A stretch of DNA of 35,613 nt from Bacillota bacterium. Lineage in GTDB: Bacteria > Bacillota_I > Bacilli_A > Izemoplasmatales > Hujiaoplasmataceae. The notes beneath the pieces were generated by a model. The model was not told the origin of the DNA and did not search any database. It saw only the letters and a program-made list of their open reading frames with translations. Of this stretch, positions 1-35,613 are shown piece after piece (positions within the stretch are counted from its first letter, which is position 1; the number at the start of each line of letters is the position of its first letter). Location: assembly GCA_022710895.1 (NCBI GenBank), contig JAKLGB010000005.1:1-35613 (forward strand), read 5' to 3'. Both the position numbers and the translations under genes were made by a program.

Positions 1-875
1 GCAATGAACTCCGTAACGCCGTGCCCGTCCAACTCCACGGGATCGCGTGAAAGCAAGTCGACGACGTTGACTTCCAACAAGGTTTTCGGAGCTTCTTTTT
101 TCAAATCTTTGAACTTGGGGAGACGTTTGATCTTTACGGGACGTTCGGAGATGATTTGGATGATTTCTTGGAATCGTTTCCCGTCAATATTGGCGATGGA
201 TATGATGACTTCTTCGATTTTGAACTTGTCAATCAGCTTTGGGGTTTCGGAAACGGGACCATAAATGTTGAGGCCGCACATCAGTTTTCCGATTTTCATT
301 GAATCATCGTCCACGAACGCGATCGGTTTGAAATGCAGTTCGGGATTGTTGCGGATTTCGTCAAAAACCAGTTTTCCGCCGGCGCCCGCCCCGATCAGAA
401 GGGTCCGTTTTCCTGAAGTTCCGTTTTGCTTGAACAACAAGATTTTGAGGAAGCGTTTGGACATGCGGGATACCGAAAGCAATAGCCCTTCAAGCACCGC
501 CGTGAACAGCAAAAGCGTTTCCGGAATGAAATAAAATTTGTTGGGAATGGCGAGGGTCAATCCCGCAATGCCCGCGTTAGTCAAAATCACGGCCACGAAG
601 ATGCGGAACACTTCGTCGAATCCGACATTGTCTAGGACCATCCGGTACAACTTCATCAAGAAGTAAACCCCGATTTTGAAAAGAATCACCGCGGGCAGGA
701 TCATCCATGCCCGAACCATTTCCTCATACGAAAAACCCGTGTCGACGGGGAAGCGTAACGCCAGAAAAACCAATGCATAAGTAACGAGAATGCACATCGC
801 GTCCAGAAACATGAATTGGACGACGCGAATGCGCTTCATATATTCGCCCGAAGGAACCGATATGTTTTTTTTCAC
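1..875 (-). CDS. CapD/FlaA1-like membrane sugar-nucleotide dehydratase/epimerase, N-terminal part, cut by window edge
   Basis: About 291 residues are visible before the gene leaves the window. The N-terminal half (residues ~15-130) reads as membrane segments, e.g. FMFLDAMCILVTYALVFLAL. It is followed by a Rossmann-type nucleotide-binding core with KRTLLIGAGAGGKLVFDEI near residue 150 and a typical FVDDD stretch. This is the layout of CapD/PglF/WbpM-type UDP-sugar 4,6-dehydratases, whose catalytic short-chain-dehydrogenase domain would lie beyond base 1. The start is a GTG at 873-875, because in-frame stops lie just upstream and GGAGG sits 7 bases before it. The gene has its own promoter and follows the two-component system, close to capABC, so a role in surface-polysaccharide precursor synthesis is inferred. 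The catalytic residues cannot be checked here. Confidence 0.85.
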   Translation of the reverse strand, partial: MKKNISVPSGEYMKRIRVVQFMFLDAMCILVTYALVFLALRFPVDTGFSYEEMVRAWMILPAVILFKIGVYFLMKLYRMVLDNVGFDEVFRIFVAVILTNAGIAGLTLAIPNKFYFIPETLLLFTAVLEGLLLSVSRMSKRFLKILLFKQNGTSGKRTLLIGAGAGGKLVFDEIRNNPELHFKPIAFVDDDSMKIGKLMCGLNIYGPVSETPKLIDKFKIEEVIISIANIDGKRFQEIIQIISERPVKIKRLPKFKDLKKEAPKTLLEVNVVDLLSRDPVELDGHGVTEFI

Positions 876-914
876 TTCGCGGCCTCCACGACCTTGTTGT
901 CTTTCAGTGAAATG

Positions 915-943
915 ATTTTATCACAATCGCCGGACATATTCAA
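915..943 (-). promoter_or_regulatory. Sigma-A-like promoter for the CapD-like gene
   Basis: On the minus strand TTGAAT (938-943) is followed after 17 bases by TAAAAT (915-920), with TG one base before the -10 element. It lies between the upstream terminator and the GTG start at 875. Confidence 0.6.
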
Positions 944-988
944 TAAGGCGAACGGTAAACCGAGGGAAAATTGCCTTTTTCCGCAAAG

Positions 989-1018
989 ACAAAAAAGAAA
1001 ACGGACCGCTGGGTCCGT
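989..1018 (-). terminator. Intrinsic terminator of the two-component operon
   Basis: The minus strand has the stem ACGGACC/GGTCCGT (1001-1018, 4-base loop) followed by a T-rich tract (989-1000). The stem starts inside the TGA stop codon of the histidine kinase, which shows TGA is read as stop in this genome. Confidence 0.85.
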
Positions 1019-2592
1019 CATTTGTCAATCATGGTGGTCAAAGGCAATTCAAAATAAAAGGCGACTCCGTCAGGTAGATTGTCGACTCCAAACCGGTATC
1101 CGAGGTTTTGCAAAGTGATTTTGACGATCGATAGTCCCAATCCTTGACCCCCGTACGCCCGGGTCCGCGCCTTGTCCACTTTGTAAAAACTTTCCCAAAT
1201 TCGATCAAGGCTGTCTTCGGGAATCGGCTTCCCGGTGTTGAATACCGTCAGTCGGAGCCATCCGTCGTCCCGACGGGAAGAGGTGATCCGAATGATTCGG
1301 TCCCCATCCAAGTGGTTTAAGGCGTTGGAAAGATAGTTGTTCAAAACCGTCTGCAGCGAATCGTAGTCGGAGGTCAGGAACGTGTCTTCGACCTCTTCCT
1401 CGAATATGGCATTTTTTTCGGTGAATTTGATGGAGAAAAGCTTGACGGTTTCATCCACCAAATCCTTGATGGAAAACTCCATCATCGTTGTCTGTTGGAA
1501 CCCGGATTCCAGTTGACTTATTTTTAGAAGGTTCATCACCAAACGGTTCATTTTGTTGGCTTCGTCATCGATGATCCCGAGATATTCGTTGATTTCTTCG
1601 GGTTTCAAATTGGGAAGCCGCATGGCTTCCGAATAACCGATGATCAAGGAAATCGGCGTCTTCAGTTCATGGGAAGCGTTGGCAATGAATTCTTTGCGCA
1701 TCGTGTCGATGTTGGTTTTTAACCGGATGTCGGCGGCGAGTTTATCGTTTGCCGATTGGAGTTCCTTGATCGAATGTTCCAACTGGTCGCTCATCTTGTT
1801 GATGGAGGCGCCCAATTCGCCCAATTCATCCGGGGTTCCGACCTCCACTTTGGAGTTGAAGTTCAGGTCTGCGAGTTGCTTGGTGACTTCGGTCATTTGC
1901 AGGATCGGATTGGTGAATCGATTGCTATAAAGGTAAGTGGCTACCCCACCCAACACCATGAAAATCATCCCGACCATTACGGTGAAAGTGTTGAAAATGG
2001 CGATACTGTCGGAAATGGATTGAATTGTGACGGTAAGGACATAGTAGAGATCCAATCCGTTGTCTTGACGGATTGAAACGCACAACGCGTGCATCGAAGG
2101 ACCCTCTTGATCGCCGGTCTGACCCGTATTGGAGACCAAAGGGGCCAAATAGGCGACAGAATCGCCGTCTCCGGAAAAAGCGACCGGTTCAACATCCTGA
2201 ACGGATGTCCCCGCCTTGACCAGATCGAAGGTGGTGATGATGTCCATCACCTGATGCCCTCGGATTGAAAAGCGATCCCCATAGATCCAAGTCACGTAAG
2301 GGGGCAGATCGCCGAAGTTAGGTTCATTGGTAGGAAAGGGGTTTTGTTCCATGATAATGATACGGATGTTATAGGCGCTTTCTACGGCCAAAAGGGCGGC
2401 CGCCGCTTGATCGGCATCACCGTCCAAATCAATTTCGACAACTTCGGAAAAAGCGAATATCAATGATTTTTCTCGAGACTCGGTATAGTATCGTTCCAAA
2501 AAGGTGTTATTGAGGACGATGAGTCCGGCAATGAACACCAAGATGATGCCATACGTGATCAGGAAAAGGCGGTTTCTAATCGATGCTTTCAT
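1018..2592 (-). CDS. Membrane sensor histidine kinase (HAMP, HisKA, HATPase)
   Basis: This is a 524-residue class I sensor kinase. Two membrane segments (about 7-29 and 203-223) flank an extracytoplasmic sensor region of roughly 170 residues. Next come a HAMP linker, a HisKA box with the phospho-accepting His of NASHELKTP near residue 308, and an ATPase domain with the N box NNYLSNALN (~418) and the G box GGQGLGLS (~482). ATG 2592 is preferred over longer in-frame starts because those would lie deep inside the response-regulator gene; it still overlaps that gene by 17 bases, implying translational coupling. It resembles PhoR/VanS-type kinases. Its ligand is unknown. The position between capC and the CapD-like gene suggests, without proving, control of envelope or capsule genes. 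Confidence 0.93.
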   Translation of the reverse strand: MKASIRNRLFLITYGIILVFIAGLIVLNNTFLERYYTESREKSLIFAFSEVVEIDLDGDADQAAAALLAVESAYNIRIIIMEQNPFPTNEPNFGDLPPYVTWIYGDRFSIRGHQVMDIITTFDLVKAGTSVQDVEPVAFSGDGDSVAYLAPLVSNTGQTGDQEGPSMHALCVSIRQDNGLDLYYVLTVTIQSISDSIAIFNTFTVMVGMIFMVLGGVATYLYSNRFTNPILQMTEVTKQLADLNFNSKVEVGTPDELGELGASINKMSDQLEHSIKELQSANDKLAADIRLKTNIDTMRKEFIANASHELKTPISLIIGYSEAMRLPNLKPEEINEYLGIIDDEANKMNRLVMNLLKISQLESGFQQTTMMEFSIKDLVDETVKLFSIKFTEKNAIFEEEVEDTFLTSDYDSLQTVLNNYLSNALNHLDGDRIIRITSSRRDDGWLRLTVFNTGKPIPEDSLDRIWESFYKVDKARTRAYGGQGLGLSIVKITLQNLGYRFGVDNLPDGVAFYFELPLTTMIDK

Positions 2593-3265
2593 TTTCGATA
2601 TCCAAACGGTACCCGATGCTGCGGACCGTCGAGATATAGGAAGCGGCATTTCCCAATTTGGAACGCAGTTGTTTGATATGCGTGTCGACCGTTCGGAGGT
2701 CACCGAAATAATCATAATTCCAAACGGCGTTCAAAATTTTATCGCGGGAAAGGGCAATCCCCTTGTTGTTAATGAAATACTTGAGCAATTCGAATTCCTT
2801 CGGGGTCAAATCGACCCTTTTGCCTTCAATGAAAACCTCCCGGGAAGCCAATGACATCCGAATGGTACCGAAGGATAATTCTTCGACTTCGCTTTTTTCC
2901 CGCTTGAGGATCTTGTTGATGCGCGCCATCAAGACCGAGGGCGAGAATGGTTTGGTGACATAGTCGTCTGCCCCGAGTTTGAATCCCTTGAGTTGATCGT
3001 ATTCATCGCTTCTGGCTGTCAGCATCACGACCGGAACCGTGGAGAATTCCCGAATCCGTTCCAAAACGAACCATCCGTCATATTTGGGCATCATGACGTC
3101 CAAAATGACTAGATCGATCTTGGTCTTCGAGTCAAACAAAAGATCGATCGCTTTTCCCCCGTCTTCGGCCTCCAAAACTTTGTAGCCTTCCCGAACGAGA
3201 AAATCCGCCAGAAGTTTGCGGATCCGAAATTCGTCATCCGCAACCAAAACATTAATGTTTCTCAT
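2576..3265 (-). CDS. OmpR/PhoB-family response regulator
   Basis: A receiver domain (VLVADDEFRIRKLL, phospho-Asp in VILDVMMPKYDG, Lys in DYVTKPF) is followed by a winged-helix DNA-binding domain ending TVRSIGYRLD. It should be phosphorylated by the kinase encoded immediately downstream, whose start overlaps its stop. ATG 3265 gives MRNINVLV, the usual family start, and has a GTGAT-like Shine-Dalgarno sequence. An in-frame ATG at 3280 has AAAGG directly abutting it and is less likely. No convincing -35/-10 pair was found upstream, but a perfect hairpin lies in the leader. Confidence 0.93.
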   Translation of the reverse strand: MRNINVLVADDEFRIRKLLADFLVREGYKVLEAEDGGKAIDLLFDSKTKIDLVILDVMMPKYDGWFVLERIREFSTVPVVMLTARSDEYDQLKGFKLGADDYVTKPFSPSVLMARINKILKREKSEVEELSFGTIRMSLASREVFIEGKRVDLTPKEFELLKYFINNKGIALSRDKILNAVWNYDYFGDLRTVDTHIKQLRSKLGNAASYISTVRSIGYRLDIENESID

Positions 3266-3292
3266 AATTTCATCACACATCCTTTGAAAAGA

Positions 3293-3311
3293 AAAGACTT
3301 TCGAAGTCTTT
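3293..3311. repeat. Perfect inverted repeat upstream of the response regulator
   Basis: AAAGACTT-TCG-AAGTCTTT forms an 8-base palindrome about 30 bases upstream of the response-regulator start. It could be an operator or a leader hairpin. It lacks a clean T-run on either strand, so I do not call it a terminator. Confidence 0.5.
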
Positions 3312-3390
3312 CTTGGGAATCATTTTGCGATAATACGATTTCATTGTATGAAAAATTTATGGCATTCTTGTGATGTTTTTCGAATCGAAA

Positions 3391-3422
3391 GAAAAAACTT
3401 GCCAAGACCCGTGAGTCTCGGC
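3391..3422 (-). terminator. Intrinsic terminator of the capABC operon
   Basis: On the minus strand, just after the capC stop, a 9-base stem with one G-T pair (3401-3422, loop CACG) is followed by AAGTTTTTTC. Confidence 0.8.
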
Positions 3423-3434
3423 GGAAGCGTCTGT

Positions 3435-4124
3435 TCAGGAGAGAACCGATGGGTTGGCGAAAATTCGTTCTGCCTCGGCTTTTCCGCATTTCTTCTCCAC
3501 CACCCGATAGGCTTGGGAAAGATGATTGGGACGAAAAACATGGATATCTGAGGCAACAAAATCGGCTTGCCCGGTTTTGATCAATTTCATCGCGGTCTTT
3601 TCGATCTCGGCTCCGTTGTATCCGATGATCGAAGAAGCGTTGATCTGTATCATGCCGCCCATCCGTTTGATGATTTCGAAGTCCCCCCACCGCAAATACC
3701 GGTAGCGTTCGGGATGAGCGATGATGGGGATATAACCCATCGATTTCATATTATGGATGGCTTCTCCGATGTCCTCGTCCTCGACGGACAAAGAGAATTC
3801 CAATAAGACCTTGTTGGATTTTCCCAGAGGAACGACGGTTTTGGAACGCAAATCTTTGGGGGTGGAAACGGTATAGTAGATCTCCGTACCCAAATGCAGC
3901 CGGATGGGAAATCCGGCTTCTTCGACCGCGCGGGAAAAAGACTCGAAAATTTCCAAATTATGGGCATGATCCGAGAGATAATTCCGAATTTTCATGTAGT
4001 GCGGGGTCAAGAACAAGTCTGTGACGCCCGCAGAAATGCTTTCCTCGATCAATTTGAGCGAGGAAGCGACATCGGGGGAACCGTCATCGACAAAAGGAAG
4101 CACATGGGCATGAATATCGATCAT
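3435..4124 (-). CDS. capC: PHP-family protein-tyrosine phosphatase (CapC/YwqE type)
   Basis: The 229-residue protein opens with MIDIHAHVLPFVDDGSPD, the metal-binding start of manganese-dependent bacterial tyrosine phosphatases of the polymerase-and-histidinol-phosphatase fold. Further ligand motifs are LTPHY, IIAHPERY and SDIH. The family dephosphorylates the tyrosine-rich tail of the cognate tyrosine kinase, which is encoded 9 bases upstream. It is the third gene of the probable capABC operon and is followed by a terminator. Length and motifs match the family, so the assignment is firm. The symbol follows the capsule nomenclature; ywqE and cpsB are equivalent names. Confidence 0.93.
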   Translation of the reverse strand: MIDIHAHVLPFVDDGSPDVASSLKLIEESISAGVTDLFLTPHYMKIRNYLSDHAHNLEIFESFSRAVEEAGFPIRLHLGTEIYYTVSTPKDLRSKTVVPLGKSNKVLLEFSLSVEDEDIGEAIHNMKSMGYIPIIAHPERYRYLRWGDFEIIKRMGGMIQINASSIIGYNGAEIEKTAMKLIKTGQADFVASDIHVFRPNHLSQAYRVVEKKCGKAEAERIFANPSVLS

Positions 4125-4133
4125 GGAAGGACC

Positions 4134-4838
4134 TTATTTGGTCTCGCTTTTCTCTTCGCCATAGGAGTAGTGATATCGATATCCGTGATAGCCCTTCGTT
4201 TTTCGGAAATCAATATTTCCCAAAACTCCGCCGATGATGTTGGCGTTGTTCCGACGAAGAATCTTCAACCCTTCTTTGGCATCGTCCTTTTTGGTGCGAT
4301 TGTAGGCGACGATGTAGACAACGCCGTCCGCCAAACCGCTTAAAATCACGGGATCGGTGACCGAAAGGACCGGGGGAGTGTCGACGATGATGTAATCATA
4401 TTCGTTTCTTAACGAGTCGATGAGAGCGGCGGTAAGGGAGGAACCAAGGACGATATGGGGGAACGATAAATGCTTTCCCGACAGCAGTAAATCAATTTTA
4501 CTGGGATCGTGAACGATCAATTCATGATAATCGACGTGATTGGTGATGTATTCATAAAAACCGCCGTCATTCACTTGATGAAAGGCGCGATGAATCTTCG
4601 GCCGACGAAGGTCAAAATCGAGAATGATGACTTTTTTGCCTTTTTCGGCGTAAACGGCGGCAAGATTGATCGCCGTCGTGGTTTTTCCGTCTTCGGGAGT
4701 GGCGGAGGTGCATTGAATCACCTGCATCCTTTTATCCAAAGAGGCGATGGAAATATTCATTTCCAATTTACGATAAGCTTCGGCTTCAACGCTGTTGGGG
4801 GCATCCAGGACGACGTTCTTATATTCAAAATACTCCAT
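4134..4838 (-). CDS. capB: Bacterial tyrosine kinase of polysaccharide export (CapB/CpsD/YwqD type)
   Basis: This is a 234-residue cytoplasmic BY-kinase. It has Walker A TSATPEDGKTTTAINLA (residues ~44-60), the Walker A' motif IILDFDLRRP (~71-80) and Walker B IIVDTPPV (~150-157). Five tyrosines alternate in the C-terminal tail (GYHGYRYHYSYG), the autophosphorylation cluster typical of these kinases. The transmembrane activator is the separate CapA protein encoded immediately upstream with no intervening base, and the phosphatase lies downstream. This split CapA + CapB arrangement is the Gram-positive form. The role is control of polysaccharide assembly and chain length. Confidence 0.95.
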   Translation of the reverse strand: MEYFEYKNVVLDAPNSVEAEAYRKLEMNISIASLDKRMQVIQCTSATPEDGKTTTAINLAAVYAEKGKKVIILDFDLRRPKIHRAFHQVNDGGFYEYITNHVDYHELIVHDPSKIDLLLSGKHLSFPHIVLGSSLTAALIDSLRNEYDYIIVDTPPVLSVTDPVILSGLADGVVYIVAYNRTKKDDAKEGLKILRRNNANIIGGVLGNIDFRKTKGYHGYRYHYSYGEEKSETK

Positions 4839-5573
4839 TTAGTCCACCAACTTTCTTTCTTTGATGGTTCCGGGAACCGCGGCGATCACGTTGATGCTGA
4901 GGTATTTTTCCATTTCCTGAGGGGTTTGGAATTTGTTGTTGAACAATTCCTTAACAAAAATGATTCCCAAAGACAAAATCCCGCCGACTAAGAAACTGAT
5001 GACGACATTGAGAATTTTATTGGGAGAAGTGGGATTGTTCGGGGCTCCCGCGGGCAACATCTGGGTAACCCGACCTTCCAAAAAGCGGTGGTCTTCGGAT
5101 AATTCGATGCTGTTCAATACCAGCGTGTTGGCGATTATCGCGGCGAGTTCAGGGCTGTCGCTGACCACTTCGATCCGTACGATGACGCTGCTGGTCACAG
5201 AGGAAAGGGTAATCATTTCCTTCAATTGGGAAGGCGTGATTCCTGCCAGTTCGGGAATATCCGCAATCACACTCGACAAAACCAACGGGTCGGTCGCAAA
5301 ATCCTTATAGGTGATGACCAATTGCTGAGCCAAACTGACCGCACCGGATTCGGAACCGGTTCCGACCATGGTTTCGGGGTCGACTTCGATCATGATTCCG
5401 GTTTCGGCCGTATATTTGGGATCGACCACGTACCACGTGATCAATATCCCGATGACGGTCACCCACAAAGTAACCAAAAAGACGATCGTGATGTTATTCC
5501 ATACAATCCGCAAGAGATCGGAAAGAGTGATGCCCTCTTCAACAACGGCTTCTTGTTGCCTAATGTCTTCCAT
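4839..5573 (-). CDS. capA: Wzz-family chain-length regulator / kinase activator (CapA type)
   Basis: The 244-residue protein has two membrane segments (about 31-51 and 187-209) flanking an extracellular Wzz domain (YTAETGIMIEVDPE onward). A proline-rich stretch (APNNPTSPNKI) precedes the second segment, the hallmark of polysaccharide co-polymerases. Its cytoplasmic tail should activate the adjacent BY-kinase. It is the first gene of the operon, with AAGGAG before the ATG and a good promoter. It is co-transcribed with capB (stop and start abut) and capC. Confidence 0.93.
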   Translation of the reverse strand: MEDIRQQEAVVEEGITLSDLLRIVWNNITIVFLVTLWVTVIGILITWYVVDPKYTAETGIMIEVDPETMVGTGSESGAVSLAQQLVITYKDFATDPLVLSSVIADIPELAGITPSQLKEMITLSSVTSSVIVRIEVVSDSPELAAIIANTLVLNSIELSEDHRFLEGRVTQMLPAGAPNNPTSPNKILNVVISFLVGGILSLGIIFVKELFNNKFQTPQEMEKYLSINVIAAVPGTIKERKLVD

Positions 5574-5611
5574 TTACTATCGCTCCTTATTATGACTGCG
5601 CATGCATAATC

Positions 5612-5640
5612 ATTTTACATTATTGAGGTGTTTTTTTCAA
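5612..5640 (-). promoter_or_regulatory. Sigma-A-like promoter of the capABC operon
   Basis: TTGAAA (5635-5640) and TAAAAT (5612-5617) on the minus strand are separated by exactly 17 bases, 38 bases upstream of capA. The spacing and hexamers are nearly the same as in the CapD-like gene promoter. Confidence 0.7.
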
Positions 5641-5653
5641 CAAAACAACTTTT

Positions 5654-6529
5654 TCACATTAGGAACAACCCGACAAACAGCGAAATCGTCCCCAAAACCA
5701 AGGTATAGATGCTGAACAAGACCAGTTTCCCGCGGCGAAACCAAATGAAGATGTATTTGATGGAGAAAAGCGTGGCGAAGAAACTGAAGGCGGCGGCGAC
5801 GACATAATAGGCATAGAACCATCCGTTGTTAACATCAAACCCCCAACTGAAGGTGGCGGGGGATTGCAGATAATCGATTCCATACTTGAGCATTGAACCG
5901 ACGGACACGGGGATATAAAGCATGAAGGAAAAGATCAGCACCGTTTCCATGGATAATTTACGCATGAGGCCGGAGGAGGTGGTGATTCCGCTACGAGATA
6001 ACCCGGGTATCGGAGCGAACATTTGTCCCAACCCGATGACGGCGGCGTCGCGGAATGTGATTGTCTGCCGACCGTTGACATATGATTTGTTCCTTACGAG
6101 ATAAAGGGCGGTTCCGGTGATCAACAAGCCGAGACCGACCAAGACCAATGGGTAGTCAGCCAAAATCAAATTGATGGAATGGTTGAAAAAGAATCCGACA
6201 ATCCCGATTGGTAACGAAGCCAACACGACTTTCCATCCATATAGCCAGTCTTCTTTGGTTTCCTGCCGCGTGGATGGCCGAAACAAATAACTCAGGAAAT
6301 TCTTGATCAATCGGGCAAGGAACTTCCGGAAGTGAAAGAGGATTGCCACCAGCGAACCGATGTTGACTAATATCAAAAAGAGGATGCCCTCGTCGGTGTT
6401 GATGCCCATCAGTTGTTGCGCGATGGTCACGTGGCCGGATGACGAAATTGGCAAGACTTCTGTAATTCCCTGGACGATGCCCAAGATGATGTATTCGAGA
6501 AAATGTTGGATGATTTCGGAAAAACCCAT
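5654..6529 (-). CDS. uppP: Undecaprenyl-diphosphatase (UppP/BacA), downstream paralogue
   Basis: The 291-residue polytopic membrane protein has both catalytic signatures: QGITEVLPISSSGH (residues 20-33) and PGLSRSG (175-181). The family dephosphorylates undecaprenyl pyrophosphate, recycling the lipid carrier for peptidoglycan and polysaccharide synthesis, and can confer bacitracin tolerance. GGAGGG lies 9 bases before ATG 6529. A second, clearly related copy lies 76 bases upstream, so the two are probably co-transcribed. I saw no terminator after the TGA stop. It lies directly upstream of the capA promoter. Confidence 0.93.
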   Translation of the reverse strand: MGFSEIIQHFLEYIILGIVQGITEVLPISSSGHVTIAQQLMGINTDEGILFLILVNIGSLVAILFHFRKFLARLIKNFLSYLFRPSTRQETKEDWLYGWKVVLASLPIGIVGFFFNHSINLILADYPLVLVGLGLLITGTALYLVRNKSYVNGRQTITFRDAAVIGLGQMFAPIPGLSRSGITTSSGLMRKLSMETVLIFSFMLYIPVSVGSMLKYGIDYLQSPATFSWGFDVNNGWFYAYYVVAAAFSFFATLFSIKYIFIWFRRGKLVLFSIYTLVLGTISLFVGLFLM

Positions 6530-6605
6530 ACTCAGTAACCCTCCGGGGGCCCAAATGATATCAGGGCATCAGAACGGAAAGCAATCGAACAAACGACCAT
6601 GCAAA

Positions 6606-7466
6606 TCATTTCATCAGGAACAGAGCGATGGAAACCAATCCGGCCGCCATGCAATAATAACCAAAATACTTCAGCCTGCCGTTTCGAAAAATGGGACGAA
6701 TCCAACGGAAAGCCAGAGCGGTGAACAATAAAGCCGCCAAGAATGCAACTGCATAGTATAGCAAATATTCCGAGGAGGGAAGCCCCGTCCCCTCCGAAAA
6801 CATTTTTTTCACATACAGCAACATTGCCCCGGCAGAAGCCGGAATATAGAGCATGAATGCAAACCGGAGGGATGACTCCAACTTCACGCCGCGATGCAAG
6901 GATCCGATCATCGTCATCCCCGAACGGGAGACGCCGGGGACCGGAGCGATTCCTTGGCAAAGGCCAATGAAAAGGGCGTCGCGATAACTGATGATGTCAT
7001 TTCGTCGTGAAAAGCCACGAAAACCACTGGTCAAAAGTACGGTCGCGGTAAACATCAGACCGATTCCCGAAAGGAGACCCCCGTACCGCAGGAGCATCTC
7101 GTCGAACCAGTCACTCAGAAGCAAACCAACCAATGCGGCAGGGATGCTGGCGACAACGATTTTCAAACAGAAATGGAAGTTTTCTCGATGTTCATTGCGG
7201 GTTTGAGGGCGTAAAATGAACAAGAAAAAGGAGCGAATGAGGCGAAAAAGGTCTTGGGCAAAATAGACAAGGAAGACCACGAGGGAACCGGAATTGACGA
7301 GAATCAAAAACAGAACCCCTTCGTCAACTTGAAGATGAAGAAGCAGTTTTGCCAATTCCACATGCCCGCTGGAGGAGATTGGAAGGACTTCGGTAATCCC
7401 TTGGATGATCCCCAAAAGCAGGTATTTCAGCATTTCTGCGATGTCGATCACTGCAAAAAAACTCAT
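6606..7466 (-). CDS. uppP: Undecaprenyl-diphosphatase (UppP/BacA), upstream paralogue
   Basis: The 286-residue integral membrane protein carries QGITEVLPISSSGH (residues 22-35) and PGVSRSG (177-183). It shares further blocks with its neighbour, such as DEGxLFLILVN, RDAxxIGL and FMLYIP, showing tandem duplication and divergence. Both copies keep every signature residue I can check, so both are probably active. GGGGG lies a few bases before ATG 7466. No strong promoter was found in the 75 bases between the upstream terminator and this start. Confidence 0.93.
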   Translation of the reverse strand: MSFFAVIDIAEMLKYLLLGIIQGITEVLPISSSGHVELAKLLLHLQVDEGVLFLILVNSGSLVVFLVYFAQDLFRLIRSFFLFILRPQTRNEHRENFHFCLKIVVASIPAALVGLLLSDWFDEMLLRYGGLLSGIGLMFTATVLLTSGFRGFSRRNDIISYRDALFIGLCQGIAPVPGVSRSGMTMIGSLHRGVKLESSLRFAFMLYIPASAGAMLLYVKKMFSEGTGLPSSEYLLYYAVAFLAALLFTALAFRWIRPIFRNGRLKYFGYYCMAAGLVSIALFLMK

Positions 7467-7540
7467 GAACTACCCCCGGAAGCACGAAATCGCCAGTTTT
7501 CCAATCGCACTTCATCGTTTCCTTCTGCGCGTGAGCACAC

Positions 7541-7566
7541 TAGAAAAGAAAGGCCGGCATCCGGCC
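7541..7566 (-). terminator. Intrinsic terminator of the desulfoferrodoxin gene
   Basis: The minus strand has the stem GGCCGG-ATG-CCGGCC (7552-7566) followed by TTTCTTTTCTA. Confidence 0.9.
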
Positions 7567-7576
7567 AGTTCTTTGG

Positions 7577-7954
7577 TTACTTTTGAATCTCCGTCATCCA
7601 CAAACCGTGAAGGTTGCAGAATTCGTAGGCTTTGATGGCTTCATCCGGATTGATGCAAAATACCGCGCTGGGAACGGCGCCCGGTTCGAAAGTCCGGATC
7701 TGGAAAGTCTTTTCCTGAGCGAGGAAAATCCACTGAATGAAATGTTCGGGAAGCATCGGGTGAAGAACGCCCCCGACGGTAACCCGGATATGATCCCGGT
7801 CGATTCTTTCAATCACGGGGAGATGCTTTTCGTTTCCCAAATCTTTGCTTTTCGGTTGCAACAATGTCATTTCTTCGCCGCAGCAGGTCAACGTTCCGCC
7901 CCCGAAATAAGTGTAGACGATCCGTTTGCAATGCTTACAATAAAAAATGTTCAT
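7577..7954 (-). CDS. dfx: Class I desulfoferrodoxin (superoxide reductase)
   Basis: This 125-residue cytoplasmic protein reduces superoxide to hydrogen peroxide without making oxygen, the usual solution in strict anaerobes. The N-terminal desulforedoxin domain has all four centre I cysteines (Cys6, Cys9, Cys24, Cys25). The catalytic domain has the full Fe(His)4Cys centre: His44 in EKHLP, His65 and His71 in GVLHPMLPEH, Cys113 and His116 in CNLHG. Glu42-Lys43 before the first His matches the conserved EKH motif. It is monocistronic, with an extended -10 promoter, GGAGAAGGAG before the start and a terminator. No rubredoxin partner is visible nearby. Confidence 0.96.
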   Translation of the reverse strand: MNIFYCKHCKRIVYTYFGGGTLTCCGEEMTLLQPKSKDLGNEKHLPVIERIDRDHIRVTVGGVLHPMLPEHFIQWIFLAQEKTFQIRTFEPGAVPSAVFCINPDEAIKAYEFCNLHGLWMTEIQK

Positions 7955-7995
7955 GTGTCGGCTCCTTCTCCATAGACTATAGGAAATCTTTTTTC

Positions 7996-8004
7996 ATTAT
8001 AGCA
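7996..8004 (-). promoter_or_regulatory. Extended -10 promoter of the desulfoferrodoxin gene
   Basis: TGCTATAAT on the minus strand lies 42 bases upstream of the ATG. No good -35 hexamer is seen. Confidence 0.6.
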
Positions 8005-8039
8005 CGCCGAAGGGAGAGAAAACAGTGAGAATTGGAAAA

Positions 8040-8351
8040 TCAATGATCCTCCGGTGCGTTTTCGTAGGCATGGACGACTTCATCGAACAATTCATCGTCC
8101 TCGACGGTGGAAACGAAGTGTTCACCGGTTTGCTCATCGATGTCCAACTCGAGAATCACCAATCCGGCATCCTCATCTCCAACTTCTTCTCCGTTAATCT
8201 TCAAAAGATCCAAAAGCGCATAAATCATCCCATGTAACGGAACGTAGCCCAACTGAGCCATTTCGAATGTGTCCTGATTGTCGTCGGTCATAAGAATGTT
8301 TTCAAAATTCTCATCGTCCAGGATCGCTTCGATGATTTCTTTGTCGTTCAT
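8040..8351 (-). CDS. DUF1292-family acidic protein
   Basis: The 103-residue, strongly acidic protein has no membrane segment or signal peptide. The pattern is that of DUF1292 proteins of Bacillota: a short lead, then alternating acidic strands (AGLVILELDIDEQTGEHFVSTVEDDELFDEVVHAYE). The molecular role of that family is unknown. ATG 8351 is chosen because AGGAGG lies 6-7 bases before it; the longer open frame would run back into the upstream gene. It is 11 bases downstream of the DUF2804 gene and probably shares its promoter. Confidence 0.75.
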   Translation of the reverse strand: MNDKEIIEAILDDENFENILMTDDNQDTFEMAQLGYVPLHGMIYALLDLLKINGEEVGDEDAGLVILELDIDEQTGEHFVSTVEDDELFDEVVHAYENAPEDH

Positions 8352-8362
8352 ACCGTTTCCTC

Positions 8363-9382
8363 CTAATAGTGATTCGTGATTTTTTCCGCAAAACCGATCA
8401 GGTTCGTTATTTCCAATCGCGTTCCGTCGTCCAAAATGACAGATCCGGAATATTTCCCGAAAACTTGGTGCCCCAAATTCTTGATGATCACAAAATTCGT
8501 GTCGTCTTGCCGGTCCAGAATCGGTTCCAGCGTCAATTCCAAGCGCCCGTCGTTGGACGTGAAATGCCACGGCTTCATAAAATCCTCCGAATCGATGTGA
8601 AATTCGATTTGGTCCAGTTTGTGGGCTTTCCCATCATAGAATAGCATGTTTTCCGTCGCTTTTCTGGTGTCTCCGAAGCCGTATCCGATGTTGAAGCCGA
8701 ACCGTTTTCCCTCCACCCATCCGGAAGCGCTTCCCCAATACCAGGTGTTTTTGTAGGTCCAAACCCCTCGACCCCAATCCAGAACCGCCAGCGTATCCGC
8801 GGGATCAAACTCGATGATCTCCGATCCGATGGTCACTTTCCCGGTTACGGGAAGACAATTGATTTTTTGATTCAAGTAGAAAGCCTTGGGCTTCTTCTCC
8901 CAAGGAGTGGCGATCACCATGGTATCATCGTTTGGACAATCCAAACGCAATTCAGCTATCAAGGGGTTTCCATCGCGAAAATCGGCGACGGATACCGTCA
9001 ATAACCGTTGGGTTTCCTTACGCTCGAAGACAAAATCGTATCCCGACCCGTGATATGCGACATCCCCTTTTTCAGAAGAAGCGGGCAATCCGAGTTTTCC
9101 AAAGGTGAACCACAACATTTTTGTCTTTTTCCACACCTTTTTTTGAGTAAAATCGAAAAAGACCGCGCTGATGAGTGCACTGTAACTCAAATCGGCAATC
9201 GTAAAGGATATTCCGAAACGGGAATTAAGGGCGCAGTAATAGTCCCATTCCTTGATTCGCCATCCGCTGGCTTTGATTGCCTCTCGGGAATAATCGAACA
9301 ATAACCGCTTGGCATAACCGGGATCCGTTAACCGGCCTTTTCCATCGAGCAGTGGGGTTCGTTCCTTGATTTCTTTTTGCAT
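8363..9382 (-). CDS. DUF2804 family protein
   Basis: The 339-residue soluble protein is rich in aromatic residues and predicted beta strands. Family-type blocks include LDWGRGVWTYKNTWYWGSASGWVEGKRFGFNIGYGFGD (about residues 200-237; key positions W, G, R, N, W, Y, W) and MKPWHFTS. DUF2804 proteins occur in bacteria and fungi and have no established biochemical role; a relation to lipocalin/AttH-like beta-barrel proteins is possible but unproven here. It is first in a two-gene unit with the DUF1292 protein and has a good promoter but a weak ribosome site (GGGATGTG). Confidence 0.85.
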   Translation of the reverse strand: MQKEIKERTPLLDGKGRLTDPGYAKRLLFDYSREAIKASGWRIKEWDYYCALNSRFGISFTIADLSYSALISAVFFDFTQKKVWKKTKMLWFTFGKLGLPASSEKGDVAYHGSGYDFVFERKETQRLLTVSVADFRDGNPLIAELRLDCPNDDTMVIATPWEKKPKAFYLNQKINCLPVTGKVTIGSEIIEFDPADTLAVLDWGRGVWTYKNTWYWGSASGWVEGKRFGFNIGYGFGDTRKATENMLFYDGKAHKLDQIEFHIDSEDFMKPWHFTSNDGRLELTLEPILDRQDDTNFVIIKNLGHQVFGKYSGSVILDDGTRLEITNLIGFAEKITNHY

Positions 9383-9454
9383 GCCATCACATCCCTATTG
9401 TTGTCCCTTGAAGGTTCGAATCATCAGGAAAGGGGCAGAAATTCCGCTGATAAC

Positions 9455-9483
9455 ATTCTACCAACAAAACGGGCATTGGTCAA
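9455..9483 (-). promoter_or_regulatory. Promoter of the DUF2804-DUF1292 unit
   Basis: TTGACC (9478-9483), a 17-base spacer and TAGAAT (9455-9460, preceded by TGG) lie on the minus strand about 70 bases before the DUF2804 start. Confidence 0.7.
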
Positions 9484-9512
9484 TGGAATCCCAAAGATGG
9501 GGTCCGATTGCA

Positions 9513-9542
9513 CAAAAAAACCGCAGGGCTTGTCACCTGCGG
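9513..9542 (-). terminator. Intrinsic terminator of the acyltransferase-transporter unit
   Basis: The minus strand has CCGCAGG...CCTGCGG (9521-9542) followed by seven T, immediately after the GltS-like gene. Confidence 0.92.
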
Positions 9543-9558
9543 TTGATTTGTAATTCAA

Positions 9559-10920
9559 TCATTTGGGATTTTTTCGGCTTCGAATCAACAAAATGATGAC
9601 CATGACCATGACGTAAGCCAAACATCCGAACAAAGCAATCAGATTCATTAGCATTTCATTGCCGGTCCCAAATCCGATGGAAGGCACCATCAAGAATGCG
9701 AACAAAGGCAAGGCCATGCTGATGGCGGTTCCGGAACCAAGAACGAGTTCTTCCGCCACGGGGGTTTCCAGATTGCGGTCCAAACCTTTAAGCAAGGCGA
9801 TTCCGGTCGATGCGACACCCGTGAGCATGCCGTATAAACCAATAAAATATTCGTTTTGATATTGTGAATAAACCCGTTTCGTGATGAATCGGGTGTAAAA
9901 CAAGGTAAAGATTCCGCCCACCGTGGAGATTACCAACAACAACCAACCGTATTCGACCAGAAAGTCGACCGTGATCGTCAAAACGGATCCCGCGATCATA
10001 ACGTTAAAGCATGTGGAACTGATGTTGGACAAAAGATAGTTGTTGGTCAAAAATTTGATGTCTTTCTTTTGGCGTTTTTCCACAGCTCGTAAAATGACCT
10101 TGTAAACCAGGGCATATAAGATGGCGATGATGAAGTTGAAACCTTTAAGCAATCCAAAAATGGTGTTGCCGATATTACCCAGCGGGACCAAGACCTTTTC
10201 GAGCAAGAACAAGGTTCCCCACACCGCCGCGTAGATGATGGCAATGATGACAAGTTGGATCGTCAACCCGTCCAAGACGCTGACTTCTTTGACCGTATCG
10301 ATTTGGACGGTTGTCGTTTCCACCGAATCGTCGGGCGTATATGTCTTCGGTTTTTCCAACCCTTTTCTCCGAGACATCACATTGATGGCAATGACACCGA
10401 TGATTCCGCCCCAAAGGAAACCAAGAAAGGCATAGGATGCGCCCAAGGCTCCGCCTTGTCCCCCGAGCATATTGTTCCACATGTTGCCGAAACTGATGGC
10501 CAACCCGGGACCTTGTCCGAACCCCAGAGCCAGCAACATTCCCGATCCGACGAAATAATCTTTCCAGAAAATCATGACCAACAGGATTCCGATGAATCCT
10601 TGGAGCGCATACGTGCTGGTGATGACCATCCCCGTCGACCACAATTTTCGTTTGTTCTGATGCTCGGATCGTTTGAGAGACAATGCCAAAAATCCGATGG
10701 CCAAGGCGTGATAGACGATGGCGGTCAAAGCCGGAACGTCCAAGGTGTAGGAACCGGGAATCACGACGCTGGAAAACAACAAGCCGATCATCCCGCCCAA
10801 CAGGGCGGTCGGCATGACGATTTTGCTAAGGAGTTTGACTTTGGATTTTAGGATTTTCCCGACAAACAGAAGGATACCGATGAAAAGCAAAGAAATCAAT
10901 GATGAGGACCAGTATTCCAT
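9559..10920 (-). CDS. gltS: GltS-like sodium:glutamate symporter (ESS family)
   Basis: The 453-residue polytopic membrane protein has the inverted-repeat architecture of the glutamate:sodium symporter family. A first pore-loop region (GFGQGPGLAISFGNMW, residues ~135-150) and a second (GMLTGVASTGIALLKGLD, in the C-terminal third) occupy equivalent positions. About eleven membrane segments are visible with a charged cytoplasmic loop in the middle. Substrate cannot be fixed from motifs: the first signature is divergent (GFGQGPG), so glutamate is the family default, not a demonstrated substrate. ATG 10920 is chosen because GGAGGG lies 10 bases upstream. It begins one base after the stop of the acyltransferase gene, so the two are translationally coupled. 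Confidence 0.82.
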   Translation of the reverse strand: MEYWSSSLISLLFIGILLFVGKILKSKVKLLSKIVMPTALLGGMIGLLFSSVVIPGSYTLDVPALTAIVYHALAIGFLALSLKRSEHQNKRKLWSTGMVITSTYALQGFIGILLVMIFWKDYFVGSGMLLALGFGQGPGLAISFGNMWNNMLGGQGGALGASYAFLGFLWGGIIGVIAINVMSRRKGLEKPKTYTPDDSVETTTVQIDTVKEVSVLDGLTIQLVIIAIIYAAVWGTLFLLEKVLVPLGNIGNTIFGLLKGFNFIIAILYALVYKVILRAVEKRQKKDIKFLTNNYLLSNISSTCFNVMIAGSVLTITVDFLVEYGWLLLVISTVGGIFTLFYTRFITKRVYSQYQNEYFIGLYGMLTGVASTGIALLKGLDRNLETPVAEELVLGSGTAISMALPLFAFLMVPSIGFGTGNEMLMNLIALFGCLAYVMVMVIILLIRSRKNPK

Positions 10921-10921
10921 A

Positions 10922-12070
10922 TTATGAGTTCCCTCCATTCAGAAAATTGATGGCATCAAACAGCAACATCGGGTCTTTGACTGCCGCAAAATAGGTCTTA
11001 TCTTCAAAATCGAAAGCCAGTTCTTCTTTTCGGGTCAATGTCAGGTTTTGAACACGATCCAAGGGGAAAGCGATCGCGGTCTCCGGGTTGGAAAACAAGA
11101 GGCGATCCTTCTCTACTCGGATGTCGAATTTTCCGATTACCCGAGAGCGGATTTTCGCTTCGGAAAAGTCAACGTCTTCGAGAATCCCCGTGGTTTTCAG
11201 CGGGTTTTTGACGAGCTCGGGGATCAAAGGTTTCTGAAATGCATCCCAAGCAATCAAATTGTCGAACGGGAGACCTTCCAACAAACTAAATCGGTTGAAT
11301 TCGGCGATCTTTCCGCAATGGGAGCAAAATATTTCATGCCGCTTGGTACGGATACACTGGGTATTGCCACATTGGGGACAGGCATAGATAAAGCGTTCCA
11401 ACCCCTCGGCCCGATGTCGAAGATCGTAGATATGATGTTGTTCGCGGTTCCAGTCAAAATCATTGAAACGGAGCGCTTCGACGATTTTGGCATATAACAC
11501 CTCTTGGTCGATGGTTTCCAATTCCTCAGCTTTGACGAGGGTATAATAACGGGCGTCGATGAATCCTTTTCGGACGGGACGGTCGGACCAACGGGGGTTG
11601 GAAAGATATCCCCCGTTCACGGCGCAAACAACGATGTCGAGTTTCAGTTTTTTCAGCAATTTGGCGGTGCTGAAGGGAATCGAGCTTTCTTTTCCGAAAT
11701 AGGAGGAGTTGCCTTCGGGGAATAAGAGGACCCCCCGTTTTTCCTTCTTGATCGTGTCCATGATCATTCGAATGGTCAGAATGTCGGATTGACCTTTGCG
11801 TTTGGGAATGGAATGGATCAGTTGAGTCAACACAAACCGCATGAAGGGTTTTCGAAACATAAAACTGTTGATGACGGGAAAGGGGTACCGATCCAAGGGC
11901 AAAACCGTAAATTGCCCGTCGATGAGACACGAATGGTTACCAATGAGCAAATAAGGGTCTTGGCGATCCGGGTCAAAATTGTCATCAAAAGAAAAATGGA
12001 AACGGTATTTGGAAAACAGAAAAGTCCGTAACAAGGAATTGAGGATGCGTTCTTTGAGGTTCATCGGCAT
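10922..12070 (-). CDS. PlsC-like acyltransferase with C-terminal zinc ribbon
   Basis: Residues ~30-200 have the glycerolphosphate acyltransferase signatures: NHSCLID (NHX4D, His46/Asp51) and FPEGNSS (117-123, equivalent to FPEGTRS). This points to acyl transfer to lysophosphatidate or a related glycerolipid at the membrane. After the catalytic domain comes CPQC...CSHC (Cys231, 234, 249, 252), a zinc-ribbon pattern, then ~130 residues with no family I recognise. At 382 residues it is much longer than the usual 200-250 of PlsC. Two in-frame ATGs, 12070 and 12064, both follow AAAGGGG; the choice is uncertain. It overlaps the ribosome site of the GltS-like gene and has a TGATATAAT extended -10 upstream. 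Confidence 0.8.
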   Translation of the reverse strand: MPMNLKERILNSLLRTFLFSKYRFHFSFDDNFDPDRQDPYLLIGNHSCLIDGQFTVLPLDRYPFPVINSFMFRKPFMRFVLTQLIHSIPKRKGQSDILTIRMIMDTIKKEKRGVLLFPEGNSSYFGKESSIPFSTAKLLKKLKLDIVVCAVNGGYLSNPRWSDRPVRKGFIDARYYTLVKAEELETIDQEVLYAKIVEALRFNDFDWNREQHHIYDLRHRAEGLERFIYACPQCGNTQCIRTKRHEIFCSHCGKIAEFNRFSLLEGLPFDNLIAWDAFQKPLIPELVKNPLKTTGILEDVDFSEAKIRSRVIGKFDIRVEKDRLLFSNPETAIAFPLDRVQNLTLTRKEELAFDFEDKTYFAAVKDPMLLFDAINFLNGGNS

Positions 12071-12091
12071 TTATCCCCTTTGGTGTATTCG

Positions 12092-12100
12092 ATTATATCA
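12092..12100 (-). promoter_or_regulatory. Extended -10 promoter of the acyltransferase-transporter unit
   Basis: TGATATAAT on the minus strand lies 22 bases upstream of the first possible start. The -35 zone overlaps the inverted repeat at 12115-12150. Confidence 0.55.
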
Positions 12101-12114
12101 TAACTTCATGAATG

Positions 12115-12150
12115 AAAAAGTGTGAAATGGCAACTTTTTCACATCTTTTT
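12115..12150. repeat. Inverted repeat in a divergent intergenic region
   Basis: AAAAAG-TGTGAAA and TTTCACA-T-CTTTTT face each other across 9 bases in the spacer between the minus-strand acyltransferase and the plus-strand CCC1 gene. The repeat overlaps the -35 zone of the acyltransferase promoter, so an operator is possible. The rest of this ~240-base spacer holds the CCC1 promoter and nothing else I can support. Confidence 0.4.
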
Positions 12151-12276
12151 CGGCATGGATAAACACGACCGGGGATGGATTTTTATATGAAGACCTGGAA
12201 AGAAACGGGGCGGGGACTTTCCGGGCTTCTTCATCGGTGATTCCCGTCGAGAACGGGTTCCTTTTTTTTCAGTTGG

Positions 12277-12285
12277 TGTTATAAT
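12277..12285 (+). promoter_or_regulatory. Extended -10 promoter of the ferritin-CCC1 gene
   Basis: TGTTATAAT lies 23 bases before the ATG, followed by AAAGGAG. There is no good -35 element. Confidence 0.6.
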
Positions 12286-12308
12286 GAAACAAAGGAGATG
12301 AAATACCC

Positions 12309-13190
12309 ATGGAAACAACCATCCCGAAAGAAATCCGCAAACAAATCGTCGCGATGCAACGGGGAGAAATCACCGAACATTACGTCTATCAAAACATCGC
12401 CAAACGCCTCAAGAAAAGTCCCGAAAACCAAAAAATCTTGTTGAAAATCGCCGCCGAAGAAAAAGCCCACTACGAATTATGGACCCGCTATCTCGGAACT
12501 CCCGGAAAGCCTTCTGTCCTGAAAATCATTTGGTTTTCCATTTTGAATTTCTTTCTGGGCTATACCTTCACACTTAAAATCATGGAACGCGGGGAGAGCA
12601 ACGCGAAAATCAATTACGGAGAAATCGGGAAGTATGTTCCCGATGCCGAAAAAATCGCCATGGACGAAGACGTTCATGAACATGAACTGATCCAACTGCT
12701 GGACGAAGAGCGTCTGAATTATGTCGGATCGATGGTTCTGGGCTTAAACGATGCCTTGGTGGAATTGACCGGTGCGCTGGCCGGACTCACATTTGCGGTC
12801 CAAAACTCCAGTTATATCGTCCTTTCCGGATTAATCACCGGGATCGCCGCCAGTTTTTCCATGGCTGCCAGCGAATACCTCAGTTCCAAAGCCGATGGAC
12901 GGGCAGATGCTTTGAAATCGTCCGTATATACCGGTATTGCATATTTGATAACCGTATTTCTTTTGATTTTGCCTTATCTCTTATTGGGATCTCAACGATT
13001 CTTGGCTTTGGGAATCATGTTGGCAACCGTGGTCTTGATCATCTTCTTTTTCAATTACTACATCTCGGTAGCCAAAGACCTCAAATTCCGTTCGCGCTTC
13101 CTGCAAATGCTCGGAATCAGTTTGGGCGTGGCCGGTTTTTCGTTCTTGGTCGGTTTTATTGCCAAATTGGTCTTAGGTATCGAGTTATAA
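12309..13190 (+). CDS. Ferritin-like domain fused to VIT1/CCC1 metal transporter
   Basis: The 293-residue protein joins two modules. Residues ~10-130 form a ferritin/rubrerythrin-like helical domain with candidate di-iron ligands: Glu20/Glu23 (GEITEH), Glu50-Glu51-His54 (AAEEKAH) and a His/Glu cluster at 119-126 (EDVHEHE). Residues ~135-293 are a VIT1/CCC1 transporter with GLNDALVELTGALAGL and SMAASEYLSSKAD, the characteristic first helices, and about five membrane segments. The family moves Fe(II) or Mn(II) out of the cytoplasm; membrane-bound ferritin MbfA is a known protein with a related design. A role in iron detoxification is inferred and fits an anaerobe carrying Fe-S enzymes and superoxide reductase. 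It is monocistronic. Confidence 0.88.
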   Translation: METTIPKEIRKQIVAMQRGEITEHYVYQNIAKRLKKSPENQKILLKIAAEEKAHYELWTRYLGTPGKPSVLKIIWFSILNFFLGYTFTLKIMERGESNAKINYGEIGKYVPDAEKIAMDEDVHEHELIQLLDEERLNYVGSMVLGLNDALVELTGALAGLTFAVQNSSYIVLSGLITGIAASFSMAASEYLSSKADGRADALKSSVYTGIAYLITVFLLILPYLLLGSQRFLALGIMLATVVLIIFFFNYYISVAKDLKFRSRFLQMLGISLGVAGFSFLVGFIAKLVLGIEL

Positions 13191-13206
13191 TCGCCCGTCC
13201 TCAAAC

Positions 13207-13236
13207 AAAGATCGTCCGTTTTGGACGATCTTTTTT
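13207..13236. terminator. Bidirectional terminator between convergent genes
   Basis: A perfect 11-base stem AAAGATCGTCC/GGACGATCTTT with a 5-base loop is followed by T6 on the plus strand and by TTTGTTTG on the minus strand. It serves both the CCC1 gene and the ABC permease gene. Confidence 0.9.
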
Positions 13237-15706
13237 AGTAGGTTTTGATTTCCGTGATCGGATCCAGTCGAAGAACACGGTGAAGATAAAAAGCATAACT
13301 GAAAATCAGAACTCCCGCCGCGGCCAAGGTCCGCCAACCCGTGGACAGAGCATCCCACGGAATCGTTTTATAGAAGGTGGCGAAGAGCATGAGCGGTCCC
13401 AAATGGGGAATCAAGACACAAAGTGCCAAGAACGAACAGAATGCGGCAATGATCGTGATCGATAGCACTTCACGGCCCAACTGACCCGCCAGACCCGTAG
13501 GCGATAATCCCAAAATCTTCAGTTTCGCATAATCGTTTTTGAGGGAATAGAAAAGCAAGAGCGAATTGTTGATGATGACGATGACAAACCCGATGACGAT
13601 CGAATAAGCCAAAAGCGACATGAAGTCCATCACCAAAAAGATTTCATCCATTCCTTCCGCGAATAGTTCCTGGAAATCGACCAAATAATAGAGGCGTGCA
13701 TTGTATTTGGCCATCAGGCCGGGTTTGAGGGTTTCGTCATCCCCGTTTTTGATGATCACGGTGTTGGCCATTCCGGCGTTCGCAAATGCCTCCAGACGAT
13801 ATAGATTGGAAAAAACGATTCCATGATAATTCGTATGGATGAATCCCGCGATGATGAACGTCATCTGCGGATTATCTCGTCCCAGTTCGACGACGACTTC
13901 GTCGCCGACTTTTAGACCATAGATTTTACCGACCCCTTCGGAGACGGTAATATAGGGCGTTTGCGTGTCCGCCAGTTTTTCCAAAACCCCGGAATCAAAT
14001 TCATAATCGAAAAATGCATCCATATTTTCGGGCGGAAGCGAGATGAAGAATACCGCTCGACGGCGACGTGGGGTTTCGTCTTGAGATAAGTCCATGGAAA
14101 TATAACGATAGATGATGGCGTCCTGCATCGCTTCCACATCGTATTCCGCGCTTATTTGCGTCTGGACCGCGACGGGGTCATCAACGATGTTGGTCAAAAA
14201 ATAGTCGGCGAGAACGTTGTTTTTCAAAGTCATCGAATCCGCCTCGATGAAACTTCGAACCGTTAGGTTCAAAGCGATTACGACAATGGAAATCATCGCC
14301 ACACGCAGGGAACTGCGAACGATTTTGTTGCTGCGAAGGTTTTGTGCCCCGAATAATCCGAACAAGGATTTTTGTTTTTTTCGAGAAAGCCCCGCTCCGA
14401 TCATCGAAGCCAAGAAATCGCACAATGTGAAACAAAAAACGATTCCGAAAATCATGGAAAGCAACGCGTTGACCGGCTCAGAGAACGCTTCCGTCAGCTT
14501 TTGAACGACAAACAGGATTCCGGAAACCCCCAGCACAATGAATCCCCCACGGACCCATTCGTGTCGGTGGTCATACGTCAGCGCCACCCCGGACTGGCGA
14601 ATCAATCGGCGGAACCGGATCAAAACTTCGCCCCCGACGAACAGCAAATACGCCGCTAAAGAGACAAGAACGACGGCACCCCCCAATCGGATGACCGATT
14701 GGATCCCCAAAATCGCCGCACCTTGATTGAACACGGCCCAAGCCAGATAGATTCCCAGGGGAACGGCCCCCATGGACATCAACAGGAACTGCGTCAGCCA
14801 GATCGACAATGAAAATCGGTGGTCTCCTCCCAAGGTTTTAATGATTCCGATCTGTTGTCGGAAATCTTGGAAAAGCAGGGGGAATACCGAATTGAGTACA
14901 ACCAAAACAGCAATCAAGGTGATACCACCGACCCCGATAAACAGCGCGGAAGTGTTCTTGGTAATCATCTTGATCACCAAAGGATCCGCGGTCGGGGCGG
15001 CTACGAAGCCGGAGTAATCCGGATCTTCGGAAAGCAGACCGGACACCGTATCGGCTTGGGCGGGGTCAATGAGGTCAATATAGACGATGTTACCCAAATT
15101 GGACAGACCTGACAGCGAAAAAAGTCGTTGCAACAACTCGACTTTGTTGACAAAAACCGCTTCCCCGGCAAACAACCCTCGATCGGGAAGGATCGCCTTG
15201 ATGCGATAGGGGACTTCTGAGCCGGACACATAGAGGCGAACGGTATCGTTTTCGGATAAACCATGTTTGTCGGCCATGGATCGGGTCACAAACATTTCGC
15301 CGTCGTTCAAAACCCCCAAATCTGTATCGATGAGATTTTCCAAATCGATGACCGCGCCCGAAAAAACTTGGGCATAATAACCGGGATCGTCTCCGGAACC
15401 GATCAATGAATAGTAGTTGAAAAAGCAGGCCGCAAAGCGGTAATAAGCCGAATATCGTTCGGTCAATCCGCGCTTGTTCAAAATCCGCGATTCGGAATTG
15501 CTGTCATAGGTGAGGGTCATGTCGACATTTAAGTAGGGGTCCTGCAATTGATGGTAAAAAATCTGGGAAAAACCGTTGTTCATTCCCAAAATCAGAATCG
15601 TCAATGTCATCGACAACGTCAACGTCAAAAAGACGACCAAGGATCGTCCGGGGTTTCGGGTGATATTCTTCCAAGAAAAACGGAGCCTAAAGAGAAAGGA
15701 TTTCAT
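13235..15706 (-). CDS. FtsX/MacB-family ABC transporter permease
   Basis: The 823-residue membrane protein has one N-terminal membrane segment (residues ~18-42), a large extracytoplasmic domain, then a first FtsX block of three to four segments from ~253 with ...QQIGIIKTLGGDHRFSLS. Central segments follow (~350-490), then a second extracytoplasmic domain and a C-terminal FtsX block (KLKILGLSPTGLAGQL). This ~10-segment duplicated layout is that of large permeases in macrolide, peptide or lipoprotein export systems. The partner ATPase gene overlaps its start by 20 bases. No substrate can be named: there is no antibiotic or bacteriocin gene, and the nearest two-component system is over 10 kb away. 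Confidence 0.9.
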   Translation of the reverse strand: MKSFLFRLRFSWKNITRNPGRSLVVFLTLTLSMTLTILILGMNNGFSQIFYHQLQDPYLNVDMTLTYDSNSESRILNKRGLTERYSAYYRFAACFFNYYSLIGSGDDPGYYAQVFSGAVIDLENLIDTDLGVLNDGEMFVTRSMADKHGLSENDTVRLYVSGSEVPYRIKAILPDRGLFAGEAVFVNKVELLQRLFSLSGLSNLGNIVYIDLIDPAQADTVSGLLSEDPDYSGFVAAPTADPLVIKMITKNTSALFIGVGGITLIAVLVVLNSVFPLLFQDFRQQIGIIKTLGGDHRFSLSIWLTQFLLMSMGAVPLGIYLAWAVFNQGAAILGIQSVIRLGGAVVLVSLAAYLLFVGGEVLIRFRRLIRQSGVALTYDHRHEWVRGGFIVLGVSGILFVVQKLTEAFSEPVNALLSMIFGIVFCFTLCDFLASMIGAGLSRKKQKSLFGLFGAQNLRSNKIVRSSLRVAMISIVVIALNLTVRSFIEADSMTLKNNVLADYFLTNIVDDPVAVQTQISAEYDVEAMQDAIIYRYISMDLSQDETPRRRRAVFFISLPPENMDAFFDYEFDSGVLEKLADTQTPYITVSEGVGKIYGLKVGDEVVVELGRDNPQMTFIIAGFIHTNYHGIVFSNLYRLEAFANAGMANTVIIKNGDDETLKPGLMAKYNARLYYLVDFQELFAEGMDEIFLVMDFMSLLAYSIVIGFVIVIINNSLLLFYSLKNDYAKLKILGLSPTGLAGQLGREVLSITIIAAFCSFLALCVLIPHLGPLMLFATFYKTIPWDALSTGWRTLAAAGVLIFSYAFYLHRVLRLDPITEIKTY

Positions 15707-16367
15707 CTTTGACGATCATCCCGTCGACTAATTTGATGTTCCGAGAACAATATTGCAGATAATCATCGCTATGGGTGACCAAAACGATGGTTTTTCCGTT
15801 TTCCCGATGTAACTTTCGCAACAGCTCCATAATGTCTTTTCCGTTTTTGGTGTCCAGATTTCCCGTGGGTTCGTCGGCAAAAAGGATTTCGGGATCATTG
15901 ATGAGACTGCGGGCAACGGCGATCCGTTGCTGCATCCCTCCGGAAATTTGATTGGGATAATGGTTTTGGAATTCCTTCATCCCCACCAACTGAAGAAGTT
16001 CGTCAATGATGGTCTCATCTTGATTTTTGCCGATGATCCAGGCAAGCATCATGTTTTCCCTGACGGTCAGATTGGGAACCAGATTATAGAATTGAAACAC
16101 AAAGCCGATGCGCCGTTTCCGCAACTCGGAAAGGTCGGTTTCAGAATAATCTCCAATGGGTTTTCCGAACAGGGAGAGGGTGCCCCCCGATGGTTTTTCC
16201 AATCCGCTAAGAACATATAAGAGCGTGGTCTTCCCGCTTCCGGAAGGCCCGGTGATACCCACAAATTCGCTGGTGTGGATCGTCAAGTCGATTTCCTTGA
16301 GAATCTGGGCTTCGATTTTGCCGTTCTGGTAATTTTTGTTCATTTTTTTGCATTCGATCAAATCCAT
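15687..16367 (-). CDS. ABC transporter ATP-binding protein (LolD/MacB type)
   Basis: The 226-residue ATPase has the complete motif set: Walker A GPSGSGKTT, Q-loop VFQFYNLVPNLTVREN, signature SGGMQQR, Walker B ILFADEPTGNLDT and H-loop LVTHS. FADEPTGNLD is characteristic of the FtsE/LolD/MacB branch that pairs with FtsX-like permeases, and such a permease follows with a 20-base overlap. ATG 16367 (MDLIECKKM) is chosen because GAGGG lies 6-7 bases before it; a longer frame from GTG 16397 has no ribosome site. The pair should act in export or mechanotransmission across the membrane. Confidence 0.94.
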   Translation of the reverse strand: MDLIECKKMNKNYQNGKIEAQILKEIDLTIHTSEFVGITGPSGSGKTTLLYVLSGLEKPSGGTLSLFGKPIGDYSETDLSELRKRRIGFVFQFYNLVPNLTVRENMMLAWIIGKNQDETIIDELLQLVGMKEFQNHYPNQISGGMQQRIAVARSLINDPEILFADEPTGNLDTKNGKDIMELLRKLHRENGKTIVLVTHSDDYLQYCSRNIKLVDGMIVKDEILSL

Positions 16368-16412
16368 ACCCATCCCTCGTTCCCAAGCGTTTCCCACGGT
16401 TTCATTGTCGTC

Positions 16413-16421
16413 ATTATAGCA
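16413..16421 (-). promoter_or_regulatory. Extended -10 promoter of the ABC exporter unit
   Basis: TGCTATAAT on the minus strand lies about 46 bases before ATG 16367, just downstream of the terminator of the preceding gene. Confidence 0.55.
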
Positions 16422-16451
16422 TTAACCCGGTCTTTTTCATAGACGTCTGAT

Positions 16452-16478
16452 AAAAACCGCCGGTTCGTCACCGGCGGT
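16452..16478 (-). terminator. Intrinsic terminator of the PAS-GGDEF-HD-GYP gene
   Basis: A 9-base stem ACCGCCGGT/ACCGGCGGT with a 5-base loop is followed by a T-run (TTTTT) on the minus strand. Confidence 0.9.
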
Positions 16479-16484
16479 CCGTTC

Positions 16485-18647
16485 TCAAAGCTGAATTACT
16501 TTCTCGACGAACACCTCGATGATGGTCGGATCGAATTGTGTTCCCGCATGCTTCATCAATTCCGCAACCGCGGCATCTTTCGAATGGCTTTTCCGATACG
16601 GGTGTTTTCGCAGGATGTCGTCATAGGCTTCCGCGATCGCGATGATCCGAGATTGCACGGGAATCTCCTCCCCTTTGAGACTGCGAGGATATCCATTCCC
16701 GTCCATTCGTTCATGATGATTGAGAACGAATTGAGCGATGTTCGCAAAATCGCTGACGGATCTCAAGATTTGGTAACCGACTTCGGGATGCCGACGAATG
16801 TCCAAGGCTTCCGCTTCGGTCAAGGAGTCGTTCTTTGCCAAAATCGATTCGGGAATGGCGATTTTCCCGATGTCGTGAAGCAACCCGGCCAAACCCAATT
16901 CCTTCACGTCGGAATCGTTCATCCCCAAAGCGATTCCGGTTCGCTTGCACAACTCGCTGACGGATTCTGCGTGACTTTGCTCGAGGGCGTTTTGATCGAA
17001 GAGACTTTTCGTGATCAGGTTCAAAATGTCATTTTTGAAACTGGCTCCGGAGAATAACTTGTTCCGATACATGTCGTCTTCGGATTGTTTGTAGATGTCA
17101 TCCATGGATTCTTCCATGCTGACCTTGGTTTTCCACCCAAAAGATACGGACAAAATGGCTTTCACCATCTGTTTGGAGGCGATGGCGCGACTGATACGAT
17201 TGACGAAGGCTTCGGCTTCTTTCGGCCCGGTTTTTTTCATGATGACGACGAACTCGTCGCCACCCACGCGGGCGATCATGTCGCTCGCGCCAGCCTCCTT
17301 CTTCATAATGTCCGCAAATGTCTTCAGCAGTTTGTCACCGGCGGAATGGCCGAAGGCGTCGTTCGTCAGTTTTAAGCCGTTGACGTCGGCCATGATCAGG
17401 GTGATCGGCAGATTTTTTTCGATGTCGACGCGTTTCAGTTCTTCTTCGTAATAACGGCGGTTGAACAACCCCGTCAGTTGGTCATGGGTGCTGAGGTAAA
17501 GGACTTCGTTTTCGTTGTTCTTTCGCTCCTGAATGTTACGGGCGATGCCGATGACTTCAATCTCGTTGGCGGCGTTCTTCCGGAACTTGGCAGAGATTTC
17601 GACCCAAACCCTGGACCCCGATGCCGTCGGTTGTTGGACTTCGAACAAATCGGTGACCGAACCCTCCGTCCCGTTTTTCAGTTCGGACATCAGGTTGGAA
17701 AAACCTTGAGAAAGTAAGGCAAAAGATTCGGGTGTCAAAGTATCCTTCATCCGTTCTCCCATGGCAACCCCGACGGTGATTCCGCGCAGGGCGGTGATGG
17801 AAGGACTGACATACGAAAAGCGATCTTGTTCCGGATGGTAAACCCAGATGACGTCCTGGGTGTTATCGGTAATCAATCGGAATTTTTCCTCACTCAAACG
17901 GATTTCTTCTTCGATTTTCTTTCGTCCGGAGATGTCTTTGACGGTGATCAAAACACAGGGTTGATGTTGGAATTCCACCAAAGAAGCGGATAGGAGGACT
18001 TTGTGCGGTTGGCGATTGGTGTTTAAAAGCGTGATTTCATAATCTTGAACCGATCCCGAAGAATAAAGTTCATTCAAAAAGGCTATCCGATCGGTTTCTC
18101 GTTGATAAAATTCTTTGACGGGTTTTCCGAGAACATCCCAACCTTCAAATCCAAATTCATTGCGTGCGATAGGGTTAAAGTATTGAATATCCTCTCCGGC
18201 AACGCTGGATATAAAAATGGGAAAGGGGGCGTGATCTAACAGACGCAAGGAAGGACATTGGCAAAATCGGACCCCGGGTGAGTCGCTATCGTCTTTCCGG
18301 AGTTCTTGAGCCAGAAGCAAAAAAGCCGACTGAGCGGGCAAACGGCATAGACGACATTCGAACCCCCTTCCTTCGTTTTCTTCGGGCATGAGGGCAAATG
18401 AGGTCGACCCCAGGGGTTGACCCTCGATTTCCCGCATCGCTTGGAGGCAGCGAGCGAGTAACCGCTCGGTAATCCATGCGGAAGACTGGTCCGGTCGGGC
18501 CTTAACGGCTATCGAATCGGGCTTGGGCGAACCGGTTCCTTGATGAAGAATCCGCCCTTCGCCGTCAAGAACGGCAAAAAGGTCGGGAACCATCCCAAGG
18601 AGTTGGGCTCCTCCTTCGTTAGTGATTGCCTCTTTTGGCTTTTTCAT
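16485..18647 (-). CDS. PAS-GGDEF-HD-GYP cyclic-di-GMP protein
   Basis: The 720-residue soluble protein has no membrane segment. A PAS-like start (LFAVLDGEGRILHQG, ~25-40) leads to two clearer PAS domains (~140-242 and ~255-382). A GGDEF domain (~386-540) has ARVGGDEFVVI with the motif intact at 462-466, and an HD-GYP domain (~555-715) has LLHDIGKIAIPE, HHERMDGNGYP and AEAYDDI. It should both make and degrade cyclic-di-GMP, or use one domain as a regulator. The RxxD inhibitory site expected before GGDEF is missing (GASD). Cysteines at ~99-102 and ~129-131 could bind a cofactor. ATG 18647 is chosen because GGGGGG precedes it. The gene is monocistronic. Confidence 0.94.
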   Translation of the reverse strand: MKKPKEAITNEGGAQLLGMVPDLFAVLDGEGRILHQGTGSPKPDSIAVKARPDQSSAWITERLLARCLQAMREIEGQPLGSTSFALMPEENEGRGFECRLCRLPAQSAFLLLAQELRKDDSDSPGVRFCQCPSLRLLDHAPFPIFISSVAGEDIQYFNPIARNEFGFEGWDVLGKPVKEFYQRETDRIAFLNELYSSGSVQDYEITLLNTNRQPHKVLLSASLVEFQHQPCVLITVKDISGRKKIEEEIRLSEEKFRLITDNTQDVIWVYHPEQDRFSYVSPSITALRGITVGVAMGERMKDTLTPESFALLSQGFSNLMSELKNGTEGSVTDLFEVQQPTASGSRVWVEISAKFRKNAANEIEVIGIARNIQERKNNENEVLYLSTHDQLTGLFNRRYYEEELKRVDIEKNLPITLIMADVNGLKLTNDAFGHSAGDKLLKTFADIMKKEAGASDMIARVGGDEFVVIMKKTGPKEAEAFVNRISRAIASKQMVKAILSVSFGWKTKVSMEESMDDIYKQSEDDMYRNKLFSGASFKNDILNLITKSLFDQNALEQSHAESVSELCKRTGIALGMNDSDVKELGLAGLLHDIGKIAIPESILAKNDSLTEAEALDIRRHPEVGYQILRSVSDFANIAQFVLNHHERMDGNGYPRSLKGEEIPVQSRIIAIAEAYDDILRKHPYRKSHSKDAAVAELMKHAGTQFDPTIIEVFVEKVIQL

Positions 18648-18708
18648 AACTGACCCCCCTTTTTTGAATTTCACTCAAAGCCAGATCAGAATGGGACTAT
18701 CCGATTCC

Positions 18709-18737
18709 AGTCTATCCGATGGCAAGACGGCTGTCAA
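18709..18737 (-). promoter_or_regulatory. Sigma-A-like promoter of the PAS-GGDEF-HD-GYP gene
   Basis: TTGACA (18732-18737), a 17-base spacer and TAGACT (18709-18714) lie on the minus strand about 62 bases upstream of the start. Confidence 0.7.
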
Positions 18738-18772
18738 GCGCCACAAAAGAACAAGCAAGGAGAATAGAGTCT

Positions 18773-18810
18773 GAAAACAAAAAAGGAAACCGACGTTGTC
18801 GTCGATTTCC
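18773..18810 (-). terminator. Intrinsic terminator of the Cache-GGDEF gene
   Basis: An 11-base stem with one T-G pair (GGAAATCGACG/CGTCGGTTTCC, loop ACAA on the minus strand) is followed by TTTTTTGTTTTC. Confidence 0.92.
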
Positions 18811-18818
18811 CGTACAAA

Positions 18819-19880
18819 TCACAGGGTTTGGATCGAACCATTCTCCAAATATTCGGAGATGCGGTTCTTTCCTTGCTCTTTGGAATGATACATGGCTTTG
18901 TCCGCGCGAGACTCAAATTCTTCCTTGGAGACCCCGCCCTTCCAGAGACTAATGCCGATGGACACGGACAAGCCGATCGTCGTGGTTTCGTTTGGTCGTG
19001 ATTCGAAATGTTCAAGGTTTGCGATGATCCGGCGAGCAACCATTCTAGCTTCTTCCCAACCCGATTCCGGCAATAACACCGCAAACTCGTCGCCGCCATA
19101 ACGGGCACATACATCGGAACGACGAATGCTTCTCTTCAAAAGATCGGCGATTTCTTTGAGGACTTTGTCCCCCGCCGGGTGACCAAATTGATCGTTGATG
19201 GTTTTGAACGAGTCCACATCGAGCATCATCATCGATAAGGGAATCGACTTCATTTTGGCATCGATAATGCTCAAGCGCAACCGTTTGTCGAAATAACGTT
19301 TGCTGAAAAGTCCGGTGAGATAATCCACTTCCAAAGCCTCGACTCTTGATTCGAACAAGTTATACACCACGATGGACAGGGCAATGACAAATAAGGACAT
19401 ACCGATGGTTAGGGTGGTTTGGAGTTGTTGGATCAACGACTTCACTTGATCGTCGTTGATGTCGACCCCGACGACTCCGATAATTTCGCCATCTTCGGGA
19501 TCGACGATTGGGGCAAGGGCCGTCATCATCGTGACTTTCCATACCTCATCATATTCCATTTCCGAAAATCCGGCGATTCCGGAATCATACACGTTCTTTA
19601 ACTCGTCCCAAGCAACCTCGGAGGTTCCGAGCGGAGAAAAAAACTCGCTATCCGGCATTTCCGCATCGAGAACATAAGCGAATTCTTCCGAAGAAATTCT
19701 TTTCATCGTGTACAAATAGGTCGCTCCGGAGTCGCTTTTCAGTTGTTGAAACATCGACAACATCTCGGAATAATATGCTTCGTCGTAATTTTCGATGGAA
19801 TAGTCATCGACTTCGGCCAAGTCGCGGTAGGAATCGATGTCGGTTTCGATGAAAGTGGCGATCGACGAAGCCAAAGCCAC
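18819..19880 (-). CDS. Cache-GGDEF diguanylate cyclase, body of a gene interrupted by in-frame TGA
   Basis: This 353-codon frame holds a Cache-like extracytoplasmic sensor (~40-145), one membrane helix (~154-174) and a GGDEF domain with RRSDVCARYGGDEF. That gives an intact active motif plus a correctly spaced RxxD inhibitory site, so the catalytic part should be competent to make cyclic-di-GMP. The only start in this frame is GTG 19880, which has no Shine-Dalgarno sequence, and the first membrane helix is missing. That helix, with a strong ribosome site, is found in the same frame upstream (19890-20018), separated by one TGA. I therefore read this as the main part of a 399-codon gene broken by a nonsense codon, or one needing readthrough. 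A terminator follows. Confidence 0.85.
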   Translation of the reverse strand: MALASSIATFIETDIDSYRDLAEVDDYSIENYDEAYYSEMLSMFQQLKSDSGATYLYTMKRISSEEFAYVLDAEMPDSEFFSPLGTSEVAWDELKNVYDSGIAGFSEMEYDEVWKVTMMTALAPIVDPEDGEIIGVVGVDINDDQVKSLIQQLQTTLTIGMSLFVIALSIVVYNLFESRVEALEVDYLTGLFSKRYFDKRLRLSIIDAKMKSIPLSMMMLDVDSFKTINDQFGHPAGDKVLKEIADLLKRSIRRSDVCARYGGDEFAVLLPESGWEEARMVARRIIANLEHFESRPNETTTIGLSVSIGISLWKGGVSKEEFESRADKAMYHSKEQGKNRISEYLENGSIQTL

Positions 19881-19889
19881 GCTGCTTTT

Positions 19890-20018
19890 TCAGAAATTTT
19901 GGAGAATAAGGTTACGGAAATTGGAAAATATCAAATACCCGATGCCGAAGGTGACAACGGAAGTCAAAGCTAAAATGGCGAAAAAGAGAAAGGCCCTTTT
20001 GGAAAGATTGGATTTCAT
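19890..20018 (-). pseudogene. 5' fragment of the Cache-GGDEF gene, ending at in-frame TGA
   Basis: ATG 20018 follows GAGGGG with a 6-base gap and encodes 42 residues: a basic start (MKSNLSKR) and a membrane helix (AFLFFAILALTSVVTFGIGY). The TGA at 19890-19892 is codon 43, and the same frame continues without a shift into the Cache-GGDEF body. Together they restore the standard helix-Cache-helix-GGDEF topology. A one-base change from TGG (Trp) or CGA (Arg) would explain it. A sequencing error cannot be excluded. Confidence 0.75.
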
Positions 20019-20113
20019 CCAATTCCCCTCCTCTCCAAAAAACCTATCCTACCCTCCATCATGAACTAAAAGGGAGGTCAATACAACGGAATTAGGAACC
20101 TCGGCTCCGAAAA

Positions 20114-21499
20114 TCAGTTTTTGGGACGAAAACGCGAAGTGAAATGACGCAATACCGGCGCTTCATAGGTAAATTCCAAACCGCGGATTTCTTGACGCCG
20201 ATCATAGACTTTTTTCAGGCATTCGGCGACATAATCCAAATGTTGAAGGGTATAGGTCCGCCGCGGAATGGTCAACCGCATAAGCTCCATGTCGGACTTT
20301 CGGTTCTTCCGGGTTTCCGGATCTCTCCCCATCAACAACGATCCGATTTCCACGGCGCGAATCCCGCCTTCGAGATACAATTCGTTGCTCACGGCAACGG
20401 CGGGAAATTCATCATATGGAATTTGCGGGCACATGGCTCCGCAATCCACAAACACGGCGTGACCCCCGGTCGGGTATTGGATGGGAATTCCCGCTTCACG
20501 AAGTCGGTCCCCCAAATACCGGACCTCGTCGATGCGATACCGAAGATAATCGATGTCTAAGGCTTCTTTCAAGCCAACCGCCAAAGCGTCCATATCGCGT
20601 CCAGCCAGACCTCCATACGTCGGAAAACCTTCCATCGGAACGATATAGGTTTGGCACTTTTGGAACAACTCGCGATCCTCTTTGATAGCAATCAAGCCAC
20701 CGATATTGACCAGTCCATCCTTTTTGGCACTCATGAGGAAAACGTCCGCATAATCAAACATTTCCCGAACGATTTCCATGATCGAGCGGTTTTGATAACC
20801 GGGTTCGCGCTGTTGGATAAAAAAGGCATTTTCGGCATAACGAGCCCCGTCGATGATGGTTTTGATTTGGAATCGGTGGGCAATCTCACAAACCTTCTTG
20901 ATGTTTTCCATGGATACCGGTTGTCCTCCGACGGCATTGTTGGTAACCGTCAGAATGATTCCGGCGACATTCTCACGGCCGTAATCAAGGATGGCTTTTT
21001 CCAATTTTGAAAGATCAAAATTCCCTTTGAACGGATGGAAATGAGGAAGATCCAAACACTCTGGGCAAGCCGTGTCGACGGCATGAGCGCCGGCTAATTC
21101 CACATGAGCACGGGTGGTATCAAAATGCATGTTGCTGATGAAAACCATCCCCGGATGACGAACCAACTGAGGTATAACGACTTGTTCCGCGCCTCTTCCT
21201 TGGTGGGCGGGCATAACAAAACCATATCCGGTGATTTCTTTCACCACGCGCTCCAAGCGGAAGTAACTGGCCGATCCGGCATAGGCTTCATCGCCCATCA
21301 TCAAAGCCGCCCACTGAAAATGGCTCATCGCGCCGGTCCCGGAATCGGTCAGAAGATCGATAAACACGTCTTCACTGAGAAGGGCAAAGGGATTATACCC
21401 TGCCTCAATCATTTTTTGACTTCGTTCTTGGGAGGAAATCAATCGAATAGGTTCAACCATTTTGATACGAAACGGAGGAAGAGAATAATTGGATGGCAT
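20114..21499 (-). CDS. tnaA: Tryptophanase (tryptophan indole-lyase)
   Basis: This 461-residue PLP enzyme of the beta-eliminating lyase family splits tryptophan to indole, pyruvate and ammonia. Family blocks run the full length: [46 protein letters not shown], the PLP-lysine segment [13 protein letters not shown] (~258), [14 protein letters not shown] and LTIPRRTYT. Asp in FDTT (~127) and AVEIG in the C-terminal half match tryptophanase, where tyrosine phenol-lyase has FTTT and SMERG; other stretches resemble the phenol-lyase, so activity on tyrosine is not fully excluded. ATG 21499 follows GAGG by 7 bases. I saw no TnaC-like leader and no clear terminator after the gene. Confidence 0.9.
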
Positions 21500-21529
21500 T
21501 GACACACCTCAAAGTGAATCATCAACCTA

Positions 21530-21538
21530 TTTATACCA
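21530..21538 (-). promoter_or_regulatory. Extended -10 promoter of tryptophanase
   Basis: TGGTATAAA on the minus strand lies about 31 bases before ATG 21499. The upstream -35 zone is just T-rich. Confidence 0.45.
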
Positions 21539-22036
21539 CAAAAAGGAACAAAAAAACAGTAGTTTTGATATGAACAAATGAAATGAAGAATAATGTTGAT
21601 GGATGTCGAAATAGAACAAATTAAGGCGGTGAATAGAATGAAATGAAAGACAGGAAACGTCGATTTTTGGGCATTTTTTGAAGATGATAATGAGCTGGAT
21701 TTGGATACGAAAACTCCCGCTTGAGAAAAATCTAGAATGCCATTTCTGCGACATCCTTTCTCGCAATTCCAAAGAAATATCCGATGGGCGGATGCATTTT
21801 ATTGAGCGAAAAGGGATTATCCATGATCACAAATGACGAAATGTCAAAAATTGAAAGAAAAATGCGATAATCAAAATTTTTTTGACCACTTAAGCCCTAT
21901 ATTTAGCCATTTTTAAGAAATTGGGGTTTTTCAGTAAATTTTGGGTTTTTTTGTAAATCCTATCCTTATTCCTTAATTGAATGAGAGATTAATATTTTCA
22001 AAAACGTCACAATCATCGGCTCGATTTTCGTTTTGG
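21539..22036. other. A+T-rich divergent spacer between tnaA and pckG, no gene seen
   Basis: This stretch is clearly richer in A+T than its surroundings. It contains only short, low-complexity reading frames lacking ribosome sites on both strands. It probably holds the upstream control regions of tnaA and pckG. The only structure I can support is the imperfect direct repeat near its right end. Confidence 0.6.
21921..21958 (+). repeat. Imperfect direct repeat upstream of pckG
   Basis: Two copies of about 19 bases, TTGGGGTTTTTCAGTAAAT and TTGGGTTTTTTTGTAAAT, lie head to tail about 80 bases before the pckG -10 element. They could be paired binding sites; low complexity makes chance possible. Confidence 0.35.
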
Positions 22037-22045
22037 TGGTATAAT
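22037..22045 (+). promoter_or_regulatory. Extended -10 promoter of pckG
   Basis: TGGTATAAT lies 33 bases upstream of ATG 22079. No -35 consensus is visible. Confidence 0.6.
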
Positions 22046-22078
22046 CAAAGACATAGATGCGTTGAAAGGAGAACATTC

Positions 22079-23872
22079 ATGACAAGTAACATTAGGTTAA
22101 ATAAGTGGATTCATGAAATGGCGGACCTTTGCCGCCCTGATCGAATCCATTGGTGTGACGGAAGCGATAGCGAATATCAGTCTTTATTACAGATGATGGT
22201 GTCCAAGGGTGTCGCCATTCCTCTGAACCCAAAAAAACGTCCGGGTTGCTACTTGTTCCGCAGTCATCCTTCGGACGTAGCCCGGGTAGAAAACCGGACT
22301 TTCATTTCGTCTCTTCGGCAAGACGATGCCGGCCCGACCAATAACTGGATCGACCCTCAATCCCTCAAATCGACAATGACAGACTTGTTTTCTGGATCGA
22401 TGGTCGGGCGAACCATGTATGTAATTCCTTTTTCGATGGGTCCCGTGGGGTCTCCCTTGTCCAAAATCGGAGTGGAAATCACGGATAGTCCTTACGTCGT
22501 CGCCAACATGCGGATCATGACGCGCATCGGTAAACCCGTTTTGGATTTTTTGGGAAGTGACGGAGAGTTCGTTCCTTGTCTGCACTCGGTGGGATATCCG
22601 CTTCTCCCCGGCATGGTTGATCCTCAATGGCCCTGTGCCCCGATCGAGAAAAAATTCATCAGCCATTTTCCGGAAGAACGGTTGATTTGGTCCTATGGGT
22701 CCGGTTACGGCGGTAACGCTCTGTTGGGAAAGAAATGCTTTGCTTTGCGAATTGCCTCGGTCCAAGCTCGTGACGAGGGTTGGTTGGCAGAACATATGCT
22801 AATCCTAAAAATAACCAACCCCGAGGGAAAATCCAAATATATCACTGGAGCTTTTCCGAGTGCCTGCGGGAAAACAAACTTGGCGATGCTCGTTCCGACG
22901 CTCCCCGGTTGGAAAGTAGAAACCGTGGGTGACGATATTGCCTGGATGAAATTCGGAAAAGACGGCCGCTTGTACGCCATCAACCCCGAAGCCGGTTTCT
23001 TCGGCGTCGCTCCCGGAACCTCCGCTCAGTCCAACCCCAACGCTATGAAATGCGTGGAAAAGAATACCCTTTTCACGAATGTTGCCCTAACCGATGATGG
23101 GGATGTATGGTGGGAAGGCATCGGGTATGATGCCCCGGATCATCTCATAGATTGGCAGGGTAGGGATTGGTACAAGGGACAATCGAAAGAACCGGCCGCC
23201 CATCCGAACTCGCGCTTCACGACCCCGGCTCATCAGTGTCCTTCCATCTCTCCGGATTGGATTGCCGAAGAAGGCGTTCCGATCTCCGCTATTCTGATTG
23301 GGGGAAGAAGACCTTCGACCATTCCCTTGGTCAACGAAAGTTTTTCTTGGGAGCACGGGGTATTTCTCGGGTCGATCATGGGATCCGAAATCACTGCTGC
23401 GACGATTTCCGACCAAATCGGAAAAGTACGGCGCGATCCCTTTGCGATGTTACCGTTTATGGGGTACCACATCGGAGATTACTTCCGTCACTGGTTGAAC
23501 ATTGGAAAAATGACTACACCGGAAAAATTGCCGAAAATCTATTATGTGAACTGGTTCCGGAAAAACGCAGAAGGAAAATTCATTTGGCCGGGTTACGGAG
23601 AAAACAGCCGCGTCTTGAAGTGGATTTTCGAGCGATTGGAAGGAAAAGCCGCCAGCCAGAAAACCCCGATCGGGAATCTTCCGACTCCGGACTCCTTGGA
23701 TCTGGACGGATTACGCGTGAACCCCTCTGAACTGGCATCGATTTTGACGGTCGATCTCGGTGGCTGGAAACGGGAAGCTGAAGATGTCAGAAGTTATTAT
23801 CGTATTTTTGAAAACAAATTGCCTTCAGCCTTGGCGGACCAACTGGATCAGTTGGACCAACGTCTGCGGTAA
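22079..23872 (+). CDS. pckG: Phosphoenolpyruvate carboxykinase (GTP)
   Basis: The 597-residue cytosolic enzyme interconverts oxaloacetate + GTP and PEP + CO2 + GDP. Family signatures are the P-loop [13 protein letters not shown] with the active-site cysteine, the following [10 protein letters not shown] metal-binding block, [15 protein letters not shown], and the substrate loop region [13 protein letters not shown]. Length matches the GTP-dependent family, not the shorter ATP-dependent one. ATG 22079 follows AAAGGAGAA; the longer open frame upstream crosses the promoter. In a fermenter it may run anaplerotically toward oxaloacetate as well as in gluconeogenesis. It is monocistronic, with its own promoter and terminator. 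Confidence 0.97.
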
Positions 23873-23945
23873 AGCCAAATTGTGACAGAAGCGTGTCGAA
23901 AATCTCATCGGAATACCTATATATATATAGGATAAAGAAAAAACT

Positions 23946-23976
23946 AGAAGGACTCTTTTGTCTTTCTATTTTTTTT
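23946..23976 (+). terminator. Intrinsic terminator of pckG
   Basis: An 8-base stem AGAAGGAC/GTCTTTCT (one G-T pair) with a 6-base loop is followed by A and eight T. A 16-base palindrome CCTATATATATATAGG (23916-23931) lies just before it and has no T-run of its own. Confidence 0.85.
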
Positions 23977-24102
23977 GATTTTCTATCATTTGGCCGGATG
24001 GGACATTGCTTCATCCAAGGATGCATTTTCTTCGCAACTCATAAATATCTTCGTAAAGAAGGCATTTTTTTCTTTCTCTTCGCAAGAAGGCGGTTGTCAG
24101 CG

Positions 24103-24133
24103 AAAAAAAGAATCCCGGATGACCCCGGGATTC
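24103..24133 (-). terminator. Intrinsic terminator of the uvsE-FAD oxidoreductase operon
   Basis: On the minus strand GAATCCCGG pairs with CCGGGATTC (24110-24133) and is followed by seven T. Confidence 0.92.
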
Positions 24134-24154
24134 AATCGGAATTGAAACAAGGTT

Positions 24155-25750
24155 TTACTTTCTCTTGATTATGTGATCGGCCGCCAATTTTCCGGTCAAG
24201 ATCGATACCGGTAATCCCGAAGGGGAGAATGACCATTGTCCCGCCTGAAGAATTCCGGGGATTGGTGTGTTGACAGCCTTCGCGATTTTTTGAAATCCAT
24301 CCAGTACCGGCCGTTTGGAATCTGTGAAGGACCAGCCCGTGATGGCTCCCCCGGCGTTCTTGGTCCATTTTTCAATCGATAACGGCGTGGCGGAAATCAC
24401 GTCGATGATTTTTGCCTTCAACCCGGGAATTAAGGTTCGATCGAGGATCTCGATGATATGGTTTTCGCAGAACCGTTTATAATCTTCATACCATTGATGA
24501 CGGGCAATATGAGAAACCAGCGAGTAATCGACTAGGGTGCTGACGATGATCCCGGTTTTACCTTGCGGAGCCAACTCAGAGTATCGCATCGCGGGAATGG
24601 ATATTTCGTAAGTGGTGTTTTCCAAGTAAGTGAGCATCCATCGTTGCAGGTCAGACTGCGAATCCGTGAAATTACCGTCCGGGGTTTGGATCAGGGAAAG
24701 CGGTGAAGCGGACAACCCGATCAGCGAGGGAGTGAAAAACATATGCGCTCCGACGATCTTTCCGATTTGATCGGCGGGAAGATCCACGGACACAAACAGG
24801 GAGTGAACCGAATCACCGGGGTTACTTTTTTCCACTCGTTGCTTTTGGTCGGTAAATTCGGATTTGATGGACTCCGATTGCGATGGTTCGGGTCGAAGGG
24901 AACGGTACAGACTTTTGGAATCCGCAGCCCAAATCAACGAGCCATAGGAATATCGTTTCCCATCGCTTGTTTCGATGTTGCGGTTTTGCGGATCAACGGT
25001 CACGACTTCGGTTCGGGTGGCGACCTCGCCCCCGTGGGCAAGGATATCTCGGACCAAAACATCCGCTAAAGTTCCCATCCCGCCCCGAGGATAATAATAG
25101 TCCAAGTAGAGACTGAAATAACTGAGGGCGAAAAAGGCCGGGGTGCCGCGGAAGAAATGTTGAGCGATGACATCGATCAACGCTTGGTTCCGTGTGAATC
25201 GACGCAAATGATTCTGAATCGGATCTTTCAGTTTTGTCGCTTGTCGGATGTTGCGCCCATATCGAAACAACCATGGTATGACTTCTTTAAGAAAATACTT
25301 CCGATCTTTTTTGACGTCCAAAAAATATGGATTGTCAATTCCGTACAAAACATCCATGTATCCCATGACTTTTCGAATCTCTTCGACAATCGCGGCGATG
25401 TCGCTAAGGTTCTCGGGAAACAGCTTACCCAACATTTTTCCATATTCGTCCAGACTTTCCTTGCCCGTCAAACGAATGACCTGATCCCGAACTCGAATGG
25501 AAACCGGACTTTTGTGAAATTCAATGGGAATGTCCAACTGCCGAAGCATGGGAAAGACGATTCCGGAATTCTCCATCGCCCGGATTCCTCCGTCAAACAG
25601 GAAACCGTCCTGAGTGAACGAGTTCACCAGGCCTCCGACTTTTTCCGCTTGTTCGCAAATCAAGATTTTCTTATTGGCGCGGGCAAGATAGGCTCCGCTG
25701 GTCAGCCCGGCAATCCCGGAACCGACGATGATCGCATCATAGGTCACCAT
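24155..25750 (-). CDS. Phytoene desaturase/retinol saturase-like FAD oxidoreductase, third gene of the operon
   Basis: The 531-residue flavoprotein begins with a dinucleotide fold (IIVGSGIAGLTSGAYLARANKKILICEQAEKVGG; key GxGxxG glycines, then Glu binding FAD ribose). It ends with the FAD-binding block ILQAGQWSFSPSGLPVSILTGKLAADHI (key A, G, Q, P, G), as in the CrtI/retinol saturase family. There is no membrane helix. The gene starts 2 bases after the stop of a second, larger flavoprotein of the same family and GAGG lies inside that gene's end, so the two are coupled. They may act on the same lipid-like or isoprenoid substrate, perhaps as a complex. No crtB, crtE or other carotenoid gene is in the window, so the substrate is unknown. 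Confidence 0.8.
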   Translation of the reverse strand: MVTYDAIIVGSGIAGLTSGAYLARANKKILICEQAEKVGGLVNSFTQDGFLFDGGIRAMENSGIVFPMLRQLDIPIEFHKSPVSIRVRDQVIRLTGKESLDEYGKMLGKLFPENLSDIAAIVEEIRKVMGYMDVLYGIDNPYFLDVKKDRKYFLKEVIPWLFRYGRNIRQATKLKDPIQNHLRRFTRNQALIDVIAQHFFRGTPAFFALSYFSLYLDYYYPRGGMGTLADVLVRDILAHGGEVATRTEVVTVDPQNRNIETSDGKRYSYGSLIWAADSKSLYRSLRPEPSQSESIKSEFTDQKQRVEKSNPGDSVHSLFVSVDLPADQIGKIVGAHMFFTPSLIGLSASPLSLIQTPDGNFTDSQSDLQRWMLTYLENTTYEISIPAMRYSELAPQGKTGIIVSTLVDYSLVSHIARHQWYEDYKRFCENHIIEILDRTLIPGLKAKIIDVISATPLSIEKWTKNAGGAITGWSFTDSKRPVLDGFQKIAKAVNTPIPGILQAGQWSFSPSGLPVSILTGKLAADHIIKRK

Positions 25751-25752
25751 GA

Positions 25753-27624
25753 TTATTTTTCCTCAAGAGTATGTTGATGTTCCGCAACGAACACAAGGAC
25801 CTTTTTTATTTCGACGGGGTCTTGGTATTTCACGGTTCGGATACACCGCTTCTCGCAGGCCGAAAGCAGTGCGTCGCGTTGATCGGCTTCAGAAGGTAAA
25901 ACGGAACACAATCGTTTGGCCCCCGTGAAATTACCGACCACAACCCGCCGCAAAATCCCGCGAACGTCTAACTCAGTTCCGCGAGAACAAGTCGGGTGTT
26001 CGCAATTGTCACATTTCCACGCCGCCAACCGGACGGATTTTTGCGGCTCGGGATCATCCAAGAATAATTGGTCTTTCGTGAAAGGATGCGGGAGCGTCTG
26101 AACATACGATTTCATTCCCTCCCTGTAGACGTACGGTTCACGGTTACGATCCTTAAGAATGGCGTTGGCTGCGGATAACCCAGAGACCGTGACCGCTGGG
26201 GTCCCGGTTCCCATCACGGTGGACTCCCCGCAGAAAAACAGGTGATTCCAACGACTCCGCGTATGCAATCGTTTGAACATATGCTGCCCCAACTTCTGTT
26301 TGGGCCCGGCGACGGAACCGTTGTTCTTGTTGGTATATCGTTCGATCGTCAATGGGGTGGCAACTTCTGCGTAACGCAATCCGGAACGGATATTCGGGAA
26401 TCGCCGTTCCAAGACCGACAGAAGACGTTCCTGTTCCCGGTGTTTCTTTTCTTTGTAGTCTTTGGCATCGCTACGATCCCATTTTTCCAAACTCGGCCCG
26501 ATGGCCAAAACAACATGGGTTCCTTCGGGGCAAACCGTGCGGTCGTCAATGGAGGGGATGTACACGGTTACTTCGCTCTCGTCAATCCGGTCGGGATTGC
26601 CGACGAGCATTTCGACGGGAACCGTGTTTTCGGGAATCACGGTATGATCCACAAGGGTGTAAAGAACAATGGAGGGATAGGTCGGTTCGAGTTTCTTGAC
26701 CCAATCGACTTCCTTGGGTTTCAACAACGAGGGTTCGATCAGTTTTCCCATCAGGTTCCAAACCGTTCCTGAATAGATGATGTCCTCGGCGAAGTGCCGA
26801 GTCCCATCTTTCAGTTCGACGCCGATCGCTTTTTGACCGGAGAACAGGATGTGAGCGACTTCGCTTTCCATCCGTAAAGCTCCGCCGTTTTCTTCAATCA
26901 CCTTTTCCAGTTTGCCCGTGAGAAAAACCGTGGATCCGCAAGGATAATAACTTCCGCCAAGATGGTTGTCGACAAACATCACGGCCGCCAACACCGCCGG
27001 GCTTTCGGCGGTCGTCGTATAACAATAGGTCGACGTCAATTTATCGAAGAATTGAAACAACCTCGGATCGCGGAAATATTTCTTCAAAACATTTTTTACG
27101 TTCTTATTTAAATAGCTGAGGAATTTCAAATAGGACAGCGGGTGGGCCAACATGCTTTTCAGTGCTTTACGTGGATCGGTCTCATCCGGGGTGGTGAATT
27201 GTTTGTTTTCCATCATGACATGCTGATAGAGTACCGACAAATCGGCATAAAAACGACGAAGGTTTTCACGCTCGGTCGGAAACACGGTTCCGAGTTCCTC
27301 GACGAAACGATCGAGGTCGGCGTGGAAAGGAATCGGCGTGTCGCGGAACCGAACAACGTAGAGCAAGTCGTGCTTGATCATTGAGATCGGTTCTTCAAGC
27401 GAATCAAACACAAAACGATGGGGATTGAACCCTTTTTCCCCGAACCCAAACAACATCGAGGATCCTTGATCAAAAATGACTCCGTTCCGTTTAAAAGTCC
27501 CGCAGGATCCACCCGGATTGTAGGCTTTATCAAAAAGCAGAACCTTCAACCCGCGTTTTGTCAATAAAGCTCCGGCCGTCAGACCCGAAAGCCCGGCGCC
27601 GATGATGATGACATCGTTATTCAT
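25753..27624 (-). CDS. CrtI-like FAD oxidoreductase with C-terminal cysteine-rich domain
   Basis: The first ~490 residues are a phytoene desaturase/retinol saturase-like flavoprotein: IIIGAGLSGLTAGALL...LFDKAYNPGGSCG at the start, and FFCGESTVMGTGTPAVTVSGLSAAN near residue 470 as the C-terminal FAD block. The extra ~90 residues carry Cys538, 541, 546, 573, 590 and 594. The spacing CxxCxxxxC, followed by a helical stretch (GILRRVVVGNFTGAKRLC) and CxxxC, recalls the N-terminal Fe-S domain of GltD and dihydropyrimidine dehydrogenase. An electron-transfer role for the tail is inferred. The start follows GAGGG, 4 bases after the uvsE stop, and the gene is coupled to the second flavoprotein. Confidence 0.8.
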   Translation of the reverse strand: MNNDVIIIGAGLSGLTAGALLTKRGLKVLLFDKAYNPGGSCGTFKRNGVIFDQGSSMLFGFGEKGFNPHRFVFDSLEEPISMIKHDLLYVVRFRDTPIPFHADLDRFVEELGTVFPTERENLRRFYADLSVLYQHVMMENKQFTTPDETDPRKALKSMLAHPLSYLKFLSYLNKNVKNVLKKYFRDPRLFQFFDKLTSTYCYTTTAESPAVLAAVMFVDNHLGGSYYPCGSTVFLTGKLEKVIEENGGALRMESEVAHILFSGQKAIGVELKDGTRHFAEDIIYSGTVWNLMGKLIEPSLLKPKEVDWVKKLEPTYPSIVLYTLVDHTVIPENTVPVEMLVGNPDRIDESEVTVYIPSIDDRTVCPEGTHVVLAIGPSLEKWDRSDAKDYKEKKHREQERLLSVLERRFPNIRSGLRYAEVATPLTIERYTNKNNGSVAGPKQKLGQHMFKRLHTRSRWNHLFFCGESTVMGTGTPAVTVSGLSAANAILKDRNREPYVYREGMKSYVQTLPHPFTKDQLFLDDPEPQKSVRLAAWKCDNCEHPTCSRGTELDVRGILRRVVVGNFTGAKRLCSVLPSEADQRDALLSACEKRCIRTVKYQDPVEIKKVLVFVAEHQHTLEEK

Positions 27625-27628
27625 GTTG

Positions 27629-28912
27629 TTATCCCTCGCGTTCGGTTGGTGTCAGTTGTTCCTTTTTGACGAAGAAGTACGAATGAATCAAATAATCCAC
27701 GTGATGTTGCCACGCCAGATCCCAGAAAAATCGCTTAGCGGAATCGATGGAAAGCGCCCCGTTTCGGCATTTATCCATTTTTTTATTGATTGTCTTTTTT
27801 TCGGTTTCGGATGCAAGATCCTTAAAGTATCCGGCTACGTGTTCCAAAGCATTCATCGAATGGCCGAGATAGGCCGGTTTTTCCAAAGCTCTTTCGATCC
27901 ATCGATAAAAGTTCAAAACCGGATATGTGTTCTTTTCTTTAAGTAACCCTCGAATGGCTTGGTATGCTTGCGGATCCCTTTCCAAAACCAGATACTTGTA
28001 CCGCGCCCACTCATCTTCGAGGTGCTTAATTTCCCGATCGGGACGAAGACAGTTCCAACATTTGACCGCGGACCAGTTCTTGTCTTTGACCTCGAGCATG
28101 ACGTCGGCGTCGACGATTTCTCCGACGAAGTCCAAAAATGGGTCGATTGCGATCGTGAAAGAATGGGATCCACGTTGCTTGGATGGATCTTGTTGTGAAT
28201 AGTGCAATTTTTGCTTTCCATCGGCGGCTTTCCAAGTTTTCCCTGCTTCCATCACCCATTCGGATTCCGTTTTGGGGTCTGCGGAAGGATTGATTTCATG
28301 GTGTAGATTGTCAAAAACGGCAGGAATCCCCAACTCATTGGCAATTCTCAAAACTTCCTGAATGGTGAAGGACCGGTCGTCGTTCTCGATGATCAGACGT
28401 CTCCTTACCGCCTCGGGAAGTCCTCGATGATGATCGATGAAACGACGAATGGCCGCCTCCCGATCTCCATATGTGCCGCCCACATGCAAAATGATCTTTG
28501 ATGTGGCATCGGTTTCCAACGCATCCAAAACCTTCCCGTGGTAAATCAAGTCCTCGATCGATCGGGAAACCACGTCGGGGTTCGGCGAGTTCAAGACGGT
28601 ATACTGCCCCGGGTGCATCGAAACACGAATTCCGTAATCGTGGATTTTTTGTCCGATCTGCCGGAATTTTTCGGCATATTCTTCCGCCCAAGAAACAGGA
28701 TTTTCGGGGCTTGAACCGAATGGAATCAGATCGGATGTAATCCGAAACAACCGGATGCCCATGGAATGGTTATATTCTGTGACCCGTTCCAAGGCGTCCA
28801 AGTTTGCGGCGATGATTTCCCGCATTTTCGAAGGCGTGATATCCTTCTGCCTCAGTGTTCGATATTCCGTTCCCGGAACACCGAGGGTCAAGCAGGCATA
28901 TCCGATATTCAT
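27629..28912 (-). CDS. uvsE: UV DNA damage endonuclease UvsE with C-terminal extension
   Basis: The 427-residue protein has a UvsE/UVDE TIM barrel (residues 1-~290). Blocks are MNIGYACLTLGVP, FRITSDLIPFGSS, SMHPGQYTVLNSP, ILHVGGTYGD, LIIENDDRSF, PAVFDNLHHEINP and the metal-site segment DADVMLEVKDKN. It nicks DNA 5' of UV photoproducts and other lesions. Residues ~295-415 (EWARYKYLVLERDPQAY, HSMNALEHVAGYFK) resemble the DUF1722/YbgA domain; that resemblance is by eye. The ATG follows GGGGAG, with a consensus-like promoter upstream. It is the first gene of an operon with two FAD oxidoreductases (4-base gap). Confidence 0.94.
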   Translation of the reverse strand: MNIGYACLTLGVPGTEYRTLRQKDITPSKMREIIAANLDALERVTEYNHSMGIRLFRITSDLIPFGSSPENPVSWAEEYAEKFRQIGQKIHDYGIRVSMHPGQYTVLNSPNPDVVSRSIEDLIYHGKVLDALETDATSKIILHVGGTYGDREAAIRRFIDHHRGLPEAVRRRLIIENDDRSFTIQEVLRIANELGIPAVFDNLHHEINPSADPKTESEWVMEAGKTWKAADGKQKLHYSQQDPSKQRGSHSFTIAIDPFLDFVGEIVDADVMLEVKDKNWSAVKCWNCLRPDREIKHLEDEWARYKYLVLERDPQAYQAIRGLLKEKNTYPVLNFYRWIERALEKPAYLGHSMNALEHVAGYFKDLASETEKKTINKKMDKCRNGALSIDSAKRFFWDLAWQHHVDYLIHSYFFVKKEQLTPTEREG

Positions 28913-28953
28913 GATCGACTCCCCTATTCTCGTCGGAATGAAATCCTTAAAAT

Positions 28954-28982
28954 ACTATACCATATCAAGCGCTTCCATTCAA
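28954..28982 (-). promoter_or_regulatory. Promoter of the uvsE operon
   Basis: TTGAAT (28977-28982), a 17-base spacer ending in TGG, and TATAGT (28954-28959) lie on the minus strand, 41 bases before the uvsE ATG. I saw no LexA-like palindrome over it. Confidence 0.75.
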
Positions 28983-29011
28983 TCCGGGTGCACTTTTTCC
29001 TCAATGGAGAA

Positions 29012-29043
29012 AGAAAAAACCGCCCATCCTCTCGGGTGGGCGG
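29012..29043 (-). terminator. Intrinsic terminator of the AAA ATPase gene
   Basis: A 10-base stem (CCGCCCACCC with GGATGGGCGG, one G-T pair, loop GAGA on the minus strand) is followed by TTTTTTCTTTC. Confidence 0.9.
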
Positions 29044-29052
29044 ACTGCCGGC

Positions 29053-29862
29053 TCATTCATCATTTCGCAGATGATGGAAAAATGGGGTGGGGTCATGCAA
29101 ATATTGGCGAAGGAGATTGACGGACTCCACTTGGGCAAAGGTCGTCGGTTCCAACCGATCCTCGACGAACTCCCAAAGATCCGCATCCGGAATCCCCATC
29201 AAGATCGGGGAATGGGTGGCCAAAATGAATTGGCACCCGTCGGCCACGGCTTGGTCGATCATGGCGATTAAAGTCAGTTGGTTTTGAATCGAAAGGGGTG
29301 TCTCCGGTTCATCCAACAAATAGAGTTGATCTTTTCGAAGGCGGGAAGCAAAAAAGTCCAAATAGGATTCTCCGTGTGAAGCGGTAAGGAGATCCTTCTG
29401 ATACATCCCCTCAATTTCTCCCAAGGTGCGGGAAAATGGGGCGGAGGCCATCATTCGGGCATAATCGGAACGGGATCCATATTCTCGTTGTACCCGAGCC
29501 AACTCTTCTTTGGCCAGTTCTTTCTCTTGGGCAAGGGAATGAATATAGGAGGTGAAATCTTCGGCAGAAAAGTAAAAACCACTCGGTTTGAGCAAATGGA
29601 ATTCCACACCGATGGTTTTGGCCGCCGCTCGGAACAGGGTATCGTTTTCACGACGGATTTTGTCTTCTTTCGTTATTCGATACAATGCGGTTTTCGCCGC
29701 TATCAAATCCAACAAGGTCGATTTCCCGCACCCGTTTTCGCCGATGAAGACCGTTACCGGGCGTTCAAAAGCAATGATCTGTTCCCGACGCAAGGCGGGG
29801 ACGCTGAATGGATACCCGGTTTCTTGGGTTTCATGCAACAGCACTTTCTTCAAATGAACCAT
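29053..29862 (-). CDS. ABC-like AAA family ATPase (predicted, RecF/OLD-related)
   Basis: The 269-residue soluble ATPase has Walker A FIGENGCGKSTLLDLI, a signature-like SHGESYLDFF, Walker B LYLLDEPETPLSI and the switch histidine in ATHSPILM. Short length, no membrane partner and DEPETPLS mark it as a single-gene SMC/RecF-like ATPase, not a transporter subunit. No nuclease or TOPRIM domain is attached or adjacent, so I do not assign it to an OLD defence system. ATG 29862 is chosen because a TTGGAA-N17-TATAAT promoter overlaps an upstream ATG (29889), which would then lie outside the transcript; GAGAGG precedes 29862. The cellular role is unknown. Confidence 0.85.
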   Translation of the reverse strand: MVHLKKVLLHETQETGYPFSVPALRREQIIAFERPVTVFIGENGCGKSTLLDLIAAKTALYRITKEDKIRRENDTLFRAAAKTIGVEFHLLKPSGFYFSAEDFTSYIHSLAQEKELAKEELARVQREYGSRSDYARMMASAPFSRTLGEIEGMYQKDLLTASHGESYLDFFASRLRKDQLYLLDEPETPLSIQNQLTLIAMIDQAVADGCQFILATHSPILMGIPDADLWEFVEDRLEPTTFAQVESVNLLRQYLHDPTPFFHHLRNDE

Positions 29863-29887
29863 CCGATCTCGCCTCTCTCTGTTTTCC

Positions 29888-29916
29888 ATTATAATCCCTC
29901 TCATCGGATATTCCAA
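29888..29916 (-). promoter_or_regulatory. Promoter of the AAA ATPase gene, deciding its start
   Basis: TTGGAA (29911-29916), a 17-base spacer and consensus TATAAT (29888-29893) lie on the minus strand. Transcription should begin near 29881, downstream of ATG 29889, so translation from 29862 is favoured. Confidence 0.6.
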
Positions 29917-29918
29917 AT

Positions 29919-29945
29919 GAAAAAGCGATTGCTGGGCAATCGCTT
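29919..29945 (-). terminator. Intrinsic terminator of the PadR-HAAS operon
   Basis: A 10-base perfect stem AAGCGATTGC/GCAATCGCTT with a 3-base loop runs into TTTTTC on the minus strand. Confidence 0.88.
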
Positions 29946-29958
29946 GACAAAATTGAGT

Positions 29959-30966
29959 TCACTTGGTGGTTTTCTTTCCGCGGATGGCTTTGACCCATGT
30001 GGTGACTAAATCGATTCCGATCATCAAGGATATGAAAATGAAGAAACCCGATAAACCCTTGACGATGTTTTGAGCCAACTCGGTGGAAGTCATTTGAAAC
30101 ATTTCCGCACCCCGTTGGAGAATACCGTGAGTGAATATTTCCGGTTGACCGACGAATGTGAACATCACGACGATGGAGAAAACCTGTTCCAAGGTATGCA
30201 ACGCGGCAATGATGGGATTCCATTCGCCATATCCCAGCTTGGCGGCACTGACGATCAAACCCAAGACAAAGGAAACGAGATACAACGGCATGATGGTTTG
30301 CACAAAAGTTTCGGAAAACAATGGGTCGAGCATCACTCCGCTTTCCCACCAACCGAGATATTGAGCATGATGGTATAACAGCCAGATCCAAATCACTCCG
30401 AAGATCGATCCGACGATCAGTTCCGCCACGGCTCCGGCCCGATTGATTTTGATCACATGAGCCTCGGGGAGCTGGGGAAGGTCATGCTTGGGATCCCATT
30501 TTTCTAGGTCTTTGCATCTTTGCCCGGCCAAATTGATGGCGGCGAAAATCAACGTGACGATTCCAAAAGCTCGGAAGGCGCTGTCGATGACGCCCGATAA
30601 CGTTTTGGAAAAGACTTCCAACACCACAAGAAACGGCGAATCGGCTTCGGGTGATTTGAGGTTTTCAATCAGTCCGAAGACCAGAGAAATGGTGCAAAAA
30701 ACAATGAGAACGACCTTTAGAACTCGAAGATAATCACCCATCCATTCGGGGGCAATCAAATACCGTTTGGTCCCTCGATATTCATTGGCAAGGTTGCGAG
30801 GATGTCCCAGCGTTCTCATAACCTTGACGAGATCGTCTTCGTTCGGGGATTCCGGCAACATATCATCCATGTTGGCCCGGAGTTCTTTGGCAACTTCATC
30901 CCTCATGGATTCGGGGAGTCTCCGGGTGACGTCATACACATATCTTTCTCTCAAATCTTGTTTCAT
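29959..30966 (-). CDS. HAAS-domain membrane protein
   Basis: The 335-residue protein has an N-terminal helical HAAS-type domain (residues 1-~85: YVYDVTRRLPESMRDEVAKELRANMDDML...LGHPRNLANEYRG; key L, P, E, V, E, L, L, G, P, A). About six membrane helices follow. HAAS/DUF1700-like membrane proteins are commonly encoded directly after PadR regulators, as here, and are thought to form a sensing pair, though the mechanism is not established. ATG 30966 follows AAGGAG and overlaps the PadR stop as ATGA, so the genes are translationally coupled; the longer frame would run back into padR. Confidence 0.85.
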   Translation of the reverse strand: MKQDLRERYVYDVTRRLPESMRDEVAKELRANMDDMLPESPNEDDLVKVMRTLGHPRNLANEYRGTKRYLIAPEWMGDYLRVLKVVLIVFCTISLVFGLIENLKSPEADSPFLVVLEVFSKTLSGVIDSAFRAFGIVTLIFAAINLAGQRCKDLEKWDPKHDLPQLPEAHVIKINRAGAVAELIVGSIFGVIWIWLLYHHAQYLGWWESGVMLDPLFSETFVQTIMPLYLVSFVLGLIVSAAKLGYGEWNPIIAALHTLEQVFSIVVMFTFVGQPEIFTHGILQRGAEMFQMTSTELAQNIVKGLSGFFIFISLMIGIDLVTTWVKAIRGKKTTK

Positions 30967-31304
30967 TGTTTCAAATCTCCTTCCAAAAGGACAGCCATGT
31001 CCCTGACGATTTTCTGCCATTCGTTTTTTAATGCACTGAAGATTTCTTTTCCTTCTTCGCTCAATAAATAGTATTTCCGCGGACGGCTTTCACTGGTGTC
31101 CCATTCACTGACCAGGAGACCTTGGGATTCGAGCCTTCGCAGTAAAGGATATAGGGTCCCGGCTTCAATATCCACTTTTTTATCCACTAGATCCTGCAGA
31201 AGGGAGTATCCGTACTGCATCTTGTCCAACTGACTGAGAACTCCCAAGGTTTGGGTTCCGCGACGGAGTTCCGTACTCAGATTTTTGATTAAGGATTCAT
31301 CCAT
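30963..31304 (-). CDS. PadR-family transcriptional regulator
   Basis: The 113-residue winged-helix protein matches the PadR pattern: LGVLSQLDKMQYGYSLLQDL, then the recognition region GTLYPLLRRLESQGLL and the beta-wing segment SRPRKYYLLSEEGKE, with a short C-terminal dimer helix. It probably represses its own operon, since a TGTAT-N3-ATACA palindrome lies inside the promoter spacer. It is the first gene, coupled by ATGA overlap to the HAAS membrane protein. The inducer is unknown. Confidence 0.93.
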   Translation of the reverse strand: MDESLIKNLSTELRRGTQTLGVLSQLDKMQYGYSLLQDLVDKKVDIEAGTLYPLLRRLESQGLLVSEWDTSESRPRKYYLLSEEGKEIFSALKNEWQKIVRDMAVLLEGDLKQ

Positions 31305-31321
31305 ATTCTCACCTCAATGTT

Positions 31322-31351
31322 ATTATACTGTATGTGATACACTATTGTCAA
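31322..31351 (-). promoter_or_regulatory. Promoter with internal PadR-type operator
   Basis: Consensus TTGACA (31346-31351) and TATAAT (31322-31327) lie on the minus strand with an 18-base spacer. The spacer holds the perfect inverted repeat TGTAT-GTG-ATACA (31329-31341), a position expected to block RNA polymerase when bound. Both hexamers match consensus, so the promoter should be strong when free. Confidence 0.8.
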
Positions 31352-31360
31352 CAAAATATT

Positions 31361-31404
31361 ATTAAAAAATTAAAACCGCGGAGATCCATAGAGGTTCTCC
31401 GCGG
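31361..31404 (-). terminator. Intrinsic terminator of the XRE-Nudix operon
   Basis: A 9-base stem CCGCGGAGA/TCTCCGCGG with an 11-base loop is followed by TTTTAATTTTTTAAT on the minus strand. Confidence 0.87.
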
Positions 31405-31436
31405 TGCGTCAAGATATTTTTCTTGAATGTATTTGG

Positions 31437-32006
31437 TTATTTCCGGATGTTGCGGATTTCGGCGATGGCATCGAAGGCTTTTTGATAGATGGCCTTCATC
31501 CGTTCTTCGCCGATATGATCCATCACTTCGGCGATGGGAAACCAACGCACTCCCGAGTTTTCATCGGCTTTGATACGAACTTCTTCGTGATCATCCGCAA
31601 TCAGCAAGTAGGTAAGGTTGAGATGCAAGTGATCGGGAACATAGTGACCATGTTTGATATGATTGTGCACATACACGGAATCAATCATCCAAATATCTTC
31701 CGACCACGGACGTACGGACTGCACTCCGGTTTCTTCTTTGGTTTCTCGCACCGCCACCGCGAGGGAATCTTCCTCTCCGTCGTTATGCCCCCCTACCCAG
31801 GACCATGACCGATAGATGTTGTGAAAAGCAAACAAGACTTTTGTCATCGATTCGTCGACAACAATGGCTGAAGAGGTGATATGCGCCGCAAGGTTCGAGC
31901 GATATAAAGCATCGGGATTGCGAGACAAGAAATCAAGAATGAGTCGCTGATCGGCTTCTTCTTGTTCGTTTTTGGGGTGATAAGCTTGGATTTTTTCGGT
32001 AAGCAT
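31437..32006 (-). CDS. Nudix hydrolase
   Basis: The 189-residue soluble protein has a perfect Nudix box, G(x5)E(x7)REUxEExGU, read as GHNDGEE...RETKEETGV (about residues 73-95). The family hydrolyses nucleoside diphosphates linked to another moiety. The N-terminal part (RLILDFLSRNPDALYRSN) and HITSSAIVVD resemble the group of Nudix proteins often given as pyrophosphohydrolases of unknown substrate; I cannot name the substrate. It starts 4 bases after the stop of the XRE gene, with AAAGGA inside that gene's end, so the two are co-transcribed. Confidence 0.92.
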   Translation of the reverse strand: MLTEKIQAYHPKNEQEEADQRLILDFLSRNPDALYRSNLAAHITSSAIVVDESMTKVLFAFHNIYRSWSWVGGHNDGEEDSLAVAVRETKEETGVQSVRPWSEDIWMIDSVYVHNHIKHGHYVPDHLHLNLTYLLIADDHEEVRIKADENSGVRWFPIAEVMDHIGEERMKAIYQKAFDAIAEIRNIRK

Positions 32007-32010
32007 TCGT

Positions 32011-32640
32011 CTATTGTCCTTTCTGTTTTTTTGTTACATCCAAATCAATTGGCAATGAAGGTTTTTTTCGTGGACGAAGAATCAACCAAAGCACCAATAG
32101 GATCTGCAAAGGGATTCCGGCAATGAAGAAGAGCCATAACCGTGGATGATCGAAGGAAAGGAATATCGACAATGCCAGTGTCCACAAAGTGAGGGAAGAA
32201 AACAAAAAGACCATCAATTTCTTTCCCCACATCCGATAGAAAATAATCAAAACGATCAGAGAAGAAGGGATGGCATAAATGAAGGTCAGCCAACTTTTCC
32301 CCGGATCGGGAAGGAATATTCCTAAAAAAACGTAGACTCCTGTAGCGACCGCCCAAACGGAAACGGCTGCCATCACCGAAACCAAGTGGCGGTTGATTGC
32401 CGGTTTTCGAATGTTTTTGGGTTTTTTGTCCGAGACGAGATCGTTGAGGGTGACGCCAAAAAGACCCGCCAACTGCGTCATGATCACCAAGTCGGGAAGC
32501 GACTCCCCGCGTTCCCACTTGGAAACCGATTTGTCGGAGTAATTGAGTTTCTCCGCGAGTTGGATCTGGGTCATTTCCAGTGCTTTCCGATAATGAATCA
32601 AATTTTTGGAAAAAGTCGCCTTCAGGTCGTTTTCGTTCAT
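32011..32640 (-). CDS. XRE-family regulator with four-helix membrane domain
   Basis: Residues ~8-65 form a Cro/C1-type helix-turn-helix (LIHYRKALEMTQIQLAEKL, then YSDKSVSKWERGESLPDL). Residues ~85-190 hold about four hydrophobic helices and the C-terminus is basic, so this is a membrane-tethered DNA-binding protein. Its signal is unknown. The gene starts 9 bases after a -10 element and has no Shine-Dalgarno sequence, suggesting a nearly leaderless mRNA. A TGGTA/TACCA palindrome overlaps the -10 element and may be its own operator. A Nudix hydrolase follows in the same operon. Confidence 0.9.
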   Translation of the reverse strand: MNENDLKATFSKNLIHYRKALEMTQIQLAEKLNYSDKSVSKWERGESLPDLVIMTQLAGLFGVTLNDLVSDKKPKNIRKPAINRHLVSVMAAVSVWAVATGVYVFLGIFLPDPGKSWLTFIYAIPSSLIVLIIFYRMWGKKLMVFLFSSLTLWTLALSIFLSFDHPRLWLFFIAGIPLQILLVLWLILRPRKKPSLPIDLDVTKKQKGQ

Positions 32641-32645
32641 AGTAT

Positions 32646-32678
32646 TGGTATTTTACCACGATTCCGGATTGGTATCAA
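32646..32678 (-). promoter_or_regulatory. Promoter with overlapping palindrome, near-leaderless XRE transcript
   Basis: TTGATA (32673-32678), a 17-base spacer ending in TGG, and TAAAAT (32650-32655) lie on the minus strand. The -10 element is inside the palindrome TGGTA-TTT-TACCA (32646-32658). The predicted start point is at most a few bases from the ATG at 32640. Confidence 0.7.
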
Positions 32679-32716
32679 GACCCGGTGAAGGGATTCTACT
32701 CGGAGGAGAGTCGTTT

Positions 32717-32770
32717 ATGGACTATTCTATTTTTAAAAAAATCGAAAGATACGCTCTGAAAAAAGTGTAG
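32717..32770 (+). CDS. Possible 17-residue small protein or leader peptide
   Basis: ATG 32717 lies 8 bases after GGAGGAG, one of the strongest ribosome sites in the window. The frame encodes MDYSIFKKIERYALKKV, a short basic amphipathic-looking peptide, then TAG. It sits in the spacer before degV. I found no convincing promoter of its own and no known family, so it may be chance. Confidence 0.3.
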   Translation: MDYSIFKKIERYALKKV

Positions 32771-32822
32771 AGCGACGAAATCAAAGGTTGGGGGTATGAT
32801 GAAATCATCGGGGGAAAATCCT

Positions 32823-32844
32823 CTGCGGTTTTTTTGGACCGCAG
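32823..32844 (+). other. Hairpin in the degV leader
   Basis: CTGCGGT pairs with ACCGCAG across an 8-base loop (TTTTTTGG), 36 bases before the degV start. There is no T-run after it, so it is not a terminator. A TATGAT (32795-32800) upstream is a weak candidate -10 element. Confidence 0.4.
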
Positions 32845-32880
32845 TTCCATTCGCCCCCACCATAAACCGGAGGAATACCT

Positions 32881-33762
32881 ATGGCAAAGTTCCGCATCGT
32901 CACCGATTCCTGCATCGACCTACCGGCTTCGATGGTTTCCGATTTGGGAATCGAGGTCATCCCGATGACCGTGACCGTAGAAGGTCGATCGTATCGCAAT
33001 TTCCCCGACGAACGGGAAATCAAATCAGAGGTTTTTTACGACATCTTGCGTTCGCAGAAAGTCACGACCACTTCGCAACTGAATCCTGCGGATCATGAAG
33101 CAGCGATGACGAAATGGCTCGACTTGGGGTATGACATCCTTTCCATCTCCTTTTCCAGCGCGCTTTCCGGTTCCTATCAATCCGCCGTCATCGCGGCCAA
33201 AGAATTAAGGGAACGGTATCCCGAACGTCGGATCGTCCTCGTGGATTCCTTATGCGCTTCGATGGGACAAGGACTATTGGTGACCCATGCCGCCCGATTG
33301 CAGATGGCAAATCACCCAATCGACACCGTTGCCCAATGGTTGGAAGACAACAAACAAAAAATCTGCCACTTGTTTACGGTGGCCGATCTCAATCATCTCA
33401 AGCGGGGCGGGCGCCTGTCGGCCGGAAAAGCCTTCATCGGAACCCTCATTCAACTCAAACCGATCCTGCATGTCGACGAGAAGGGGAAACTCGTTCCGAT
33501 CGGTTCGGCAAGGGGACGCCGGCACGCCATCAATCGTATGATCGATCGAATCGCGGAAACGATTGAAAAACCCGAAGGGCAAACCCTCTTCCTGTCCCAC
33601 GGAGACTGTTTGGAAGAAGCGTTAGAAATGAAACTGAAAATTATGGAACGTCTTCCTGTTCATGATGTCGTGGTCCATACCATCGGACCTGTCATCGGCA
33701 GCCACTCCGGTGTCGGCACCATTGCGGTGTTTTATCTAGGAAAAGAACGCTCCCAAGCATAA
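32881..33762 (+). CDS. DegV family fatty-acid-binding protein (FakB-like)
   Basis: The 293-residue soluble protein starts with IVTDSCIDLP, the DegV signature, followed by TTTSQLNP, the lipid-contacting ISFSSALSGSYQSA, DSLCASMGQG, the HLKRGGRLS loop and the C-terminal TIGPVIGSHSGVGTIAVFYLG (key G, P, G, H, G, G). DegV proteins bind a single fatty acid and, as FakB, present it to fatty acid kinase FakA for incorporation into phospholipid. No fakA is nearby. ATG 32881 follows GGAGG. The gene is monocistronic, with a shared terminator. Confidence 0.95.
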   Translation: MAKFRIVTDSCIDLPASMVSDLGIEVIPMTVTVEGRSYRNFPDEREIKSEVFYDILRSQKVTTTSQLNPADHEAAMTKWLDLGYDILSISFSSALSGSYQSAVIAAKELRERYPERRIVLVDSLCASMGQGLLVTHAARLQMANHPIDTVAQWLEDNKQKICHLFTVADLNHLKRGGRLSAGKAFIGTLIQLKPILHVDEKGKLVPIGSARGRRHAINRMIDRIAETIEKPEGQTLFLSHGDCLEEALEMKLKIMERLPVHDVVVHTIGPVIGSHSGVGTIAVFYLGKERSQA

Positions 33763-33774
33763 GATAAAAAAATA

Positions 33775-33814
33775 AAAAGGGCTTCAGTCGGTTTGGCTGA
33801 AGCCCTTTTGTTTT
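33775..33814. terminator. Bidirectional terminator between degV and the hydrogenase gene
   Basis: A 13-base perfect stem AAAAGGGCTTCAG/CTGAAGCCCTTTT (33775-33809) is followed by T-runs on both strands: TTTTGTTTT on plus and a long T/A tract on minus. The facing genes converge here. Confidence 0.93.
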
Positions 33815-33850
33815 GCTCTCATCCGAAAGGGGGCATCGGATGAGTGGTCC

Positions 33851-35572
33851 TCATTGGTGGTTTCGCGGATGATAATGCGTGTGAAGAAGTTTGTGGGAAA
33901 GATGCCCCAATGGGGCTTCTAGATAAGCTCGATACAACTCCTGAACCGCCGGGGATTCGTGAGATTTACGTAGTGGCATCGACTGATCCAACCGATACGT
34001 CGCTTCGATGCGGTCTGTCCGTGTCTTTTTGATGGTCCCGTACGGTTGACCGCCGCCCCCGATGCATCCTCCGGGGCAACACATGATTTCGATGAAGGCG
34101 TACGGAGACGTACCATTTTGGACTTGGTCGGCGATAATCCGCGCTTGCCCAAGCCCGTGGGCAACGGCGAATCGTAACGTTTGTCCCCCGAGTTCCACCT
34201 GAGTTTCCTTGATTCCCTGCATTCCGCGGACATCTTCGAAATCCAGTTGATCCAATGGTTTTTGATTAACTATTTCATAGACTGTCCGAAGTGCGGCTTC
34301 CATGACTCCCCCAGTGGCTCCGAAAATGGCTGCAGCTCCGGTGGTGATTCCAAACGGATCGTCAAACGGCATTTCCTCAAGTTGATCGAAATCGATCCCC
34401 ATTTGGTCGATCATTTTTCCGAGTTCACGGGTCGTGAGCACGACATCGACGTCGGGATGGATGCCGTCAAGGCGCATCTCCGATCTTCCGGCTTCGTATT
34501 TTTTGGCGGTGCACGGCATGATGGAAACCACCGCCAACGAATCCGGTGAAACCTTCAGTTGACCGGCAAAATACGTTTTCGCCAACGCTCCGAACATCTG
34601 TTGGGGCGACTTGCATGTAGAAATATGGTCCAAAATCGTCGGATAATGTTGTTCCGCAAAATTGATCCAACCCGGACAACACGACGTCATCATCGGGAGA
34701 ACCCCACCGGTGGCCATCCGTTGTAACAACTCCGAACCTTCTTCCATAATGGTGAGGTCGGCGGTGAAATCCGTATCGAAGACATAATGAAAACCCAGTA
34801 GTTTTAAGGCCGCCACGACCTTCCCGGTCACGATCGATCCGGAGGCAAGCCCCAGGGATTCGCCCAGGGAAACCCGGACCGCGGGCGCCACTTGGACCAC
34901 AACGGTTTTTTCTTTTTCGTGGAGGATTTTCCAAACTTTATCCGTGTCATCGTGTTCCATGATCGCCCCAACGGGACAGACAGAGGCGCATTGTCCGCAA
35001 AACGTACAGAATGAATCCTCCAAGGGCCGTCCGTATGCAGGGGTGATGACGGCGTCATGACTGCGTCCCATCAACTCCAGGACGTTGACGCCTTGAATGT
35101 TCTTACAGATGTCGATGCAGCGTCCGCATTTGATGCAACGATTGGGATTGCGGACCAAAGAGGGGTTATGGTCATCGACATCTTTGACATGCAGCACCGA
35201 CTCAAAGCGGTTCTGATCGATTCCCAATTTGTTGGCCAACGACTGCAATTCACATTCCATGTTCTTTGGACAAGCGGTGCAGTTGGCATCATGGTTTGCC
35301 AGAATCAGTTCGGTGATGGTTTTTCGCGCATTCAGAACCCGCGGGGAGTTCGTTTTCACGACCATTCCTTCGCGGACGGGTGTCGAGCAAGAGGTGACGA
35401 GCCCTTTTTGACCTTCTAATTCGACAACGCAAATACGACATTCGGACTGCAATCCCAAATCGGGATAATAACACAAGGTGGGGATGTTGATGTTGTTCAT
35501 CCGCGCGGCGTTCAGAATGGTGGTCCCTTCCGGAACGGAAAGTTCGATGTTGTTGATTTTGAGATGGATCAT
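33851..35572 (-). CDS. hndD: [FeFe] hydrogenase catalytic subunit (HndD/HydA type, group A)
   Basis: The 573-residue soluble enzyme interconverts protons, electrons and H2. Domains in order are a [2Fe-2S] ferredoxin-like domain (LCYYPDLGLQSECRIC...C), a His/Cys cluster domain (HDANCTACPKNMEC), two [4Fe-4S] sites (CIKCGRCIDIC and CTFCGQCASVCP) and the H-cluster domain with L1 TSCCPGW (~296), L2 MPCTAKKYEA (~352) and L3 EIMCCPGGCIGGGGQP (~495). The C-terminal small-subunit region ends SHKLLHTHY, as in HndD. Such subunits usually work with NuoE/NuoF-like partners as NAD(P)-linked or electron-bifurcating hydrogenases; any partner lies beyond the right edge. ATG 35572 follows GAGGTG by 6 bases. 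The last 41 bases may hold an upstream gene's end, but the frame cannot be settled. Confidence 0.95.
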   Translation of the reverse strand: MIHLKINNIELSVPEGTTILNAARMNNINIPTLCYYPDLGLQSECRICVVELEGQKGLVTSCSTPVREGMVVKTNSPRVLNARKTITELILANHDANCTACPKNMECELQSLANKLGIDQNRFESVLHVKDVDDHNPSLVRNPNRCIKCGRCIDICKNIQGVNVLELMGRSHDAVITPAYGRPLEDSFCTFCGQCASVCPVGAIMEHDDTDKVWKILHEKEKTVVVQVAPAVRVSLGESLGLASGSIVTGKVVAALKLLGFHYVFDTDFTADLTIMEEGSELLQRMATGGVLPMMTSCCPGWINFAEQHYPTILDHISTCKSPQQMFGALAKTYFAGQLKVSPDSLAVVSIMPCTAKKYEAGRSEMRLDGIHPDVDVVLTTRELGKMIDQMGIDFDQLEEMPFDDPFGITTGAAAIFGATGGVMEAALRTVYEIVNQKPLDQLDFEDVRGMQGIKETQVELGGQTLRFAVAHGLGQARIIADQVQNGTSPYAFIEIMCCPGGCIGGGGQPYGTIKKTRTDRIEATYRLDQSMPLRKSHESPAVQELYRAYLEAPLGHLSHKLLHTHYHPRNHQ

Positions 35573-35613
35573 TGGGTTCACCTCACTCGGACCAAACGCC
35601 GCAGCGTTCGATA

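Follow-up and report, generated by a model that had tools for sequence, protein, structure and literature searches.

In the desaturase CRTI, FAD is the sole redox cofactor, and oxygen or quinones act as acceptors; the dehydrogenase is fully inactive under nitrogen in the absence of quinones, and benzoquinones are better than naphthoquinones. The carotenoid isomerase CRTISO catalyzes a non-redox reaction, yet requires reduced FAD (both enzymes according to the part of PMC3382138 available). Eubacterium limosum (Eubacteriaceae) has working crtM and crtN genes, and makes no carotenoid under strict anoxia, as reported in the available text of PMC11611032. CRTISO-like proteins are known from Spironucleus and Brachyspira, anaerobic hosts featuring no carotenoid synthesis. 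In the accessible part of PMC6397501 no Fe-S tail is described for these proteins, which are compared here by description only.

Fe-S domains at the N-terminus of reductases are typical of the GltD-like module found in NfnB, GltS-beta and DPD, in which PF14691 is associated with a FAD/NAD(P)H domain. In DPD, electrons move from FAD to the cluster nFeS2, then to nFeS1, and finally to the ferredoxin-like domain. nFeS2 carries a Gln ligand in DPD and a Glu ligand in GltS, the potential of GltD-type clusters is low to very low, and those of GltS also hold subunits together (PMC8097209, for the portion available). IsrA, a putative isoprene reductase of Acetobacterium wieringae, is an anaerobic flavoprotein with PF14691, for which reduction of isoprenoid C=C bonds has been proposed. 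It features a GltD-type FAD/NAD(P)H core and four [4Fe-4S] clusters, and no CrtI-type core is described in the accessible text of PMC10134865.

A gene joining elements of both kinds was found in the window, i.e. the whole stretch of 35,613 nucleotides analysed here. The encoded protein, called A, has superfamily and fold in common with the CrtI, CrtD and CrtN desaturases. CRTISO provides the nearest profile to the whole core, but the corresponding model ends before the tail, and A scores far below its cut-off. A shares with NfnB, GltS-beta and DPD the predicted tail fold and a four-cysteine site; unlike in these, the Fe-S domain is C-terminal to a CrtI-type core, has the ligands of one cluster and is not accompanied by a NAD(P)H domain. 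A resembles IsrA as an anaerobic flavoprotein with PF14691 that may act on isoprenoid double bonds, and differs from it in the core and in cluster number. The likeness to the Spironucleus and Brachyspira proteins resides in the occurrence of a carotenoid-isomerase-like enzyme where the pathway is missing. No description of a GltD-type Fe-S tail on a CrtI-type enzyme was found in the literature searched, most subscription journals lying outside it. Both parts are already known; the combination of a CrtI-type core with a GltD-type tail, and the trimming of the latter to one cluster, are new. The features of the locus are the following:

25753-27624, minus strand: protein A, 623 aa, carotenoid isomerase/desaturase-type flavoprotein with a Fer4_20 tail (ORF, profiles, homologs)
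26155..27624, minus strand: FAD/isoprenoid-enzyme core, residues 1-490 of A (Pfam Amino_oxidase, TIGR02730, 4rep fold match)
25771..26031, minus strand: degenerate Fer4_20 (GltD/DPD-type Fe-S) domain, residues 532-618 of A (profile, hhalign, predicted fold)
25987..26013, minus strand: C538, C541 and C546 (CxxCxxxxC), three of the four invariant predicted cluster ligands (28/28 rows)
25843..25845, minus strand: C594, fourth invariant predicted cluster ligand (28/28 rows)
25855..25857, minus strand: C590, apparent remnant of the ligand set of a second, lost cluster (15/26 A rows with Cys)
24155..25750, minus strand: protein B, second CrtI-like flavoprotein, 531 aa, starting 2 nt after the A stop
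27629..28912, minus strand: UvdE-type UV endonuclease with C-terminal DUF1722, its stop codon 4 nt before the A start

Core and tail of protein A

The core is of the flavin amine-oxidase type (Pfam Amino_oxidase, residues 12-490; NAD_binding_8, 57.4 bits), and features the FAD Rossmann start GAGLSG at residues 9-14. The nearest NCBIfam profile is carotenoid isomerase (TIGR02730, carot_isom, 493 positions), which matches residues 4-489 with 275.8 bits, about 300 bits short of the curated equivalog cut-off of 586.9 bits. CrtD and CrtI rank next, and the score of crtI_fam (TIGR02734), 149.7 bits, is below the cut-off of 238.1. The cores of relatives also match carotenoid isomerase, with 227.1 bits in a fused relative and 279.6 bits in Acetobacterium. 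The model of the full-length protein (pLDDT 80.5, pTM 0.85) has the CrtI fold, the PDB entries 4rep (Z 32.5, 461 residues aligned, rmsd 3.0) and 4dgk (Z 23.0) being matched. By both Rossmann start and fold, the core of A belongs to the CrtI-type flavoprotein superfamily. A preliminary description of this DNA had placed the end of a desaturase-like core at about residue 490, and the Pfam and NCBIfam matches end precisely there, at 490 and 489.

The PDB matches listed for the full-length model span residues 1-510 alone, and the tail was therefore folded separately. Searched with phmmer against PDB sequences, the tail gave chance matches only, so that profile and fold routes were needed. The tail alone matches Fer4_20 just over the Pfam cut-off of 25.8 bits (25.9 bits, E 8.8e-6), as it does when the genome is searched in six frames (26.0 bits); scored inside the whole protein, the match falls to 22.9 bits, below the cut-off. 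Fer4_20 is under the cut-off in whole A proteins, down to 12.9 bits in the member denoted G1312, and for the homolog L008 is not among the Pfam matches at E 0.01 or better. Profile-profile comparisons by hhalign of 26 A tails gave E 1.9e-5 against GltD from the same genome, and E 7e-10 against a fused relative with intact tail. Together with the conserved cysteines described below, these matches exceed what chance would produce.

The tail-only model, obtained from four sequences and no templates, has pLDDT 75.1 and pTM 0.66. It superimposes on the Fe-S domain of NfnB (4ylf_B; Z 10.0, 91 residues aligned, 2.5 A) and on glutamate synthase beta (6s6s_E; Z 9.6, 98 aligned, 3.3 A). DPD entries gave Z 7.8-8.3, but at a high rmsd, close to 10 A. 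Next come further helical Fe-S domains (Z 5.2-7.0); unrelated folds did not exceed 2.8. Foldseek retrieved the same families (NfnB, GltS-beta, DPD) with probability 1.00, the E-value of 0.2 at best being weak. The loop 541-550, which would surround the cluster, is modelled with low confidence both in the full-length protein (mean pLDDT 54) and in the tail (64). Taken as modelled, the tail has the fold of the N-terminal Fe-S domain of NfnB, GltS-beta and DPD. The preliminary description had compared the tail to GltD and DPD, and had proposed profile search and structure prediction as checks; the Fer4_20 match of the isolated tail and the predicted fold both bear the comparison out. A third match to Fer4_20 in the genome of the window (G000:C61:2231-2344) is partial, and covers model positions 10-49 with 26.6 bits.

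Cluster ligands and fused relatives

Cysteines in the tail of A are arranged as C538-xx-C541-xxxx-C546, followed by C574, C590 and C594, in agreement with the CxxCxxxxC motif and three more cysteines first reported from the sequence. They were compared among 32 A-like ORFs, four of which were excluded from the alignment: L101 and L102 lie at contig ends, L104 misses the N-terminal half and L097 has unread bases. The alignment has 28 rows, 26 of which are full-length A proteins and two are fused relatives; six rows are the window protein or copies already entered as L005-L009. C538, C541, C546 and C594 are the only tail cysteines invariant in 28/28 rows. All four are found in the excluded L104, and three in L097, where the fourth is unread; they are also present in the G1312 member, which is included in the core tree and lies outside the 28-row count. 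C574 is not conserved.

By spacing, the four invariant residues map to DPD C79, C82, C87 and C140, which we take to be the nFeS1 ligands; those of nFeS2 are presumably C91, C130, C136 and Q156. At the columns of nFeS2, the fourth Cys of the first motif and the equivalent of C130 are found in 0/26 A proteins, and the Gln/Glu position is hydrophobic in 26/26, hosting neither residue in any. Only the C136-equivalent, C590, is still Cys, in 15 of the 26 rows. In both fused relatives the two ligand sets, nFeS2 included, are complete. Set against the order of the DPD path, these columns indicate that A lost the cluster facing FAD and kept the one facing the partner. The tail is predicted to bind, very probably, a single [4Fe-4S]-type cluster. 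The notion of an Fe-S relay, advanced in the preliminary description, is accordingly retained in part: the ligands of one cluster are present throughout, but a full relay is not, as three of the four nFeS2 ligand positions are gone in 26/26 A proteins.

The fused relatives, L103 in G479 and L100 in G571 (40% identity), keep an intact Fer4_20 (83.6 and 83.7 bits). In L103 this is followed by a short Rossmann segment of GltD type (residues 512-757 against positions 10-256 of NF045663, 107.9 bits) which, judged by length, is without the NAD(P)H part; L100 leaves the contig just as the same segment begins. The FAD/NAD(P)H domain that adjoins the Fe-S domain in GltD-like modules is absent in A, and the GltD-type Rossmann segment was found in the fused relatives only. 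When P0003, a fused relative, was used as query against 400 genomes, two matches were obtained, both of them A proteins, and no further fused relative was found. In a tree of cores only, 27 A proteins form one group (99/98), to which the two fused relatives are sister (99/99); outgroup branches are long, and the root is set by midpoint only. Because relatives with intact two-cluster tails are sister to A, the simplest history suggested by the sequences would be one fusion of a GltD-like module behind the core, followed by trimming. A full module, with two clusters and a FAD domain, would have been joined to the core; of the two clusters only the partner-facing one would remain, after loss of the FAD-proximal cluster and of the FAD domain.

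Upstream of the B gene in the L103 region lies a Rieske oxygenase gene with a VanA-type C-terminal domain (L103:425-1411, plus strand; 89.6 and 53 bits), which suggests an oxygen-using variant of the gene cluster.

Carriers and gene neighbourhood

Around the window genome, A was found in 3/61 genomes, the window genome included, and in a sample of the same phylum in 1/392, which is the window genome itself. Figures are higher in the family of Anaerolineaceae UBA1363 (15/147) and in that of Acetobacterium paludosum (12/40); a sample of the phylum of the latter yielded 2/398, one being A. paludosum itself. Named carriers are Anaerolineaceae UBA1363, Anaerolineaceae WOFB14 and the acetogen A. paludosum DSM 8237. 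In the sample of the Acetobacterium phylum, the G1312 member (L136:8907-10766, minus strand) is a solitary A-type gene with the four cysteines, without B, set between genes of sugar-acid metabolism type.

Neighbourhoods were compared in 32 homologous regions from 30 genomes. A and B are consecutive genes on one strand in 25/32; B is missing from that place in five regions, and the remaining two are cut by a contig end. With respect to A, B is upstream in the fused relatives and downstream elsewhere, and its frame is broken or short in a few regions. A and B are followed in Acetobacterium and some Anaerolineaceae by CrtO (PF18927, 116.8 bits) and a GT2 gene, both of which were detected in 14/32 regions. 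The set CrtM, CrtN, CrtP, CrtQ and CrtO makes up staphyloxanthin-type clusters, which these carriers recall for the presence of CrtO and GT2. Unlike them, staphyloxanthin-type clusters include CrtM; CrtM/phytoene synthase was unmatched in 23/30 carrier genomes, and in the window neither a glycosyltransferase nor CrtO is found near A and B. Both the window and L093 have UvdE adjoining A or B, and partial matches were detected in L087 and L089. An SDR gene adjoins A in L097 and L102, and is near B in L034. No ferredoxin gene was found beside A among the neighbours scanned.

Heliorhodopsin (PF18761) is encoded in 9/30 carrier genomes and in 6/32 regions. In five of the latter the gene and A are immediate divergent neighbours, about 300 bp apart at most, and in the sixth it is one gene off; the regions are L086, L087, L088, L090, L091 and L098, from genomes without a match to phytoene synthase or an over-cut-off match to Blh. 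Heliorhodopsin was not found in the genome of the window, the assembly of which is 81% complete. Zinc-finger-type heliorhodopsins are mostly flanked by carotenoid and UV-repair genes, UvdE among them, and the available part of the source does not mention an Fe-S fusion (PMC8612252). A core of this type that is fused to a reduced Fe-S module, and lies beside genes of light and UV response in oxygen-avoiding bacteria, suggests that carotenoid-like lipid chemistry may be powered without oxygen. Near A or B, Anaerolineaceae (L089, L090, L091, L092, L094, L098) also encode a conserved membrane protein (about 265 aa), and HGW-Chloroflexi-4 a similar-looking one near B (L034:2540-3301). A likeness to TspO/CrtK, seen by eye, was rejected as a basis for a name, since the three members scanned matched no Pfam family at E 1 or lower.

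Phytoene/squalene synthase (PF00494) was found in 7/30 carrier genomes, all from the Acetobacterium family set, and in 0/18 elsewhere; the same model matches 7/14 control genomes. It is thus missing in 23/30 carriers, where single absences carry little weight, several assemblies being incomplete. This sets the context of A apart from that of CRTISO, and a de novo C30/C40 carotenoid pathway was rejected as general context; in most carriers A is therefore unlikely to act on the usual C30/C40 carotene, barring uptake from outside. Blh (PF15461) scored over the cut-off in 0/30 carriers, with one sub-threshold match of 20.7 bits, and in 0/14 controls, so that the sensitivity of the model is unproven here. 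Lycopene cyclase (PF18916) was found in 0/30 carriers against 3/14 controls. On these two counts a conventional retinal route is unsupported.

Possible roles of the tail cluster

A may well be a flavoenzyme of carotenoid isomerase or retinol saturase type, in which a single [4Fe-4S] cluster connects the FAD to ferredoxin. Reduced ferredoxin would pass electrons to the cluster held by C538, C541, C546 and C594, and the cluster would reduce the FAD of the core. The reduced flavin would then either isomerize double bonds of isoprenoid lipids, in a redox-neutral reaction, or saturate them. Together with B, and elsewhere with a CrtQ-type glycosyltransferase and the CrtO acyltransferase, A would make or tune a photoprotective isoprenoid glycolipid in anaerobes. 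Entry of electrons has been ranked over exit because CRTISO needs reduced FAD, and because GltD-type clusters are of low potential and deliver electrons.

Exit of electrons is possible, though a good deal less probable. A would be in this case an anaerobic desaturase, in which the cluster takes electrons from reduced FAD to ferredoxin or to another acceptor replacing oxygen or quinone. The core is in the same superfamily as CrtI and CrtD, the gene lies beside that of a second CrtI-like enzyme and CrtO/CrtQ-type genes, and an anaerobic desaturase would want another acceptor, as CRTI does not desaturate under nitrogen without quinones and E. limosum made no carotenoids under strict anoxia (PMC3382138 and PMC11611032 respectively, both in the parts available). 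Nevertheless, the nearest profile is that of an isomerase active with reduced FAD, the module delivers electrons in GltD-type enzymes, and with clusters of potential as low as described in the accessible portion of PMC8097209 the step would be uphill, unless the potential of the cluster is shifted.

It is unlikely that the cluster is no electron wire, and serves either a structural role or as an oxygen- or redox-sensing switch turning the enzyme off in air. A single cluster deprived of its usual partner is short for a relay, UvdE and heliorhodopsin in the neighbourhood speak of stress and light responses, and clusters join subunits in GltS (PMC8097209, as above). However, the ligands kept are exactly the four of the partner-facing cluster, and much of an electron-delivery module is present in the fused relatives. 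Four cysteines could also hold zinc or form disulfides, the Fer4_20 fold being then merely a scaffold; this is very improbable, since a [4Fe-4S] site is indicated by both the spacing and the fold, both ligand sets are found in the intact relatives, and an acetogen, A. paludosum, is among the carriers. A fusion artefact of gene calling or assembly, conceivable for an incomplete assembly of 143 contigs, is refuted by the tail of the isolate genome A. paludosum DSM 8237, and by its occurrence in 26/26 full-length rows from three bacterial groups, plus a 27th member.

Should A be the ferredoxin-wired enzyme outlined first, the built-in Fe-S wire, along with relatives keeping much of the donor module, would provide a direct handle on the use of CrtI-type enzymes by anaerobes. 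The divergent heliorhodopsin gene makes testable how the chromophore is supplied in anaerobes without a phytoene synthase or Blh match. Just two desaturations (C4-C5, C8-C9) would turn geranylgeranial into acycloretinal. In a bold and quite improbable extension, a retinal-like C20 polyene could be made with neither oxygen nor phytoene synthase, A and B catalyzing the two redox steps and ferredoxin setting the redox state of one of the two flavins through the tail cluster. This reading stems from the pairing of two CrtI-type enzymes, the SDR genes of L097, L102 and L034, the divergent heliorhodopsin gene in five regions, and the lack of matches to phytoene synthase or, over the cut-off, to Blh. 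If true, it would give a source of heliorhodopsin chromophore in strict anaerobes.

CrtI-like genes were also noticed apart from A. A homolog of B is found close to an SDR gene in HGW-Chloroflexi-4 (L034:6001-7575), at a locus without A. In segmented filamentous bacteria, a CrtI-like ORF of 939 aa (L012:6001-8817) features a stretch past the CrtI match and a hydrophobic end.
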